A stretch of DNA of 64,000 bases from Candidatus Gastranaerophilales bacterium (GTDB lineage: Bacteria; Cyanobacteriota; Vampirovibrionia; Gastranaerophilales; Gastranaerophilaceae): positions 1 through 64,000 of the forward strand of contig CALVBW010000017.1 of NCBI GenBank assembly GCA_944325945.1. Reading direction: 5' to 3'. How positions within the stretch are numbered: the stretch's first letter is position 1; each line of letters opens with the position of its first letter. Under the pieces are notes generated by a model, which was not told the origin of the DNA, did no database searches, and worked only from the letters and a program-made list of their open reading frames with translations. The position numbers and the translations under genes are program-made. This document shows, piece after piece, positions 1 through 64,000 of the stretch.

Positions 1-182
1 AATACGATCAATCTATTCAGGAAATCAACGCTAAAATCGAAATTATTCAAGCTCAAGATAAAAACTTAGAATTACGTCTTAAACAACTCGATACCGAACA
101 GGATGCTATCCAGACTGAAATGGATGCTGTTCAAAAGGTTATCGAAAAGAACACCGAATCTACTTTCAAAACCTTCGGTTAA
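1..182 (+). CDS. C-terminal end of a coiled-coil protein (partial)
   Basis: An open frame enters from the left edge (first full codon at base 3) and stops with TAA at 180-182, giving 59 visible residues. They are rich in Gln, Glu, Lys and Leu in a heptad-like pattern (for example LRLKQLDTEQDAIQTEM), as in an alpha-helical coiled coil, and end in FKTFG. The start and most of the gene lie outside the window, so no function can be given. It is followed after about 95 bases by a clear intrinsic terminator on the same strand, which supports this being a real transcribed gene end. Confidence 0.7.
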   Translation, partial: YDQSIQEINAKIEIIQAQDKNLELRLKQLDTEQDAIQTEMDAVQKVIEKNTESTFKTFG

Positions 183-276
183 TACCTCTAACTTATTTTT
201 TACTTCTGAGTTTTTCAAAATTTTATATAGATACTTCTTTCTACAAGAAGTTCTATATGTTCCCCTTTTTTCCTTT

Positions 277-303
277 ACGACCTGTTCAGGTCGTTTTTTT
301 TTT
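277..303 (+). terminator. Rho-independent terminator of the partial coiled-coil gene
   Basis: A 7-bp perfect stem (ACGACCT / AGGTCGT) with a GTTC loop is followed directly by nine or more Ts on the plus strand. On the minus strand no T-run follows, so it acts for the gene entering from the left, not for the minus-strand gene ending at 310. Confidence 0.85.
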
Positions 304-309
304 GGGAGA

Positions 310-1089
310 TTATTCCGAAATTATGGATAAATTAGCAATTTCTATATCGTCATAATCCACATATGCCGTTTGCATAAGATTTCTGCCTGCTTTTATGGTA
401 ACTTCATTTTGCATACCGGGACGTATTAAATTCTTAGGGATTTTAATTTTTTGGTTATCGCCGTTCAATTGAATTTCAGCGATTTTAGAACCGTTAAAGA
501 ATATTTCGGGTGCACTTGCATAAGAATTAACAATTTTATTTTGTCCCATGGAGCGTGCCATAAGTGTATCCACACCGATAATAGAACCTATAACCAGATA
601 ATTATCCGAGGATAAAACATCACGATTAAGCATAAAAGTTTTGCTAAAAAAAGGTCCGCTTGAACGCAGCCTGAATGTTCCTGCACCGGATGAATGCTCT
701 GAATAATTGTCATCACCGAGATGGAATACATCAGACGCAATTACAACATCCGAAATATTACTTTTTTGTATTCCTAAAACCATGGGTTTAGCAGCAATTG
801 TATCATTTATTGTCAAAGAAAACGGTCTGTAGCCTTCTTTTTCAACAGACATAATCGTTGAGCCTTTGACTTTTCCTATGTTAAATGTTCCGTATTCATC
901 AGTATAGGTACTGTAATTGTATTTGGGCAAAGATATTTTAGCATTTCCTACAGGAGCATTTGTAGCTGCATCTACAACACGGTTAGCGTTTTGCATATCT
1001 ATTTTGGATACGCCGCCGGATACAGTCGCCGCATTGGATTGCAAAGCAAAAATAAATATACAAACCGATATTAAAAATATTTTTTTCAT
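310..1089 (-). CDS. Exported protein with carboxypeptidase-regulatory-like domain
   Basis: 259 residues. Residues 1-20 form a Sec signal peptide (Lys-Lys, hydrophobic core, SNA-A cleavage-like site). Residues about 38-95 resemble the carboxypeptidase regulatory-like (CarboxypepD_reg) beta-sandwich: VVDAATNAPVGNAKISL, then TDEYGTFNIGKVKG, then the VEKEGYRP-type strand. This fold is common in surface or periplasmic proteins. The C-terminal 120 residues are beta-rich and I do not recognise them. A GAGGG Shine-Dalgarno lies 5 bases before the ATG. It appears monocistronic. The role is inferred to be cell-surface; substrate and partner are unknown. Confidence 0.75.
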   Translation of the reverse strand: MKKIFLISVCIFIFALQSNAATVSGGVSKIDMQNANRVVDAATNAPVGNAKISLPKYNYSTYTDEYGTFNIGKVKGSTIMSVEKEGYRPFSLTINDTIAAKPMVLGIQKSNISDVVIASDVFHLGDDNYSEHSSGAGTFRLRSSGPFFSKTFMLNRDVLSSDNYLVIGSIIGVDTLMARSMGQNKIVNSYASAPEIFFNGSKIAEIQLNGDNQKIKIPKNLIRPGMQNEVTIKAGRNLMQTAYVDYDDIEIANLSIISE

Positions 1090-1184
1090 AAAACCCTCAA
1101 TACAAATTTAACTTTCATACAAAGTTTTTAAATTAGTATTTTGGTAACGTTTTAAGGATATTTTTAAAAAAGTAAAAATTTTAT

Positions 1185-1213
1185 TTGATATTTGAAAATG
1201 TTTTTGCTATTAT
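1185..1213 (+). promoter_or_regulatory. Promoter of tRNA-Leu
   Basis: TTGATA at 1185-1190, a 17-base spacer, and TATTAT at 1208-1213. An overlapping TATAAT sits at 1211-1216. The tRNA begins 25 bases downstream. Confidence 0.6.
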
Positions 1214-1238
1214 AATCTTACTGAAAAGTTTATAACTT

Positions 1239-1324
1239 GCCGATGTGATGAAATTGGTAGACGTGCCAGACTCAAAATCTGGTGTGGTTCACCCCACGTG
1301 CCGGTTCGACTCCGGCCATCGGCA
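1239..1324 (+). tRNA. tRNA-Leu (anticodon CAA)
   Basis: The acceptor stem GCCGATG/CATCGGC pairs over 7 bp with discriminator A at 1324. The anticodon stem-loop CCAGA-CTCAAAA-TCTGG gives anticodon CAA, decoding UUG. A long class II variable arm (GTGG/CCAC) and the T arm CCGG-TTCGACT-CCGG confirm a leucine tRNA. CCA is not encoded. The gene is followed immediately by a perfect hairpin terminator, and partial copies of its 3' end recur downstream. Confidence 0.97.
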
Positions 1325-1407
1325 AATAAAAAGAGACACAAATGTGTCTCTTTTTATTTGGCTTATGCAAGAGTTGCACCCCAAAGCCGCAGCTTTGTCG
1401 GTTCGGC
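1314..1407 (+). repeat. Direct repeat, copy 1 (tRNA-Leu 3' end + terminator + flank)
   Basis: This stretch begins in the last 11 bases of tRNA-Leu, includes the hairpin terminator and continues to about 1407. It is repeated 348 bases further on with only a few mismatches (about four over 94 bases by eye). It marks the edge of a region built from partial tRNA-end duplications. Confidence 0.85.
1325..1359 (+). terminator. Terminator of tRNA-Leu
   Basis: A perfect inverted repeat of about 16 bp (starting AAATAAAAAGAGACAC) around a 4-base AAAT loop ends in a T-rich arm. It starts directly at the tRNA discriminator base and can act in both directions. Confidence 0.85.
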
Positions 1408-1498
1408 GCGAGCGAGCTGAGGCTGAAGGAATTTTCTTTGAAGCGGCAAAGACGCGAAAAGAAAATCCGAAATGCCGTTAAACGCGAGCGAGCAAGAC

Positions 1499-1514
1499 AC
1501 TCCGGCCATCGGCA
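1499..1514 (+). repeat. Partial copy of the tRNA-Leu 3' end (16 nt)
   Basis: Sixteen bases identical to the last 16 bases of tRNA-Leu (1309-1324: the T-arm 3' side and acceptor 3' strand). They are followed by a T-run but not by the hairpin seen in the other copies. Confidence 0.8.
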
Positions 1515-1661
1515 TTTTTTATTGTTTAAATACATCCTTTATGAAGTCGAACCTTTCTGCGCCTCGCTTTAAACTGATACGACTTTAGCCTTTCATTCTC
1601 TGCTCGGCTTGCGGTTCTTACCTCTCGCAAAACGATACTCAATCGTTTTGCTCGGCAGAGT

Positions 1662-1755
1662 GGCCATCGGCAAATAAAAAGAGACACAAATGTGTCTCTT
1701 TTTATTTGGCTTATGCAAGAGTTGTACCCCAAAAACGCAGCTTTGTCAGTTCGGC
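1662..1755 (+). repeat. Direct repeat, copy 2 (tRNA-Leu 3' end + terminator + flank)
   Basis: Second copy of the 94-base repeat of 1314-1407. It contains the last 11 bases of tRNA-Leu, the whole terminator hairpin (1672-1707) and 48 further bases. No tRNA body precedes it. Confidence 0.85.
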
Positions 1756-1807
1756 AGATTTGCGAACGGCTGGCGCGTCATCAAAAACACAATTCAGATA
1801 TTAGAAC

Positions 1808-2254
1808 TTATGCATCAACCTTTATTTTAACAACAGCTTTTTTTACGGTTTCGGATGAACTGCCTGCATTTAACTGAGGCATATGAGCTTCATATGGATA
1901 AAATACGGCAAATTGACCGGCATTTAAAATTAAACGTGAAGATTCCGCCTGCTCATAAAAAACAATGTCTTTTTCTTCATTATACGGAATTTTTACCGCC
2001 AAGCCGTCTGTTTCCGTGAAATCAATTCGTTCTTTGCCTGCCAAAATTATCTGTATATCAATGTATTTTTCATGAGATTCCAAAAGCCCCTGTTCCGGAG
2101 CTTTTGTTGAATACATTTCCACATTAACATAATCATCCGCATTAATACTATGCCGACCACATTCGATATTTGATGGCATATTTTTTATAAATTCACGGAT
2201 TTCTACAGGAATTTCCTTGTACTTGTCAATATTTTCCAAACTGTCTTTAATCAT
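1808..2254 (-). CDS. yhcH: YhcH/YjgK/YiaL family cupin-like protein
   Basis: 148 residues, the usual length of this family (DUF386; EbgC/NanQ relatives). Visible marks are ESHEKYIDIQIILAG in the middle and AVFYPYEAHMPQL near the C-terminus, which supply the conserved His/Glu metal-site residues. NanQ-type members act as sugar anomerases on sialic acid, and others accompany beta-galactosidase. It is the last gene of the operon starting at 5233, with one base between it and the upstream pilin-like gene. A role in processing a surface sugar fits the glycosyltransferase at the head of the operon but is inference. Confidence 0.85.
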   Translation of the reverse strand: MIKDSLENIDKYKEIPVEIREFIKNMPSNIECGRHSINADDYVNVEMYSTKAPEQGLLESHEKYIDIQIILAGKERIDFTETDGLAVKIPYNEEKDIVFYEQAESSRLILNAGQFAVFYPYEAHMPQLNAGSSSETVKKAVVKIKVDA

Positions 2255-2255
2255 A

Positions 2256-3248
2256 CTAGAACACCTTCCAGGGTTTGTTAATTATAAATCTGCAATCGTG
2301 TTCTTGTTTTTTACACAAATTATATTGAACATTGCCGTCACAGTATTTGGAAGATCTGACATAGCCGGTGGTACAGGCTGCGCGTTTAAAATTACTGTCT
2401 TTCATAAGAAGTTTTATTTCCCTGTTATTACCGCTATAATTATCATATATAACATTCATGCTTAAATGATCTTTATTAGCTGCGCCGGAATGATTGCCGG
2501 TAGAATCTTTATATCCCGGAATAACTTTTCCTGATACTGTCAAATAATAAGGGAAAACATCTTCATACAAAGTTGACTTTCCTGTTGAACCGTCCACATC
2601 AATGAACAAAATAAATCCCTGTCTGTCTTTTTCATCATTGGAATCTGATATTTCTTCTATTGTATCAAATTCAGCTATATAAAGCATTAAGCCGTTAGCA
2701 AGAGTAATGTGCGGAGATTTACCTCTGAAATTTGTCGTGTCAACGTCAATTGCTGCAGCAGAGCAATTTGTAGCTTTGGTGTTATAATTTTCCTTTATTT
2801 TCTGGCAAAAATCATCTTTTGTAGGATTTATGATAACCTCAACCGGTTCAGGATCAGGCTCCGGTTCGGGCTCGGGCTCAGGTTCCGGATCAGGTTCAGG
2901 ACCACCTCCGCCGCCGCCAGGATTTGAGCCACCTCTACATGAGGTGGTATAACAATCATAATCCTTTGCAGGATCCCAGCCTCCACCCATTAACCGGTAA
3001 ACATCACACTCTGATTCAGGAATATCATTATAATTTCTTGAACTAATTACTTGCTGAGTACGTGCATCAATAACCTCACATGTACAATTACATGTTCTGT
3101 CTGCATACACAGCATTAGAATACTTATAAAACTTAGTTAAATGCTTTACCAAACCGGGATTGAATTTAAGCAGAGTTAAAGGAATTGCAACAATTAAAAT
3201 TACTACTCCTAAAATTATCACAAATAAAATTTTGTTTTTCAATTTCAT
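2256..3248 (-). CDS. Membrane-anchored pilin-like protein with Gly-rich and Pro-Glu linker
   Basis: 330 residues. A single N-terminal transmembrane helix (about 7-28) follows MKLKNK. It has no prepilin FTLxE motif, so it is probably not processed by prepilin peptidase. A Cys-rich segment (C-x-C-x-C around 54-58) is followed by a GGGGGG stretch and a P/E/D repeat (PEPDPEPEPEP type, about 117-137). A globular C-terminal domain follows with FIDVDG, the position occupied by DVNG in the dispersed pilin-like proteins, and a final IINKPWKVF like their IxxNxWxI end. It shares the linker style with the gene directly upstream (3261-3704) and is likely a surface fibre or pseudopilus component. Confidence 0.7.
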   Translation of the reverse strand: MKLKNKILFVIILGVVILIVAIPLTLLKFNPGLVKHLTKFYKYSNAVYADRTCNCTCEVIDARTQQVISSRNYNDIPESECDVYRLMGGGWDPAKDYDCYTTSCRGGSNPGGGGGGPEPDPEPEPEPEPEPDPEPVEVIINPTKDDFCQKIKENYNTKATNCSAAAIDVDTTNFRGKSPHITLANGLMLYIAEFDTIEEISDSNDEKDRQGFILFIDVDGSTGKSTLYEDVFPYYLTVSGKVIPGYKDSTGNHSGAANKDHLSMNVIYDNYSGNNREIKLLMKDSNFKRAACTTGYVRSSKYCDGNVQYNLCKKQEHDCRFIINKPWKVF

Positions 3249-3260
3249 ATTTACCTCACT

Positions 3261-3704
3261 TTAGTTATACGGAGTCCACTCAACTTCAGTAGCACAGTTA
3301 TAACCACAAGAGTCAGCAGAATGTACATAGCATTCTTCTTTAGTAACATTTTCATAGGTCATACCGCCAATAGGTCTATCGTCCTGCCCTACATCAATAT
3401 GCGTAACCTCACAGGTTCCTAACTGTTTTTCGGGCTCAGGTTCAGGCTCAGGAGGATTAGAACCGCCTCCGCCGCCACTGCCGGGATTTGAGCCGTCATC
3501 ATCGGGATATTCATAAGTAACTTCCGGCTGCAAATCTGATGATAGATTTGCCCATATATCAACTGCTGTATCATAGCCCATATAATAGGCATCACCATCC
3601 ACCCTTTTCATCTTATTCAAAGTAATTGGCAGTGTAATAATAACTACGACTGTTATTATTATTAATGTAATTGTTAATTCACCAAGAGTAAAGCCTTTTT
3701 TCAT
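3261..3704 (-). CDS. Type IV prepilin-like protein, short, with Gly/Pro-Glu linker
   Basis: 147 residues. It begins MKKGFTLGELTITLIIITV: a class III prepilin signal (KKG cleaved before F, Glu at +5) fused to a hydrophobic helix. The helix is followed by DGSNPGSGGGGGSNP and a PEPEPEPE stretch. The C-terminus has four Cys and no long globular domain. It probably forms a pair with the downstream 330-residue protein, which has the same linker. No pilus motor, platform or peptidase gene is in the window, so assembly would depend on genes elsewhere. It lies 1 base after the transketolase gene. Confidence 0.75.
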   Translation of the reverse strand: MKKGFTLGELTITLIIITVVVIITLPITLNKMKRVDGDAYYMGYDTAVDIWANLSSDLQPEVTYEYPDDDGSNPGSGGGGGSNPPEPEPEPEKQLGTCEVTHIDVGQDDRPIGGMTYENVTKEECYVHSADSCGYNCATEVEWTPYN

Positions 3705-3705
3705 A

Positions 3706-4533
3706 TTACCTCGCTATTTCCGCAATTGCTTTTTCATATTCTTCTTTATTAGGCGCTTTGCCATGCCAGCCGGCGTTGTTTTCCATAAATGAAACGCCTT
3801 TGCCTTTTATGGTATCTGCAATAATCGCTGTAGGCTTTTTATTAGATTTAGCCTTTTCAATAGCATCAAATATCTCTACTATATTATGCCCGTTTATTTC
3901 AATAACATCCCAATTAAACGCTTTTATTTTTTCATCCAGAGGATCAAGCGCTTTAATATTTTCCGTACAACCGTCTATTTGTAAGCGATTTCTGTCAATT
4001 ATAATTATTAAGTTATCTAAACCTCTCTGCGGAGCCTGCATAAAAGCTTCCCAAACATTACCTTCTTGCAGCTCACCATCGCCCATCAATGCAAAAACAT
4101 GCGCGGGATTTTTATCTAATTTCAATGAAATTGCCATGCCGCAAGCAATGGACAACCCCTGTCCCAGCGAACCCGTACAGACTTCTACACCCGGACAAAA
4201 CAAAGACGGATGCCCCTGAAGCCTTGTCCCGAGTTTTCTGAATGTCATCAATTCTTCCTCCGGTATAAATCCCAATTGCGCAAGTACCGAATAATAAACC
4301 GGAGATACATGACCTTTTGACAGAACAAATCTGTCACGTGTTTTATAATCTTTTGAAATACGCCCTTCAGGCACGTTTTTCATACATTTGTGAAACAATA
4401 CCGTCATTATATCCGCAGCAGATAATGACCCGCCGATATGTCCTGATTTTGCATTATAAACCATTTTTATTACATTTTTGCGGTTTTCATTTGCCAGTTT
4501 TTCTAATTCTTTTATTTCATTATCTGATAACAT
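3706..4533 (-). CDS. Transketolase, N-terminal subunit (split enzyme)
   Basis: 275 residues, the length of the N-terminal half of split transketolases. It carries the thiamine-diphosphate binding region: MGDGELQEGNVWEA with GDG, and the later NRLQIDG. It also has SGHIGGSLSAAD, SKGHVSPVYY and TGSLGQGLS, typical of transketolase N-domains. It would transfer two-carbon ketol units in the non-oxidative pentose phosphate pathway together with a C-terminal (pyrimidine-binding) subunit. That subunit normally sits next door but is absent here: the next gene is a prepilin. The gene is tightly packed (1 base) behind the glycosyltransferase gene. Confidence 0.9.
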   Translation of the reverse strand: MLSDNEIKELEKLANENRKNVIKMVYNAKSGHIGGSLSAADIMTVLFHKCMKNVPEGRISKDYKTRDRFVLSKGHVSPVYYSVLAQLGFIPEEELMTFRKLGTRLQGHPSLFCPGVEVCTGSLGQGLSIACGMAISLKLDKNPAHVFALMGDGELQEGNVWEAFMQAPQRGLDNLIIIIDRNRLQIDGCTENIKALDPLDEKIKAFNWDVIEINGHNIVEIFDAIEKAKSNKKPTAIIADTIKGKGVSFMENNAGWHGKAPNKEEYEKAIAEIAR

Positions 4534-4534
4534 A

Positions 4535-5233
4535 TCAACTCCATTTTTCTCTTAAAACTTTTAGGACAAATAAAGGCAGCGCCGGAAAAATCCGCTTAAA
4601 CCTTTTAGGCTCTTTCACGGTTCTGTATAACCATTCAAGCCCTAATTTCTGATAAAATTCAGGTGCTCTTTCAACTTTTCCTGACCAGACGTCAAAACTG
4701 CCTCCTACGCCAACCATTAAAGCTTCCGGCAACATCTTTTTTAATTTATATATAAAAATTTCCTGCTTTGGCGACCCTAATGCCGCAAGAACAAGTTCCG
4801 GCTTTTTACACGCAACTTCCTGCAGCACGTCTTCCGTATTTTCAAAATAACCGTCACGAACGTATGCAAGATTCAAATCAGGGAACTCCTGTTTTAAATT
4901 TTCTGCAGCCTTTGTTACAATCTCAGGCTTAGCGCCAATTAATGCAACCGGTCTATCTTGAAATTCCTTGATAAGTCTTTTAGCAAATTCTATTCCCGGA
5001 ATACGTTTTGCTTTATATCCCAGTATCTGCAAGCCTAATTGAACACCCACACCATCAGGAATAACCAGTTCCGCTTCATTTAAAATCTCTGCAAATTCCA
5101 AATTTTTGCCCGCATAATCCAGCATCTCTGGATTAATTGTCACAACCTGTCCTTTTACAGTTTTTGCATGTTCTAATGCTTCATCAAAGTTGTATGTATC
5201 TATTCCTATACCCAGAAGCTTAACTCGTTCCAT
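4535..5233 (-). CDS. WecG/TagA/CpsF family glycosyltransferase
   Basis: 232 residues, the normal size for this GT26 family, which adds N-acetylmannosaminuronic acid or ManNAc to a lipid-linked sugar. Recognisable are GIDTYNFDEAL near the start, TINPEMLDYA, the PDGVGV motif holding the catalytic Asp, GYKAKRIPGIEF, and LGSPKQEIFI near the end. It heads an operon that continues with the transketolase half and two pilin-like genes. There is no Shine-Dalgarno: a TATAAT box lies 6 bases before the ATG, so the mRNA is predicted leaderless. Confidence 0.88.
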   Translation of the reverse strand: MERVKLLGIGIDTYNFDEALEHAKTVKGQVVTINPEMLDYAGKNLEFAEILNEAELVIPDGVGVQLGLQILGYKAKRIPGIEFAKRLIKEFQDRPVALIGAKPEIVTKAAENLKQEFPDLNLAYVRDGYFENTEDVLQEVACKKPELVLAALGSPKQEIFIYKLKKMLPEALMVGVGGSFDVWSGKVERAPEFYQKLGLEWLYRTVKEPKRFKRIFPALPLFVLKVLREKWS

Positions 5234-5239
5234 GATTAA

Positions 5240-5245
5240 ATTATA
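5240..5245 (-). promoter_or_regulatory. -10 box of the glycosyltransferase operon (leaderless)
   Basis: TATAAT on the minus strand, 6 bases before the ATG at 5233. No Shine-Dalgarno intervenes, so transcription should start at or within a base or two of the start codon. Confidence 0.6.
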
Positions 5246-5293
5246 GCGTATTATCTTATTTTGGTAAATACTTAATATATATTAAAAAAAAAC

Positions 5294-6325
5294 TTATTTT
5301 AAGGCATTTGCTAATTTAAACAAATAATCATCTTTTGTAGACAATTGCAAACCTTTTGGTACAAAATGATCCTTGAATCTTTCTACCGCAAATCTGTCGG
5401 TCATGCCTGAAATATAATCCGTTACAATTCTTTCGATTTTACTTTCTTCACAAACAGGCTTTAACATATCACAGTATAAAAAGAATAATTCTCTGATTAC
5501 TTTTCTTGCCTTTTGCTCTTCAAATTTTGCAGGTGAATCTATATACACATTATCAAACATCCACTGTCTGAGTTTTGTAGTATAATGCCAGCCTTCCTCG
5601 CTCATGGCGACAACAGGCTTGCCTATGGAATTATTAACTATTTCCGTAATCATTTTGTTTAAACGTTTTGACTGAACCGATGAAAAATATTTTATACAAT
5701 CTTTTGGCAAATCTTTTTCACTGATTACGCCGGCTCTGACTGAATCTTCTATATCATGGTTAATATATGCAACTTTATCAGCAAGCTGAACAACCTGAGC
5801 TTCCGGAGTTTTTGGAGTATATCCCCAGGTATGAGTCAAAATTCCGTCAATTGTTTCCTGACAAAGATTAAGATTTTCCAGAACTTCAACGACTCTTACA
5901 CTTTGGATATTATGATGAAAACCGCCTTTTACAAGTTCATCAAGCACACCTTCACCACAATGACCAAAAGGTGTATGTCCAAGGTCATGCCCGAGTGAAA
6001 TTGCTTCAACCAGATCTTCATTCAAGTCCAATGCACGCGCAATAGTTCTGCCAATTTGAGAAACTTCAAGTGTATGCGTCAAACGGGTTCTGAAATGATC
6101 ATCAAACGGAGATAAAAAAACTTGCGTTTTATGCTTTAGTCTGCGAAAAGCCTTTGAATGCAAAATTCTGTCACGATCTCTTTGGAAACACGTCCGCAAG
6201 CTGCATTCTTCTATTGGTTTTTTCCGTCCTTTTGAAAATCTGCTTTTTGTGGCATATTCACTTAAATTATCAATTTCGCGCTGTTCAAGTCTGTATCTTA
6301 TTGTATTTTCGTTTGCAATATTCAT
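5294..6325 (-). CDS. dgt: Deoxyguanosinetriphosphate triphosphohydrolase-like HD protein
   Basis: 343 residues. HD-domain metal ligands are clear: His84 (TRLTHTLEVSQ), His113-Asp114 (LGHDLGHTPFGH), and a later Asp in QLADKVAYINHDIED. The opening RDRDRILHSKAFRRLKHKTQVF is the dGTPase signature. It hydrolyses dNTPs to nucleoside and tripolyphosphate, controlling the dNTP pool. It fits the dGTPase type 2 (shorter) subfamily. It is separated by 60 bases from the glycosyltransferase operon downstream. The mRNA is predicted leaderless, with TATGAT 6 bases before the ATG. Confidence 0.92.
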   Translation of the reverse strand: MNIANENTIRYRLEQREIDNLSEYATKSRFSKGRKKPIEECSLRTCFQRDRDRILHSKAFRRLKHKTQVFLSPFDDHFRTRLTHTLEVSQIGRTIARALDLNEDLVEAISLGHDLGHTPFGHCGEGVLDELVKGGFHHNIQSVRVVEVLENLNLCQETIDGILTHTWGYTPKTPEAQVVQLADKVAYINHDIEDSVRAGVISEKDLPKDCIKYFSSVQSKRLNKMITEIVNNSIGKPVVAMSEEGWHYTTKLRQWMFDNVYIDSPAKFEEQKARKVIRELFFLYCDMLKPVCEESKIERIVTDYISGMTDRFAVERFKDHFVPKGLQLSTKDDYLFKLANALK

Positions 6326-6331
6326 ACCAAT

Positions 6332-6337
6332 ATCATA
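6332..6337 (-). promoter_or_regulatory. Extended -10 box of dgt (leaderless)
   Basis: TATGAT preceded by TGA on the minus strand (extended -10 form), 6 bases before the dgt ATG; no Shine-Dalgarno. Confidence 0.55.
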
Positions 6338-6349
6338 TCACAAACAATT

Positions 6350-8041
6350 TTATGCTTGTGCGGTATTAATTTCAGCCTTTATAGTTTCGGCATGTTTCAA
6401 ATCTTCCTGCTGTTTATTAAATTGTTTTCTGTACTTATCCACTCTGGTACCTACTGCACCGACAGCCAAACTTGACAAGCCGCTTATTATCATTGCTTTA
6501 ATTCCTGCAACCAACCCTACGGTCAGTGCAATTGATGTTGCCACACCGCCTATAATAGGAATACCGTATTCTAAAGATGCGGAAATCCTTTCATCTTTAT
6601 TATCTGCCGTTGATAAGCCTAATCCTACACCGCCCACAGAGCCTAATAGCGAAAGTACATCGGTAGGTCCGGAACCTAATTTTAAATCTCGCAATTTATC
6701 ATAGAATAAATCATTCTCTGTTTTTATGGCCTTATCAAAAGAATTAAGCGCTTTATTTGTTTTACTCCGCAATTTAACATATTCTTCTCTTGGCAAAAGT
6801 CTTTTATAGATAGTCAAAATTTCTTGCATTTCGCCTTTTGAACTTTTACCTAAAATGTTTTCTATTTCATTAATATATGCCGTTACCTGTTCTACTGTCG
6901 ATTTATTATAATCAAATTTGTCTGAAGATTTGTTGAGTCTTTCAGCTATAGCTTTTAGACCCTTTAATATGTCTTCATTAACCTTTTCTCTTAACTGTTT
7001 TTCATTAGGACCTGAAAGTTTTTTATATGTAACAAGGTTTGAACGGAGTTCTTTTAACAAATTGTATGATGTTTTATCTGAAGGATCCAAAAATGATGTA
7101 ATATTATCAAGAGCTCTGGATGATGCATTATAAACATCAGAAATGCTATGGGTTATTTTATTCCTTGATAAATCCACACCTCGCATTATGGCTAACTTAT
7201 CTGCTGCTATTAAATCTTCAGCAATAAATGTTGTCAAAAGTTTATTGGTTTTTTGCTTATCTTTATCGGTTACCATAGCAGCCCAAACTTTATCTTCCAG
7301 ACCGTTTACAGCCTCTTTCATGCGCAAATAACGCCCTTTACGCGCATTTGTGCCAAACCCGCTTTGAAGTCCATCGCGCACGTTCTTTTGCCGCTTAACA
7401 AGTTCCTCAATCCATTCTGATGCTTTTTTGGTAACACCATTCACGTCTATCAATTTATCAGGATTATCCGCCATTATTGATTTATTTATCTGCGAATATG
7501 TATTAAATAATGTCGTAAATTTTTTGTCAGAAGCCTTATATGCATTATTTACGGAACGTCTGGCTAATCGTTCAAATACAGCAGTAATTTTGGAATGAAT
7601 ATTACGGGTTATTTTATGTTTTTGCATAATTCTGGTAAACAAAAGATCCTTAAACGTACCCGCATTATTTATGCCTTTTGATTTATCAGCCCAAACCGGA
7701 AGTTTTTGCAGCAACCTGTTATAAAAAGAAGTGATAGGTCCGCTTTTCCCCGCTTCCTTGCGCTGATTAACCTTATTTTCTACGCGATGACTCCATTTTT
7801 CCAACCATTTGTAAGTGTTTTTAGGCAAGCCTTTAAGAAGCATATAAATACCGATAGCAGCACTCAACGCACTTGTAACAATAATAAAGCCTGTTTTTTT
7901 TCGTTTTTTCGACTTCTCGTTTTCGCTAAGCTCAAATATATCCTTGGCTGTCTTTGGCGTAATATAGTAATTACTCGGTTCTTTTGCAAAAGGATTTTGA
8001 GTTTGAATATTTATAATATTATTTTGAACACTGCTAACCAT
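6350..8041 (-). CDS. Large lineage-type membrane/coiled-coil protein of unknown function
   Basis: 563 residues, not recognised. The N-terminus is MVSSVQNNIINIQTQNPF, polar and free of a signal peptide. A transmembrane segment follows at about 49-68 (TGFIIVTSALSAAIGIYMLL). A long Lys/Asn-rich, mostly helical region (about 75-450) comes next, then a Gly-rich hydrophobic part (about 460-530: LLGSVGGVGLGLS, then IPIIGGVATSIALTVGLVAGI) with two more likely membrane segments, and a charged tail. The layout resembles the other unknown proteins at 21376, 23637 and 24166, which also end in Gly/Ala-rich hydrophobic stretches. Function unknown. Confidence 0.7.
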   Translation of the reverse strand: MVSSVQNNIINIQTQNPFAKEPSNYYITPKTAKDIFELSENEKSKKRKKTGFIIVTSALSAAIGIYMLLKGLPKNTYKWLEKWSHRVENKVNQRKEAGKSGPITSFYNRLLQKLPVWADKSKGINNAGTFKDLLFTRIMQKHKITRNIHSKITAVFERLARRSVNNAYKASDKKFTTLFNTYSQINKSIMADNPDKLIDVNGVTKKASEWIEELVKRQKNVRDGLQSGFGTNARKGRYLRMKEAVNGLEDKVWAAMVTDKDKQKTNKLLTTFIAEDLIAADKLAIMRGVDLSRNKITHSISDVYNASSRALDNITSFLDPSDKTSYNLLKELRSNLVTYKKLSGPNEKQLREKVNEDILKGLKAIAERLNKSSDKFDYNKSTVEQVTAYINEIENILGKSSKGEMQEILTIYKRLLPREEYVKLRSKTNKALNSFDKAIKTENDLFYDKLRDLKLGSGPTDVLSLLGSVGGVGLGLSTADNKDERISASLEYGIPIIGGVATSIALTVGLVAGIKAMIISGLSSLAVGAVGTRVDKYRKQFNKQQEDLKHAETIKAEINTAQA

Positions 8042-8102
8042 AACACTTACATATATTATAAATGTTAAAATAGCTATAAAATTGCGAGTTTTAAATACTT
8101 AA

Positions 8103-9233
8103 TTAAGAATTATTACAAAATTCATCCGCTATAACTCTTGCCGCTTCTTTTGATGAATTTTTATCTGAAAGTAATTCCTTTACCTCTCCTAACTGTTTTA
8201 TAAAATCAGCACGATAAGAATTATTATACAATATTTTTTCTATTTGATAAGAAATATTTTGGACGGATACGTCCCCTTGAATTATTTCCGGTACAATCAT
8301 TTTATCAGCAATAATATTTGGTAACGAAACTTTTTTTATACATCTGACCATCAAATATATAAAATAGAAAATCCACGGTCCTCTATACGCAATAATCATC
8401 GGAACCTGATAAAGACATGCTTCCAATGCAACAGTTCCCGAGGCAAGAATCAATGCGTCCGAACAACTTAAAAGTGCCTGATTTTCTCCTTTTATAACTT
8501 TAAAATCGGTATTTTTTAAATATTTATTATAAACATCATCCGGTAAATTCGGGGCATGAGAAATACAAAACTGCAAATCAGGATGGTTTTTACGCAAGTT
8601 TTCCGCAGATTTTATAAAAACTTTCATCAATTGCTTGAGTTCAAATTTTCGAGACCCGGGAAATACGGAAACCAACTTTTTATTTAAATCAAACCCATGC
8701 TCTTTAAAAAACTTCTCTTTGTCCGCTCTGGGAGCAAGCTGCGAGACTAAAGGATGTCCGCAATAATGAGTTGGAATACCGTAGCTTTCATACATTGGTT
8801 TTTCAAACGGGAATATACACAATACTTTATCTATATATTTTTTAATTGCGTTAATCCGCCATTTTCTGCTTGCCCAAACTTGCGGAGGGATATAATAAAA
8901 AACTTTTATCCCTGCTTTTTTAAGAAATTTTGCCACATTCAAATTAAACGCACCATAATCTATACACAAAACCAAATCAGGCTTAAATTCATTTTTCAAA
9001 TAATCAACAACGAGCTTGCCTAATTTGATATGATTCCAGATTATAGCCGGTGAAATTCCGACAGCAGACATTTTTTTATGATCGGCAAAAAGTTTAACGC
9101 CCTCATTTTTTAAATTATCGCCGCCAATGCCTTCAACAACCAAATCCGGATACATTTTTTTTAATTCGGAAACTACATGTGACGCATGGATATCACCGGA
9201 ATATTCACCTGTTATAATAAAAAGTTTTTTCAT
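8103..9233 (-). CDS. lpxB: Lipid-A-disaccharide synthase
   Basis: 376 residues, normal for LpxB (GT19). It opens FIITGEYSGDIHASHV, the family's GExSGD motif. It has GIGGDNLKNEG, then a PGSRKFEL sequence at the nucleotide-sugar site and SGTVALEACL near residue 265. It condenses UDP-diacyl-GlcN with lipid X at the inner membrane. Last gene of the minus-strand envelope operon, 2 bases after lpxI; these two enzymes act in successive steps. Confidence 0.95.
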   Translation of the reverse strand: MKKLFIITGEYSGDIHASHVVSELKKMYPDLVVEGIGGDNLKNEGVKLFADHKKMSAVGISPAIIWNHIKLGKLVVDYLKNEFKPDLVLCIDYGAFNLNVAKFLKKAGIKVFYYIPPQVWASRKWRINAIKKYIDKVLCIFPFEKPMYESYGIPTHYCGHPLVSQLAPRADKEKFFKEHGFDLNKKLVSVFPGSRKFELKQLMKVFIKSAENLRKNHPDLQFCISHAPNLPDDVYNKYLKNTDFKVIKGENQALLSCSDALILASGTVALEACLYQVPMIIAYRGPWIFYFIYLMVRCIKKVSLPNIIADKMIVPEIIQGDVSVQNISYQIEKILYNNSYRADFIKQLGEVKELLSDKNSSKEAARVIADEFCNNS

Positions 9234-9235
9234 AA

Positions 9236-10051
9236 TTAAACAGCCATAATTACAATATTATTATCATCCGCGAATTTTATAACCTTTTCCTGATCAACTA
9301 TAATAGTCTCATTAGCTTCTACCGCAAGCAACGATGCCTTGTATCTTTTCATGGTTTTCAGCGTTCTTAATCCGACCGCAGGAATATCAAATCGCTTATC
9401 CTGTTTGGGTTTAGAAACTTTAATAACAGAAGCATTTTTCTTGGCGAGTTTTGCACCGCGTTTTATGCAAGCGTCCGTACCTTCAATTGCTTCTACAGCC
9501 ATAATCATTTTATCTTTTATAACAACGGATTGACCGACGTCAACTCCACCCATCTCTTTTGCCAGCCAAAAGCCGTAATTTACATCCTCAAGCTGTTCTG
9601 CAGTCGGTTTATGTTTGCCGAGTACACCTGCAGGTATCATAAGGTTTTTGATAAATATTGTTTGATCCAATACAGTTATGCCGGCTTTTTCAAATTCTCC
9701 GACAATTAATAACATAACTTCATCATCATTTAAACGTTTAATCGTCTTTAAAAGTTCAATCGCTCTTGCATCAAATTTATATAATTGTAAAAGAACACGT
9801 TTATGTACTTTTCCTAAAAAAGTTGCCTGTTTTATTTCTTCTTCTTTCAAAATTTTTTCTATTTTATTAATTTCTCCCGGATGGCAGGAATACACTCTGC
9901 TACAATATTTTTTCAACTGTTTTACATTATCATTTGCCAGAGAAATACATACGACCTCAAAGCCGTTTTCTTTTGCATACTGAGCCATCTTAACCGGTAA
10001 AATACCGTCTCCTGCTATTAATCCCTGTTTACTTTCCAACATTACTGACAC
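9236..10051 (-). CDS. lpxI: UDP-2,3-diacylglucosamine diphosphatase LpxI
   Basis: 271 residues, matching LpxI (DUF1009). Marks are GLIAGDGILPVKMAQYAKENG at the N-terminus, VHKRVLLQLYKFD, and the C-terminal VGLRTLKTMKRYKAS with EKVIKFADDNNI. It cleaves UDP-2,3-diacylglucosamine to lipid X, replacing LpxH in many alphaproteobacteria and cyanobacteria-type lineages. It sits 2 bases after the aldolase and 2 bases before lpxB. Confidence 0.92.
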   Translation of the reverse strand: MSVMLESKQGLIAGDGILPVKMAQYAKENGFEVVCISLANDNVKQLKKYCSRVYSCHPGEINKIEKILKEEEIKQATFLGKVHKRVLLQLYKFDARAIELLKTIKRLNDDEVMLLIVGEFEKAGITVLDQTIFIKNLMIPAGVLGKHKPTAEQLEDVNYGFWLAKEMGGVDVGQSVVIKDKMIMAVEAIEGTDACIKRGAKLAKKNASVIKVSKPKQDKRFDIPAVGLRTLKTMKRYKASLLAVEANETIIVDQEKVIKFADDNNIVIMAV

Positions 10052-10053
10052 TT

Positions 10054-10683
10054 TTATTTACCTCTCAATAAATTTATTTCTTCTACCTGCTTTTCATTAA
10101 GCAAAACCGCACCCCCGAGCATTTTTGTATTAAATACTACCTGTGCATAAGATTCTGCCAACTCCAATTTTAAATATGCCTCTTCTATAGATTTTCCGCC
10201 GACTATAAAACCGTGATTTGCCATTAATACAGCGTCATAATCTTTAAAATATTTTGCTGTTTTTTTAACAAGATCCATAGAAGACGGCATCCCGTATTCA
10301 GCCAGCGGTATTTGACCGAAATAAAAAACATTCTCTGCCATAATAGGCTCATCCAGAGCTTTTCCGGATGAGGCAAATGAGCTCAAATACGGGGAATGAA
10401 CATGAACTATATAATTCACATCCTCTCTTATTTTATAAAATTCCACATGAAGCATCTTCTCACTTGACGGCTTTTTATTGCCTTCAATGACATTACCCGC
10501 AAAATCAATTACAACGAAATCATCTTTTTTAAGGTAACCGTTTGCGGAACCAGATGTTGTAATTAAAATATTTTCGCCATACCTTGCGGAAAGATTACCC
10601 GATACACCAGGGGTTAAATTTTTTTGACCTGCAAGTGCGCCATACTTTATTAATTCGTCTTTTATTTCATCTAATCTTTTCAT
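10054..10683 (-). CDS. Class II aldolase/adducin family protein (fuculose-phosphate aldolase-like)
   Basis: 209 residues. Phosphate-site residues GN (29-30), TTSG (42-45) and SSE (73-75, with the catalytic Glu75), and zinc ligands His94, His96 (IVHVHSPY) and His157 (ANHGFIVGG) are all in place, so it should be an active metal-dependent aldolase or epimerase. The exact sugar phosphate cannot be read from sequence; L-fuculose-1-phosphate is the nearest family type. Its ATG overlaps the lptD stop by one base. Its position between lptD and lpxI is unusual. Confidence 0.88.
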   Translation of the reverse strand: MKRLDEIKDELIKYGALAGQKNLTPGVSGNLSARYGENILITTSGSANGYLKKDDFVVIDFAGNVIEGNKKPSSEKMLHVEFYKIREDVNYIVHVHSPYLSSFASSGKALDEPIMAENVFYFGQIPLAEYGMPSSMDLVKKTAKYFKDYDAVLMANHGFIVGGKSIEEAYLKLELAESYAQVVFNTKMLGGAVLLNEKQVEEINLLRGK

Positions 10684-12923
10684 TATATACTTTCCTTATC
10701 CGGATCTTCAATATTTATAACCTGCGCATATTGAAGTTTTGTTTTTACAGGATTTGTTGTATTGCCCTGTTCAAATGCGACATCGTTATCTTTTTTCCTG
10801 TCTGATCTTGCCAGACGCTCAGGATTTTTTATTTCCATCTTATCAAACTCTACTGTTGTTCCTTTCGTATCAAACATAACTGCGATAATAAAATAAGTTG
10901 TCTGACGCATAAAATCATAACCCAAATTTACTTTGAAGTCATCAGGTCCTAAAGAAACAATAAAAGCATTTTCCTGAAACATTTCGCCGTTAGGAGAGTC
11001 ATTTGTTAAAGTAACAGAACCCCACCAGCCTACAGTCAAATATTTATTTACACGTAAAGCTTCTCTTATATAAACATTTGAAGTTCCGTAACGATATCTG
11101 TCATAAACCGGCATAGGAGTATTATCAGAAAATCCTGATAAGAAATACCCGATATCCTGCATCCAATATTTATATTGCGTATGTAAACGCGGGCCGATAC
11201 GTGCCAAAAATTGGGTATCACCGGTACCGTAAAGGGCAGCTGAACCCTGCGCCACAATGCTCAAGTCCAATGCACGCCTATTTTCTCTGTCAACGTACTT
11301 ATAAATCGGATGACTAACCTGTGCCATATATCTGAATCGTGTTGTTGAAAGTTTTGTACTTCTAATATGTTCAGAATGCATGTTATACTCGCCATCCTGC
11401 GCAAATGCTGCTGATGCACGATGTCTGAATCGCAAACTTTTACCCGGGAACAAAAAATTTCTTACGGATGTTTCATCATCATAAACGAGTTCCGCCAAAT
11501 ATTTAGGCATTCTGCGACCCATAAACCAATCATCCATATATGCATTAGAACCGTATTGCAAAAACAGTTTATCATCAAGCTGCTGTTTGCCTCGTGCAAC
11601 AAACACATCCGCGCCTGAGCCATACATTAATTGAGTACGGTTGAATGCGGAATTATATTTAATCGCACCGCCAATACCGAAATCATCTTTATAATTGACC
11701 ATCGGAACAAGTTTTACAACTGAATCAAATGGAAGATCAAACACAAACCCGGGTCCTGCAAACATACCTAATCTTGATATAGAACCCAATTCAGGATAAT
11801 TTGCTTCAAAATATTCCTGATTTTTATTTGTATGAGCCGTAAATGACGGGAATGTAAATAAATATTTGTCGTTATAATACAATTCTGCGTCTTTTACCTG
11901 TACGGTATCATGTTCTTGTTTTGCATCAACATTAATCTCGGCTGCCGATAAACGCCATTTTGAATTTTCGCCGGTTATAAAAAGATTTTCGTCTTCCTCA
12001 TCTATCATCATTCTGCCGAAATTCGGACCTATCATTCTTGACACAAATCTGTATTTATTTGACACATCCGAATACATTCTGCCGTCATTTAAAATAAGTT
12101 TATTATTTTCACTGTTTGCCTTTTTGGCTTGAATCTTCATAGCGGGAGTTGCTGCAATAATATTATCCATAAATATATTTTCTTCATTCATATTCACCTG
12201 GATATAATCACCGTAAACCGGCGTACCGTCTTTTGTCAAAACCACATTGCCGATTGCTTTTAAAATATTAGAATCACGATTATAAATCATTTTATCGGCA
12301 GTAAGTTTAACCTTTTGCTGCGGGAATGTAAGAATAGGATTCCCTATAGCTTCAATATCTCCGTTATCTTCATTATATGAAACGTCATCACAATCCAAAA
12401 CCATTTCATTTTCGGTTACCTGCTGCTTAACTCCGCCGGTAAGCGCGGTATTCTTTTTAGACTTTCTGCCTTTTTCTGCATCACGGGATAAATCTTCGGA
12501 ATCTTCATCAGCTTTATTTACGGAAGATACCGGAACCTCATCTGAGCCAAAGCTATCCTCCATATCAAACATATCCGCATTAAGATTCTGCAATTCACTT
12601 TCACCGGATCTCCAATCGGACGGGTCTTTTTTCGATTCACGTTCCAGACGTTTTTCTTCCTGCTTTTTATCATAAGTTTTTATTGCTTTAAGAATTCTAA
12701 GCCGGGTCTTTTTGAAAAACGGCATATGCTCTGTGTATTTTTCATCAGATTTTTTTACGCTTGAATTTTTAACCTTAACGTCAGGTGAAGGGACAAGCGC
12801 AGACTCAAAAAATTGTTCTTCAATATTATTAATATCCTGATACATTTCCTCGACCTTATCAGCCGCAAAAACTCCTGTACAGGAAAATAATATTATTAAT
12901 ATTGTAACTAATGCCTTTTTCAA
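10683..12923 (-). CDS. lptD: LPS-assembly outer-membrane protein LptD
   Basis: 746 residues. Signal peptide at 1-20. A Lys/Glu-rich spacer (about 55-165) is longer than usual. An OstA/LptA-type periplasmic beta-jellyroll follows (about 170-290: IEAIGNPILTFPQQKVKLTADKM, then NILKAIGNVVLTKDGTPVYGDYI). The C-terminal beta-barrel has alternating aromatic strands (FRYMAQVSHPIYKYV, then NLGYDFMRQTTYFIIAVMF). LptD inserts LPS into the outer leaflet. Gene context with lpxI and lpxB supports the call. The barrel is divergent from the proteobacterial form, as expected for this lineage. Confidence 0.85.
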   Translation of the reverse strand: MKKALVTILIILFSCTGVFAADKVEEMYQDINNIEEQFFESALVPSPDVKVKNSSVKKSDEKYTEHMPFFKKTRLRILKAIKTYDKKQEEKRLERESKKDPSDWRSGESELQNLNADMFDMEDSFGSDEVPVSSVNKADEDSEDLSRDAEKGRKSKKNTALTGGVKQQVTENEMVLDCDDVSYNEDNGDIEAIGNPILTFPQQKVKLTADKMIYNRDSNILKAIGNVVLTKDGTPVYGDYIQVNMNEENIFMDNIIAATPAMKIQAKKANSENNKLILNDGRMYSDVSNKYRFVSRMIGPNFGRMMIDEEDENLFITGENSKWRLSAAEINVDAKQEHDTVQVKDAELYYNDKYLFTFPSFTAHTNKNQEYFEANYPELGSISRLGMFAGPGFVFDLPFDSVVKLVPMVNYKDDFGIGGAIKYNSAFNRTQLMYGSGADVFVARGKQQLDDKLFLQYGSNAYMDDWFMGRRMPKYLAELVYDDETSVRNFLFPGKSLRFRHRASAAFAQDGEYNMHSEHIRSTKLSTTRFRYMAQVSHPIYKYVDRENRRALDLSIVAQGSAALYGTGDTQFLARIGPRLHTQYKYWMQDIGYFLSGFSDNTPMPVYDRYRYGTSNVYIREALRVNKYLTVGWWGSVTLTNDSPNGEMFQENAFIVSLGPDDFKVNLGYDFMRQTTYFIIAVMFDTKGTTVEFDKMEIKNPERLARSDRKKDNDVAFEQGNTTNPVKTKLQYAQVINIEDPDKESI

Positions 12924-12934
12924 CTTCTACCTTC

Positions 12935-14053
12935 TTATATATAATTCAACGGATTGTTTGGTTTACCGTTTATTCTTACCTCGAAATGACAATGCGGACC
13001 TGTGCTGTAACCTGTTGTACCTTCAAGTCCTACTACCTGTCCTTTTTTTACATAATCTCCCTGCTTAACTTTGATTGTAGACATATGAGCATACAATGTA
13101 GTCATCGGGTTACCATTAATTGTACCATGATCAATTATAACAACTTTACCGTAACCGCCGTACCAGCCGGAATAAATAACTTTTCCGGCGTTAGACGCCA
13201 TAATATTTCCGTAATTAGGACCGCCTATATCAACACCGGAATGAAATGTCCGGCTATTGAATATCGGATGCGTTCTCCAGCCGAAAGGTGATGTGATACG
13301 CCCGCCAATCGGTTTCATAAAACCTGATGAAGAAACTTTTACGGTTGTATCCTGCGGTTTTTTACTTATCATGTTTTGAAGATTTTGGGACTGCCTTGCA
13401 AGTTCACGTTCTGTCTGCTCGTAATATCTTCTGTCAGTTTTAAGCTTATTTATCATATTCTGATTTTGGGCAATTGCCCTTTCAATATCACGCTGCTGCG
13501 AATTTATATTTTTTATGGACTGTGCAAGGTATTTTTTCTTTTCCTCAACATCTTTTTTCATTTGAGAAATCTTTTTAGCCTTATCTTTTACGGACATCAT
13601 ATGGTTGTAATCATTTCTGATAATAAGTCTTTCAAAATAAATTACATCCAGAAGCGAGTTCAAATCTTTTGCGGATAATATAAGCTCAAACATACCAGTT
13701 CTCTGTGCTTTAAAGACCTGTCTTATTCGCTGTTTCAAATGAGCGTCAATTGAATTGAATTCCGCAGTAGCGCTTTTCAACTGACTTTCAAGCTGATTTA
13801 GCTGATTTTCAATATTGTTATACTGATTTTTTGAAGCCTGCAAATCATTTGAGGTAGTTTCAAGCTTTCTCTGATTTTTAACCAGTTTACTTTTTTCAGC
13901 ATTTTCCAAAATTTTAAGCTGTCTTATTTTTTCTTTTGTCTGCTTATGTTTCTGTTCAACACTCGGCGCACAAAAAGCTATCGGTGCCGCTATAAAATTA
14001 AACACCAGCAAAACAGATATAGTTATTATTTGTAAAGTTTTTGCTATATTCAT
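12935..14053 (-). CDS. Coiled-coil M23 (LytM) peptidoglycan endopeptidase
   Basis: 372 residues. Signal or anchor segment 1-28, long coiled coil about 29-245 (KQTKEKIRQLKILENAEKSK style), then an M23 domain with all zinc and catalytic residues: His271 and Asp275 (FHSGVDIG), His323, and His354/His356 (HCHFEV). It has EnvC architecture, but EnvC itself has lost its zinc ligands while this one keeps them, so it should cut peptidoglycan cross-links directly. It starts 2 bases after a 34-residue membrane peptide and is followed 11 bases later by lptD. Confidence 0.9.
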   Translation of the reverse strand: MNIAKTLQIITISVLLVFNFIAAPIAFCAPSVEQKHKQTKEKIRQLKILENAEKSKLVKNQRKLETTSNDLQASKNQYNNIENQLNQLESQLKSATAEFNSIDAHLKQRIRQVFKAQRTGMFELILSAKDLNSLLDVIYFERLIIRNDYNHMMSVKDKAKKISQMKKDVEEKKKYLAQSIKNINSQQRDIERAIAQNQNMINKLKTDRRYYEQTERELARQSQNLQNMISKKPQDTTVKVSSSGFMKPIGGRITSPFGWRTHPIFNSRTFHSGVDIGGPNYGNIMASNAGKVIYSGWYGGYGKVVIIDHGTINGNPMTTLYAHMSTIKVKQGDYVKKGQVVGLEGTTGYSTGPHCHFEVRINGKPNNPLNYI

Positions 14054-14055
14054 AT

Positions 14056-14160
14056 TTATTTAATCAAAACCGGAAGCAGCATCAAACCTACAGTCCAGGC
14101 AATAAAAGTTACTGCTATTACGGCAATTATAATCTTTTGATGTTTTCTGAAAAATTCCAT
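14056..14160 (-). CDS. 34-residue single-pass membrane peptide
   Basis: A complete small ORF: ATG at 14160, TAA at 14056-14058. It encodes MEFFRKHQKII followed by a hydrophobic helix and LLPVLIK. It has a GGGG-type Shine-Dalgarno and ends 2 bases before the M23 peptidase gene. The N-terminus (short acidic/aromatic start, RKHQK, then a membrane helix) resembles the start of SurA/PpiD-type foldase proteins, but nothing follows the helix. First gene of the envelope operon, so possibly a coupling leader or a small partner of the peptidase. Confidence 0.65.
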   Translation of the reverse strand: MEFFRKHQKIIIAVIAVTFIAWTVGLMLLPVLIK

Positions 14161-14182
14161 ATTTTCCCCATTTATTACTAAT

Positions 14183-14211
14183 ATCATACTATCAAAAAAC
14201 TCAAAGTGCAA
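14183..14211 (-). promoter_or_regulatory. Promoter of the envelope (M23-lptD-lpxI-lpxB) operon
   Basis: On the minus strand TTGCAC (14206-14211), a 17-base spacer and TATGAT (14183-14188). This leaves a 5' leader of roughly 15-20 bases containing a GGGG Shine-Dalgarno. Confidence 0.6.
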
Positions 14212-14226
14212 TTATTTAAAATAAAT

Positions 14227-14255
14227 TTGCAAAAAAATGTAAAATCATTTAATAT
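14227..14255 (+). promoter_or_regulatory. Promoter of the ATPase/TPR gene (leaderless)
   Basis: TTGCAA (14227-14232), a 17-base spacer, and TAATAT (14250-14255). The ATG follows after 6 bases and no Shine-Dalgarno is present. It is divergent from the envelope operon promoter. Confidence 0.6.
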
Positions 14256-14261
14256 AGCGTT

Positions 14262-16658
14262 ATGGAATATAATTTTACAAGCAGAGAGTTTGACAAAAAG
14301 TTACTTTTAAAAAACGACATAAGCGGAATAAATCAATTTTTGCTGGAAAACAGCTCCAAACAAATTGAAAATATTTTAAACTATTTACAAAATGATACAT
14401 CTTTGCTTCTGGTAAACGGTTTTTTGGGAACGGGTAAATCAAGCCTTATAAATCACTGTCTTGAAACCGCGTTATGTGAAGATGCCGTTGTACTTCAATA
14501 CAATTGCTTTGAAACTACTATTTTAGATGACATTTTACTCGCTTTCTTTGAAGAATTTAAAAAACTTACCGCACTGGAAAAAATTACAATTCCAAAAATC
14601 AAAACAGAAAACTTTACTCAAAAAATTAATGCTTATTTTCAATCCGTCAATAAACCTGTAGTTGTCGTGATTAACTCATTTGAAGAAATAATGAAATCTA
14701 ATAAGCAAGAAATTTTAGGCTTTATTCTCCATCTGTGCGGCCTGAAAAATTTAAAAGTCATTCTGATTGCAAGAAACTTTGACTTATCCGATTTTGAAGG
14801 AAAAATCAAATATGAAAAAATAACCGTTCTTGCACTTCAAAAATCAATTTTTGAAAAATATCTCCGATCCGAAGAGTTTAAACAGATAGGACCGTTATCA
14901 GACGAACTTTATAAACTTACACGCGGTTACTTTTTCTATACCACATTATCTCTAAAAATAATGAAACTGCGACAATTAGATCTGGGAAAATTTTTGGACG
15001 GATATTCCAAAAGTTTTTTGAGTTTTAATGACTTTATTTTGCGTGAAGCGCTTGCACTTGTAGATCCCGTAAGCGGTCATTTATTCAGATTTTTAACAAT
15101 CATACGGCATCCGGTAAGCATAAAACTTCTAAAAACAATTCATCTATGGGATGAAGAAAAAATGTTATTTTTCACAAACAATCTTGTTCTTTCAAGACAG
15201 GGTGAATATGTATATTTACAGGATTACTATAAAGTAATCGCCGAAAATTCAATTCCACCCAATGTTGCAGTAAAACTTCATCAAGGCTGCGTGGATTTAT
15301 ATAACACACAGTTGCCGCTTAAACCTCTTGAACGTGACATTATAATCTCGCGCCAGACAATGCGTAACGAAATTGAATATCATTCAATGTTTATCCCCAG
15401 AAGACACTATATACCGGCTCAAGATATCACTCAAAAAGCAGAATTAAAAGAATACACCGAGCAGGCTGACGAACTGAAGAATGAAACAGTTGAACAACCT
15501 AAAGATGAAAAAATTCAAAACATTTCATTCATTTTTGACGATGATAATACAGGTGTTCTGGATAAAATTGCGGATTCCATAAAAAATTTCCTGACATTCA
15601 GCGACGAACGTGCCAAACAGGAAAAAGAGGAAAACAAACTTACTCTGACAGAACTTATGAACAGAGCCAGACAGGAAGAAACCTCGTTTAATTACAAACA
15701 CGCAATTTCGCTCTATCAAAAATGTCTCTCGCAAAAAACTGATGATGATTACTACACATATCTTCCGACCATTTATACAAAACTTGCAGAAAACTATCAA
15801 AACATTTCAGATTGGTATGACGCACAGAAATACTACGAAATGGCAGGAGATTTCTATTCATCTACAGGTGATTCCGAAAAAATTAACGAAACTAAATTCA
15901 ATATTGCAAATATTTTCTATATGACATTTAAACGTGACAAGGCAAAAGCACTTCTTTTAGACATTGAAAAAAATAACATTTCTGACGAATTAAGAATAAA
16001 AGTTTTGAATGCTCTTGCGAATTTAACTACAGACAGTAACATTATCTATAATTATTATCAAAAAGCCCTTGAAATAAACCCTATTAACATAAGCAAAAAT
16101 GTTTTGTCCGAACTTTATTACAAATTTGCGCTTATCAATGAAGACAGAGGCGACGAAAAAACTGCGGTTGAATATTACAAAAAATGTATAAATTTGGATT
16201 CAAATCCGAAAAACAATCCAAACCTTTCAAGTGCACTATCCAATATTGCACTTTTGTATGATGACATTGGAGAATCCGATACCGCAATAAAATATTACCT
16301 CGAAAGTATCAAACTTGATGAACAAATTAAAAATCTTAACGGCATATATTCATCCTCAATGAAATTAGCGGAAATTTATGCGGCAAAATCACCTGAAAAA
16401 GCCGTTGAATACTACAATCAGGCTTTGAATTACGCAAATATACTCAATGAGCCGTTTTATATAATATCAACATCAACAGCACTCGGCGACTTCTACTACA
16501 ACCGCAAAGAAAATTCTCTTGCTCTGAAAAATTACAAACATGCATACACTTTTGCAAATGACGGAATCTATAAAGAAAATGCACAAAAAATTCTCCAAAG
16601 AATTGAAGATATAAAAATGCGTGTAGGTGAAGAAAGGTTTAAAGAACTTGAAAAATAA
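14262..16658 (+). CDS. STAND-like P-loop ATPase with C-terminal TPR array
   Basis: 798 residues. Walker A at about 53-61 (GFLGTGKSS), Walker B-like VVVVINSFEE about residue 135, then LKVILIARN (sensor-like strand). A helical or winged-helix section follows to about 360 and a charged linker to about 440. Then at least six tetratricopeptide-like repeats run to the end (AISLYQKCLSQKT, DAQKYYEMAGDFYS, TAVEYYKKCINLDS, TAIKYYLESIKLD, KAVEYYNQALNYA). ATPase plus TPR sensor is the plan of STAND signalling proteins. The effector, if any, is not evident. The gene overlaps rsmG. Confidence 0.75.
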   Translation: MEYNFTSREFDKKLLLKNDISGINQFLLENSSKQIENILNYLQNDTSLLLVNGFLGTGKSSLINHCLETALCEDAVVLQYNCFETTILDDILLAFFEEFKKLTALEKITIPKIKTENFTQKINAYFQSVNKPVVVVINSFEEIMKSNKQEILGFILHLCGLKNLKVILIARNFDLSDFEGKIKYEKITVLALQKSIFEKYLRSEEFKQIGPLSDELYKLTRGYFFYTTLSLKIMKLRQLDLGKFLDGYSKSFLSFNDFILREALALVDPVSGHLFRFLTIIRHPVSIKLLKTIHLWDEEKMLFFTNNLVLSRQGEYVYLQDYYKVIAENSIPPNVAVKLHQGCVDLYNTQLPLKPLERDIIISRQTMRNEIEYHSMFIPRRHYIPAQDITQKAELKEYTEQADELKNETVEQPKDEKIQNISFIFDDDNTGVLDKIADSIKNFLTFSDERAKQEKEENKLTLTELMNRARQEETSFNYKHAISLYQKCLSQKTDDDYYTYLPTIYTKLAENYQNISDWYDAQKYYEMAGDFYSSTGDSEKINETKFNIANIFYMTFKRDKAKALLLDIEKNNISDELRIKVLNALANLTTDSNIIYNYYQKALEINPINISKNVLSELYYKFALINEDRGDEKTAVEYYKKCINLDSNPKNNPNLSSALSNIALLYDDIGESDTAIKYYLESIKLDEQIKNLNGIYSSSMKLAEIYAAKSPEKAVEYYNQALNYANILNEPFYIISTSTALGDFYYNRKENSLALKNYKHAYTFANDGIYKENAQKILQRIEDIKMRVGEERFKELEK

Positions 16659-17250
16659 AGAATTCTATAAAGATTATATGAATGCTTTTTTACGCCAGAA
16701 TGCGGCGGTTAATTTAATTTCAAAAAATGACGAAAAATTTTTGTGGGAAAAACATGTTTTTGACAGCCTTTCTATAGAAAAATTTTTTAAAAAGTATTAC
16801 CCTCTACCCCTGGCTGAGGGTAGAAAATTACTTGACATCGGAACCGGCGGCGGATTTCCGGCAGTTCCTATTGCATTAACCTATCCTGATTTAAAAGTCA
16901 CAGCACTGGACAGTATAAGAAAAAAAATTAATGCAATTGAAAATATTAAACATGAATTAAATATCCAAAATCTGATACCTATATGCAATCGTGCGGAAAA
17001 TTTGACGGAAAAATTTGATATAATTACCTCGCGCGCGGTTGCCTCACTTGATAAAATATGTGCTTATGCATTGCCTCTGCTCAAGAAAAACGGATTCTTT
17101 GTTGCATACAAATCCCGCAAAACACCTGAAGAAATTGCAGCAGCTTACAAAATTCTAAAGGAATATAGCGCAGAGGTAATTGATATTATTGAATATCAGT
17201 TACCTCTGGATGAAAATTTCACAAGAAATCTAATTATAATAAAGGCTTAA
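16627..17250 (+). CDS. rsmG: 16S rRNA (guanine-527 N7) methyltransferase RsmG/GidB
   Basis: Up to 207 residues. The SAM-binding motif LLDIGTGGGFPAVPIA and the following LKVTALDSIRKKINAIENI are diagnostic, with ITSRAVASLDKI as the later family motif. It methylates N7 of G527 in 16S rRNA. The start is uncertain: the frame opens with GTG at 16627 inside the upstream gene. TTG at 16648, about 10 bases after an AGAAAGG Shine-Dalgarno-like run, or ATG at 16678 are alternatives; family alignment favours 16648-16678. Its stop overlaps the convergent pilin-like gene by 4 bases. Confidence 0.92.
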   Translation: MKKGLKNLKNKEFYKDYMNAFLRQNAAVNLISKNDEKFLWEKHVFDSLSIEKFFKKYYPLPLAEGRKLLDIGTGGGFPAVPIALTYPDLKVTALDSIRKKINAIENIKHELNIQNLIPICNRAENLTEKFDIITSRAVASLDKICAYALPLLKKNGFFVAYKSRKTPEEIAAAYKILKEYSAEVIDIIEYQLPLDENFTRNLIIIKA

Positions 17251-18116
17251 TTTTCAGCATCTTTACAGCTATGCGAACCATCCCAGGATAATTTATCACG
17301 ACAGTGGAGATAATCCATATTCTTGTTATATATTACCCATGCAGCACACCCCATACCACCTATCGCACTGGTAGTTGCAGGATCACAACCGTCAATACCT
17401 TCAAATGAATAAGAAGTACTACCTTTCATACCGGCAGGAAACACACCTTTATCATTAAAGATAAAATAAAAACGATTTTTGCCTAAAACAGCATCTTTGC
17501 CGATAGGCAAAATGACATTAAATGATCCTGAATTGTTACTTGCAACAAAATGTCCCATGCTAACATATGTACCATCATTTAAGAAAAAACTTTGCTCCGG
17601 TGAAGCATCAGAATATTCATCTCCAGTCCAAACATGATTTGCTTCCAGCTGTAAAACCCCGCCTATAGAATAGTAAGCACCAGGATAACAAACTTTACCA
17701 GCTTCACATGTTTTTGATATTCTTAAATATTTTTTTATACGGTCAACGATTATTTGGTTTGCAGAATGATCATATATAGGTCTGTCATCATCACCAACCT
17801 GACCGGTATTTGTAGCTTTTAGCCCCCACGTACTTAATTGTCCGTGTTCAGCCTGCGCCATCTGATAAGCCTGTGACAATGTAGAATAAACTTTTGTAAG
17901 ACTTGAGACAACCTGCCTTTCCTGATATTTCGCAATCAGCGTTGGAATGGTCATTGCAGCGACAACACCGATTATACCGAGGGTGATTAAAACCTCTGCT
18001 AAAGTAAAAGCGGCACGCTTTGCGTGAGTAAGGTGAGGTTTGTGGTTTCTGTGAGCTTCGCTCACTACTCTGTCATCCTGAACTTGTTTCAGGATCCCTG
18101 ATTTATAATTCATCAT
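17247..18116 (-). CDS. Type IV pilin-like protein behind a poly-G leader (locus 1)
   Basis: The readable frame is 289 residues from ATG 18116. The prepilin-like segment KRAAFTLAEVLITLGIIGVV (from about residue 33) has Ala rather than Gly at -1 and Glu at +5. A secreted globular domain with several Cys pairs follows. No good Shine-Dalgarno precedes any start near the signal. The same frame stays open upstream to 18346. Joined to the strong start at 18382 by one extra G in the G9 tract, it would encode 379 codons. Repeat elements translated in this frame give KQVQDD and VVSEAH. Likely a surface minor pilin; its expression may depend on tract length. Confidence 0.8.
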   Translation of the reverse strand: MMNYKSGILKQVQDDRVVSEAHRNHKPHLTHAKRAAFTLAEVLITLGIIGVVAAMTIPTLIAKYQERQVVSSLTKVYSTLSQAYQMAQAEHGQLSTWGLKATNTGQVGDDDRPIYDHSANQIIVDRIKKYLRISKTCEAGKVCYPGAYYSIGGVLQLEANHVWTGDEYSDASPEQSFFLNDGTYVSMGHFVASNNSGSFNVILPIGKDAVLGKNRFYFIFNDKGVFPAGMKGSTSYSFEGIDGCDPATTSAIGGMGCAAWVIYNKNMDYLHCRDKLSWDGSHSCKDAEN

Positions 18117-18190
18117 ATTAGAATTATAATTTGTTTTATCTATTGTGTAAATTGTTTTGGTATATTTTCTGTCGGCTTGGTAATGCCGAC
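18013..18190 (-). repeat. Cluster of palindromic elements inside the locus 1 reading frame
   Basis: Four small inverted repeats lie within the open frame upstream of the prepilin signal: CACGC-TTT-GCGTG (18013-18025), GTGAGC-TTC-GCTCAC (18051-18065), ATCCTGAA..TTCAGGAT (18075-18095) and GTCGGC..GCCGAC (18171-18190). The last three recur, in the same order and frame, at the 60.3 kb pilin locus. All are read through without a stop. Confidence 0.8.
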
Positions 18191-18334
18191 CTACATTTCT
18201 GTTACTTCTTAGTATCTTAGTGCCATAGTATCTTAGTATCTTTACTAAACCAATACCGCAAAAACCCTTATTAACTTCATGCTCCGATATATTTTCTCCA
18301 ACTTCCTGTTGGGCGGGTCCAGCGGCACGCTGGC

Positions 18335-18382
18335 TTAGAGGAGTCGCCCCCCCCCGATATCCAAGATAGTCATATGTTCCAT
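18335..18382 (-). CDS. 15-codon leader ORF with G9 tract, locus 1
   Basis: AAGGAG at 18390-18395, 7 bases before ATG 18382, is one of the best ribosome-binding sites in the window. The ORF reads MEHMTILDIGGGRLL and stops at TAA (18335-18337). Its GGG codons are the poly-G tract. Exactly the same layout (15 codons, I/V-GGG, stop) recurs at 32719 and 61564. With ten Gs the leader would run into the pilin-like frame without a stop. Confidence 0.7.
   Translation of the reverse strand: MEHMTILDIGGGRLL
18347..18355 (-). repeat. Poly-G tract (G9 on the coding strand), locus 1
   Basis: Nine consecutive Gs in an otherwise AT-rich region, placed 26 bases after the ATG of the leader ORF. Only three runs of this length occur in the window, all in the same context. 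Confidence 0.95.
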
Positions 18383-18442
18383 TTTCGCTCTCCTTTATTT
18401 AAGATAATTATACGAAAAAACCGAATTTTTGGCAAGAATTTA

Positions 18443-18451
18443 TGCTATAAT
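18443..18451 (+). promoter_or_regulatory. Extended -10 of the ABC permease operon (leaderless)
   Basis: TGC-TATAAT (box at 18446-18451), 6 bases before ATG 18458; no Shine-Dalgarno. Confidence 0.6.
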
Positions 18452-18457
18452 AAATTT

Positions 18458-19330
18458 ATGTTCAAGTATTACGGCAAATACGCACCATATTTATTTTTGC
18501 TTCCTGCGGGATTATTGCTTATAGTATTCTTTTTTATACCGTTTTTTCAGACGGTAATTTTAAGTTTTCAGGACTATACAAACAATATTTACGCACCTGT
18601 TTTTGCGGGATTACAAAATTACACTGAACTTTTCAAAAATCCTATATTTTACAAAGTAATGCTGAATACATTCATTTATCTGATAGTAGCAGTGCCTGTT
18701 CTTGCGATAGTGCCGTTATTTCTGGCGGTTTTATTAAACCAAAAAATCCGCGGGATAACTTTATACAAAATTCTTATCTATCTTCCTGTAATTGTATCAA
18801 TAGTAGTTGCAGCAATTGCTTTTAAATGGCTGTATGCGGATCAGGGAATATTGAATTACATAGTTACATCGCTTGGATTTGATTCAATAGGGTGGCTGAC
18901 AGATCCGAATTGGGCTTTATATTCAGTAATAATTGTAACCATATGGAAGGGCATCGGATACTATATGATGATTTATCTGGCAGCGTTAATGAGTGTGCCA
19001 AAAGAATTATACGAAGCCTGCGACATCGACGGTGCAAACTTTTTAACCAAACACTTAACGGTCACGGTTCCGCAGATTATGCCGACAATTGCGCTTGTTG
19101 TGACCATAAGTTCAATATCCGCGATGAAAGTTTTTGCGGAAATTTATGTTATGACAAAAGGCGGGCCGCTGAATTCCAGCAAAACTATTGTTTATTATAT
19201 TTACGAAAGAGCATTTGAAAATCTTGATTTGGGCTATGCCTCAGCCATGGCAGTCGTACTTTTAGGAATAGTTATGGTATTTTCACTTATAAATATCCTG
19301 TGTTTTGAAAGGAAGAAATATCAGTTATGA
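18458..19330 (+). CDS. Sugar ABC transporter permease (MalF/UgpA type)
   Basis: 290 residues from ATG 18458. An in-frame start at 18374 is possible, but the extra 28 residues are not family-like and would overlap the pilin leader. Six hydrophobic segments. The EAA loop that docks the ATPase reads LYEACDIDGANFLTKHLTVTVP. Belongs to the CUT1 carbohydrate permease family. It overlaps the second permease gene by 4 bases. No substrate-binding protein or ATPase gene is next to it, so partners must be encoded elsewhere. Confidence 0.9.
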   Translation: MFKYYGKYAPYLFLLPAGLLLIVFFFIPFFQTVILSFQDYTNNIYAPVFAGLQNYTELFKNPIFYKVMLNTFIYLIVAVPVLAIVPLFLAVLLNQKIRGITLYKILIYLPVIVSIVVAAIAFKWLYADQGILNYIVTSLGFDSIGWLTDPNWALYSVIIVTIWKGIGYYMMIYLAALMSVPKELYEACDIDGANFLTKHLTVTVPQIMPTIALVVTISSISAMKVFAEIYVMTKGGPLNSSKTIVYYIYERAFENLDLGYASAMAVVLLGIVMVFSLINILCFERKKYQL

Positions 19331-20169
19331 AAAAACTTTTAGGTAAAATCACGACACACACAATATTAATAATGGTATGCATTTTATCAATATTTCCGTT
19401 TATCTGGCTGATTTCGACCTCATTAAAAGGCGGGGGAGAAAACATATTTGCATACCCGCCGGTAATGATTCCTCAGGATTTTACTTTTGAAAATTACGTA
19501 GGTGTCTGGCGCAGGGTTAATCTGCTTGGATATTTTATAAACAGCATGATTGTTGCTGCAGGAACCGTAATTTTAAATTTAATATTATCTTCACTTGCGG
19601 CGTATCCTTTAGCAAGAATGGAATTTAAAGGAAAAAAAATAACTTTTTTTGCGATACTTGCAACGATTATGATACCTTTTCAGGCAATAATGCTGCCGGT
19701 GTATCTGATTACGATAAAACTGCATTTGATAGACAGCGTAAATAATTTAGCCGGCTATACAGGGCTTATAATGCCGTTTGCCGTAAGTGCATTCGGAATA
19801 TTTTTAATGCGACAGGCATTTTTAGGGATACCAAGAGAAATGGAAGAGGCTGCAATTGTTGACGGATGCAATGTTTTTCAAATTTTCTGGCGCGTTTTAC
19901 TGCCAATGGTAAAGCCTTCGCTTGCAGTGCTTGCAATATTCACATTTATTGGCTCATGGGGAGAATTTTTATGGCCAAGTATTGTCTTAACAAAAGAAAG
20001 CCTGTACACTCTGCCTGTCGGGGTAAATAACCTGCAGGGAATGTTCAGTTCAAACTGGCGCTATATTGCGGCAGGTTCAATAATTTCCATAATCCCGATT
20101 ATAATTTTCTTTTTATCAATGCAAAAATACTTTATTTCAGGCGAAAATGAAGGTGCCGTCAAGGGTTAA
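19327..20169 (+). CDS. Sugar ABC transporter permease (MalG/UgpE type)
   Basis: 280 residues, six membrane segments. N-terminal FPFIWLISTSLKG and the EAA loop MEEAAIVDGCNVFQIFWRVLLP are typical of MalG/UgpE permeases. Forms a heterodimer with the preceding permease, with which it shares an ATGA overlap. The stop TAA overlaps the convergent TPR gene by 4 bases. Substrate unknown; CUT1 systems carry di- and oligosaccharides or glycerol phosphate. Confidence 0.92.
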   Translation: MKKLLGKITTHTILIMVCILSIFPFIWLISTSLKGGGENIFAYPPVMIPQDFTFENYVGVWRRVNLLGYFINSMIVAAGTVILNLILSSLAAYPLARMEFKGKKITFFAILATIMIPFQAIMLPVYLITIKLHLIDSVNNLAGYTGLIMPFAVSAFGIFLMRQAFLGIPREMEEAAIVDGCNVFQIFWRVLLPMVKPSLAVLAIFTFIGSWGEFLWPSIVLTKESLYTLPVGVNNLQGMFSSNWRYIAAGSIISIIPIIIFFLSMQKYFISGENEGAVKG

Positions 20170-21212
20170 TCTTCATCAAGAAATATTTCACGGGCGCCGC
20201 AGGTTCTAAAATTTTTCAAAATAGCTTTATCAAGAGCCTCTGATGATACGAGCTTGCCGTTGACATACGTCATAGTCGAGTGCGGCAATTTTTCGTCGAC
20301 AATTTTATCTATCAAAGGATCATTTTCTTCATCATAAAGTATTGTGCGGGTCACGTCATTCATAACATCAAAAACATATCTTTGACGGGCAGAATTCCCC
20401 TGACTGTCAGTAATTAACATTGTTGCCTTTTCAAGCTCATCCAGCGATTCTCTATAATATTTAAGGTGTCTTAGTAAAATCGCAAGGTTATAGTGAGCTT
20501 CATAATTCATAGGCTCTATCTGAATTGCCTTACAATAGGTCAAACCGGCATTATTATAGTCACCAATCAAATGATAAGCAAGTGCAAGATTGTAGCGGGC
20601 ATCGTAATCTTTTTTCAAAATCTTAACCGCATTTTTATAAGCTTCTATAGCTTTTTCCAGATACTGACGCTGAAGCCGCCAGTCATCACCCGAATATAAA
20701 GATTTTTGTCTGTAGGCAACCCCCATGTTGTAATACGCAATACCTTTGTTCTGCTTATAACTTTTCCTGTTACTGTAGATGAACGGAATTGAGATTAAGT
20801 GCCGTTTTGTCTTGATAATTTCATTATACTGATCAATTGCACCGTCAAAATCTCCGAGTTTTTCAGCAGACACAATTCCATAATTCATGCGGGCAATCAT
20901 CATTTTAGGGTTATACTTAAATGCCTGTTCATATGCGTCAACAGCAGAATAATAATCTTCATAAACAACGTAAATATTCCCGAGATTGAACCACGCACTG
21001 TAATGTTCGGGATACAATTTTAATGCCGTATTATAATTATCAATAGCTCTCTGCAACTTTAACTTTTTAAATGCTTTGTCGCCTTTATGAATATAATACA
21101 TACTGCACATTTTGTCGTATTGTTTTAAAAACCACGCCTGATTTAAAAAAACAACTGCACCCATTGCAATAAGTATTACGATTGAAAATAACTTGTACAA
21201 TTTTATCTTCAT
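20166..21212 (-). CDS. Membrane-anchored tetratricopeptide (TPR) protein
   Basis: 348 residues from ATG 21212; an upstream in-frame start at 21248 adds 12 unlikely residues. N-terminal signal-anchor (KLFSIVILIAMGAVVFL), then about six TPR units: AIDNYNTALKLYPEHYSAWFNLGN, SAVDAYEQAFKYNPK, AIEAYKNAVKILKKD and AGLTYCKAIQIEPMNYEAHYNLA. The last 80 residues are non-TPR. Probably a periplasm-facing scaffold. Predicted leaderless: TATTAT lies 7 bases before ATG 21212. Confidence 0.8.
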   Translation of the reverse strand: MKIKLYKLFSIVILIAMGAVVFLNQAWFLKQYDKMCSMYYIHKGDKAFKKLKLQRAIDNYNTALKLYPEHYSAWFNLGNIYVVYEDYYSAVDAYEQAFKYNPKMMIARMNYGIVSAEKLGDFDGAIDQYNEIIKTKRHLISIPFIYSNRKSYKQNKGIAYYNMGVAYRQKSLYSGDDWRLQRQYLEKAIEAYKNAVKILKKDYDARYNLALAYHLIGDYNNAGLTYCKAIQIEPMNYEAHYNLAILLRHLKYYRESLDELEKATMLITDSQGNSARQRYVFDVMNDVTRTILYDEENDPLIDKIVDEKLPHSTMTYVNGKLVSSEALDKAILKNFRTCGAREIFLDED

Positions 21213-21219
21213 ACCATAA

Positions 21220-21225
21220 ATAATA
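21220..21225 (-). promoter_or_regulatory. -10 box of the TPR gene (leaderless)
   Basis: TATTAT on the minus strand, 7 bases before ATG 21212. No Shine-Dalgarno. Confidence 0.5.
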
Positions 21226-21375
21226 CAATTAAGCACGGGTTGTGGCAAATATGTAAACTTTACCGCGTAATATTAAGAAATGTTAAACAAAAACATACAC
21301 CCGCGCAATTTGATGAAGGAAAAAGTTTTTATATAAGTAAGGTAGGTTAATAAACTCAATTTGGAGGTTAGAATT

Positions 21376-22131
21376 ATGACTGACGTAGCAGCAGTAGGCA
21401 GTCTTCCAATGTATAACGGCTGGGCGAACTATTCAGGCTTGAGTAATCTTTATGATGCAGACCTGATGGGCAGCAGTATCTTCAACGGGTATATGATGCC
21501 GTTTATGCCCGGCGGCGGAATAAATTATGATAAATATTTTAATCAAATGAATGATTATCTTAATTTTACGTCCGATTATTCATTAAATATGGTCGAAAAT
21601 CAACGCCGTAATGAGTTAAGACTGAACGCAGCTGATGAATCTATCCGGAACGCAGCGGCAATCTTAAATGAAAAAATAGCCGACAACGAACAGCAGCAGA
21701 TAATGCTTGCATACAGAGCATATCTTGAAGCAGTAGCTGCCAAATATCCGGGTGAATCAGAACGTAATATAATTGCCCGCGCTAAAACCGACTATCAAAG
21801 ATTATATAATACATCCATCAGTGATGATATAAGAAAATACGGTCACAATTCATTTACTCATGGTCTATTTAACGGATTAACATTCGGTTTGTACGGAAAA
21901 ACAACACCGGAAGAAAATATTTCCAAGATAACAGGTCAACCCGTAAGCCGCTGGGAAAAATTTAAAGAAATCGGCGGTAATGCAACGGGCGGTGCAGCTG
22001 TTGCAGGGGTAGGCTTATTCGCAGCAAAACAACTCGGATGGCTTGCCAAAGTTCCGAAAATCGGCTGGCTTTATGCGGGTATAGTCGGCGCAAGTGCCGC
22101 ATTTTCCGCAATAATGGGCAGCAGAAAATAA
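21376..22131 (+). CDS. Protein of unknown function with Gly/Ala-rich C-terminal hydrophobic region
   Basis: 251 residues from ATG 21376, placed 9 bases after a GGAGG Shine-Dalgarno (the frame also opens 15 bases earlier at a TTG that overlaps the Shine-Dalgarno). The N-terminus MTDVAAVGSLPMYNGW is polar and aromatic with no signal peptide. The middle (about 55-115) is helical and charged (NEKIADNEQQQIMLAYRAYL). The C-terminus has TGGAAVAGVGLFAAKQLGW and IVGASAAFSAIMGSRK, two possible membrane helices. Not recognised. Followed by a good terminator. Confidence 0.75.
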   Translation: MTDVAAVGSLPMYNGWANYSGLSNLYDADLMGSSIFNGYMMPFMPGGGINYDKYFNQMNDYLNFTSDYSLNMVENQRRNELRLNAADESIRNAAAILNEKIADNEQQQIMLAYRAYLEAVAAKYPGESERNIIARAKTDYQRLYNTSISDDIRKYGHNSFTHGLFNGLTFGLYGKTTPEENISKITGQPVSRWEKFKEIGGNATGGAAVAGVGLFAAKQLGWLAKVPKIGWLYAGIVGASAAFSAIMGSRK

Positions 22132-22176
22132 AATTAAACCCTTAAAATCGTAAAAAGTGTGTATAATGTGTGTAGC

Positions 22177-22206
22177 AGGCTGGTTAGTAGAATCAGCCTT
22201 TTTTTT
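22177..22206 (+). terminator. Terminator after the 21376 gene
   Basis: A 9-bp stem (AGGCTGGTT / AATCAGCCT, one G-U pair) with an AGTAG loop, followed by eight Ts. Confidence 0.85.
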
Positions 22207-22215
22207 AAAAGAATT

Positions 22216-22240
22216 CCCATAGCAAGGAGTAAGCTATGGG
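22216..22240 (+). promoter_or_regulatory. Hairpin presenting a Shine-Dalgarno in its loop, start codon in its stem
   Basis: A perfect 8-bp inverted repeat CCCATAGC (22216-22223) / GCTATGGG (22233-22240) encloses a 9-base loop containing AAGGAG. The ATG at 22236 is inside the 3' stem. The arrangement could switch translation of the following frame. Confidence 0.6.
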
Positions 22241-22904
22241 AACTATATCAGTAAAAGAGACATCACCAACATTATGGAATATGTTTTTTGAAAGTCAAAT
22301 TGAAGAGAGAAAATTTTTAGTATATAATTTTAATATGAAAAGATTACTAATAGCTCTGACAGCAATAATACTCGGCGTTACATCAAGTTTTGCAGATGAA
22401 TTGAATGACAAAATAAAAATTTTGTATGCCGAAAATAATATTAAAGAAGCTTTTAACCTTCTGCTGAGTATTCCTGAAGAAGAAAGAAATGCACAAAACT
22501 GGCTTTTGATGGGGAATATTCTGCAGGACGAAAATAAAATTGATGACGCTGCATTTATGTATAACCGCGCGATTTCAGTTGATGAAAAATACTATAAAGC
22601 CTACTATAATTTAGGTAATATCTATATGCTTCAGGACAAACCCAATCTGGCAATTAATATGTACAAAAAAGCCGTCAAATATAACCCCGAATTTGCATAC
22701 GGGTACTACAATCTTGGCTGCGCTTACTTAAAAATAGATAAACCTAAATCCGCAAAATGGGAATTTTATAAAGCAATTGATTTGAATAATCAGGTTGCGG
22801 ATTTTCATTATAATCTTGCCTACACATTTAAAAAATTAAACAAAGAAAAACAGGCAAAACAATATCTGGATAATTACAACAAAATTATAGAACGGGGACA
22901 ATAA
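22236..22904 (+). CDS. Exported TPR protein
   Basis: 222 residues from ATG 22236, or 189 from ATG 22335. The second start gives a clean signal peptide (MKRLLIALTAIILGVTSSFA) but has no Shine-Dalgarno. The first has a perfect AAGGAG in a hairpin loop but puts 33 residues in front of the signal. After the signal come three to four TPR units (AAFMYNRAISVDEKYYKAYYNL, LAINMYKKAVKYNPEFAYGYYNLG, SAKWEFYKAIDLNNQ). Possibly both starts are used. Likely periplasmic scaffold; it lies just before a HAD phosphatase. Confidence 0.75.
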   Translation: MGTISVKETSPTLWNMFFESQIEERKFLVYNFNMKRLLIALTAIILGVTSSFADELNDKIKILYAENNIKEAFNLLLSIPEEERNAQNWLLMGNILQDENKIDDAAFMYNRAISVDEKYYKAYYNLGNIYMLQDKPNLAINMYKKAVKYNPEFAYGYYNLGCAYLKIDKPKSAKWEFYKAIDLNNQVADFHYNLAYTFKKLNKEKQAKQYLDNYNKIIERGQ

Positions 22905-22905
22905 T

Positions 22906-23577
22906 TTGAAAGGTATAATATTTGATTTTAACGGGACATTATTCTGGGACTCACAACTGCACCTTGATGCTTGGAGAGAGTATTCAAAAAAACTCAGGGG
23001 GACTCCTTTTACGGATGATGAAATGTTCAAATATATGTTCGGAAGGACAAACGAGGACATCATAGAATATGCAATCGGTCAAAAACCGGATAAAGCTCTT
23101 GTTGAAAAATTCGCAAACGAAAAAGAAGCCGAATACAGAACAATGTGCCTGAAAAGACCTCAGGATCTGAAACTTGCCCCGCACGCAGAAGAATTTCTTA
23201 ATTTCTTAAAAGCACACCATATTCCGAGAACAATAGCCACTATGTCAGAATGGTGTAATGTGGAATTTTACATAGAACAATTTCACCTTGAAAAATGGTT
23301 CGATTTGGAAAAAATTGTCTATTCTGACGGAAAAATTCCCGGCAAACCCGCACCTGATATCTACCTTATAGCAGCACAAAATCTGGGACTTAACCCCGGA
23401 GAATGTATTGTAATTGAAGACGCCCTATCAGGCATTCAGGCTGCAAAAAGCGCAGGAATAGGCAAAATTATTGCAATAGCTTCAAGAGAACCCGTTGAAT
23501 TTTATAAAGATGTCGAAGGCGTCTCACAAATAATAACCGATTTTTCTATGATTGACAGAAATAGCTTTCAAATATAA
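22906..23577 (+). CDS. HAD-superfamily hydrolase (beta-phosphoglucomutase-like)
   Basis: 223 residues. HAD motif I is FDFNGTLFWD: the usual first Asp (DxD) is D7, but the second catalytic Asp is replaced by Asn (DFN), a common variant among phosphatases. Motif III Lys lies in GKPAPDIYL and motif IV in VIEDALSGIQAAKSAG. A helical cap lies between about 15 and 80. The start is TTG at 22906, following GGGGAC; the upstream TPR gene stops 2 bases earlier, so the two are probably coupled. Substrate is likely a sugar phosphate but not determined. Confidence 0.85.
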   Translation: MKGIIFDFNGTLFWDSQLHLDAWREYSKKLRGTPFTDDEMFKYMFGRTNEDIIEYAIGQKPDKALVEKFANEKEAEYRTMCLKRPQDLKLAPHAEEFLNFLKAHHIPRTIATMSEWCNVEFYIEQFHLEKWFDLEKIVYSDGKIPGKPAPDIYLIAAQNLGLNPGECIVIEDALSGIQAAKSAGIGKIIAIASREPVEFYKDVEGVSQIITDFSMIDRNSFQI

Positions 23578-23636
23578 ATATTTGTAAATTTTTTAGCAAA
23601 AAGTACTTATCAAGGATTTTGTACTAATGGTGAATT

Positions 23637-24173
23637 ATGAAAGTACCTAATGTTACCCCGGTAAAATTTAATCAGCGTTTGGCAAATTCCCTTGAAAAAT
23701 TTTCAGAGCAAGGTGGTGAAAAAATTGCCAATTATATTAATGCTGCCGGAAAATTTGCAATAGCACCGTTGATGATTTTGTATAACCCTTTCACAAAAGA
23801 ATCCAAGGAAAACAAAGAATGGGCTGCCGTAAAACAACCGGTGGAAGCAGTAGTCACAATTGCTGCGCAAATTCTATCTCTAAACCTGTTATACAAAGGT
23901 ATAGACAAACTTGCAGAAAAAGGCAAACTGTCTTTCAAACTTGTACAGGACGCAATCAATGGCGTGGAAAAAATTCCTGACACAATTCTGAAGGCAAACA
24001 ACGGGGACATACAAAAGTCGATTATGGCTATGCACAAAAACTGCATTGATATTTTCAAAGACAGAGTAGGAACAATATTGACCATTGCTCTCTACATACC
24101 GATTCTTGCAATCTCAAACAGAGTATTTCCTATAATTGCAGACTTACTGACAAAGGACAGCAAAAATGAGTAG
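23637..24173 (+). CDS. Membrane-associated protein of unknown function, member 1 of a pair
   Basis: 178 residues, not recognised. The N-terminus MKVPNVTPVKFNQRL has no signal peptide. Hydrophobic segments lie at about 38-52, 62-82 (VVTIAAQILSLNLLY) and 142-165 (ILTIALYIPILAISNRVFPI). The next gene overlaps by 8 bases and has the same plan (a central VVTSIAQIAVGFSIA segment and terminal hydrophobic helices), so the two look like diverged partners. Function unknown. Confidence 0.7.
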   Translation: MKVPNVTPVKFNQRLANSLEKFSEQGGEKIANYINAAGKFAIAPLMILYNPFTKESKENKEWAAVKQPVEAVVTIAAQILSLNLLYKGIDKLAEKGKLSFKLVQDAINGVEKIPDTILKANNGDIQKSIMAMHKNCIDIFKDRVGTILTIALYIPILAISNRVFPIIADLLTKDSKNE

Positions 24174-24705
24174 TATTCTTACCCCGATTACACAATCCAA
24201 ATTTTTCAATAATCACCTGAAACGTGTAATTTCAGATGATACATTTGCTGCCAAAACAATAGTTGTCTGCTCTGTCATGAAAGATGTTTTTGCCTATTCA
24301 GTCAGATACAAAACCACAATGGAAAACAAAAAAATTCCTGAAAAACGCCGACCATTTGTAGCTGCAATGGATTTGGCATCAGGGGTTGTGACATCCATAG
24401 CGCAAATTGCCGTAGGATTTTCGATAGCAAGCCCGAAAGTTCAAAATCACCTGTGGAAAAGAATTTTTGGGGATGCACAATTTAAAAACATCGGACTTGC
24501 CAAAAAGAGTTTTGCGACGATTCTGGCGCTTATAGGTTCCGGTCTTATTACTGAGCGAATAATCGTTCCTTTGATTGCAACCCCGCTTGCGACATTAATG
24601 GAAAATAAATTTTTCAAAAATATTCCGGCTGACACGCCTCAAAAAGCATACCACAATTACCCCTTTGAACAAAATTCACCATTTAAACAGATACTTAATA
24701 AGTAA
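24166..24705 (+). CDS. Membrane-associated protein of unknown function, member 2 of a pair
   Basis: 179 residues. Central hydrophobic segment VVTSIAQIAVGFSIA resembles VVTIAAQILSLNLL of the upstream protein. A Gly-containing helix pair near the C-terminus (SFATILALIGSGLITERIIVPLIATPLA) is probably membrane-embedded. Coupled to member 1 by an 8-base overlap. Not recognised beyond the resemblance. Confidence 0.7.
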   Translation: MSSILTPITQSKFFNNHLKRVISDDTFAAKTIVVCSVMKDVFAYSVRYKTTMENKKIPEKRRPFVAAMDLASGVVTSIAQIAVGFSIASPKVQNHLWKRIFGDAQFKNIGLAKKSFATILALIGSGLITERIIVPLIATPLATLMENKFFKNIPADTPQKAYHNYPFEQNSPFKQILNK

Positions 24706-24820
24706 TCAAAACGAACCTTGATACAGATAAATGCCCGAATATTTATATAAAAATTGAGAAACTTTTATCGGCTTATCTAAAGGCTTCGCCTTAATGGGTT
24801 CTCATCCTCATCATGCGCAT

Positions 24821-24842
24821 TAAAAAACTCCCTTTTGGGAGT
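24821..24842 (-). terminator. Terminator of tRNA-His
   Basis: On the minus strand a 6-bp stem ACTCCC/GGGAGT with a 4-base loop is followed by five Ts, 10 bases after the tRNA-His CCA end. Confidence 0.75.
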
Positions 24843-24851
24843 CCTTTACAA

Positions 24852-24928
24852 TGGGGCGCCTGATGGGATTCGAACCCATGCATATCGGAACCACAATCCG
24901 AGGTCTTAACCGCTTGACGACAGGCGCC
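24852..24928 (-). tRNA. tRNA-His (anticodon GTG), CCA encoded
   Basis: Minus strand. The acceptor stem pairs over 8 bp including the extra G at -1 opposite C73, the identity element of tRNA-His. The anticodon loop TTGTGGT between TCGGA/TCCGA gives anticodon GTG. D arm GTC/GAC and T arm ATGGG/CCCAT pair well. The 3' CCA is encoded, unlike in the tRNA-Leu of this window. Confidence 0.97.
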
Positions 24929-24980
24929 ATCTACATATTCAATATTATCATAAACATTATCTAAATCAAGACTTTAGCAA

Positions 24981-25004
24981 TAAAAAAATCCCGCTTTTGC
25001 GGGA
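24981..25004 (-). terminator. Terminator of the RpaB-like response regulator gene
   Basis: Stem TCCCGC/GCGGGA with a 4-base loop, followed by seven Ts on the minus strand; the opposite strand also carries a T-run, so it can work both ways. Confidence 0.85.
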
Positions 25005-25009
25005 CTTTT

Positions 25010-25759
25010 TTAACTGATTCTCTGGAACATATAACCGATACCGCGTGCCGTCAAAATCAATTCCGGATTTGCAGGATCGGATTCCAATTTAGAACGCAAT
25101 CTTGAAATATGCACGTCAACCACACGGGTGTCAATTCTGTGATCTGGCGGATAAGCCCAAACATGCTGCAATATTTCATTTCTTGAAAATGCTTGACCTG
25201 AATTATTAACAAGCAGTTCCAAAAGGCTGAATTCCATACCTGTCAATCTGATTCGTTCATTTTTTCTGAACACTTGACGACGTGCCGTATCAATTTTTAT
25301 ATTACCGGTCGTAATTACATTTTTAGTAACCTTGCCTGTCGGAGCTGAAATTTCACGGTTATTTGTACGTCTTAAAACCGCTTTAACACGGGCTTCCAAT
25401 TCTTTCGGGCTAAAAGGTTTGATAACATAATCATCAGCACCGAGTTCAAGACCCGTAATTCTTTCGGAAACATCACCAAGAGCTGTCAAAATTATAATAG
25501 GAACATCTGAAGATCTTCTTATTTCTCTTGTTACACCGTAGCCGTCCATTTTCGGCATCATAACGTCTAATACTACCAGATCAGGATTGTATTTATTAAA
25601 GGCATTAACGGTTTCTTCACCGTCTTGAGCGGTATAAACATCATATCCTGCCATTTTTAAACGTGTTTCAAGAATACGTCTGATACTTGCTTCATCATCT
25701 GCCAGCAAAATACGCTGACGATCTTCTGTTTCATTTGGCATTTCAGCATTTTCTGTCAT
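25010..25759 (-). CDS. OmpR/PhoB-family response regulator, RpaB-like
   Basis: 249 residues. Receiver: acidic pocket Asp21-Asp22, phosphoacceptor Asp65 (VVLDVMMPKMDGYGV), Thr92 and Lys114 (KPFSPKELEAR). C-terminal winged helix: RIRLTGMEFSLLELL, SRNEILQHVWAYPPDHRIDTRVVDVHISRLRSKLE, then ELILTARGIGYMFQ. The phrases ASIRRILETRL, TALGDVSERITGLELGADDY and LTGMEFSLLELL match cyanobacterial RpaB closely from memory. RpaB is the essential regulator of light and redox stress and photosystem genes there; this organism has no photosynthesis genes visible. No histidine kinase is adjacent. Shine-Dalgarno AAGGA before the ATG. Confidence 0.92.
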   Translation of the reverse strand: MTENAEMPNETEDRQRILLADDEASIRRILETRLKMAGYDVYTAQDGEETVNAFNKYNPDLVVLDVMMPKMDGYGVTREIRRSSDVPIIILTALGDVSERITGLELGADDYVIKPFSPKELEARVKAVLRRTNNREISAPTGKVTKNVITTGNIKIDTARRQVFRKNERIRLTGMEFSLLELLVNNSGQAFSRNEILQHVWAYPPDHRIDTRVVDVHISRLRSKLESDPANPELILTARGIGYMFQRIS

Positions 25760-25901
25760 AGTCTTTTCCTTACATTATAAATCTTACACCACTAACTTTA
25801 AAAAAAATATTACAAATTATTTATTTTTTTGTATTTTTATAACGATATATTAACCTAAGTAAAGAAAAATTGCAAGTACTTTTTTATTAAAAATACAATT
25901 T

Positions 25902-26633
25902 TTAAAGCTGAGAAGCTACAATTTTTCTGAATTTTTCAAGATCTTCAACAGTATCAATACCAACAGGTGTAAAATCAACAACACTTGTTTTAATTTTCAT
26001 ACCGTTTTGCAAAGCTCTAAGCTGTTCAAGACTTTCAGAAAGTTCAAGAGAAGTCTGCGGCAGATTAGTCATTTTTTTCAAAGCTTCGCGCTTATAGCCG
26101 TAAATTCCGAGGTGCCCGTAGAACGTTGCATGACCTTCATTACGTTCAAAAGGAATTTTAGAACGTGAAAAATAAAGCGCATATCCGTTGTTATCGACGA
26201 CACATTTGACAAGATTCGGATTTTCAATATCCTTTTTATCGCGCAGAACTCTGATTAAAGTTGAAATATCTGCATTATCGTCATCACGTACGCATCTGAT
26301 AACCTCGTCAATGCTTTCCGGTCTAATCAAAGGCTCATCCCCTTGAAGATTAACAACATAATCAATTTCAGGGTGTCTGTCCATAACCTCCTGGATTCTG
26401 TCACTGCCGCAATTATGGGTTTCGGAGGTCATTTCTGCTTCCGCACCGAACAAAAGACATGTAGTTAAAATTTCCTCATTATCTGTTGCAACGATTACAC
26501 GATCCGCAAGGGATGCTTTAACTGCTTTTTCAAAAACCCACTGAATAATAGGTTTTCCATTAACTTCTATCAACGGTTTTCCTTTTAAACGGCTGGAACC
26601 GTAACGCGCCGGAATTATAATTGCTGTTGTCAT
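25902..26633 (-). CDS. kdsB: 3-deoxy-manno-octulosonate (Kdo) cytidylyltransferase
   Basis: 243 residues from ATG 26633 (the frame opens earlier at 26660 but MTTAIIIPARYGSSRLKGKPL is the normal KdsB start). Motifs: IPARYGSSRLKGKPL (CTP binding), ATDNEEI, VVNLQGDEPLI with the metal-binding Asp, and FERNEGHATFYGHLGIYGYK. Activates Kdo for addition to lipid A. Overlaps prmA by 4 bases (ATGA). Confidence 0.95.
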   Translation of the reverse strand: MTTAIIIPARYGSSRLKGKPLIEVNGKPIIQWVFEKAVKASLADRVIVATDNEEILTTCLLFGAEAEMTSETHNCGSDRIQEVMDRHPEIDYVVNLQGDEPLIRPESIDEVIRCVRDDDNADISTLIRVLRDKKDIENPNLVKCVVDNNGYALYFSRSKIPFERNEGHATFYGHLGIYGYKREALKKMTNLPQTSLELSESLEQLRALQNGMKIKTSVVDFTPVGIDTVEDLEKFRKIVASQL

Positions 26634-27523
26634 TTTTTCCTCACTACAAACGCAGTCCACTGATTCATGTGAACTTCTTCTACTAATATTAAATCACGTT
26701 TTTTAATTGAATCCAGCACAACCTGTTTTTTCTCATCCAGAATTCCGCTCAAAACAAGCATTCCGCCTGAATTCATAATATTTTTCAAATCCTGCATTAT
26801 TTCAGCCAGAACATTATGCAAAATATTTGCCAGAACAAAATCAAATTTTTGTGTAATTTTGTCTGTCGTATTAAGCTCAAAATCACATTTAACACAATTT
26901 TTTGCGGCATTTTCGCACGCCACATCAATAACTGATTCATCATTATCACAGCCATAAACGTAAGACGCGCCGAATTTAGACGCACAAATTGCAAGAATGC
27001 CAGAACCTGTACCGATGTCAGCGACTTTTGCGTTACGCGGCATATATTTTTCAATCATTTTCATGCACAATTGAGTAGTTGCATGAGTTCCGGTACCGAA
27101 AGCACAGCCTGGTTCAAGCCTGATTACAACCTCGTCCGGAGATTTCGGCGAATATTCAATCCAATCAGGCACAACGGTAATTTTATCGGAAACATGTGTT
27201 ACATCCCACTTTTCTTTCCATTTTTTAGACCAATCCTGATTTTCTTTTTCAACAAAAGAATACTCCCAGCTGCCAAGATCTTCATCAGAAAATCCGCGGG
27301 ATACAAGAATACTACGCTGCTCATTTAAAAAAGTGCTTACATCAGCATTTTTAGTCAAAAAGACCTTTAAAGTACCCTCAGTTGTGGATACCATTTCAAG
27401 ATCTTTGTAAGCCTCTTCCGCCAGAACAACCCCTTCGCAGGGCAAATTTTCAAAACAAAGTTCCGAAATCACATCTGCCATTTCAGGATTAACTTTTATT
27501 GACAACTCGTAATAATTTTGCAT
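26630..27523 (-). CDS. prmA: Ribosomal protein L11 methyltransferase
   Basis: 297 residues, standard for PrmA. N-terminal substrate-recognition domain, then RLEPGCAFGTGTHATTQLCM and the SAM motif VADIGTGSGILAICASKFGA, then DFVLANILHNVLAEI (NIL catalytic-type motif). Methylates L11. Between accA and kdsB in one minus-strand operon. Confidence 0.95.
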   Translation of the reverse strand: MQNYYELSIKVNPEMADVISELCFENLPCEGVVLAEEAYKDLEMVSTTEGTLKVFLTKNADVSTFLNEQRSILVSRGFSDEDLGSWEYSFVEKENQDWSKKWKEKWDVTHVSDKITVVPDWIEYSPKSPDEVVIRLEPGCAFGTGTHATTQLCMKMIEKYMPRNAKVADIGTGSGILAICASKFGASYVYGCDNDESVIDVACENAAKNCVKCDFELNTTDKITQKFDFVLANILHNVLAEIMQDLKNIMNSGGMLVLSGILDEKKQVVLDSIKKRDLILVEEVHMNQWTAFVVRKK

Positions 27524-27535
27524 TTTTATCCCTGA

Positions 27536-28489
27536 TTATTCAATAAAAGCGCCCATTTTTCTGAACTTTTGATACCGCATAGATTTCAATTCGGCGCCCG
27601 AGTATTTGTTCAACTCATCTAAAGCACCAATAATAGTGCGTTTCATCTCATCAGCCATAAGCTCATAATTTGTATGAGCACCACCGACAGGTTCGCTAAT
27701 CGCGCCGTCAATTATATCAAATTTCATCAAATCAGGTGCGGTAATTTTAAGCGCTTCAGCAGCTTCATTATTTTTGGAAGCATCACGCCAGAGAATTGAC
27801 GCGCAGCCTTCAGGTGAAATAACCGTATAATAGGCGTGTTCAAGCAAATAAACTTTATTTGCCACAGCCAGACCCAATGCACCGCCTGAGCAGCCTTCAC
27901 CTGTAATGATAGCAATAACAGGCACTTCCAATTTTGCCATTTCGCGTAAATTTACAGCTATCGCAGACCCCTGACCTTTTTCTTCCGCACTGATACCCGG
28001 ATAAGCGCCCGGAGTATCAATAATCGTTACAATCGGAATATTGAATTTGTTGGCATGCTTAAACAATCTAAGCGCTTTTCTGTAACCTTCAGGCTGGGGC
28101 ATACCGAAATTATATTCCAAATTTTCCTTAGTTGATTTGCCTTTCATAGTACCGACAATCATAACCGGATGACCGTCAAGTCTTGCGAGTCCGCCTATAA
28201 TTGCTCTGTCGTCCATACCTTCTCTGTCGCCGTGAAGTTCAACAAAATCCGTACACATCAAACCAACGTAATCCAAGAAATTAGGTCGTTCCGGATGACG
28301 CGCGATTTGCATTTTCTGAGACGGTTTAAGGTTTGAATACAATTCCTTTCTGTAATCATCCGCCTGCTGTTCAAACGTTTCTATTTCTTTATCTAAATCC
28401 ATGCCGGACTCCAAACTTATTTTTTTTAGTTCCTCAATCTTTTCCTGAATTTCCATAATAGGCTTTTCAAAATCCAAAATTGTAGACAT
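27536..28489 (-). CDS. accA: Acetyl-CoA carboxylase carboxyltransferase subunit alpha
   Basis: 317 residues, typical for AccA. LDYVGLMCTDFVELHGDREGMDD, TMKGKSTKEN, FNIPIVTIIDTPGAYPGISAEEKGQG, and EGCSGGALGLAVANKV form the crotonase-like active site. With AccD it transfers the carboxyl group from biotin to acetyl-CoA, the first step of fatty-acid synthesis. 12 bases after accD. Confidence 0.97.
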   Translation of the reverse strand: MSTILDFEKPIMEIQEKIEELKKISLESGMDLDKEIETFEQQADDYRKELYSNLKPSQKMQIARHPERPNFLDYVGLMCTDFVELHGDREGMDDRAIIGGLARLDGHPVMIVGTMKGKSTKENLEYNFGMPQPEGYRKALRLFKHANKFNIPIVTIIDTPGAYPGISAEEKGQGSAIAVNLREMAKLEVPVIAIITGEGCSGGALGLAVANKVYLLEHAYYTVISPEGCASILWRDASKNNEAAEALKITAPDLMKFDIIDGAISEPVGGAHTNYELMADEMKRTIIGALDELNKYSGAELKSMRYQKFRKMGAFIE

Positions 28490-28501
28490 TTATTACCTCA
28501 A

Positions 28502-29374
28502 CTAACCTATACTGTGCATTGACAAAATATTTGCCAGTGTACTTCTTAAATCTTTACGGGCGGACACAACATCAACCTGACCGTATTTCAACAAATATTC
28601 AGCAGTCTGAAAATCAGACGGAAGTTTTTGCCTGATAGTCTGCTCAATAACCCTTCTGCCGGCGAATCCTATTCTTGCGCCCTGTTCAGCGACAATAATA
28701 TCGCCGAGGGTTCCGAAACTTGCCGTAACACCGCCGAATGTAGGTTCAGTCAGCAAGTTTATATACAAGAGTTTTTCGTCATCAAGTTTTGCACAAGCGC
28801 AGGAAGTTTTTGCCATCTGCATAAGACTCAACGCACTTTCCTGCATTCTTGCACCGCCTGAGGACGTAATTGTCAAAACAGGGAGACGAAGTTCAATCGC
28901 CTTTTCAATAATTCTTGTGACTTTTTCGCCGACAACACTTCCCATAGAGCCGCCCATAAAATCAAAATCCATAATTGCTACTGCGACTTTATTTCCTTCA
29001 ATTGAGCCGATACCGGTTACAACAGCCTCATCCAGACCTGTTTTTTCATGAGCCCTTTTTAATCTGTCTTTATAAGGCTCAGTATCGACAAAATCAAGCG
29101 GATCCGTCGGTTTTATTTCTGAAAACAATTCTTCAAAAGAATTCTCATCAAACAATTGCTTAATACGTGTTCTGGCATTTATTCTAAAATGATAATCGCA
29201 CACCGGACAAACATACATATTTTCTTCTATATCAGATTTTAATAACTGTGCATCACAATGAACACATTTCGTCCATAAATCAGGATTTTCAACGACCTGA
29301 GCCGCTTTAGCTTCAAGCGCGCGGCGCTGTATTTGTGCCTCTTTACGTTTTTCAAACCAATCTTGAACTGTCAT
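28502..29374 (-). CDS. accD: Acetyl-CoA carboxylase carboxyltransferase subunit beta
   Basis: 290 residues. N-terminal zinc ribbon with Cys37, Cys40, Cys56 and Cys59. Crotonase fold with TDPLDFVDTEPYKDRL, DFDFMGGSMGSVVGEK, TSSGGARMQESALSLMQMAK, and PTFGGVTASFGTLGDI. First gene of accD-accA-prmA-kdsB; GAGG ribosome-binding site. Confidence 0.97.
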   Translation of the reverse strand: MTVQDWFEKRKEAQIQRRALEAKAAQVVENPDLWTKCVHCDAQLLKSDIEENMYVCPVCDYHFRINARTRIKQLFDENSFEELFSEIKPTDPLDFVDTEPYKDRLKRAHEKTGLDEAVVTGIGSIEGNKVAVAIMDFDFMGGSMGSVVGEKVTRIIEKAIELRLPVLTITSSGGARMQESALSLMQMAKTSCACAKLDDEKLLYINLLTEPTFGGVTASFGTLGDIIVAEQGARIGFAGRRVIEQTIRQKLPSDFQTAEYLLKYGQVDVVSARKDLRSTLANILSMHSIG

Positions 29375-29477
29375 AATATTAAATTTTCCTCATATCCCAT
29401 AAAAACATTATACACAAAAAATAAAACATATCAACAAAGGTAGCAAATTTTAACATTTACGAACATTAAAAAAGCAT

Positions 29478-30185
29478 ATGAGAATAGCCCCGGTACAAAA
29501 TAATATTACATTCCAAAAGCTGATTTTAAAGCAGAAAAACGGAGTAAATATTCCCGAAAATTTGACCTGCGACTGCAGCAAAAATTCAAATATAACACTC
29601 AAAGAACAACGCTTTAACTATCAGAATAATTATGATGTTGATTTCTATGATAAGGAATTGAATTTGAATGCAAAAGAACATATAGGCATATATCCGGAAA
29701 TAAAGTATATGTTTGTCGACACAATGGATTCATATGACAGAAACCGCGGATTCGGCACCTGCATGCATCTTGTAAATATAATAGAAATGCTGGAAAACGA
29801 CATAGATAAAATCGAATTATATTCAACGCCTTCTGCAGTTGCATTTCATATAAAATGCGGTTTTAAACCTGACAGCACATGGGATGACGGACTTGCAATA
29901 AATATACAAAAAATACGAAATAACGCTTATCCCGAACTGAAAAAATACGCATACAATGCGGACAATTTGCTTAAAAATTTGGATTTAAGCAATAAAGATG
30001 CCGCCGCAAATCAATTACTGCTGGATTATATAAGTTCTGCCTGTATGACACTGGCAAAAGAAGAACTGAAATACCTTTGCAGTTTTCCGGTACATATGAA
30101 ACTAACTAAACAAGACATACTGGATAATAAAAATTACTATAATAACCTGTTTCAAACATACAAAATTGATTATCAAATAACCTAA
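29478..30185 (+). CDS. GNAT-like acetyltransferase-fold protein, unknown substrate
   Basis: 235 residues. MRIAPVQNNITFQKL start without a signal. The centre shows a weak GNAT signature: an acetyl-CoA loop-like RNRGFGTCMHLVNIIEML (about 93-110), then LYSTPSAVAFHIKCGFKP (about 121-138), the typical A-x-x-F/H-x-x-x-GF strand-helix of GNATs. The last 80 residues are helical and unfamiliar. Activity is plausible but unproven. Its stop overlaps the convergent matrixin gene by 4 bases. Confidence 0.6.
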   Translation: MRIAPVQNNITFQKLILKQKNGVNIPENLTCDCSKNSNITLKEQRFNYQNNYDVDFYDKELNLNAKEHIGIYPEIKYMFVDTMDSYDRNRGFGTCMHLVNIIEMLENDIDKIELYSTPSAVAFHIKCGFKPDSTWDDGLAINIQKIRNNAYPELKKYAYNADNLLKNLDLSNKDAAANQLLLDYISSACMTLAKEELKYLCSFPVHMKLTKQDILDNKNYYNNLFQTYKIDYQIT

Positions 30186-30961
30186 TTATCTTTGGGTCTG
30201 GATAAAAATTTACGCATATCCTCGGGAATTTTAACGTTTTGAATTGCGAGGTGATATTTTCTGAGATTTGCAATAGATTCCTGTTCATCAAGCAAATCAC
30301 GGCGCTGAATTTTTGGAGTCTGGCTTTGTGAATTCACTTTACCCGCGTGTTTTGCAATAACTTTAGCAATCATTTCATCAATATCCGCGCCGCTCACCTG
30401 ATATTTTGAAGCAACATCGTCAGCGGTAGACCCGTGAGGAAGAGAATAAAGCCAGTTCAACGTCAAAGCATCACACGGCGAAATTGATAAAATACCCTTC
30501 TGGTGCGGAGTATACATTATATCTTTCGGAAACGGACTGTGCCCGAGACCGACTGCATGCCCGATTTCATGCAAAATAGTATGATAGACCTCGCCGTCAT
30601 CCATGTAATCTCTGTGGATAAGCCCGTCAGTCAAACCTATACTGACTTCTGCGCTATACAAACGATTCGACGCATCATAATCAAAATAGCAGTGTCCAAG
30701 CGCCTTGCGCTCAACACGTTTCCAATCCACATTAATATTAGATTCCAAAAGCGTATTTACGACAGTAAACGAAACCTTGCCGCGGGTTGCCGCCTGCCAC
30801 GCATCAAGCGCACGCTTAACCATTGTGCGGTAGCGGCTGTCCTGCCCCTGTTTTGAATAAAATTTCATAGGTGCTATAAACACTTTCAACGGCATTTTAC
30901 ATGTCCAGCGCATAATTCTGCCGTTTCGTAAAGACTCTTGTAAATAAGTTTCCTTCTTCAT
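30182..30961 (-). CDS. Matrixin-type (M10-like) zinc metalloprotease
   Basis: 259 residues. Zinc motif HEIGHAVGLGH (His131, Glu132, His135, His141) and Met-turn DIMYT (Met149) define a metzincin of the matrixin type. There is no signal peptide or propeptide: the protein begins MKKETYLQESLRNGRIMRWTC and goes straight into the catalytic domain (about 20-165), followed by a 90-residue helical tail. Either it acts inside the cell or leaves by a non-Sec route. Predicted leaderless: TACAAT 6 bases before the ATG. Confidence 0.85.
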   Translation of the reverse strand: MKKETYLQESLRNGRIMRWTCKMPLKVFIAPMKFYSKQGQDSRYRTMVKRALDAWQAATRGKVSFTVVNTLLESNINVDWKRVERKALGHCYFDYDASNRLYSAEVSIGLTDGLIHRDYMDDGEVYHTILHEIGHAVGLGHSPFPKDIMYTPHQKGILSISPCDALTLNWLYSLPHGSTADDVASKYQVSGADIDEMIAKVIAKHAGKVNSQSQTPKIQRRDLLDEQESIANLRKYHLAIQNVKIPEDMRKFLSRPKDN

Positions 30962-30967
30962 ATTTTT

Positions 30968-30977
30968 ATTGTATAAT
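30968..30977. promoter_or_regulatory. Overlapping divergent -10 boxes (matrixin / ybaB-recR)
   Basis: Ten bases ATTGTATAAT hold TATAAT for the rightward ybaB-recR operon (30972-30977) and, on the other strand, TACAAT (30968-30973) for the leftward matrixin gene. The two boxes share two bases, so both promoters cannot be occupied at once. Confidence 0.55.
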
Positions 30978-31013
30978 AAAAATTGATACAGGGCTATAGG
31001 GAGGAAAAATCAC

Positions 31014-31346
31014 ATGAATATCATGCAAATGATGAAACAGGCTCAAAATTTACAAAAAAAGTTAAAAGAAACTCAAGATGAGCTTTCAAAAACCGAAGTA
31101 ACCGGCGAAGCTGCCGGCGGTGCCGTTGTTGTAACCTGCGACGGTCAGGGAAGATTTAAATCAATCAAACTAAAGCCGGAGGCACTAAATCCTGATGATC
31201 CGGAATCCGTTGATCCCGAAGTCGTTGAAATGGTTGAAGATATTGTTACAACAGCCATTTTGCAGGCAAGCATGAAAGCAACTGATTTAATGGAAAGCAA
31301 AATGAAATCCGTAACAGGCGGAATTAACATTCCGGGATTATTCTAA
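31014..31346 (+). CDS. YbaB/EbfC family nucleoid-associated protein
   Basis: 110 residues, usual size. MNIMQMMKQAQNLQKKLKETQDEL, TGEAAGGAVVVTCDGQGRF and the LKPEALNPDDPESVDPEVVEMVEDIV region are diagnostic of this DNA-binding dimer family. GGGAGG Shine-Dalgarno. Its stop overlaps the recR start by 1 base; ybaB-recR is a classical pair linked to recombination repair. Confidence 0.95.
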   Translation: MNIMQMMKQAQNLQKKLKETQDELSKTEVTGEAAGGAVVVTCDGQGRFKSIKLKPEALNPDDPESVDPEVVEMVEDIVTTAILQASMKATDLMESKMKSVTGGINIPGLF

Positions 31347-31942
31347 TGATTTATCCGAAATCCATTGCAACTTTAATAGAACACTTTCAAAAATTTCCGT
31401 CAATCGGACCAAAATCTGCGCAGCGGATGGCTTTTTACATGTTAAGAATGCCGGTGAGCGAGGTGGAAAAATTTGCGCGTGCAATGATTGAGGCAAAACA
31501 AAATACAAAAACCTGCGAAATATGTTTTAATATATCATCAGAGAGTCCATGCGAAATTTGCACATCTGCAACCCGCGACAGAACAACTATTTGTGTGGTT
31601 GCGGAAACAAAAGACTTAATTGCCGTTGAAAAAACTAACGAATACAAAGGGCTTTACCACGTTTTGCAGGGGCTTATATCGCCAATGGACGGTATCGGTG
31701 CTGACGATATAAGGATAAAAGAGCTTTTAAACCGGTTGACAGACGATAAAGTGCAGGAAATTATTCTTGCACTTCCGCCGTCAGTCGAAGGTGAAGCCAC
31801 TAGCCTTTATTTAACCAAACTTATAAAACCATTCGGAATAAAGATTTCACGTATAGCCTTCGGGCTTCCTGTCGGCGCTGATCTTGAATACGCCGACGAA
31901 ATCACCCTTGCTAAAGCCATTGAAGGCAGGCACGAAATTTAG
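31346..31942 (+). CDS. recR: Recombination protein RecR
   Basis: 198 residues. N-terminal helix-hairpin-helix (FQKFPSIGPKSAQRMAFYML), a four-Cys zinc finger (CEICFNISSESPCEIC), then a Toprim domain (ICVVAETKDLIAVEKTNEYKG) and the C-terminal AFGLPVGADLEYADEITL. Works with RecF/RecO in loading RecA. Stop overlaps the convergent pilin-like gene by 4 bases. Confidence 0.97.
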   Translation: MIYPKSIATLIEHFQKFPSIGPKSAQRMAFYMLRMPVSEVEKFARAMIEAKQNTKTCEICFNISSESPCEICTSATRDRTTICVVAETKDLIAVEKTNEYKGLYHVLQGLISPMDGIGADDIRIKELLNRLTDDKVQEIILALPPSVEGEATSLYLTKLIKPFGIKISRIAFGLPVGADLEYADEITLAKAIEGRHEI

Positions 31943-32640
31943 AATTTCCACGGATAATCATCTGGAATTTTCCAATTATTTTGTGCTATTAACGCTATGC
32001 AGCCGTGACGGAATGTATTGGCTGTATTGGAGCAAGATGTCATACATAGTGATCTTGACTGATCTATCCACGCCGGCTGAATACTGTTTTTCTCATAATT
32101 GTATGTGAATAAAAATGAATGTATACCGTCAAAATTTTCAGGACCACAGTTATTTTCAAAATCCAAACAATAAAATATCCAGTAATCGCCCCCTGCTGTC
32201 ACATAAGTATAAAATCCGCTTCCGTCATCAAATTCAGCCCAATAATAGTAATTATGCGTTCCTTCGTCCTTTAATGATTTTATATGCTTAAATATATTAT
32301 TTTGGAACCAAGTTTGAGCTGTTTCACTTCTGGATTCATTTGAAGAATCTTCACCAAAGCCTTTAGACGTCGGAGGCATACCGTTGTTTTTCACTGTAGA
32401 CAGCCCGAGTGCTTGATTCATCACAGAATTAAAACGCACCAGCTTGGTTTCCACAACTTTTTTATTGTAACTGTGAATAAGCGTCGGAATTGTCATTGCT
32501 GCTACAATGCCTATAATACCAAGTGTTATTAAAACTTCAGCCAAAGTAAACGCGGCACGACGAATATTAGCAGACATGTCTACGTGCGTAGCACCCTCGG
32601 CGAGGGTGAAGGCGGCTTTTTTGTCGGTAACTTTTCCCAA
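31939..32640 (-). CDS. Type IV pilin-like protein with duplicated signal motif (locus 2)
   Basis: The readable frame is 233 residues, opening at TTG 32640. The start is unsure: ATG 32576 is an alternative and neither has a good Shine-Dalgarno. The prepilin motif occurs twice, KKAAFTLAEG then RRAAFTLAEVLITLGIIGIVAAM, with different codons (the first copy is GC-rich and contains a palindrome). A secreted domain ends in NWKIPDDYPWKF, the family's usual end. A strong Shine-Dalgarno, ATG and G9 leader lie upstream at 32719, as at the other two loci, but here no tract length alone joins it to this frame. Confidence 0.75.
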   Translation of the reverse strand: MGKVTDKKAAFTLAEGATHVDMSANIRRAAFTLAEVLITLGIIGIVAAMTIPTLIHSYNKKVVETKLVRFNSVMNQALGLSTVKNNGMPPTSKGFGEDSSNESRSETAQTWFQNNIFKHIKSLKDEGTHNYYYWAEFDDGSGFYTYVTAGGDYWIFYCLDFENNCGPENFDGIHSFLFTYNYEKNSIQPAWIDQSRSLCMTSCSNTANTFRHGCIALIAQNNWKIPDDYPWKF

Positions 32641-32671
32641 AATATACCGCCAAAACCCTTGTCCAGTCTAT

Positions 32672-32719
32672 CTAGGAGAGTCGCCCCCCCCCGATGGTTT
32701 TAAACTTACTTTTTTTCAT
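32672..32719 (-). CDS. 15-codon leader ORF with G9 tract, locus 2
   Basis: AAGGAGG at 32726-32732 precedes ATG 32719. It reads MKKSKFKTIGGGRLS and stops at TAG (32672-32674). After the stop, the sequence is nearly identical to locus 3 for about 30 bases (GGACAAGGGTTTTGGCGGTA). Confidence 0.65.
   Translation of the reverse strand: MKKSKFKTIGGGRLS
32684..32692 (-). repeat. Poly-G tract (G9 on the coding strand), locus 2
   Basis: Nine Gs in the same position relative to the leader ATG as at the other two loci. Confidence 0.95.
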
Positions 32720-32776
32720 GGCATTCCTCCTTACAATACAAAAATATTATCATATATTTTCTAATCATGCAACTGA

Positions 32777-32805
32777 TTGCAATATGTTCATAAATAATAT
32801 AAAAT
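32777..32805 (+). promoter_or_regulatory. Promoter of the ABC ATPase gene (leaderless)
   Basis: TTGCAA (32777-32782), 17-base spacer, TAAAAT (32800-32805), then 7 bases to ATG 32813. No Shine-Dalgarno. Confidence 0.6.
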
Positions 32806-32812
32806 TAGCAAT

Positions 32813-33778
32813 ATGGCACTGTTAAATATTGAAAATTTATCTGTAGAATACAAATCCAAACGCGGGATAACAGGCAAAACCGAAACAATTCATGCCGTGA
32901 ATAATATTTCGCTTGAAATTAATAAAGGAGAAATTCTTGCAGTTGCTGGAGAATCCGGCTGCGGCAAATCAACTCTCGCAAAAGCCATAATGCTTCTTGA
33001 AAATGCATGCGGAGGAAAAATCATTTTTGAAGGAAAAAATGTCTTAAAAATGAATAAGGCAGAATTAAAATGTTTTCGCCAAAAGGTACAAATGATTTTT
33101 CAAAATCCTTATGCAAGCTTAAATCCGAAAATGAAAATTTTCGACACTCTGGCAGAACCGTTAAAAATCAATACAGATCTGACAAATGAACAAATAAAAA
33201 AAACAGTAATTGATACGGCATGCAAAGCAGGACTTGATGAAGAATGCCTGAAACTTTATCCGCACGAATTTTCAGGCGGTCAAAGACAGAGGATTGCAAT
33301 AGCCCGCGCGCTTATTTTAAACCCTGAATTTATACTGGCAGATGAACCCGTGAGCGCCCTGGATGTAAGTATTCAAGCACAGATTATCAACCTTTTAAAA
33401 CAATTAAAAGATGATTATAATTTAACATTTTTATTCATTTCACATGATTTGAGCGTGATTAAATACTTATCCGACAGGGTTGCCGTGATGTACCTTGGAG
33501 AAATAGTCGAAATCGGTACAACCGACGAAATTTTCTTCACGCCTGAACACCCTTATACAAAAGCTTTATTAAGTTCTGTTCCGCAGATAACAAAAACCGG
33601 TGACGAAAAGATTATTCTTGAAGGAGATCTGCCGTCGCCCGCTGATTTACCTCAAGGGTGTAAATTTCACACACGCTGCCCGTATTGCATGCCGGTTTGC
33701 CGCGAAAAAATGCCCGACGAAACCCGAATTACGGATACACACTATGTAAAATGCTTTTTGGCAAAATCCATGATATAA
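32813..33778 (+). CDS. Oligopeptide/dipeptide ABC transporter ATPase (OppF/DppF type)
   Basis: 321 residues. Walker A GESGCGKST, Q-loop QMIFQNPYASLNPKM, ABC signature FSGGQRQRIAIARAL, Walker B FILADEPVSALD, and His-loop FISHDLSVI. The C-terminal oligo_HPY extension has FHTRCPYCMPVC. It normally pairs with OppD and two permeases, none of which are adjacent. Followed 8 bases later by smpB. Confidence 0.93.
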   Translation: MALLNIENLSVEYKSKRGITGKTETIHAVNNISLEINKGEILAVAGESGCGKSTLAKAIMLLENACGGKIIFEGKNVLKMNKAELKCFRQKVQMIFQNPYASLNPKMKIFDTLAEPLKINTDLTNEQIKKTVIDTACKAGLDEECLKLYPHEFSGGQRQRIAIARALILNPEFILADEPVSALDVSIQAQIINLLKQLKDDYNLTFLFISHDLSVIKYLSDRVAVMYLGEIVEIGTTDEIFFTPEHPYTKALLSSVPQITKTGDEKIILEGDLPSPADLPQGCKFHTRCPYCMPVCREKMPDETRITDTHYVKCFLAKSMI

Positions 33779-33779
33779 T
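33771..33779 (+). promoter_or_regulatory. Extended -10 of smpB (leaderless)
   Basis: TGA-TATAAT (box 33774-33779), 6 bases before the smpB ATG. It overlaps the stop codon of the upstream ATPase gene. Confidence 0.55.
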
Positions 33780-33785
33780 CATCTT

Positions 33786-34238
33786 ATGGAAAGAAAAGTT
33801 GTCACAACAAACCGAAAAGCCTTTCACGACTACACAATTTTTGAAAAATATGTAGCCGGAATTGTTTTGTCAGGAACAGAAATCAAGTCCATTCGCAATA
33901 ACTCGATAAATTTAAAAGACAGCTTTTGCAAAATTGAAGATAATGAAATTTTTCTGTACAAATGTCACATATCGCCTTACGAGCAGGGGAACAGATACAA
34001 TAAAGATCCCGAAAGAACCCGAAAACTTTTACTTACCAAAAAAGAAATTTTGAAGCTGCAGAGCAAAGTAAAAAAAGAAAATTACACAATTGTGCCGCTT
34101 GAGGTATTTTTTCAGGGAAGTCTTGCAAAAGTAGAAATAGGACTTGCAAAAGGTAAAAAACTTCACGACAAACGTGACGATATAGCAAAAAAAGATCAAA
34201 AAAGAGAAATAGAACGCGCATCTAAAATAAGATACTAA
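33786..34238 (+). CDS. smpB: SsrA-binding protein SmpB
   Basis: 150 residues. NRKAFHDYTIFEKYVAGIVLSGTEIKSIR, SPYEQGNRYNKDPERTRKLLL, and the basic tail KGKKLHDKRDDIAKKDQKRE are diagnostic. Delivers tmRNA to stalled ribosomes. Own leaderless promoter predicted. Confidence 0.97.
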   Translation: MERKVVTTNRKAFHDYTIFEKYVAGIVLSGTEIKSIRNNSINLKDSFCKIEDNEIFLYKCHISPYEQGNRYNKDPERTRKLLLTKKEILKLQSKVKKENYTIVPLEVFFQGSLAKVEIGLAKGKKLHDKRDDIAKKDQKREIERASKIRY

Positions 34239-34247
34239 TGAGGGGTT

Positions 34248-35180
34248 ATGAAAGTAGTAATTTTAGGAAAAGGAGAAATGCTCGCAAACCTGATGGAAGG
34301 AGTCAAAGATTCCGGATTTGAACTCGCGGCGGTTTTCAGGTATGAGCGCACTGCAATGAGCAAATTCAAACTATTTTTACTTGATTTTTTCAAGAGTTCG
34401 CCGGAAGTTACAATGATAAAAGAGCGCAAAATCCGTGAAATTAAGTGCAAATCCGCGAATTCGGAGGAATTTAAGCGTGAAATTATAAAACTGAACGCAG
34501 ACATAATTCTTGTCGGGACTTGGGGAGAAAAATTAAAAAAAGAAATAATCGACCTTCCGACAATTGCAACAATAAATGTTCACCCGTCACTTTTGCCGAA
34601 ATACAGAGGTCCAAACCCGTATATCCAGACAATTCTTCATGGCGAAACCCAATCCGGCGTAACATTTCACCTTATGACGGAGGATATTGACAAAGGACCT
34701 GTACTTGCACAGCAAAAAGTCGAAATTCTTCCGTGTGACACGGCAAAAGAATTAAAAGAAAAAACTGTTTTTCAGGCGCGGCTTTTAGCATGTGAAGTTT
34801 TAAAACGTTTGAACGCCGGAATAATTCAACCTGTAGAACAAAATGAAACAGAAGCGAGCTATTTCCCGAACATTACGGGTGATGAAAAAATGCTGGATTT
34901 TGAAAATCAAACATCCGCGGAAATTTTAAACACAGTGCGCGCTCTGCACCCGTATTTGCCGGCTTACGTAACATACGGCGGCAAATTTTTTACAGTAAAT
35001 CCATACAAAACAAGGATTCTGGACAAAACAGGTGATGCAGGACAAATTATTGCAAAATGTTCCAAAACCCGCTCATTAACAATCTGTGCTAAAGACGGCA
35101 AAGCAGTAAAGATGAGCGGATTAAAAGCATACCATCTTGCTCCGTTTACAAAACTTTTGATAAAATATTACGTAAAATAA
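34248..35180 (+). CDS. Formyltransferase-family protein (second Fmt-like gene)
   Basis: 310 residues. N-terminal formyl-THF transferase domain with TINVHPSLLPKYRGPNPY (catalytic Asn and His retained) and EDIDKGPVL (catalytic Asp region). C-terminal OB-like domain with ALHPYLPAYVTYGGKFFTV. The true fmt is at 61926; here the motif is NVHPS...GPNPY instead of NLHAS...GANPIQ, and the Rossmann start VILGKGEMLANLMEGV is different. It may formylate a sugar nucleotide amine or another amine. Short spacing to smpB suggests cotranscription. Confidence 0.8.
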   Translation: MKVVILGKGEMLANLMEGVKDSGFELAAVFRYERTAMSKFKLFLLDFFKSSPEVTMIKERKIREIKCKSANSEEFKREIIKLNADIILVGTWGEKLKKEIIDLPTIATINVHPSLLPKYRGPNPYIQTILHGETQSGVTFHLMTEDIDKGPVLAQQKVEILPCDTAKELKEKTVFQARLLACEVLKRLNAGIIQPVEQNETEASYFPNITGDEKMLDFENQTSAEILNTVRALHPYLPAYVTYGGKFFTVNPYKTRILDKTGDAGQIIAKCSKTRSLTICAKDGKAVKMSGLKAYHLAPFTKLLIKYYVK

Positions 35181-35181
35181 A

Positions 35182-35895
35182 TTACAAAATCATATCGTCT
35201 TTAATTTTCCAGTCGTTACGAAGGATATACGAAAAGCAGAAATAACCGTTTCCGTTCTCCGAACAGTCAGCATTAACTTCATCATTTGTTTTGTCATTAC
35301 CTGCCGGAATTAAAACTTCGTTATTAAACACAAAAATAAAAATATCACGCCCCACCACATTAGGTTCCTGATCGCCATTCACGTCAACGTGCATGACAAG
35401 AGCATCCCTGTCAACATTAACACCGTACACATCAGCCACATCAGCTGCATTCGCCCCGTCCATATTAACAAATACATTATCAAATGTTCTGAAAACAATA
35501 ATATTGCCGCCGATACCGACTGTACCCGAATCCCAAGGATGATTATTACCGTTTAAAAGTTTTGTAGGCGCTTTTGAATGCCAGCAGCCTTCTTCGTCAA
35601 AGCAATCTTTTTGAACTCTTAAATTGGGTTTCAGATAATAATTATACCAGTCAATCATACTCTGAGTGTTACCGTCAGAAAAATTCACGTAAGAATACCC
35701 GAGATTAGTCGCCATAGTTCTTTGAATTGCCTGCTGGAGAGTTGAATAGGTCTTTTTCAACTTGGAAATTGACACGGCACGCCTGTAATTTTTTACAACA
35801 GTAGGTATGGTCATTGCTGCGACAACACCGATAATCCCGAGAGTAATCAAAACCTCTGCCAGAGTAAAAGCTTTTTTAGTACGTAATTTGAACAT
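35182..35895 (-). CDS. Type IV pilin-like protein (locus without poly-G)
   Basis: 237 residues from ATG 35895 (earlier in-frame starts up to 35940 are not signal-like). MFKLRTKKAFTLAEVLITLGIIGVVAAM is a short, normal prepilin leader. Pilin stalk, then a secreted domain with HVDVNGDQEPNVVGRDIFIF, the calcium-loop-like DVNG motif also seen at 60255. Ends NDWKIKDDMIL. The start overlaps the end of yjbQ by 20 bases, with AAGGA upstream. Last gene of the obg-amidohydrolase-yjbQ operon. It serves as a normal-leader comparison for the three poly-G loci. Confidence 0.85.
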   Translation of the reverse strand: MFKLRTKKAFTLAEVLITLGIIGVVAAMTIPTVVKNYRRAVSISKLKKTYSTLQQAIQRTMATNLGYSYVNFSDGNTQSMIDWYNYYLKPNLRVQKDCFDEEGCWHSKAPTKLLNGNNHPWDSGTVGIGGNIIVFRTFDNVFVNMDGANAADVADVYGVNVDRDALVMHVDVNGDQEPNVVGRDIFIFVFNNEVLIPAGNDKTNDEVNADCSENGNGYFCFSYILRNDWKIKDDMIL

Positions 35896-36292
35896 AAACC
35901 GTCCTTGTCCTCGCTTTATTATCAAAATCAACCAACACAATTTGCTGCCACTGTCCTAATTGCAGAGCACCATCCAGAAGCGGCACCATCGTCGAATTTC
36001 CGACAATAGATGCTCTTATATGCGAATAACCGTTACCATCGTGCCACATTTCGTCATGATGATAATCCTTATTAACAGGCGCAATTTTTTCAAGCGCCTC
36101 AGGCAAATCTTTTAGCAAACCCGGTTCATATTCAATATTTGTAATTGAAACAGTACTGCCGGCGACATAAACATATACAACTGCATTATGCAAAGAATGT
36201 CTGTAAACAAGGTTTTTAACATCATTGGTAATGTCAATAATATCGGTATTACCTTTTGTGTGTACAGTAAATTTTTCGCAAATTATTGTCAT
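35876..36292 (-). CDS. yjbQ: YjbQ family (UPF0047), thiamine-phosphate synthase-like
   Basis: 138 residues. VYVAGSTVSITNIEYEPGLLKDL, HHDEMWHDGNGYSHIRASIVG (conserved His-rich metal site) and LGQWQQIVLVDFDNKARTRTVYVQI are the family's fixed points. Some members show secondary thiamine-phosphate synthase activity; the physiological role is unsettled. Overlaps the upstream amidohydrolase by 4 bases. Confidence 0.93.
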   Translation of the reverse strand: MTIICEKFTVHTKGNTDIIDITNDVKNLVYRHSLHNAVVYVYVAGSTVSITNIEYEPGLLKDLPEALEKIAPVNKDYHHDEMWHDGNGYSHIRASIVGNSTMVPLLDGALQLGQWQQIVLVDFDNKARTRTVYVQITY

Positions 36293-37602
36293 AAAGTGAA
36301 TCTGATATCCCCGCGTTTTACGATTTTTCTGCCTCTAGAATAAGTGGAATAAGGCATGTGTTTTTTAACAATTGCCCTGTAATCCTCATCATTTTCAAGT
36401 TTGAAAACATTAAAATCAGCATCTTTACCAACTTCGATAGAGCCTGTTACATGCTCAAGACGCAAAATTTTTGCAGGATAAATTGTCAAATATTTCAACA
36501 ATTCAACAACATCAAGCTGATTTTCTGCGTTACATTCAACAGCAAGTTTTAACAAACTGTAATCCTTATCGTTTCTAAAACTCTGCGTTGAAAAACCGAA
36601 ATTTTTACCGAAATATTTCAAAACAGTAGAAAAATCAAGTTTTTTATTACAAATTTCCTCGCTGTATCTAGGCTGATAAACAAATTTCACACCTGTTTCA
36701 GCCAATTCTTCAAGTTGATTATCGTTTACGTAATTAGCGTTTGCAACAATAACTTTTTTGGTCAAAACTTTCAATCCGTCAAGATATTCAACCGGATCTT
36801 CCATACGCTTATACGGAGTAATTTTTCTGAAACCCATAAATTTATGCAGTAAATCAATATCTGAAAAACCGTGCTCCATCCACTCAATCTCATCCTGAGC
36901 CTCTGCAAAACGCGTTAATAAAAGCATATTATGCTTGCGGCAGTACTTGGAGAACAATTCCCACAACTTTTTATGCACACCGGGAATTGAATGAAGCATA
37001 ATCCCGATATGGGTATTTTCACCTTTATGAAAAACATAATTTTCAACTTTGTCGCGCAAAGCCTTGAATTTCTTCTTGCTTTTGTCGGAGCTGTCCGCAA
37101 AAACCTCAAAAAACATATAGTTTTTAATAGGTGCTTTATTAATGATTTCAAAATACTTATCCTCTTTTGAAACCTGAGCAATACAAGTTGTTCCGGCTTT
37201 TATGGAAGCTTCAAGCCCGTCTTTAAAAGATTGAATTTTTTCGTGTCTGTCTAAAACAAAATAATCGCTTAAAATATTTGCCCATTTTAAGCTGTAATTA
37301 TCAGGTTTAACGCCTGCAAAAGTGTATTTTTTAGCGACAGTCTGAAAGAATTTTTTCAAATTATTTTTAATACCGCAGGGCTTTATTTTTCCGATATCCG
37401 TATACTGATACTGGGTAAACATGTCGATAAATCCCGGAGTAACAACGGAATTACCGAGATCTTTAACGTATTTTTCTTCAAATTTAGAAGTTTCGGCATT
37501 AGGAATAATCTCCACAAATTTGCCCTCATCGACGACGAGTGCCATATTTTCAAGCACTTCGCCCGTTGAAGTTAATATCCATCTAGATTTGTAGCACTTC
37601 AT
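36289..37602 (-). CDS. Amidohydrolase-fold protein lacking its metal ligands
   Basis: 437 residues from ATG 37602 (AAGGGG Shine-Dalgarno). The fold is clear: N-terminal beta-sandwich LTSTGEVLENMALVVDEGKFVEIIP, then VTPGFID, and C-terminal LEHVTGSIEVGKDADFNVFKLEN. However, every position of the ATZ/TRZ-type metal site is changed: GFINTHTH is GFIDMFTQYQ, the HxAE strand reads TRFAEAQ, the third His (ANCVH-type) is NANYV, and the Asp of GTDG is STQS. A catalytic zinc or iron enzyme is therefore unlikely; a binding or regulatory role is inferred. Operon: obg - this gene - yjbQ - pilin-like. Confidence 0.8.
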   Translation of the reverse strand: MKCYKSRWILTSTGEVLENMALVVDEGKFVEIIPNAETSKFEEKYVKDLGNSVVTPGFIDMFTQYQYTDIGKIKPCGIKNNLKKFFQTVAKKYTFAGVKPDNYSLKWANILSDYFVLDRHEKIQSFKDGLEASIKAGTTCIAQVSKEDKYFEIINKAPIKNYMFFEVFADSSDKSKKKFKALRDKVENYVFHKGENTHIGIMLHSIPGVHKKLWELFSKYCRKHNMLLLTRFAEAQDEIEWMEHGFSDIDLLHKFMGFRKITPYKRMEDPVEYLDGLKVLTKKVIVANANYVNDNQLEELAETGVKFVYQPRYSEEICNKKLDFSTVLKYFGKNFGFSTQSFRNDKDYSLLKLAVECNAENQLDVVELLKYLTIYPAKILRLEHVTGSIEVGKDADFNVFKLENDEDYRAIVKKHMPYSTYSRGRKIVKRGDIRFTL

Positions 37603-37657
37603 GTTACACCCCTTGATTTTAAGAATAACAAATTTTCTCAAAAAATGCAAGTTTTAA

Positions 37658-38941
37658 TTACGAATACATCTGATCTTCCCAGTATTCCATTTCAAGGTGA
37701 CCGATGACGATTGTGTCGCCGTCTTTTACACCCTGTTTTTTAAGCTCTTCAAATACCCCCATGCCGGTCAAAATATTTTGAAGCCTTATAATCTGCTCGG
37801 TGTTTCTGGCATCCGTAACTGCAGCGAGCCGCTTAATTTTACCGCCGTCAACAATGTATGTGTCTTTGGCGGCTTTATAAACCTCAAAAGCGCTGTCATC
37901 GTTATTGTAAGCGTCCAAATCTTCTTCAACGACAATATCTGACACATGATGCTCAATCTCATCCACTTTGACCGCCATAAAATCAAGCAATTTATCAAGA
38001 TTTTCGCCTGTTACTGCAGAAATAAGGAAAACATCCTTAGCAGCTTTTTTAAACTCTTCATACAATTCATCCTGTCTTGAGTTATCAACTGCGTCGATTT
38101 TATTCAAAACAACGATTTGATAGAGATTGGCGAGCTTTTCGGAATGCTTTTCAAGCTCTGAATTAATTATTTCGTAATTTTTCAAAGGATCGTCAGCCGT
38201 AATATCGACAAGGTGAACAAGGAAACGGCAGCGCTCTATGTGACGCAAAAATTCATGCCCGAGCCCCACACCTTCAGACGCACCTTCAATCAAGCCCGGA
38301 ATATCCGCAACCACATAACCGTCGCCGGAGCGTTTTTTAACCACACCCAGATTAGGAATTAAAGTAGTAAAAGGATAATCGGCAATTTTTGGTTTAGCGG
38401 AAGAAATTCTGCTAATAAGTGTTGATTTTCCGGCATTCGGCATACCTAAAAGCCCGACATCGGCAATTAACTTTAATTCAAGCTCAAGTTCGCGTTCAAT
38501 TCCGGGTTCACCCGGCTCGCAAAACTGCGGGGCGCGTTTTTGAGCGGTTGCAAATCTTGCATTACCTCTGCCGCCTCTGCCGCCTTTTGCAACAAGAACT
38601 TTTTGTTCGTGTTCGGTCAAATCCGCAATCGCGTTACCTGTTTTTAAATCTCTTACAACGGTTCCGACGGGAACTTTTATCACTAAATCTTTTGCACAGC
38701 GACCGTGCATATTTTTAATACTGCCGTTTTCGCCGTTTTCAGCTTTGAATACGGATTTATATTTAAAATCCATCAAAGTTGACATATTTTCATCCGCAAT
38801 CAAATAGACATCGCCGCCCGAGCCGCCGTCACCGCCTGCTGGGCCGCCTTTATCCACGTACTTTTCACGGCGCCAGGCAACCATACCGTTGCCGCCGCGT
38901 CCGGAAATTATTCTTATACGTGTTTTGTCTAAAAATTGCAT
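37658..38941 (-). CDS. obg: GTPase Obg/CgtA
   Basis: 427 residues, with the full three-part layout: Gly-rich Obg fold (VDKGGPAGGDGGSGGDVYL, then GGRGGRGNARFATA), a GTPase domain (GMPNAGKSTL, DIPGLIEGASEGVGLGHEFLRH, VVLNKIDAVD), and a C-terminal OCT domain (RLQNILTGMGVFEELKKQGV). Ribosome assembly and stress GTPase. Shine-Dalgarno AGAGGA. Divergent from tsaD. Confidence 0.97.
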   Translation of the reverse strand: MQFLDKTRIRIISGRGGNGMVAWRREKYVDKGGPAGGDGGSGGDVYLIADENMSTLMDFKYKSVFKAENGENGSIKNMHGRCAKDLVIKVPVGTVVRDLKTGNAIADLTEHEQKVLVAKGGRGGRGNARFATAQKRAPQFCEPGEPGIERELELELKLIADVGLLGMPNAGKSTLISRISSAKPKIADYPFTTLIPNLGVVKKRSGDGYVVADIPGLIEGASEGVGLGHEFLRHIERCRFLVHLVDITADDPLKNYEIINSELEKHSEKLANLYQIVVLNKIDAVDNSRQDELYEEFKKAAKDVFLISAVTGENLDKLLDFMAVKVDEIEHHVSDIVVEEDLDAYNNDDSAFEVYKAAKDTYIVDGGKIKRLAAVTDARNTEQIIRLQNILTGMGVFEELKKQGVKDGDTIVIGHLEMEYWEDQMYS

Positions 38942-38965
38942 TTATTTTCCTCTTTGTATTACAAT
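38936..38965 (+). promoter_or_regulatory. Promoter of tsaD (leaderless)
   Basis: TTGCAT (38936-38941), 18-base spacer, TACAAT (38960-38965), then 6 bases to ATG 38972. The -35 lies on the first codons of obg on the other strand. Confidence 0.55.
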
Positions 38966-38971
38966 AATACT

Positions 38972-40012
38972 ATGAAAATGACAAAAAATACATTATTTAC
39001 GGAAACTCCTGTTACAATAGGACCCGAAAGCGGGTATGACAACTATATTATGGCAATTGAATCAAGCTGCGACGAAACAGCATGCGCAATTGTAAAGAAC
39101 GGCCGCGAAGTTATATCAAACGTTGTGGCGTCCCAGATTAAGACACACGAAAAATACGGCGGTGTAATTCCCGAAATTGCCGCCCGCGAACATCTTGAGT
39201 CCATAAATGTAGTAATAGAAGAAGCTTTCAAGCAGGCAAATATGAAACCGGAAGACATAACGGCATTTGCCGGAACTGTCGGACCGGGGCTTGTTGGGTG
39301 TCTTTTGGTCGGATTAAATGCCGCAAAAACTCTTGCTCTTGTTTATGACAAACCGTTTATCGGAGTTAATCATCTGAATGCGCATCTTTGCGGAAATTAT
39401 ATTGATACAGACCTCAAACCGCCTTATATCGCGCTTTTAATCAGCGGCGGGCATACTCAGATTATTGACGTAAAATCATATTCGGAACAAAAAATTATCG
39501 GTGAAACAATAGACGACGCCGTAGGCGAAGCTTATGACAAAGTTGCAAGGCTCATAGGACTTCCGTATCCGGGAGGACCTGTTCTGGATAAACTTGCAAA
39601 AGAAGGCAATCCTCATGCGTTTAAACTTCCCGAAGCAAAAGTTGACGGATATAATTTCAGCTTCAGCGGGTTGAAAACCGCTGTCCTCAGGCTTGTAAAA
39701 TCTTTTGACGGGCAGGAACTTCCCGTAAACGACATTTGCGCAAGTTTTCAGGAATGCGTTTCATCAACATTATTTAAAAAGGTTAAAAAAGCGCTTGAAG
39801 AAAGCGGTTACAATCAGGTTGTAATCGCAGGCGGCGTCGCTGCAAATTCCGAAATCAGAAGAAAAATTTTCTCACTTGAAGAAGATGGCTACAGAGTAAA
39901 TGCTCCCCTGATGAAATACTGCACGGATAATGCGGCAATGGTTGCATCATGCGCGTACTTTAATACAAATACATTTGACGACATTGACGTTGAAGTCTTT
40001 TCAAGAGCATAG
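38972..40012 (+). CDS. tsaD: tRNA N6-threonylcarbamoyladenosine transferase TsaD
   Basis: 346 residues from ATG 38972. About 26 extra residues precede the normal family start (IMAIESSCDETACAIV); ATG 39050 would remove them. Motifs: FAGTVGPGLVGCLLVG, metal ligands in GVNHLNAHLCG, LLISGGHTQI, FSFSGLKTAVLR, and VIAGGVAANSEIR. Makes t6A37 in ANN-decoding tRNAs with TsaB and TsaE. Stop overlaps gshB by 12 bases. Confidence 0.95.
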   Translation: MKMTKNTLFTETPVTIGPESGYDNYIMAIESSCDETACAIVKNGREVISNVVASQIKTHEKYGGVIPEIAAREHLESINVVIEEAFKQANMKPEDITAFAGTVGPGLVGCLLVGLNAAKTLALVYDKPFIGVNHLNAHLCGNYIDTDLKPPYIALLISGGHTQIIDVKSYSEQKIIGETIDDAVGEAYDKVARLIGLPYPGGPVLDKLAKEGNPHAFKLPEAKVDGYNFSFSGLKTAVLRLVKSFDGQELPVNDICASFQECVSSTLFKKVKKALEESGYNQVVIAGGVAANSEIRRKIFSLEEDGYRVNAPLMKYCTDNAAMVASCAYFNTNTFDDIDVEVFSRA

Positions 40013-40969
40013 CGCTTCATTTTTCACAATAGACAAAATCCTGTCGATAATTTCTTTTTCAAAATGGATTTGGAAGGCGTTATTAATTTCTCTTATAAAA
40101 TAGCACGGGCTTGTAACGTTGACCTCAAGAATTTTGCCGTCAACAACATCAAGACCTGCCATATAAATTCCGCGTTTGTTAAGTTCCTGTGCAAGTGCGG
40201 TAAAATTTTTCTTTTCTTCCGACGACAAAACATCTTTTTTAATACAATCGTCTTTATGCTCATTGAATTTGAAATCATTATTGCTCGGAAGTTTTCTCAC
40301 ACAATAGTCATAAACCGTATCCCCGATTATTAAGACTCTTTTATCGCCGTAAACCGCGGACGGGAGATATTTTTGCGCCATAACCATATTTGTGCCGTTA
40401 TTTGTTGCAGAATTTATGATAACAGATGTATTTTTGTCGCCGTCTTTCAAATACATTACGCCGGAGCCAAAGCATTTGTTCAAAGGCTTCAGGATTATTT
40501 CGTTATTCTCCGCCAAAAATTCAAGTATATCCGAACGCGAAGCCGTCACAATATTTTTCGGCATCAAATCATTAAATAAAACTGCATGAAGTTTTTCGTT
40601 AAAATCACGAATTGCCTTTGTATCGTTCAGAATAAATGTTTTTTCTCTGTCGACAAAATCCAGAATATAAGTTGCATTAATATAATCCAGATCAACCGGC
40701 GGATCGGGTCTGAACATTACAAGCCGAAAATCCTCGATTTTTCTTGTATATTCCTTTGTTTTGTCGAAAAATATATTTCCGTCTTTTTCGTAAGAATCAA
40801 AGCCGGAGGCGCAAGGAATACCGGATTTCAAGGATAATTTATCAATAGTCGTGATAAAAACCTCATGTCCGCGTAACAAAAACTCTTTTATCATCCAAAA
40901 ATTAGTCACCAGATCATTGAACTCAAAATATTTAAGTTCAATTCTGTCTATAACAAATAAAATATTCAT
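40001..40969 (-). CDS. gshB: Glutathione synthetase-like ATP-grasp ligase (GshB type)
   Basis: 322 residues, same size as prokaryotic GshB. N-terminal FVIDRIELKYFEFNDLVTNFWMIKEFLLRGHEVF, VMFRPDPPVDLDYINATYIL, ATP-grasp KPLNKCFGSGVMYL, and GIYMAGLDVVDGKILEVNVTSPCYF (the metal-binding NVTSP). Joins gamma-Glu-Cys and Gly. No gshA is in view, so the thiol made is uncertain in an anaerobe. Shares an operon with the MBL hydrolase upstream. Confidence 0.9.
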   Translation of the reverse strand: MNILFVIDRIELKYFEFNDLVTNFWMIKEFLLRGHEVFITTIDKLSLKSGIPCASGFDSYEKDGNIFFDKTKEYTRKIEDFRLVMFRPDPPVDLDYINATYILDFVDREKTFILNDTKAIRDFNEKLHAVLFNDLMPKNIVTASRSDILEFLAENNEIILKPLNKCFGSGVMYLKDGDKNTSVIINSATNNGTNMVMAQKYLPSAVYGDKRVLIIGDTVYDYCVRKLPSNNDFKFNEHKDDCIKKDVLSSEEKKNFTALAQELNKRGIYMAGLDVVDGKILEVNVTSPCYFIREINNAFQIHFEKEIIDRILSIVKNEALCS

Positions 40970-40985
40970 AACGCCTCACTTAATA

Positions 40986-41648
40986 CTATATTTTTTCAGG
41001 ATCCAAAACCCCGACAGAGGTATTGTTCAAGTTGACGAGTTTAATAAACCTTTCGACATCAGCCTCAATTTCGGGGAAAGTTCCGTAATGCATCGGGATA
41101 ACCGTTTTGACGCCTAACCATTTAGCCGCAATCGCAGCATGTTCAACATCCATTGTGTAATTTCCGCCGATAGGAAGCATGGCGATTTGCGGGGCATAGA
41201 GTTCTTTAATTGTTTTCATCTCGCCTGACAGGCAGGTGTCACCGGCATGGTAAATTCTTGCTCCGTCAACATCGAGAAAAATACTTGCCGGGCAGCCGCC
41301 GTAGCGTCCGTCAGGAAGCGAACTTGAATGAAATGCAGGCAAAAATATTGCACGACCCCAGCTGTATTTAAGCCAGCAGCCGAGAGAAATTGATTTGGCT
41401 TTAGCGCCCTGTTCTCTGCAATATGCCGCAAGCTCCGGCACTGCAGTAATTTCTATGTCCAAATCTTTTGCTATCTCAATTGCCTGTCCGAGATGATCAC
41501 CGTGTGCATGGGTTAATAAAATATCTCTGACAGGTTCTTTTTTCCAGTCATATTTTGGATTTTGCTTAATCATTGGATCAATAAGAACTGCGTTTTCACC
41601 GTTTGTAATCTGGAACGCGCTGTGACCGATGTATTTGATATCAACCAT
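40986..41648 (-). CDS. UPF0173 metal-dependent hydrolase (metallo-beta-lactamase fold)
   Basis: 220 residues. YIGHSAFQI at the start, HxHxDH motif THAHGDHLGQA, YHAGDT, MLPIGGNYTMDVEHAA, and IPMHYGTFPEI near the C-terminus are the UPF0173 pattern. Two-metal hydrolase, substrate unknown. AAGGAG Shine-Dalgarno. Confidence 0.93.
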   Translation of the reverse strand: MVDIKYIGHSAFQITNGENAVLIDPMIKQNPKYDWKKEPVRDILLTHAHGDHLGQAIEIAKDLDIEITAVPELAAYCREQGAKAKSISLGCWLKYSWGRAIFLPAFHSSSLPDGRYGGCPASIFLDVDGARIYHAGDTCLSGEMKTIKELYAPQIAMLPIGGNYTMDVEHAAIAAKWLGVKTVIPMHYGTFPEIEADVERFIKLVNLNNTSVGVLDPEKI

Positions 41649-41693
41649 AATAATACTCCTTTACATTTTCTTTAAATTTAGCACATTTTACGA

Positions 41694-41699
41694 TAAAAT
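41694..41699 (+). promoter_or_regulatory. -10 box of ribD (leaderless)
   Basis: TAAAAT, 6 bases before ATG 41706, with TTTAAA 17 bases upstream of the box; no Shine-Dalgarno. Confidence 0.5.
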
Positions 41700-41705
41700 A
41701 CAATT

Positions 41706-42740
41706 ATGCAACAAAAGTATATGCAAAAATGTATAGAACTTGCAAAACTCGGTGAAGGCGGCACCTCTCCGAACCCGCTTGTCGGATGCGTAATTACGGA
41801 CGAATTTGATAACGTAATCGCAACTGGATACCACAAAAAATACGGAGAAAACCACGCGGAACGCGATGCGCTTTTAAAAATCAATAAAGGCGACGGCGAC
41901 ACACTCTATGTAAATCTTGAACCGTGTTCGCATTTTGGCAAAACCCCGCCCTGTACGGATATTATTATTGAAAAAGGCATAAAACACGTTGTTGTAGGAA
42001 TGCTTGATCCCAACCCGATTGTAAGCGGAATCGACAAGCTTAAAGCTGCGGGAATTGACGTAACCGTCGGAGTTTTGGAGGATGAATGCAAAAAGCTTAA
42101 TGAAGTTTTTATAAAAAACATAAAACAGAAAAAAACTTTTGTGGCAATAAAAACAGCCACCACACTTGACGGGAAAATAGCGACATCAAGCGGATCTTCC
42201 AAATGGATTACAGGAGAAAAAGCAAGAGAAGAAGTTCACAGAATCCGCAAACGCTATGATGCGATTATGACAAGCTCAACAACGGTTATCGCGGATAATC
42301 CGAAAATGGAACACAAAAAAAAGATTATCCTTGACCGCGAACTTAAAACAGATTTGAAATCCCAAATATATAAGCAGGGCGAAATTTACGTATTCAACGA
42401 AAAAGAAGATGACCTTGAAGGCAACATAAATTTTATCAAAACGCCTGTCAAAGACGGCAAAATAAGTCTTGAATTCGTATTTGAAAAACTTTACGAACTC
42501 GGAATTATGAGTGTTTTGATTGAATGCGGAGGCAAGCTTAACGGCAAAGCGCTCAAATACGCAGACAAAATTTACCACTTTTTAGCCCCGAAAATCACGG
42601 GCGACAACAGTGCAAAATCCTGCTTTGACTACAAAAAAATTACGGAAATTTCAGAATGCACGAATTACAAAATCGACAGCGTTGAATTTTTTGATCCGGA
42701 TATTTTACTAACCTATTATCCGATAGATAAAAATACGTAA
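41706..42740 (+). CDS. ribD: Bifunctional riboflavin deaminase/reductase RibD
   Basis: 344 residues. Deaminase domain: ENHAERDALL with zinc His and Glu, and EPCSHFGKTPPC with both Cys ligands. Reductase domain from about 145: VAIKTATTLDGKIA, SSKWITGEKAREEVHRIR, and VLIECGGKLNGKAL. The middle of the reductase domain is slightly short. Catalyses two successive steps of riboflavin synthesis. Other rib genes are not adjacent; memo follows at 18 bases. Confidence 0.93.
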   Translation: MQQKYMQKCIELAKLGEGGTSPNPLVGCVITDEFDNVIATGYHKKYGENHAERDALLKINKGDGDTLYVNLEPCSHFGKTPPCTDIIIEKGIKHVVVGMLDPNPIVSGIDKLKAAGIDVTVGVLEDECKKLNEVFIKNIKQKKTFVAIKTATTLDGKIATSSGSSKWITGEKAREEVHRIRKRYDAIMTSSTTVIADNPKMEHKKKIILDRELKTDLKSQIYKQGEIYVFNEKEDDLEGNINFIKTPVKDGKISLEFVFEKLYELGIMSVLIECGGKLNGKALKYADKIYHFLAPKITGDNSAKSCFDYKKITEISECTNYKIDSVEFFDPDILLTYYPIDKNT

Positions 42741-42745
42741 AACGC

Positions 42746-42751
42746 TATAAT
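42746..42751 (+). promoter_or_regulatory. -10 box of the Memo gene (leaderless)
   Basis: TATAAT, 6 bases before ATG 42758; no Shine-Dalgarno. Confidence 0.5.
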
Positions 42752-42757
42752 GCTTTT

Positions 42758-43468
42758 ATGAAAATTTCACCGTCCTACAGGGGTCTTTTTGACACAAAAG
42801 AATCCCTTGAAAATATTTTCAAAGCCCGCGAAACCTGCGCGGATACCGGCGCAAAACTGATAATAACACCGCATGCCGCATACGAATACATCGCGGAAAT
42901 CACGTTCGGCGTATATGCGACAATACAACAAACCGTTGAAAATCTTACTATAATTGCGCCTGCTATATACAACAAAATCTACGGTTCCGTAACCACGGAC
43001 GCTGAAAAATTTGAAACCCCTTTTGGCGATTTAAGAATTGAGGCTGCGGATTTGGAAGTAAATAATAAAATTTTTGAAGCCGAAAGCGCTCTCACATGCC
43101 AGCTTCCCGTGATAAAATACCTGTTTCCGCACGTCACTGTGACACCGATTATTTACGGGTGCGAAGATTATAAAAAAATTGCCAGCATAATTAAGCGCGG
43201 AACAACCGTAATCGTAAGCAATTTAAGCCGATATGTACCTGAAAGAGAGAATATAAAACTGGATGAACAGACTTCAAGAATGATAGAGCGGAAACAAATT
43301 CAGGATCTGGATATGGAGCTTGCGGACGGCGCCATAGGGATTTGCGCGGCAATAGAATTTGCAAAGCAAAATGGCCTTGAATTTGTCAAAACAGGACACA
43401 CAAACTCCTCACAAACGAACCACGACACCTCAAATGTAGTGGGTTACGGGGGCTGGTATTTAGTCTAA
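42758..43468 (+). CDS. Memo-family protein (AmmeMemoRadiSam system protein B)
   Basis: 236 residues. Memo landmarks are present in altered form: LIITPHAAYEYIAEITFGVYA (usual PHAGYxYSG), ENLTIIAPAIYN, ETPFGDLRI (FxTPLG type), and VIVSNLSRYVP (SSDLSHY type, His replaced by Arg), ending in NVVGYGGWYLV. Memo is structurally an extradiol-dioxygenase fold; its partners AMMECR1 and a radical SAM protein are not beside it. Stop overlaps dnaX by 9 bases. Confidence 0.8.
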   Translation: MKISPSYRGLFDTKESLENIFKARETCADTGAKLIITPHAAYEYIAEITFGVYATIQQTVENLTIIAPAIYNKIYGSVTTDAEKFETPFGDLRIEAADLEVNNKIFEAESALTCQLPVIKYLFPHVTVTPIIYGCEDYKKIASIIKRGTTVIVSNLSRYVPERENIKLDEQTSRMIERKQIQDLDMELADGAIGICAAIEFAKQNGLEFVKTGHTNSSQTNHDTSNVVGYGGWYLV

Positions 43469-45301
43469 GAATTTGCCGTCAAACAAATCCACAACCATAT
43501 TCACCATATCGGAGCGCATTGTCTGATGTGCAGGAATTTTCTGTACAGCCTCTGCTTTTGCTTCCTCAATCTCCTCAGGTACCGGCAAATCTTCAACCGG
43601 AGGTTCAAGGCTTACAGGCGGCGGAGGCGCCGCATTAGACTTTGGGGCGGGAGTTTTCTCCTTTACGGGTTTATCATCCGGATGCGGAAGTCTTACAACT
43701 ATATTTGTATGATTAAACAAAGCATTTACCGCATCAGACAGAATCTGTCTTTTGTTGCCCTCTAAAAATTGTTTTAAAAGATTTTCACTGTTGATACTTA
43801 TAACAACCTTTTCGGACGAAAGCTCAACGGGATTAGCCCACTGGCGGAGAAGGGATTTTGTCGGAAGACTTGATATATTTTCAAGCAATTTGCCCCACAA
43901 AGCCGCAATATCATTGGACGAATCAACAGGCTGAGATTTCGGCATCGGTGAAAAATCTTCCGCCTTTTCAGGAGGTTCCGGCGCAACAGGTTTGACCGGC
44001 TCCGGTTCCTTCTCTTCGGAAACTTCCGGCATAACGGCTTTTACAGGCTCTTTCGGAATTTCTTTTTTAATTTCCGGTTTTGATAAAATTTCAGGCTTTG
44101 TAACCGGTGCCGGCGGGGTTTTATAAGAGGTTTGCTGCGGAGTGTGACCCGCTTCAAGTTCCGTAAGCCTTTTTTGCAAATCCTCAAGCTTTGTATTTTC
44201 AGTCAAATTCGCAAGGTCAATAATCCCGACTTCAAGCCAGAGGCGGGGGTTATTGGTTAATTTAATTTCCTTTATATATTCAGCGCACTTATCGACAAGC
44301 GACATGATTTGATGAGTTTCAACCTTGGAGGATTGTTCTTTCAAAGCGCCCAGCTGCGCTTCATTCAACTGTGTAAGTTCAAAAACAATTTCTTCGCGGC
44401 AATTCTTTACAATTAAAAGATTTTTCAAATAGTCCAGAAGGTTAGACAAAATCTGAACGGGTTCATTGCCCGAATTATAAATATTTTCGAGCATTTCAAG
44501 CGCAGATTGCGGATTTGAGGTTACAAGGGCATCTGCAAGCTTGTACAAAACATCAAACGAAATTCTTCCGAGCAGCTGATTTATGTCGTCGGTTGTAATC
44601 GCGTCTTTGCCGCCGAGAATGCTCAACTGATCCAAAAGCGCAATACTGTCGCGCATTCCGCCCGCTGAATTTTTAGCAATCGTAAACAAAGCGTCATCGG
44701 TAATATTAATTTTTTCGTTATCAGAGATATATCTCAGATGTTTAACAATATCATCGGTTGTAATTCTTCTGAAATCAAATCTCTGGCAGCGGCTCTTAAT
44801 TGTATCAAGAACTTTGTGAACTTCTGTTGTCGCAAGGATGAAAATAACGTTTTCCGGCGGTTCTTCAAGTGTTTTCAAAAGAGAATTGAATGCCGTATTA
44901 GAAAGCATATGGACTTCGTCGATAATATAGATTTTGTATTTGCCGTAAACCGGTGCATAGAGAATTTTTTCCAGAATATTTTGAGTATCTTCAACTTTTC
45001 TGTTGCTTGCGGCATCGATTTCAATAACATCCATGGGAACGGCGTTTGTAATATCCACACAGCTTTCACACACACCGCAGGGGTTAATCGTAGGTCCTTG
45101 CTTGCAATTTAAAGATTTTGCAAAAATACGTGCGGTGGAAGTTTTTCCCGTTCCGCGTGGACCCGTAAACAAATACGCGTGCGAAATTTTGTTAAGCTCA
45201 ATCGCGTTTGTAAGAGCATTTTTAATATGATCCTGTCCCACAAGCTCATCAAGCTTTTGCGGACGGTATTTGCGGTATAGCGGTATGTATTTATCGTTCA
45301 T
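43460..45301 (-). CDS. dnaX: DNA polymerase III subunit gamma/tau
   Basis: 613 residues from ATG 45301 (the longer frame to 45337 adds 12 non-family residues). YRKYRPQKLDELVGQDHIKNAL, Walker A GPRGTGKTST, a zinc finger (CKQGPTINPCGVCESC), Walker B IYIIDEVHML, and IKSRCQRFDFRRI. A Pro/Glu-rich hinge (about 395-480) leads to a C-terminal tau-like domain. Predicted leaderless: TGC-TATAAT 6 bases before the ATG. Confidence 0.96.
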   Translation of the reverse strand: MNDKYIPLYRKYRPQKLDELVGQDHIKNALTNAIELNKISHAYLFTGPRGTGKTSTARIFAKSLNCKQGPTINPCGVCESCVDITNAVPMDVIEIDAASNRKVEDTQNILEKILYAPVYGKYKIYIIDEVHMLSNTAFNSLLKTLEEPPENVIFILATTEVHKVLDTIKSRCQRFDFRRITTDDIVKHLRYISDNEKINITDDALFTIAKNSAGGMRDSIALLDQLSILGGKDAITTDDINQLLGRISFDVLYKLADALVTSNPQSALEMLENIYNSGNEPVQILSNLLDYLKNLLIVKNCREEIVFELTQLNEAQLGALKEQSSKVETHQIMSLVDKCAEYIKEIKLTNNPRLWLEVGIIDLANLTENTKLEDLQKRLTELEAGHTPQQTSYKTPPAPVTKPEILSKPEIKKEIPKEPVKAVMPEVSEEKEPEPVKPVAPEPPEKAEDFSPMPKSQPVDSSNDIAALWGKLLENISSLPTKSLLRQWANPVELSSEKVVISINSENLLKQFLEGNKRQILSDAVNALFNHTNIVVRLPHPDDKPVKEKTPAPKSNAAPPPPVSLEPPVEDLPVPEEIEEAKAEAVQKIPAHQTMRSDMVNMVVDLFDGKFLD

Positions 45302-45307
45302 GATATA

Positions 45308-45316
45308 ATTATAGCA
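45308..45316 (-). promoter_or_regulatory. Extended -10 of dnaX (leaderless)
   Basis: On the minus strand TGC-TATAAT (box 45308-45313), 6 bases before ATG 45301. Confidence 0.6.
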
Positions 45317-45343
45317 AAACATAATCAAATTGGACAACAGTTT

Positions 45344-46246
45344 ATGAACATAATTAAACCTGAAAAATTAAAAAAAGGCGACACAATCGGAATTCTTGCG
45401 ACCTCAGGCGCTATAGAGGATAAAGAAAGCATATTACGCGCGAAAAAATTTTTTGAAACACTCGGCTATAATGTTACTTTAAGCGATAATGCATTTGAAG
45501 AATTTCACGGTATGGCGGGAGAGGACGAAAAAAGGCTTGGAGAACTTCACCGATTTTTCAAAACTCCCGAAATCAACGCCATAATCTGCATGCGCGGGGG
45601 CTATGGCGCCATAAGGCTTATCAAAAAGATTGATTACGATTTAATCCGCGAAAATCCGAAAATTTTTTGCGGGTATTCTGATATTACGGCGCTCTGCGCA
45701 ATGTTTTTGAAAAAATCAAATCTTATGACATTTCACGGGCCGATGGCATCAGGTGATTTCGGGGCGGAAAATCCCGACAAATTCACCGTACAATCGTTTT
45801 TTAATGCCGTCACCGCTGATGAATTAATGTTTAAGCCCGACCCGCCGAAGATTTACAAATCTGGCAGAGCAGAGGGAATTTTGTGGGGAGGAAATCTTGC
45901 GACCCTTGTATCGCTTTGCGGACAGGATTTTATACCGGATGAAGATTTTATATTTTTTGCGGAAGATTTGAACGAACCCGCATACAAAATCGACAGAATG
46001 ATGACACAATTAATTAATATTGATAAATTCTCAAGCAATATCAAAGGAATCGTACCTGGCGACTTTTTGGATATTGACAACCCCGAACGGCTTGATGAAT
46101 TATTTATAGAAATCGGTGAAAAACTTAACATACCCGTAATCGGCGGGTTTAAGATTACGCACGGAACTCAAAAAATTACCCTGCCATACGGTGCAAAAGT
46201 ATTCCTCGACGGAAAGGGGATAATAAGTAAGGGAATAAGAGAATAG
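45344..46246 (+). CDS. ldcA: LD-carboxypeptidase (peptidase S66, LdcA type)
   Basis: 300 residues. GDTIGILATSGAI at the start, INAIICMRGGYGAIRLI, nucleophile region FCGYSDITAL (Ser), FHGPMAS, GNLATLVSLCG, FAEDLNEP (Glu), and the His in GGFKITHG form the S66 Ser-Glu-His set. Removes the terminal D-Ala from murein tetrapeptides in the cytoplasm during peptidoglycan recycling. Divergent from dnaX. Confidence 0.92.
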   Translation: MNIIKPEKLKKGDTIGILATSGAIEDKESILRAKKFFETLGYNVTLSDNAFEEFHGMAGEDEKRLGELHRFFKTPEINAIICMRGGYGAIRLIKKIDYDLIRENPKIFCGYSDITALCAMFLKKSNLMTFHGPMASGDFGAENPDKFTVQSFFNAVTADELMFKPDPPKIYKSGRAEGILWGGNLATLVSLCGQDFIPDEDFIFFAEDLNEPAYKIDRMMTQLINIDKFSSNIKGIVPGDFLDIDNPERLDELFIEIGEKLNIPVIGGFKITHGTQKITLPYGAKVFLDGKGIISKGIRE

Positions 46247-46428
46247 GGGAATACGTTGTTTCTAAAAGCTATCTGAGCGGATTTTTCCAATATCAATTTT
46301 ATTAAACACTTATTCACCTATTCACTTATTTACCTATTCACTTATCTTAAACATTAAAATTATATTAATTATCTTTAAAACTAAAATTTTTTGAGCTAAA
46401 ATTTTAGAAGGAAATGGAGTAAAACAAA
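46247..46428. other. Intergenic region with short tandem repeats before nifU
   Basis: About 180 bases. A 16-base unit (ACTTATTCACCTATTC) is present twice in tandem with one mismatch at 46308-46339, plus a third partial unit. A related sequence in inverted orientation overlaps the end of ldcA (about 46226-46254). An inverted repeat (CTAAAATTTT) lies at about 46381-46407, just before the nifU GGAG ribosome site. Confidence 0.6.
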
Positions 46429-47256
46429 ATGTGGGATTATTCGGAAAAAGTAATGGATCACTACAGAAACCCCAGAAATGTCGGCAAAATTGACGATGCG
46501 GATGCTGTCGGAAATGCCGGTTCATTATCCTGCGGTGACCAGTTGAAAATATATTTAAAAATAAAAGATAATATTGTAACGGATGCTAAATTTCAGACTT
46601 TCGGCTGCGGCTCTGCCGTTGCAAGTTCAAGCATTTTAACCGAAATGATTATCGGAAAATCAGTAGACGAAGTCAGAAAAATTACCAACAAAGATATTGC
46701 AGATGAATTGGGCGGACTGCCGCCTGAGAAGATGCACTGCTCGGTTATGGGCTATGAAGCGCTTGAAGATGCTCTGAAAAATTGGGGCGATTATCAGGAT
46801 CTGGATGATTTGAGAGAGCCGGAAAAAGCACAAAAAATCGTCTGCACCTGCTTTAACGTAACCGAAAACGTAATTTGGGATGCGATTAAACAAAACGGAC
46901 TCAAAACCGTTGAAGAAGTTACAAACTACACCAAAGCAGGCGGTGCCTGCGGCAAATGTAAAGGGCTTATTCAAGACATAATCAATACTTACTATGAAAA
47001 AGAAAAGTCCGAACAAAAACTTTCTCCGACCCAGAGAATTTTGAAAATAAACAACATAATTGAAACCCAAATCTCCCCCGAGCTGCAAAAAGACGGCGGG
47101 GACATTAACCTTGTTGACATACAGGACAACAAAATTTACGTAAAACTTCACGGCAAATGTTCCTCCTGCAAAAATGCAACCCTGACAATAAAAAGATTTG
47201 TGGAACAGACGCTTAAAACCGCACTGGACGAAGATATTGAGGTTATAGATGTATGA
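46429..47256 (+). CDS. nifU: Iron-sulfur scaffold protein NifU (three-domain)
   Basis: 275 residues, full-length NifU: an IscU-like N-domain (DHYRNPRNVGKI, SLSCGDQL, TFGCGSAVASSS, MHCSVMGYEAL), a central BFD-like [2Fe-2S] domain (CTCFNVTENVI, GGACGKCKG), and a C-terminal Nfu domain with CSSC (KCSSCKNATLTI). Serves as general Fe-S scaffold in anaerobes that use the NIF-type system. Overlaps nifS by 4 bases. Confidence 0.96.
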   Translation: MWDYSEKVMDHYRNPRNVGKIDDADAVGNAGSLSCGDQLKIYLKIKDNIVTDAKFQTFGCGSAVASSSILTEMIIGKSVDEVRKITNKDIADELGGLPPEKMHCSVMGYEALEDALKNWGDYQDLDDLREPEKAQKIVCTCFNVTENVIWDAIKQNGLKTVEEVTNYTKAGGACGKCKGLIQDIINTYYEKEKSEQKLSPTQRILKINNIIETQISPELQKDGGDINLVDIQDNKIYVKLHGKCSSCKNATLTIKRFVEQTLKTALDEDIEVIDV

Positions 47257-48437
47257 TATATTTAGACAACAACGCAACAACAAAAATAGATGAACGTGTT
47301 CTTGACGCTATGATGCCGTATTTTAAAGAAGAATACGCAAACCCGTCAAGCATGTATAATTTCAGCAAAAAAGCCTCAAATGCACTTAAAGAAGCAAGAG
47401 GAGTTTTGAAAGACTTTTTAAACGCAAAAGACGAAAAAGAAATTATTTTCACCTCCTGCGGCTCTGAAAGCGCTAATACCGCGATAAAAGGGGTTTTGAA
47501 CTACAATAAATCAAAAAAACACATTATAACTACAAAAGTTGAACACCCGTGCGTTTTGAACCTTTATCAAACACTGGAAAAACAGGGGTACAAAGTTGAC
47601 TATATAGGCGTAAATTCAAACGGCGACTTAGATTTGGAACAATTGGAAGCCGCAATAACACCTGATACGGCGCTGGTATCCGTTATGTGGGCTAACAACG
47701 AAACAGGAGTTATTTTCCCGATTAAAAAGATTTCCGAAATTATAAAATCAAAAAGCCCTGATACCAAATTTTTCGTGGACGCTGTTCAGGCCGCCGGAAA
47801 AATTCCTCTTGACGTACAGGAAAACGGAATTGATTTACTCGGAATTTCAGGTCACAAATTCCACGCACCAAAAGGCGTCGGCGCATTATACGTAAATTCA
47901 AAAACACTTATCACACCCCTAATCGTCGGCGGTCATCAGGAACGCGGCAAACGCGCAGGAACCGAAAATGTGCCTTACATAGCAGGACTGGCAAAAGCCG
48001 CCGAACTTGCAATGGACGGATTGAAATACGAAGCAACGGAAGTCAAACGTTTGAGAGATAAACTTGAAAAAAATATTCTGAAAAATATATACAATTCCAG
48101 ACTCAATACAGGCGTTTCCAATAGAGTTCCGAATACAACAAATATTGGGTTTGAATACGTCGAGGGTGAACTTATTCTGCTCCACATGAGTGATTTGGGA
48201 ATCTGTGCAAGTTCAGGCAGTGCCTGCACATCGGGTTCACTGGAGCCGAGCCACGTTTTAAGAGCCATGAATGTTCCTTTCACCGCAATTCACGGCAGCA
48301 TAAGATTTTCATTGAGCAGATTTACTACAGAAAAAGAAATTGATTATGTCAGTGAAAAATTGCCCGAAATTATCGAAAAAATTACGGCGATTTCACCCTA
48401 TCAGGATGAGCTTGCAGCACTAAAAGCCCACAAATAA
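47253..48437 (+). CDS. nifS: Cysteine desulfurase NifS
   Basis: 394 residues. YLDNNATTKIDERVL, TSCGSESANTAIKG, PLP Lys in ISGHKFHAPKGVGALY, RAGTENV, and the active-site Cys in SSGSACTSGSLEPSHVL. Supplies sulfur to NifU. No isc, suf or nitrogenase genes nearby; the pair is a housekeeping Fe-S system. Confidence 0.96.
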   Translation: MIYLDNNATTKIDERVLDAMMPYFKEEYANPSSMYNFSKKASNALKEARGVLKDFLNAKDEKEIIFTSCGSESANTAIKGVLNYNKSKKHIITTKVEHPCVLNLYQTLEKQGYKVDYIGVNSNGDLDLEQLEAAITPDTALVSVMWANNETGVIFPIKKISEIIKSKSPDTKFFVDAVQAAGKIPLDVQENGIDLLGISGHKFHAPKGVGALYVNSKTLITPLIVGGHQERGKRAGTENVPYIAGLAKAAELAMDGLKYEATEVKRLRDKLEKNILKNIYNSRLNTGVSNRVPNTTNIGFEYVEGELILLHMSDLGICASSGSACTSGSLEPSHVLRAMNVPFTAIHGSIRFSLSRFTTEKEIDYVSEKLPEIIEKITAISPYQDELAALKAHK

Positions 48438-48519
48438 TTACTAATTGTAAAGATTACACCCGTAAAACGGCAAAAAATCCCGTGCTTTGATTTAATATTA
48501 AAAAAAGGGATATATTACA

Positions 48520-49944
48520 ATGCGAATACAAAATATCAACTACAATTATACACCGGCATTTGGCTACAATAAAAGATTAAATAAACAACTTACTCAAAAG
48601 CTTGATCAGGCAAAGCCGGATGACGAAATGGCAAATACCATAAGAAATCTGAACAATTTTTGCAACTCAACCGAAGAATTAGTCCGCACAAGCAAAGATT
48701 ATGAGGAAGAAGACGATTATCTTTCCGCACTGGCGCGCACTAAAATTGCACTTGCCGAACTTGTTGATCTGAAATATCCCGAGTTAAACTACGCTGAGCG
48801 AGAACAAAAATCATATTTAAGTGAAATCAAAAAAAATGCAAAAGATCTAAAAAATTCAGAAAACGAAGATGACGATCTGCCGTGGCAGCAATATTTAGCC
48901 GAAGAATTTTATCAGGTTTTAAGCTACGATCCGGATTATGAAATAGCTGCCTATGATGATATTGCATTCAATTCTTCAAAGGACGAACAACAGGCTGCGG
49001 ACAATTCCGTAAATTCCGCAGACCCGACAGATAAATACGCACAGATATCAACGGCAATAGAATCTCTCGGACAGATTCCCTCGATAATTGAACGTTTTAC
49101 GCCTACATTTTCCAGCCCCAAAGGATTTGAAAGTCTCGGAGGTATGGTTGAGCTAAAAGACGAATTAAACGACAAAATAATTTATCCGGCAACACATCCA
49201 GAGGAAGCGAAGCTGGATTTTGAAGAATACGGCAAAAGACAACCCCGCGGGATAATGCTTTACGGACCTCCCGGCTGCGGCAAAACCTCTATTGTGGAGG
49301 CAATGGCTATGGAATCAAAACTTCCGTTGTTTAAATTAAAAATAAGCAAAGCCGGCTCTAAATACATTAACGAAACATCACAAAATTACGAACGCGTGTT
49401 CCGATACGTTGCCGAATGCGCCCAGATGATAGGTGAACCCTGTTTTCTGTTTATAGATGAAATAGACGGATTTTCAAAGGGCAGAGACGATGACAATTCA
49501 AATGAAGATTTGAAACAAATTGGTACACTTTTGAATTTGATAGAAACCGCAAGGGACAGAAATATTGTTGTTATCGGTGCCACGAATAAATATGATATAG
49601 TGGATGACGCGATTAAACGCAGGTTTGACGAACAGGTTTATATAGGCATGCCTGATATGGAAACGAGAGAAGAAGTTCTTAAAAAATCACTTTCTCAGCG
49701 GCTTAAAGGTGTAACCTTATCCGAGAATGCCGAAGCTCTGCACGAAATTGCCTCCAGATTGGAAAGTTTTCCGACAAGCGCAATCATAATTCTCACTGAT
49801 AAAGCCTCTGACCGCGCAAGAAAAGACGGCAGACGTAATATTTTAAAAGAAGATTTTTACGATGCAATAGACAAAAATCAAAATCTTAAAATCAAAGAAA
49901 ATAATTACAAAGAAGAACGCAGAAGAACACGCATCGGTTTCTGA
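48520..49944 (+). CDS. AAA+ ATPase with long acidic N-terminal region
   Basis: 474 residues. The N-terminal 200 residues are helical, acidic and unfamiliar, opening MRIQNINYNYTPAFG. The AAA module (about 205-430) has LGGMVELKDELNDKI (as in FtsH/Cdc48-type cassettes), Walker A GPPGCGKTS, Walker B CFLFIDEIDG, sensor 1 GATN and RRFDEQVYIGMPD. A single cassette with no protease or membrane segment. Substrate unknown. AAAGGG Shine-Dalgarno. Confidence 0.82.
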   Translation: MRIQNINYNYTPAFGYNKRLNKQLTQKLDQAKPDDEMANTIRNLNNFCNSTEELVRTSKDYEEEDDYLSALARTKIALAELVDLKYPELNYAEREQKSYLSEIKKNAKDLKNSENEDDDLPWQQYLAEEFYQVLSYDPDYEIAAYDDIAFNSSKDEQQAADNSVNSADPTDKYAQISTAIESLGQIPSIIERFTPTFSSPKGFESLGGMVELKDELNDKIIYPATHPEEAKLDFEEYGKRQPRGIMLYGPPGCGKTSIVEAMAMESKLPLFKLKISKAGSKYINETSQNYERVFRYVAECAQMIGEPCFLFIDEIDGFSKGRDDDNSNEDLKQIGTLLNLIETARDRNIVVIGATNKYDIVDDAIKRRFDEQVYIGMPDMETREEVLKKSLSQRLKGVTLSENAEALHEIASRLESFPTSAIIILTDKASDRARKDGRRNILKEDFYDAIDKNQNLKIKENNYKEERRRTRIGF

Positions 49945-49996
49945 TAAGCTTACGTCTAAAGTCCTATATAAATTTCAAATTTAGTGCTTTTGCAGT

Positions 49997-50016
49997 AGGC
50001 GAAAATGCCTGTTTTT
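49997..50016 (+). terminator. Probable terminator after the AAA ATPase gene
   Basis: A short stem AGGC-GAAAAT-GCCT followed by G and five Ts. Weak stem, so moderate confidence. Confidence 0.45.
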
Positions 50017-50091
50017 GTCTTTTTTCAAACTCCTGAAATGTAGAATAGAATTCACTCTTAAAAAATTCTATCCTGATTTTAAGGAGTGAAT

Positions 50092-51021
50092 ATGAAAAAA
50101 TATTTAATAATTGTACTGATATTTTTTGCAGCCAACCTTAGTGTACAGGCAGGACCGTACACTCCGACTCTCGGCAAAATAGAAAATGTACTTTACGGAT
50201 TTCAATATGATAATGAAGATGATTCCTCCAGACTTGCCCGAATTGAAGAAAGCGTCTACGGCATGTCATCTGCCGGAGATGTCGGAAAACGTATGGCAAA
50301 ATTAAAAAATGACCTGTCAGCCGACCTCATAGGACACGAAATTGAACCTAAAGAAGACACCTTCCGCGAGGACGATTGGGTTGAAGAAATTCCTAAGGCT
50401 GATGCAAATATTCAATATCCGGCTGTGGATGAGCTGGAAATGAGAGTATTTAACAACAAATTCCCGCAAAAAGATATAAAAGAAAGGCTTTCCGCGCTTG
50501 AGGAAAAAACTTTCGGACAAACATTTAATGATGATTTAGCCTCACGCACGGACAGGCTTAAAGCGGAATTAAAGCCCTCGAGCTTTATGGATAATGCAAT
50601 TGCCCAATCTTCAAACGATTTTTATGACGATGAAGATGTAATAACACTGGACAAAAGCTACCACCTTGACCGCTATGAATCTCCAAACATGTTTGATTAT
50701 GATGCATATAATGCAGCGCACCCAAAAAACAGCGGGTTTTTCAAGCCTAAAAAAGCAAATATAACAACCGTAGAAAACGCTGTTTTAAATCAATCATTTA
50801 AAGATGAATCAATGGAAAAACGACTTTCGCGGCTCGAATATGCAATGTTCGGAACGAATTTTGCACAGGACGACACACAAACACGTGCCGAAAGAATTGC
50901 AAGCGCATACCATGCACAAAAAAGTTCCGCAAAATATGACAGCAATAAATTTACGCAAAACATGGCAACCGCAATGCAGATAGGAACACTAATTCTAATG
51001 GTGCTTGCCTGCATACTCTAG
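50092..51021 (+). CDS. Exported protein with three copies of an E-R-L-E...FG repeat
   Basis: 309 residues from ATG 50092, five bases after AAGGAG. Signal peptide 1-20 (FFAANLSVQA). Three diverged repeats of about 45 residues share the plan E-x-x-V/L-x-G/N-x-x-F/Y, then R-L-x-x-L/I-E-x-x-x-Y/F-G, then R-x-x-x-L/I: near 29-75 (KIENVLYGFQ, RLARIEESVYG), near 113-160 (ELEMRVFNNKF, RLSALEEKTFG) and near 223-270 (TVENAVLNQSF, RLSRLEYAMFG). A C-terminal hydrophobic segment (IGTLILMVLACIL) ends the protein. Function unknown. Stop overlaps the AsmA-like gene by 4 bases. Confidence 0.8.
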   Translation: MKKYLIIVLIFFAANLSVQAGPYTPTLGKIENVLYGFQYDNEDDSSRLARIEESVYGMSSAGDVGKRMAKLKNDLSADLIGHEIEPKEDTFREDDWVEEIPKADANIQYPAVDELEMRVFNNKFPQKDIKERLSALEEKTFGQTFNDDLASRTDRLKAELKPSSFMDNAIAQSSNDFYDDEDVITLDKSYHLDRYESPNMFDYDAYNAAHPKNSGFFKPKKANITTVENAVLNQSFKDESMEKRLSRLEYAMFGTNFAQDDTQTRAERIASAYHAQKSSAKYDSNKFTQNMATAMQIGTLILMVLACIL

Positions 51022-54000
51022 AATTTAAAAAGATTTTTCAAACCTTCTTTTGCGTCAATAAGCTGCTGTTTTGTATCCTCTACGGTATTTTTAATTGTTT
51101 CTTTAGCAGCTTCAAAGTCGCTTGTCACATCAAGTTCAGACGTATCGCAATCAGAAAGCCATTTGAAAGATTTCACGGAATTTGCACTGTCAATTCCGCC
51201 GTTAAATTCGACTTTAAAATCCTTATAAGCTTCACTGCCGGTAGAGAGAGCCGGAATATTTGAAACATTTTCATTTTCCGGATCGGTTGTCATGGAATCA
51301 ATCAAAACAGCTGTCAAAGCCCCGAATTTCGGGATATAAGAAGTCAGCTTATCAACGGACAAATCACCCAGAGGTCCGAGAACTGTAACAACTTTTTCAT
51401 CCAAACGTCCGAGCACAATGACATTTGTAGTTCCGTTCAAAAGATTATATCGTCCGGTAATATAATAAGCCATCAAAGGCCCAGACATGGTAACCGGTTC
51501 CAAATCAGTCCAGCCGCCTTTGAATTTCAAATTGCCGCTTATATTTTTAAATTCCGCAGTATTTTGAATAACCGGCAATGATGTAACAGATGTTACCGCA
51601 GCTTTCAAAATTGCGTTGCCGAGTATATTTTTTGCATAAAGCAAAGTATCAAAACGTCCGACATTCAAGAGTTTTCCGTTATTAATACTAAAAGAAGCCG
51701 AACCTGTAAGATTTTTCATCAAATCAATATCGGAAGCGCCGCGGGTTGCAATATCAGCATCAAAACCGAGTGTACCCGAAAGCGCGTTTTTAATTCCGGC
51801 AGCCCCTTCGATTGTTTTAACAGCGTTCATATCGGAGCCGGACATTTTTGCGGTAATTTTTCCGTCATTAATTCCGTACGAAATATTGCCGGAAATTTTT
51901 CCGCCGAAAGCGTCTGCTACAAGATTATTCAAATAAAACACACTGTAATTTTTCAATAAAAATGCACTTGCAAGATTTTCCGCAACAATTCCGCCGGATT
52001 TAAAAGTTTGCACGGTTGCGTTACCTTTCAGTAAAGGACCGTTAAGGTTTGCCACAAGATTTGTCATAGAAACAGCCATATCAGGAATTGATACGTCTGC
52101 AACACTGACAAGCCCCTTCACATAAGGATTTGCGACAGTTCCCGTAACATCAAGGTCCCCGCGGGCAGTAAGAGATGAATTTTTAAATCCCGGCACAGCC
52201 ATTGTAATTTTTTTAGGCACGGATACTCTTAAATTCAATTTTTGAGCGCATGAAAGATTGTTCACCGTCCCGTCAACAGTCAGTAAAGGATTATTCAAAC
52301 TGCCTGAGAATACACCTGTTTCCGTAAGCTTTGCCGTATCATCCGCAAGTTTTATATTTGAATTAATTATTGTTGTTTTACCTTTCAGATCATTAACATC
52401 AAGGATTGCCGCAAAATTTTGCACATCAGCAGCCGCATTGATTTTAATATTTTGATCTTTTGCGCCGCCTGTAATCTCTGCCTTAACAGGGATTTTACCT
52501 GAGGCGGATATCATCAATTCTTTCGGGAAAAGTGATTTAATATCGTTTCCTAAAAGCGAACCGGAGGCATTGATATTAATTTTCATCTTATCGTTAATAT
52601 AATTAGCGATTTTACCTGTCACATCAATTCTTGAATTATTAAACAAAAGATAAGCTTTTTTGATATCAATATCTTTTTGTCCGATAACGACCTCAGTCTC
52701 GGGCAAAGACACAACGGCAAGCGGATTAGAGACCTTTAATTCATTAGCTGTCAAATCGCCGGTGAAATTTTTACCGTCAGTATTTATAACAAATTTTGCG
52801 TCCGGCATGGTAATACGGGTGTTTGACGGCGTGTTTTTGATATCCAGATTTTTTACCGAAAGATTAACAGCAGGGATAATTTTTGACAGTTTGCCTGTCA
52901 AAGAAGCGTTAAGTGAAAGAGCACCGGAATTAAACTTATTTTCTTTCAAAAGCTGCACCTGACCGGCGGCAGCTATCAAGCCTTTTAGCAAAATATTTTC
53001 AGCCTCAATATGAAGATCCGTATCTGCATTGTTTTGAATTGTACCGTAAATTTTTAAAGGATGCCCCATTATTTCAACTCCGGCATCTTTAATATTTACC
53101 ATATTGTTAAAATCAATATCGGCTTTTATATTTTTCAAAGCGACATTATACTGCCTGTAATTCACGCTTGCCTGCGGGATTTTGAAATAACCGTCAGACT
53201 TTACGTGTTTTTTATTTGCTTTAATTGTAAAATCCGCGTCAATACCGCCGGTTGCCGAAAGTGTACGCAGGTCCTCAAAATTAAATGATTGAGCAATACA
53301 GTTCAAGATTTTAAACAAATTGTTAAACTGCGCATTTGAGATAAATTGCATATCTGCAGAGGGATTTTTGCCGAAATGAAATTTACCGTTAAGGGCTGTT
53401 TTTTCGTTTTCAGCAGAAAACAAATTAACATTGAGCTTTGCATTTTTACCTTTTGCATTAAAAATAACGGAGCTTGCGGGGAGCTTTTTACCGTCAACCA
53501 GCATAGAAAGATTTGAAATATCCGCACTGCCTGTAACCTCAGGAGATTCAAAATTTCCGGAGGTTTTTAAATCCATATTCAAAGCACATGTCAGCTCTGT
53601 TTTGTAAAGTGCCTTAAACATATCCATAAAATTGAATACAAAATTTTCTTCAGCCTTTTTTTCTACTTGAGGCTGCGGATTAAAAACAAGGTCATTCAGC
53701 GAAATATCCGGCATAAGCTTGTTAAACAATTTCACGTCATACTTGAATTGTTCTCTATTATTAAGTGTCAAATTACCTTTAGCGGAAAATTTAACTTTTT
53801 TATCCAGAACAAAATCGGAAAGCTTCATATTCTGACCGGAGAGGGTATACTCGTTTTTTGACGCCATGTCAATGAACGTCAAAGTATAAGTGCCGACTGA
53901 AATATCAGGTAATTTATTTGATAACTTAAACCCGAGAGGCAAAGGTTCCGCAGTTTTTGGCGCGGCATCCGGATCAGGCTGAGGCATATATTCTTCAAGC

Positions 54001-54386
54001 AAAAATCTGCCGTCCTGACGGACTTTCAATTCAGCCTCAACACTTTCAACAGATGCGGAATCAGCTTCAATTCTGCCGGTTAAAAGCGGCAAAAGCGATA
54101 ATTTAGCCTTGAAATTATCCGCTGACAAAAATTTTTCACCGTCGGGAAGAGTAAATTCAGCATGCCCGACTTTAATTCCGGCGGTAAGTTTAGGCGTTGT
54201 CACGACTCCGAGTTTTTCAAGTTTTATGTCAAATCCTGAGGCGTCTTCAAGCATTTTTTCTATCTGCGGCGCATACGAATTTAAAACAGGCGATATAATC
54301 AAGGGCGACACAAGGAACAATACGTAAAATACGAGCAAAACCGCTCCCGTAATAAGACCCGCTCTTTTTAATTTATTCAAATCCAT
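51018..54386 (-). CDS. AsmA-like giant envelope protein
   Basis: 1122 residues. An N-terminal signal-anchor (about 11-32) is followed by VLNSYAPQIEKMLEDASGFDIKLEKL, the usual AsmA opening. A long repetitive beta region follows with Asn/Lys/Leu-rich strands (LKISN, GNL, DVTGKI) and an AsmA-like C-terminal domain near LNVGRFDTLLYAKNILG, then a VLGPLGDLSVDKLTSY segment. Such proteins (AsmA, TamB, YhdP) form hydrophobic grooves that carry phospholipids between inner and outer membrane. 40 bases after miaA; last gene of the sigma-gcvPB operon. Confidence 0.8.
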   Translation of the reverse strand: MDLNKLKRAGLITGAVLLVFYVLFLVSPLIISPVLNSYAPQIEKMLEDASGFDIKLEKLGVVTTPKLTAGIKVGHAEFTLPDGEKFLSADNFKAKLSLLPLLTGRIEADSASVESVEAELKVRQDGRFLLEEYMPQPDPDAAPKTAEPLPLGFKLSNKLPDISVGTYTLTFIDMASKNEYTLSGQNMKLSDFVLDKKVKFSAKGNLTLNNREQFKYDVKLFNKLMPDISLNDLVFNPQPQVEKKAEENFVFNFMDMFKALYKTELTCALNMDLKTSGNFESPEVTGSADISNLSMLVDGKKLPASSVIFNAKGKNAKLNVNLFSAENEKTALNGKFHFGKNPSADMQFISNAQFNNLFKILNCIAQSFNFEDLRTLSATGGIDADFTIKANKKHVKSDGYFKIPQASVNYRQYNVALKNIKADIDFNNMVNIKDAGVEIMGHPLKIYGTIQNNADTDLHIEAENILLKGLIAAAGQVQLLKENKFNSGALSLNASLTGKLSKIIPAVNLSVKNLDIKNTPSNTRITMPDAKFVINTDGKNFTGDLTANELKVSNPLAVVSLPETEVVIGQKDIDIKKAYLLFNNSRIDVTGKIANYINDKMKININASGSLLGNDIKSLFPKELMISASGKIPVKAEITGGAKDQNIKINAAADVQNFAAILDVNDLKGKTTIINSNIKLADDTAKLTETGVFSGSLNNPLLTVDGTVNNLSCAQKLNLRVSVPKKITMAVPGFKNSSLTARGDLDVTGTVANPYVKGLVSVADVSIPDMAVSMTNLVANLNGPLLKGNATVQTFKSGGIVAENLASAFLLKNYSVFYLNNLVADAFGGKISGNISYGINDGKITAKMSGSDMNAVKTIEGAAGIKNALSGTLGFDADIATRGASDIDLMKNLTGSASFSINNGKLLNVGRFDTLLYAKNILGNAILKAAVTSVTSLPVIQNTAEFKNISGNLKFKGGWTDLEPVTMSGPLMAYYITGRYNLLNGTTNVIVLGRLDEKVVTVLGPLGDLSVDKLTSYIPKFGALTAVLIDSMTTDPENENVSNIPALSTGSEAYKDFKVEFNGGIDSANSVKSFKWLSDCDTSELDVTSDFEAAKETIKNTVEDTKQQLIDAKEGLKNLFKF

Positions 54387-54426
54387 AACACAAACCCCTT
54401 TTTAAAAATATATTATCAAATTTTAA

Positions 54427-55296
54427 TCATTTTTTCAACTTTTCAGGATAAACATTCCATTTTATCTCCGGATTTTTTCTGAACCAGGTGAGCTGACGCT
54501 TGGCATAACGTCTTGTATTTTGTTTAAGCTTATCAACAGCCTCCTCAAGCGTAAATTCCCCGTCCAGATACTGAATAACCTCCTGATACCCTATTGTATA
54601 TAAAAGATTAGGAATACGCCCGTGCTTTTGAAGCAATTTTTTTGTTTCATCGACCAGACCCGAATTAATCATTTCATCAACACGCATATTAATTCTCTCA
54701 TACAAAACATCCCGCGGATAATTCAGACCTATCCATTCAACATCATATTCCGGATTATTAATTTTTTGCGCAAGAGGTCTGCCTGTTTTTTTAACGATTT
54801 CAATAGCACGGATAAGTTTTTTTCTGTCGTTTTTATCAATATTTTGTGCCGCAGCAGGGTCAATTGCCGCCAGAATACCCGACAAATCCTCTTGGGCACG
54901 CAATTGTTCCCTTAATTCATAATCAGGTTCAACTTTGGGAAGGTCATAATTCATCAGCAGAATATTTATATAAAGCCCTGTTCCGCCTGCAACTATCGGA
55001 ATTTTTCCGCGACTGCGGATGTCATTAATAACTTTCTTTGCTTCATTTGCATAAAGTCCTGCGGAATAATCCTCTTCGGGCTCCGCAATATCAATCATAT
55101 AATGCGGAATACCTCCGCGCTCTTCAATTGAAGGTTTTGCCGTTCCAATGTCAAATCCTTTATAAACAAGCCTTGAATCAGCAGAAATTATCTCTCCGTC
55201 AATTTTTTGCGCCAATTCAACCGCAAATTTTGTTTTGCCGCTTGCAGTAGGACCAACTACCGCTATTACTTTATTCTTCAACGAATTCTCTTTCAT
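54427..55296 (-). CDS. miaA: tRNA dimethylallyltransferase MiaA
   Basis: 289 residues, normal. P-loop VVGPTASGKTKFAVELA, SADSRLVYKGFDIGTAKP, GGTGLYINILL, and RRYAKRQLTWFRKNPEIKW. Adds the isopentenyl group to A37 of UNN-decoding tRNAs. Overlaps the upstream membrane-protein gene by 26 bases. Confidence 0.96.
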   Translation of the reverse strand: MKENSLKNKVIAVVGPTASGKTKFAVELAQKIDGEIISADSRLVYKGFDIGTAKPSIEERGGIPHYMIDIAEPEEDYSAGLYANEAKKVINDIRSRGKIPIVAGGTGLYINILLMNYDLPKVEPDYELREQLRAQEDLSGILAAIDPAAAQNIDKNDRKKLIRAIEIVKKTGRPLAQKINNPEYDVEWIGLNYPRDVLYERINMRVDEMINSGLVDETKKLLQKHGRIPNLLYTIGYQEVIQYLDGEFTLEEAVDKLKQNTRRYAKRQLTWFRKNPEIKWNVYPEKLKK

Positions 55297-56098
55297 AATA
55301 CAAAAATATTAACATCACCAGATACACAAGAAAATAAAAATACACAACCGTCATTATAAAATACAAAATCGGATTAAATAACGAAAAGGTATTAATAAAA
55401 GAAAGAATAAAGTTCAAAACAGTGATAAAAACAAACAGTTTCAAACATCTGCCGAACCTGTGAAAGATTTTTTTAACGGAATTCACAAGTGCCGCAAACG
55501 GATTACGGCTGGCAAAAACAATTTCCGGCGCCCAGAGCATAAACAAAAATGACATCACGGTTGTTGTTGCCAGAAACAGCATATTCCAATTATTCAATTT
55601 TATAAGCTGTTCAAACGACAGAGAATCCAAAAAAGCTTTCATATCGGCAGCAGAGGACAAAACATTCTTCAATTGTTCGGGATTAAGGTCAAGTTTGCCT
55701 ATAAAATGCATTCCAAACTGAAAAACGCACGCACCGGCTAATGCAATAATACATACAGCAATTATAATCATGCCGGTGTAAGACAAAAAATATTTTCCGA
55801 TACCTGCGGGAATTGTTTTTAAGAGGTTAAAAGTGGCTTTTGCCCTGTCAGTATCCAGCACAAAAACCTGCTTTGACAATTTTACCGCCTTTTTAACCAT
55901 ATAAAACCATCCGGCAAGAAAAGCCGCGGTCATAACAAGTACCGTAACCGATGAAAGTAACACAAGCGGCAAAGAATTAACCGTTTCACGCGAAAAAGAA
56001 ACGTATAACGACAAAATCCACATGAATAAAATCAAAGGAAACGCAATTATTATACAGTCATTTGTAATTCCTATAGCATCTTTAAAAAGTTTTCCCAT
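55271..56098 (-). CDS. Polytopic membrane protein of unknown function
   Basis: 275 residues with about six transmembrane helices: 15-35, 45-68, 107-127, 172-192, 222-240 and 243-268. Loops are short. The topology resembles the YciC/glycerophosphoryl-diester-type membrane domains, but no motif settles it. Lies between the activase-related gene (11 bases upstream) and miaA (26-base overlap) in one operon. Confidence 0.7.
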   Translation of the reverse strand: MGKLFKDAIGITNDCIIIAFPLILFMWILSLYVSFSRETVNSLPLVLLSSVTVLVMTAAFLAGWFYMVKKAVKLSKQVFVLDTDRAKATFNLLKTIPAGIGKYFLSYTGMIIIAVCIIALAGACVFQFGMHFIGKLDLNPEQLKNVLSSAADMKAFLDSLSFEQLIKLNNWNMLFLATTTVMSFLFMLWAPEIVFASRNPFAALVNSVKKIFHRFGRCLKLFVFITVLNFILSFINTFSLFNPILYFIMTVVYFYFLVYLVMLIFLYYEREFVEE

Positions 56099-56109
56099 AT
56101 TTTGACCTC

Positions 56110-57249
56110 TTACACCGCAAGCTGCTGTTTTTCTTCAAGATTTTTTTTGCGTTTTCTGCGTTTCATCAAGTCGACAAATGCCTCAAGACGCGTCAGATAA
56201 CCCGCTTTTCCCGTTTGTTCATCCATAATTAAAGGCAGAATAGGAATTTCACAGTTTTCTCTCATTGCCGGAAAAATATTCTGCGACATAATCTCAGGCA
56301 TACAGGTAAACGGGCTTATGTGAATAATTCCGTCAATGCCGCGCTCATTTGCATAAGCGACGTCAGACACACACTCAAGCGCGTCGCCGCCTATATCACG
56401 CATCAAATAAGGTTTTGCGAGCCTGTTTGCACGCTGAAGGTGTGTTTCGCCTTTTCTGAACATCTTAGGTATTATAGCGTCTTTTAAAAAGCTGCTTACC
56501 GTCAAACTTTTTCTGACCTGAACGCCCATTGCGCCGAGTTCTTTTTCAATATTCTGATTTGAGAAAGGATCGCACACGAGGAAAATTTCACCTGTAATAT
56601 CAACATACAAAACTTCTTTATTCTTGTCGATTTTAACCTTATCCATCACCGCAAAAGCTTTCTTTTTAGCTTTTCTGAGCTTCCAGAAAGAATCCTCCGC
56701 ATCCACGATTTTCAAAGCTTTATTAAACGCCTTTTCAGCGTCGCCGCTGTTGATTTCACGTGCTCTCAGGTAAGCGAGCTTTGTTTCCAGATCATCAACA
56801 AGAAAAACCTTTCTTATCGCCGTTATAATTGCATTAAGGAACATAAACGGTCTGTTTTTGCCCGTAACTTCCCTCAAGAATCTATACATTCCTTCAATTC
56901 CGTCATAGAGCTGAAGTTCAATATATTTTGCGTCATATCCCAGATCGTGCAGGGCGTTTTGAATGCATTTACCGTATTCGCCGAGCCTGCAAATTCCCGG
57001 AGACGTAATCATCGCAACGTAATCCGCACCGCCTTCAAGCGCCTCAATGAAGTTGCCGAGGATTAATTTATACGGCAGACAAATAGCTTCCGGCGAATGT
57101 TTTGTGCCGAGAGAAAGCGTTTTTTTACTTGTATATGGTTCAATAAAAGGCTCAACGCCTACTTTTCTCAACGCACATGACCAGGCAATATATATAAGCC
57201 CCATATGCGGGAATGCTACTTTTTTCAACTTTTTATCATGTTTTTTCAT
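56110..57249 (-). CDS. Acyl-CoA dehydratase activase-related protein (DUF2229-like)
   Basis: 379 residues. Recognisable features are AFPHMGLIYIAWSCALRKVGVEPFIEPYTSKKTLSLGTKHSPEAICLPYK in part, a Cys pair in CRLGEYGKC, and ISPFTCMPEIMSQNIFPAM, the Cys-containing motif of the 2-hydroxyacyl-CoA dehydratase/activase-like family. Members bind a [4Fe-4S] cluster. No ATPase (BcrD/HgdC-like) subunit or dehydratase genes are adjacent, so the electron acceptor is unknown. Confidence 0.75.
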   Translation of the reverse strand: MKKHDKKLKKVAFPHMGLIYIAWSCALRKVGVEPFIEPYTSKKTLSLGTKHSPEAICLPYKLILGNFIEALEGGADYVAMITSPGICRLGEYGKCIQNALHDLGYDAKYIELQLYDGIEGMYRFLREVTGKNRPFMFLNAIITAIRKVFLVDDLETKLAYLRAREINSGDAEKAFNKALKIVDAEDSFWKLRKAKKKAFAVMDKVKIDKNKEVLYVDITGEIFLVCDPFSNQNIEKELGAMGVQVRKSLTVSSFLKDAIIPKMFRKGETHLQRANRLAKPYLMRDIGGDALECVSDVAYANERGIDGIIHISPFTCMPEIMSQNIFPAMRENCEIPILPLIMDEQTGKAGYLTRLEAFVDLMKRRKRKKNLEEKQQLAV

Positions 57250-57254
57250 ATTTT

Positions 57255-58679
57255 TTATCCTTGAAATTTCAAATCGGGGTGACGTGCTGCAAGCGTTTCA
57301 TCAACACGCTTAACAGGGGTTGAATGAGGAGCCGAAATCAACTTTTCCGGATTAATTTCAGCCTCTTTTGCAATTTTTATCATAATATCTGCAAATTCAT
57401 CCATTTTTTCCTTAGTTTCGGATTCCGTCGGCTCAATCATGATAGCTTCATGGACAATCAGCGGGAAATAAACCGTCGGCGGATGGGTATTTTCATCCAT
57501 AAGCGCCTTTGCAATATTCAAAGTTGAAACTCCGTTTTCATGCTTTTGCTTTTCACCGGACAGAACAAATTCATGCATACAAACTTCGTCATACGGCAAA
57601 TCATAATACTTTTTGAGCTTTTCTTTTAAGTAATTTGCGTTCAAAACAGCATTTTCAGATGCATTTTTAAGATTTTTGCCCATCATAAGAATATAAGCAT
57701 ACGCCTTAACCAGAACGCCAAAATTCCCGTAAAAAGCCTTAACAGAGCCGATTGAATGTTTTATATTATAATTTCTGAAATATTTTTGTCCGTCAAAATC
57801 AACAAAAGGCGCAGGCAAAAATTCTTTCAAAGCTTCCGTAACACAAACGGGACCTGCACCCGGACCTCCGCCGCCGTGCGGGGTTGCCATGGTTTTGTGC
57901 AAATTCAAATGCACAACGTCAAACCCCATAAGCTCAGGGTTTGTATAGCCCATTATCGCATTGAAATTTGCGCCGTCATAGTACAAAAGCGAGCCGTTTT
58001 CGTGCATTAGACGCGAAATTTCAAGCACATTTTCTTCAAAAAGCCCGAGAGTATTCGGATTAGTCATCATAATTGCGGCAACATCTTTGTCCAAAACGGA
58101 TTTCAAAGCTTCAATGTCAACCTGTCCTCTGTCGTTTGATTTAATTTCAACAATATCAAACCCGCACATTTTCGCACTTGCAGGGTTTGTACCGTGTGCG
58201 GAATCAGGGATAATAACCTTTTTACGCAAATCGCCTTTTGTCTCAAAATATTTTTTAATAATCATCATGCCAGTCAATTCACCGTGCGCGCCTGCAGACG
58301 GCTGGAGCGTAACCGCATCCATTCCTGTCAAAGTTTTCAAAGCCTCCTGCAGCTTATACATCAATTCAAGAGCGCCCTGACAATCCGCATCATCAGCCAG
58401 CGGGTGAAGATTACCGAAATCTTCCAGAGATGCAAGAAATTCATTTACTTTCGGGTTATATTTCATTGTGCAGGAGCCAAGCGGGTAAAAACCTTTTTCA
58501 ATACAAAAATTTCTGTCGGAAAGCTCTTTATAGTGACGCATAACATCCAATTCACCAAGCTGCGGCAGACCTATTTTTTCACTTCTCAATAACGAGCTGT
58601 CGAGAAATGAAACATCCATATTTTCGTCCGTCAAATTAATCCCGTCAACACCGTTTGATTTTTCAAATATAGTTTTCAT
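57255..58679 (-). CDS. gcvPB: Glycine dehydrogenase (decarboxylating) subunit 2
   Basis: 474 residues, the size of the B subunit of two-subunit P-protein. PLP Lys lies in LNLHKTMATPHGGGGPGAGPVCV; also EKGFYPLGSCTMKYNPK, QPSAGAHGELTGMMII, and HGTNPASAKMCGF. Part of the glycine cleavage system. Its partners gcvPA, gcvT and gcvH are not next to it. It starts one base after the sigma-factor stop. Confidence 0.95.
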   Translation of the reverse strand: MKTIFEKSNGVDGINLTDENMDVSFLDSSLLRSEKIGLPQLGELDVMRHYKELSDRNFCIEKGFYPLGSCTMKYNPKVNEFLASLEDFGNLHPLADDADCQGALELMYKLQEALKTLTGMDAVTLQPSAGAHGELTGMMIIKKYFETKGDLRKKVIIPDSAHGTNPASAKMCGFDIVEIKSNDRGQVDIEALKSVLDKDVAAIMMTNPNTLGLFEENVLEISRLMHENGSLLYYDGANFNAIMGYTNPELMGFDVVHLNLHKTMATPHGGGGPGAGPVCVTEALKEFLPAPFVDFDGQKYFRNYNIKHSIGSVKAFYGNFGVLVKAYAYILMMGKNLKNASENAVLNANYLKEKLKKYYDLPYDEVCMHEFVLSGEKQKHENGVSTLNIAKALMDENTHPPTVYFPLIVHEAIMIEPTESETKEKMDEFADIMIKIAKEAEINPEKLISAPHSTPVKRVDETLAARHPDLKFQG

Positions 58680-59285
58680 CTAGATAATCCCCTGCCTTGC
58701 CAAATCTTTTTTAATCTTGTCCAATCCTGATTGAATAATTCTTGAAATTCTGGATTGTGAAATATTAAATTCTTCCGATATTTCTCTCAGTTTTTTCTCT
58801 TTAAAAAACTTATATTCAATCAATTCTCTTTCACGCTCCGAAAGTTTTTTCATGGATTCCATAATTTCATGTTTCAATTCAACGAATTCAATGGATTCTT
58901 CGGGATTTCTGTCCTCGGACTTAATCTGAGTAGGGACTTCGGCATCCTGCATTTCGTCAATCGAGAGGATAGTTTTATAGACTTCTTCACGCAAATTGTT
59001 ATCGTATTCTTCTTCTGTTTGTTTTTTGTTTTTCAAAGAATACCATTTATAGCGTCTTCTGACCTCATTTCTGATAGCCCACTTGATTGCGGTTGAAAGA
59101 TAAGTATTATTGAAATCCTCAGGCTTATGGCTTTTAAAAAGCACATAAAGCGTATGATTGCCTATATTAATCAATTCCGGCAGCTCAATTAAATGTGAAG
59201 ATGAGAACTTCTGGTACTCCACTTTTGCAATCATTTCTATTAAATCTTTATAATCTCTCAGATTGACTTTTGGCGTTGCCGGCAT
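58680..59285 (-). CDS. Sigma-70 family RNA polymerase sigma factor
   Basis: 201 residues. Region 2 is recognisable (LPELINIGNHTLYVLFKSH, then LSTAIKWAIRNEVRRRYK) and region 4 is complete: LSERERELIEYKFFKEKKLREISEEFNISQSRISRIIQSGLDKIKK with a helix-turn-helix. Region 3 is short or absent. This resembles alternative sigma factors of the FliA/SigF/SigB class rather than ECF. First gene of the operon leading to gcvPB, miaA and the AsmA giant. Weak GGGAT Shine-Dalgarno. Confidence 0.88.
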   Translation of the reverse strand: MPATPKVNLRDYKDLIEMIAKVEYQKFSSSHLIELPELINIGNHTLYVLFKSHKPEDFNNTYLSTAIKWAIRNEVRRRYKWYSLKNKKQTEEEYDNNLREEVYKTILSIDEMQDAEVPTQIKSEDRNPEESIEFVELKHEIMESMKKLSERERELIEYKFFKEKKLREISEEFNISQSRISRIIQSGLDKIKKDLARQGII

Positions 59286-59397
59286 GACTTGGATCCCTAA
59301 CCATATTTACAATTACATAATATCAAAAAAAATTATAGCAGACAAGAGGATGTAATTTTCCTTAACATAAATTATTTTTCTTAAAAAAGGAGAAAAA

Positions 59398-60267
59398 ATG
59401 AACGTACTATTCTGCACTGACGGATCAAAAATAAGCTATGACGCAGTAAAAAACTTTGCACACTGGGTAAAAAACGCGACCGTTGATATAATTTGCGTAA
59501 TTGATTGGAGTTTTTTACCCGATAATACGATAATAGAAGAAAACGGTTTTGTAACAAGCTGCCGCAACAATGCAGACTGCATACTTAAAAAGGCTGAAGA
59601 AGAAATTAACGCAACCGGATTAACTGTCGGCGAAAAGATTAAACACTGCGGAGCAGTTGTTGAAAGTATACTTGAACAACTTGATAAAAAAAATTACGAT
59701 ATGGTGATTTTGGGTTCGCACGGCAAAAAAGGTATCCAAATCTGGCTCGGGTCAGTGTCAAGAGAAGTGCTTGAAGCCGCAAAAATTCCCGCATACATAT
59801 CTAAACAGGCAAACAGCGGCAAAAATGTCTTATTTACAACAGACGGAACGGAAGTTTCCATAAATACAACTCAAAAAGCAATAGAAACACTTGATTTATC
59901 TGACAAAAACATTTATATCTGCACGGTGACGGAAAATCCGGATTTGTTATTTTTGGAAGGCACGCTTGACGCCAACTGGATGATGGCAATAAGAACACAG
60001 CAGCAAATATATTCGGACAGTGCAATCAAAACCCTGCTGGCACTATTTGAAAAATACAATCTTCAAGTTAAACAAAGCAGAATTTTAGAAGGTGTACCAG
60101 CCCAAAGCATACTAAATTACGCAAGGGAAGAAAACATCGACATGATTGTCACGGGTTCTAAAGTAAAAACAAAAATGCAAAGCTTTTTACTGGATTCAGT
60201 AAGCAAACGCGTTGTCGAAAACGTAAAAAGCGATGCATTTGTAATAAAAATTCCCTACCAGGGATAA
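59398..60267 (+). CDS. Tandem universal stress protein
   Basis: 289 residues with two Usp domains (about 1-140 and 141-289). The first keeps the ATP-binding G-2x-G-9x-G-S motif (GSHGKKGIQIWLGSVS). In the second it is degraded (TGSKVKTKMQSFLLDSVS), so only one site probably binds nucleotide. AAAAGGAG Shine-Dalgarno. Its stop overlaps the convergent pilin-like gene by 13 bases. Confidence 0.9.
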   Translation: MNVLFCTDGSKISYDAVKNFAHWVKNATVDIICVIDWSFLPDNTIIEENGFVTSCRNNADCILKKAEEEINATGLTVGEKIKHCGAVVESILEQLDKKNYDMVILGSHGKKGIQIWLGSVSREVLEAAKIPAYISKQANSGKNVLFTTDGTEVSINTTQKAIETLDLSDKNIYICTVTENPDLLFLEGTLDANWMMAIRTQQQIYSDSAIKTLLALFEKYNLQVKQSRILEGVPAQSILNYAREENIDMIVTGSKVKTKMQSFLLDSVSKRVVENVKSDAFVIKIPYQG

Positions 60268-61343
60268 TCATCTTTAATCTGCCAGCCGTCATAAAAAATC
60301 AATGCCGCGCACCAGTAACCTTTCTTGTTGCTGTTACAAGAATAACCATTTGATGAACTAAGTACATAATCTCTTGAATATATGCCGTCAGGAAAACGCC
60401 ATGTTTGAGCTGTTCCGGCATCACCAAGCGGTCTGAGGCCATATTCGGAACTCATAAAAAATAAAAAAGTATCTTTTCCGACTGTATTGGGTTCTTTTGT
60501 GCCATTCACATCAATTCCGATCCATAATCCGCCTTCTACCACACCATTAAGATTTGCGCTAATCAATGAACCGTCAGATAATACAAAATGCGTGGCACGA
60601 GTAGAAACAGGTGCATAAGTGGTACCTGAATAATCCGAGCCGTTCAAGTTGTATCTGGGCGCCACATCCCAGAGCTCAGCAGACGTAAAATTTTTGGAAG
60701 ATACAATATAATCGGCAAAATATTTCGCAAAAAACTCTTTTCCGTTCAAGGATGTATCCCATCTTTCAACAGGACCGTTCACGTTCTGTGACATTAATAT
60801 TGCCTGCTGAACCGTACTGTAAGCTTTTTTCAGAGCAGTCACGGTTTGTTTCTTCTGATATTTTGAAATCAAAGTAGGAATTGTCATTGCCGCCACAATC
60901 CCGATTATGCCGAGGGTTATTAAAACTTCTGCTAAAGTAAAGGCGGCTTTTTTAGAAGATACTAAGTTACTAAGACAGTAAGGCACTAAGTGTTTACTGT
61001 GAGCTTCGCTCACTAATTTGTCATCCTGAACTTGTTTGACTACTTTTTCCAAAATCTTTGATTTTGTGAAAAATGTCCGGTTTTTCCGCAGGATCTCTGA
61101 TTTATAATTCATCACATTAGAATTATAATTTGTTTTATATATTGTGTCAATTGTTTTGGTATATTTTCTGTCGGCTTGGTAATGCCGACCCACTAATTTT
61201 TCCCTCCCGCCCTTGAGGAACAAAGGGAGCCAACGAGGTACGAGTTGTGCGACCCTGTTTCCGGAACGTAGTGAAGGTGGGAGGGTTAGGGTGGGGGGAT
61301 GCTTGAGATCCTGAATCAAGTTCAGGATGACATGGTAAGTCAC
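60255..61343 (-). CDS. Type IV pilin-like protein behind a poly-G leader (locus 3)
   Basis: The readable frame is 362 residues from GTG 61343. The prepilin signal SSKKAAFTLAEVLITLGIIG lies about 130 residues in, far beyond a normal leader. A globular domain follows with GIDVNGTKEPNTVGKDTFLF and the ending WQIKDDYPW. The frame remains open upstream through repeats all the way to 61528. With one extra G in the G9 tract it joins the strong ATG at 61564 as 437 codons. The region before the signal is translated repeat DNA (LVGRHYQADRKYTKTI, KQVQDD, VSEAH), shared with locus 1. Confidence 0.8.
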   Translation of the reverse strand: MTYHVILNLIQDLKHPPTLTLPPSLRSGNRVAQLVPRWLPLFLKGGREKLVGRHYQADRKYTKTIDTIYKTNYNSNVMNYKSEILRKNRTFFTKSKILEKVVKQVQDDKLVSEAHSKHLVPYCLSNLVSSKKAAFTLAEVLITLGIIGIVAAMTIPTLISKYQKKQTVTALKKAYSTVQQAILMSQNVNGPVERWDTSLNGKEFFAKYFADYIVSSKNFTSAELWDVAPRYNLNGSDYSGTTYAPVSTRATHFVLSDGSLISANLNGVVEGGLWIGIDVNGTKEPNTVGKDTFLFFMSSEYGLRPLGDAGTAQTWRFPDGIYSRDYVLSSSNGYSCNSNKKGYWCAALIFYDGWQIKDDYPW

Positions 61344-61479
61344 ACCAATGTTCAGTGTGTTCTCCTGCCTCAGGCAGTTCAGGATGACATATTGTAAGTC
61401 GGATTTACCATGCCGACCTACATTTATGTTATAAATGTTCCTTCTTACTATCTTAGTGCCATAGTATCTTAGTAACTTT
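60954..61479 (-). repeat. Repeat mosaic inside the locus 3 reading frame
   Basis: Contains GTGAGC-TTC-GCTCAC (60999-61013), GTCGGC..GCCGAC (61170-61189), an ATCCTGAA..TTCAGGAT palindrome (61308-61328), and a second such palindrome split by a 51-base insert (61038-61088). It also contains a 228-base insert flanked by ATGCCGACC (61182-61190 and 61410-61418) and a sequence near 61441-61479 that recurs inverted at 60954-60990. All of it stays in one open frame. Confidence 0.8.
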
Positions 61480-61516
61480 ACATAATCAATACCGCCAAAA
61501 CCCTTGTCCTGTCTAT

Positions 61517-61564
61517 CTAGGAGAGTAGCCCCCCCCCGACATTTTTAAACTCTTTGTTTTTCAT
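61517..61564 (-). CDS. 15-codon leader ORF with G9 tract, locus 3
   Basis: AAGGAGG at 61571-61577, 7 bases before ATG 61564. Reads MKNKEFKNVGGGLLS and stops at TAG (61517-61519). The aroH stop codon lies inside the Shine-Dalgarno (61576-61578), so translation is probably coupled to aroH. Confidence 0.7.
   Translation of the reverse strand: MKNKEFKNVGGGLLS
61529..61537 (-). repeat. Poly-G tract (G9 on the coding strand), locus 3
   Basis: Nine Gs at the same distance from the leader ATG as at loci 1 and 2. Confidence 0.95.
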
Positions 61565-61575
61565 GGCTTTCCTCC

Positions 61576-61929
61576 TTATATTAATCTTAATTTATCCGCG
61601 CCTTTTAAATAAACGAATTCAGGCTCAAAATCTTCTTTTACATTTGCAACTACCAGAACACGCAAACACATAGCGAGTGCACCCGGCACGTCAAGTTCAC
61701 TATAACACATCATGGCAGTTTTGGTCAAACCCATATCAATCCGCGCAAACTTCGCCGGAAATGCCGCATTCAAATCCCGTGTAAGAGTAAAAATAATATG
61801 CGAAATATTTTCTTGCGTAAGATCATTTTTTCGAAACATTTCGCTCAAAAGTTCCAGAACAGCCGCCTTAATTGCGTCTTCCGTATTCTCATCAACTGTA
61901 ATTGCGCCTCTGATACCTTTTGTAATCAT
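61576..61929 (-). CDS. aroH: Chorismate mutase, AroH type
   Basis: 117 residues, typical of monofunctional AroH. KGIRGAITVDENTEDAIKAAVLELL at the N-terminus, DLNAAFPAKFAR, and the trimeric-fold Arg-rich C-terminus CLRVLVVANV. Converts chorismate to prephenate. Overlaps fmt by 4 bases; its stop sits in the ribosome-binding site of the next leader ORF. Confidence 0.93.
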   Translation of the reverse strand: MITKGIRGAITVDENTEDAIKAAVLELLSEMFRKNDLTQENISHIIFTLTRDLNAAFPAKFARIDMGLTKTAMMCYSELDVPGALAMCLRVLVVANVKEDFEPEFVYLKGADKLRLI

Positions 61930-62837
61930 CTTCTTAATCCGTTATACCAGTCACGGGCGGACATTTCACCTTTGCCTTCGGGTTTTACCCTTGTAAGTAA
62001 AAGGCAATCCTTGCCGCAGCCCATTAAAACACCTTCTTTTGTAACTCTTAAAAATTCACCGCACGCACCGCAATCGTCAACAACACGGCTTTCAAGAACT
62101 TTTATAATTTTTCCGTCATAAATAAAATACGCGGACGGACTTTTGTAAATTCCACGGACAAGGTTATTAATCTCGCACGCAGGTTTTGACCAGTCAATTT
62201 GAGTTTCTTCTCTTGTAAGTTTATTTGCCATGCAAACCCCGTCCTCACATTGCGGAACAGGTTTTAAATTACCGTTATAAAGGTCAACAAGTGTTTTTTC
62301 AAGCAATTCAGGCGACATGTCGCTTATTTTTTCAAACAAATCCATACAATTCATATTGTCAGGGATTTTAATTGTTTCTCTAAGACAAATATCACCGCAG
62401 TCCAGCCCCAATTCCGTAATCATGGTGCAGATACCTGTTTCCTTATCGCCGTTTATAATAGCGCGCTGAATCGGGTTTGCGCCTCTGTATTTGGGCAAAA
62501 GCGACGCATGAAGGTTAATTGTTTCAAATTTCGGAATATCAAGGACTTCCTGCGACAAAATCTGCCCGAAAGCAAACGTCACAAAGAAATCAGGCGACAA
62601 CTTTTTTAATTCCTCCTGAATTTCAGGTTCTTTACGAATAGATTTAGGCTGAAAAACAGGCAAATTGTGTGCAACAGCAAACTCTTTTACAGGAGACATA
62701 GTAAGCTTATGACCGCGTCCGGCGGGTTTGTCGGGCTGGGTCACGACCGCCAAAACCTCGATTTTATCGGAATTATAAAGATATTCAAGTGATTTGACGG
62801 CGATTTTCGGGGTTCCGAAAAAAACAATTTTAATCAT
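61926..62837 (-). CDS. fmt: Methionyl-tRNA formyltransferase
   Basis: 303 residues from ATG 62837 (an earlier in-frame start at 62927 would lie inside def). VFFGTPKIAVKSLEYL, QPDKPAGRGHKL, NLHASLLPKYRGANPIQRAI with catalytic Asn and His, and GLDCGDICL with Asp. C-terminal domain with KLTREETQIDW. Formylates initiator Met-tRNA; partner of def just upstream (8-base overlap). Confidence 0.96.
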   Translation of the reverse strand: MIKIVFFGTPKIAVKSLEYLYNSDKIEVLAVVTQPDKPAGRGHKLTMSPVKEFAVAHNLPVFQPKSIRKEPEIQEELKKLSPDFFVTFAFGQILSQEVLDIPKFETINLHASLLPKYRGANPIQRAIINGDKETGICTMITELGLDCGDICLRETIKIPDNMNCMDLFEKISDMSPELLEKTLVDLYNGNLKPVPQCEDGVCMANKLTREETQIDWSKPACEINNLVRGIYKSPSAYFIYDGKIIKVLESRVVDDCGACGEFLRVTKEGVLMGCGKDCLLLTRVKPEGKGEMSARDWYNGLRR

Positions 62838-63390
62838 TAAGCTCTTTCTCCAATTCCGGTTCTTCAAGCAATTTATCGGGCTCAATCGGCGGCAGGTGGA
62901 ATTTTTCAAGAATACCTTCCGTTTCAAACCTGTTTATACAGTGGTCTATAAACAAAACACCGTTCAGATGGTCAAATTCATGCTGAATTGCGCGTGCAAG
63001 AAGGCATCCGTCTTTTGCTTCAAGCGTAAATGAACGTCCGTGTGCGTCAAGCGCCTTTACCATAACATTTTTATAGCGTCTGACGTCCGTATAAGCCTCG
63101 GGAAAACTCAAACAGCCCTCATTGCTAATAACAGCGCCCGATTTTTTAATAATTTTCGGATTTATGAAAACCATCGGGTTCAAAGGCTCGTTTCCTGTTG
63201 AAACGTCAATGACAAATACTCTGTAATTCACCCCGATTTGCGGAGCCGCAAGCCCGACGCCGTTTTGGGAATACATTGTATCCAGCAAATCGTTGACCAA
63301 ATCCGTAATTTTTCTTGAAACTTTATGAACTTCCTTTGACGGCTCGCGCAAAGACTTTTCGCCGTATTTTAAAACTTTCTTAATCGCCAT
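62830..63390 (-). CDS. def: Peptide deformylase
   Basis: 186 residues. All three motifs: GVGLAAPQIGV, NEGCLSFPE (metal-binding Cys) and QHEFDHLNGVLF (HExxH). Removes the formyl group from new proteins. Shine-Dalgarno AGAGGT with TATAAT about 25 bases upstream of the ATG. Confidence 0.97.
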   Translation of the reverse strand: MAIKKVLKYGEKSLREPSKEVHKVSRKITDLVNDLLDTMYSQNGVGLAAPQIGVNYRVFVIDVSTGNEPLNPMVFINPKIIKKSGAVISNEGCLSFPEAYTDVRRYKNVMVKALDAHGRSFTLEAKDGCLLARAIQHEFDHLNGVLFIDHCINRFETEGILEKFHLPPIEPDKLLEEPELEKELND

Positions 63391-63436
63391 AACTACCTCT
63401 TTTAAAATTATATACTAAATAACGGGTTTTTGCAAA

Positions 63437-64000
63437 TCAGCGAACATTTAAAAATTTATGAACCTGCGGTATAAGACGGGTTTTCGGGTGTAATTCAAGA
63501 AATTTATCCAGAATTCCGGCTGCAAAATCCGGCGTAACCGAAAGCTTATTTCCATTCATTTCCGGCTGCAAAACAAGCTCAATATCGTGTTTTTGCCCCA
63601 ACTCACAACATTTTTTAATCTCATCATCAGTTATCGCAGAATTAAAGACAATCTTTGCAAAACACTCTTTTTGTTTTGCCATTTCAAAAAACATGTCATG
63701 GAATTTGTAGGAATCCTTAATCCCTGAGGCGCTTTCAAGCTTGATATCAGCGGCAATTATATCAATAAAGTCAATAATTTCGGCAAGTTTATCCGCAAGA
63801 GTAGCATTTGTTTCAAGATAAATTTTCATGCCTGCAGCAAGCGGCAGAAATTCCTTCAGAAAATCAACTGCTAAAAGCGGCTCCCCGCCGGTTAAAGATA
63901 CTGAATGAATAGTTTTTAAATCAAATTTTTTGAGATAAGCCGCGAGTTCTTGAGGCGTAAATTCCTCAAAATACTCGTCAGGCGCAAATTCCGTATCACA
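63437..64000 (-). CDS. Radical SAM protein, QueE/activating-enzyme-like (partial)
   Basis: The gene runs off the right edge. 187 residues are visible, of which 130 follow the internal ATG at 63829. Upstream of that the frame continues with EEFTPQELAAYLKKF, then SLTGGEPLLAVDFL (the GGE SAM motif) and IYLETNATLADKL. The CxxxCxxC cluster lies beyond the edge. The pattern TGGEP plus LETNA/G suits 7-carboxy-7-deazaguanine synthase (QueE) or a pyruvate-formate-lyase-type activase. Confidence 0.8.
   Translation of the reverse strand, partial: CDTEFAPDEYFEEFTPQELAAYLKKFDLKTIHSVSLTGGEPLLAVDFLKEFLPLAAGMKIYLETNATLADKLAEIIDFIDIIAADIKLESASGIKDSYKFHDMFFEMAKQKECFAKIVFNSAITDDEIKKCCELGQKHDIELVLQPEMNGNKLSVTPDFAAGILDKFLELHPKTRLIPQVHKFLNVR

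Follow-up and report, generated by a model that had tools for sequence, protein, structure and literature searches.

The sugar ABC transporter permease gene at 18458 begins six bases after a TATAAT box and has no Shine-Dalgarno (SD) site, raising the question of whether its transcript starts at the ATG itself and whether other genes share this arrangement. The gene lies in a stretch of 64,000 nucleotides from a Candidatus Gastranaerophilales bacterium, referred to here as the window. The first-pass annotation had listed twelve genes in the window, each with a TANNNT box just upstream of the ATG and without an SD site, and each of these ATGs and boxes was confirmed, as was the lack of an SD site. 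The boxes, the gap (number of bases between box and ATG), two further candidates found beyond the twelve, and one contrasting start are as follows.

5240..5245, minus strand: -10 box TATAAT, gap 6 to ATG 5233, WecG/TagA/CpsF glycosyltransferase.
6332..6337, minus strand: extended -10 TGA-TATGAT, gap 6 to ATG 6325, dGTP triphosphohydrolase.
14250..14255, plus strand: weak box TAATAT, gap 6 to ATG 14262, protein with a STAND/AAA-like N-terminal region and TPR repeats.
18123..18128, minus strand: further candidate, TATAAT, gap 6 to ATGATG at 18116, prepilin-like gene.
18446..18451, plus strand: extended -10 (TGC)TATAAT, gap 6 to ATG 18458, UgpA-like sugar ABC transporter permease.
18458..19330, plus strand: the permease gene (BPD_transp_1, PF00528), starting at 18458 and not at the longest-ORF start 18374; the ortholog in G049 aligns at ATG 18458.
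21220..21225, minus strand: weak box TATTAT, gap 7 to ATG 21212, TPR protein.
22323..22328, plus strand: further candidate, TATAAT, gap 6 to ATG 22335, internal to the ORF of a TPR protein.
30968..30973, minus strand: -10 box TACAAT, gap 6 to ATG 30961, matrixin-like metalloprotease, divergent from SD-bearing 31014(+).
32800..32805, plus strand: weak box TAAAAT, gap 7 to ATG 32813, oligopeptide ABC transporter ATPase.
33774..33779, plus strand: extended -10 TGA-TATAAT, gap 6 to ATG 33786, SmpB, with a same-strand gene 8 bp ahead.
38941..38960, minus strand: contrast, obgE start with an SD site (AGAGGA), facing leaderless tsaD.
38960..38965, plus strand: -10 box TACAAT, gap 6 to ATG 38972, TsaD.
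41694..41699, plus strand: -10 box TAAAAT, gap 6 to ATG 41706, RibD, divergent from SD-bearing 41648(-).
42746..42751, plus strand: -10 box CGC-TATAAT, gap 6 to ATG 42758, Memo-like protein, with ribD 17 bp ahead.
45308..45313, minus strand: extended -10 TGC-TATAAT, gap 6 to ATG 45301, DnaX.

The spacing of 6 to 7 bases claimed for the twelve genes is correct gene by gene, with ten at gap 6 and two (21212 and 32813) at gap 7, but genome-wide only 6 stands (see below). Ten of the ATGs are preceded by T and two by C. The proteins of all 12 genes match a known family or domain, mainly TPR repeats for 14262 and 21212 and a matrixin-like peptidase for 30961. ORF coordinates place a divergent neighbour upstream of 8 of the 12, in agreement with the claim that most are first in their operon, and a same-strand gene ahead of 5233, 6325, 33786 and 42758 by about 60, 25, 8 and 17 bp, respectively. 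When the window ATGs were scored with a promoter matrix against 2302 internal in-frame ATGs, 9 of the 12 were individually significant (0 to 0.0022 of internal ATGs scored as high), the training set of the matrix having included some of the 12 sites. The remaining three, 21212 (0.021), 32813 (0.050) and 14262 (0.24), are weak alone.

ATG 22335 is the probable true start of its TPR protein. The gene at 18116 is one of a dispersed repeat family of prepilin-like genes, found in the window at 17250-18116 (-) and 60255-61343 (-) and elsewhere at L008, L012, L003, L011 and L002. The 5' region of these genes, including the promoter, is ~80-90% alike at several loci, and the genome has TATAATTCTAATATG at six listed places. 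A palindromic stretch (CCTGAAACAAGTTCAGG) within them is read through as coding sequence.

Spacing was assessed in a 464 kb sample of the genome (369 genes) against dinucleotide shuffles of the upstream sequences. The simple in-house method used for start calling is biased, in some analyses, toward starts that have the motif; the shuffle test avoids this bias by using only the first ATG of each ORF. At gap 6, 5-of-6 matches to TATAAT numbered 45 versus 7.8±2.6 in shuffled sequence, and TANNNT 50 versus 14.8±3.3; the gap-6 box is thus far commoner than in shuffled upstream sequence, the comparison that the first-pass annotation had proposed. Gap 7 showed no enrichment over the dinucleotide shuffles in the same 369 genes (11 versus 8.5 for 5 of 6 TATAAT, 14 versus 14.5 for TANNNT), so the genome-wide spacing is 6 and not 6-7. 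Perfect TATAAT was found at gap 6 in 22 cases, and no other gap from 0 to 39 had more than 6. Over the entire genome, TATAAT-N6-ATG occurs 123 times versus 27 for the reversed pattern, while at gap 9, which has the same codon phase, TATAAT occurs 42 times versus 31 in the reversed control. Across the genome, perfect TATAAT mildly exceeds the reversed pattern at gap 7 as well (78 versus 41); gap 7 as a second preferred genome-wide spacing was ruled out by the first-ATG histograms.

Aligned gap-6 sites form an extended -10, TTTNTGNTATAAT-N4-TT followed directly by ATG, and in the logo a TGN precedes TATAAT with T at 0.86 and G at 0.58 at the TG positions. A conserved TTGACA -35 element ~17 bp upstream of the box was not found, and T is weakly enriched at -35/-34 relative to the ATG. 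Position -1 is T or C in 42 of 43 gap-6 sites versus 171 of 300 other ATGs. Both here and in G003, leadered promoters have the same motif as the leaderless class, which rules out a separate promoter class for leaderless genes. The commonest T-to-R step at leadered promoters falls 7 bases after the box (22/85 and 23/77 in the two genomes), the position held by the A of the ATG in the gap-6 class; this signal is modest. Segments 18430-18451 and 33760-33779 have TTTTTGGCAA in common, upstream of the extended -10, with TTGGCA 10-11 bases before TATAAT. The window also carries a gene for a small sigma-70 family factor (58680-59285, minus strand; TIGR02937, ~200 aa), possibly an alternative sigma factor.

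About 50 of the 369 genes (13.5%) score as leaderless at a threshold passed by 17 of 2302 internal ATGs. SD sites were found in 2 of 47 leaderless genes versus 226 of 300 others (p~1e-21). They also precede 70 of 100 non-leaderless operon-internal genes, which bears out the view that two initiation modes coexist. Leaderless genes make up 31 of 128 (24%) with a divergent upstream neighbour versus 16 of 219 (7%) with a same-strand neighbour, and are enriched as first genes of transcription units (p~2e-5); -10 boxes further upstream are rarer at these genes (p=0.006). All eight divergent pairs in the sample with <60 bp between start codons include a leaderless partner, such tight pairs being noted at 38941-38972 in the window and at L004 and L020. 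In two pairs both genes are leaderless, with 42-44 bp between them, so that one short spacer holds two opposed promoters. The layout was found at 43 of 725 ATG candidates versus 0 of 584 GTG/TTG, a difference partly confounded because in-frame GTG and TTG are mostly not real starts; ATG-only usage would be consistent with translation from a 5'-terminal AUG by 70S ribosomes. The assembly of the window yielded no 16S 3' end, and the congener G087 has GGATCACCTCCTT, the expected 16S 3' end with the anti-SD.

The layout persists in orthologs whose flanks can no longer be aligned. In the sampled DNA of G003, from another genus, it is kept in 8 of 14 leaderless orthologs versus 2 of 58 non-leaderless ones (p~1e-5), the box not being clearly kept in the other 6 of the 14. 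The gap-6 box of tsaD is kept in most of 13 relatives sampled, TAAAAT at gap 6 in most relatives that have ribD, and that of dnaX in G087, G031, G003 and G054. Boxes of SmpB (33786) and the Memo-like gene (42758) are kept in G087, where the 32813 layout is also identical; in G031 the 42758 box is shifted away from the ATG by one base, to gap 7. The G049 ortholog of the permease keeps a weaker, TGTAATAAT-like box. The 6325 box is not kept in G037, and the single 21212 ortholog examined has no box at the chosen start. The ATGs of tsaD and divergent obgE (38941-) are separated by 30 bp, and SD-like sites persist at obgE and 41648(-), which face tsaD and ribD; for obgE a purine-rich stretch is seen in most relatives.

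Distribution was measured as the forward/control ratio of TATAAT-N6-ATG per group. In the phylum sample, the photosystem reaction-centre family PF00124 was found in 47 of 117 genomes, which identifies the phylum as Cyanobacteriota in the broad sense and makes the family of the window a non-photosynthetic one. This family has a ratio of 3.1, with at least 2.0 in 49 of 49 genomes, and f5 has 3.9. Ratios are high in f9, f12, f13 and f3 on few counts, because of their high GC. Family f2 (1.6) peaks at gap 7-8 instead of 6, which suggests a shifted or looser leaderless layout; SD use in its member G105 (L072-L090) is low, 0.30 versus 0.17 in the internal control. No group excess was seen in the 47 photosystem-bearing genomes (0.65), nor in f16 (0.98), f19 and f30, which are without a PF00124 match. 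The f16 genomes G035 and G047, without PF00124 match or leaderless signal, are incomplete (74-87%), and their missing photosystem may be an assembly gap. Of the other families in the phylum that lack the photosystem, most have the layout, but not all.

Outside the phylum, that of 'Candidatus Saganbacteria' (L240) has a ratio of 2.6, with >1.5 in 38 of 47 genomes, and a member with 57% GC has 6 copies of TGNTATAAT-N6-ATG versus 0.6±0.7. Saganbacteria and Margulisbacteria are close neighbours of Cyanobacteria (PMC6349859). The Saganbacteria genome and the named control genomes came from a TsaD alignment search, in which matches were mostly to Firmicutes, TsaD being universal. Among the named genomes, those of photosynthetic cyanobacteria, Paucisalibacillus and a Clostridium had no excess, though a mild one was seen in Eisenbergiella and some further genomes from outside the cyanobacteria. 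A leaderless extended -10 six bases before the ATG might have been present in the common ancestor of Cyanobacteriota and Margulisbacteria/Saganbacteria, kept in most non-photosynthetic lineages and largely lost toward oxygenic cyanobacteria, a tentative scenario given slightly less than even odds.

Leaderless transcription of these genes is very likely, and the reading that a large minority of genes are leaderless, with an extended -10 six bases before the ATG and the SD mode for the rest, is given a probability of about 0.9. The housekeeping sigma70-type RNA polymerase would bind the extended -10 (TTTNTGNTATAAT), with its last T 6 bases before the start codon, and the box-to-ATG geometry and the T-A initiator would place the transcription start at the A of the ATG. 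Such a transcript has no 5' UTR or SD site, so ribosomes would have to recognise an AUG at its very 5' end, presumably through the direct binding of 70S that has been shown in other bacteria. The remaining genes, mostly operon-internal or behind promoters that leave a leader, would use ordinary SD initiation. As leadered promoters carry the same extended -10, the two modes would differ in promoter placement and not in promoter type. Support for this reading comes from an extended -10 rather than generic AT-richness, the pyrimidine-A step, the exclusion of SD sites, the use of ATG only, the location at transcription unit starts, the scarcity of other -10 boxes further upstream and the conserved spacing.

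Boxes of this kind might also arise by chance in AT-rich upstream DNA and be picked out by selective reading, as the 34-40% GC of the window and the three individually unconvincing boxes (14262, 21212 and 32813) could imply. However, the gap-6 peak is not reproduced by dinucleotide shuffles, reversed controls or neighbouring gaps, and it is missing from AT-rich photosynthetic and Clostridium genomes whereas the sister-phylum genome with 57% GC has the same motif. Chance is refuted for the set as a whole, where its probability is negligible, and is possible for 14262, 21212 and 32813 individually.

The distance from -10 to transcription start varies by one or two bases in bacteria generally, and the sequence would look no different if transcripts began 1-2 bases away from the ATG. 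Transcription from a few bases upstream, producing very short leaders (1-5 nt) on genes that are not truly leaderless, would draw on this variability and on the f2 peak at gap 7-8, but is improbable given how sharply the boxes peak at gap 6, with T at -1 and A at +1, as expected if transcription begins with the A of the ATG. It is more improbable still that the box is an A/U-rich translation element on mRNAs starting further upstream, as in Bacteroidetes-type or S1-dependent initiation. A/U-rich stretches ahead of the ATG are known in low-SD bacteria (PMC5397173), but the motif found here is a complete extended -10, the same as at leadered promoters, other upstream -10 boxes are rarer at leaderless genes, and SD use is otherwise normal.

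Leaderless expression as predicted here would extend to a large, mostly uncultured group that probably includes the gut Gastranaerophilales. Gene finders that assume SD sites may misplace leaderless starts, and both 18458 and 22335 sit inside longer ORFs. Within one phylum, the nearest non-photosynthetic relatives appear to mix SD with leaderless initiation, whereas no leaderless signature is seen in the oxygenic cyanobacteria sampled; the single oxygenic genome examined for SD sites had no excess of these. This contrast makes it testable when and why cyanobacteria changed their initiation signals.

Leaderless genes of this kind are already known. The passages considered here from the survey of Zheng et al. 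2011 (PMC3160421) describe TA-led genes with TANNNT/TATAAT, the first T ~12 bp upstream of the start, that are without SD sites and proximal, with TG before the box in low-GC genomes. The present genes resemble them in box position, lack of SD, proximal location and TG before the box. The same passages report that many Cyanobacteria rely on neither SD sites nor leaderless genes, while the non-photosynthetic relatives and Margulisbacteria are absent from them. In Deinococcus-Thermus, Zhong et al. 2025 (PMC12340547) describe tests of a -10 a few bases before the ORF as a leaderless start element with a spacing requirement. The location of the box is alike here, but that source gives ~30% of ORFs versus ~13.5% here, and TANNNT versus the strong extended TGNTATAAT. 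The same study includes a domain-wide scan, with phyla given only in a supplementary figure.

SD and leaderless modes also coexist in mycobacteria (PMC4633059; review PMC9031893), and the review describes recognition of the 5'-end AUG by 70S ribosomes. Mycobacteria accept GUG starts (PMC9031893), whereas GUG/UUG-type leaderless starts number 0 of 584 here. In Synechocystis (PMC5386190), from the same broad phylum, 48 mRNAs are leaderless, with 5' ends at AUG as predicted here from the upstream motif; they are rare and poorly conserved (6 between two close strains), whereas the Gastranaerophilales layout is common and conserved across genera. No paper on both 'leaderless' and 'Melainabacteria' was found in the open literature, subscription papers and supplementary figures being outside its scope. 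The kind of initiation is therefore that of Zheng et al. 2011, Deinococcus and Actinobacteria, and the lineage and distribution of the leaderless layout are new as far as the open literature shows.
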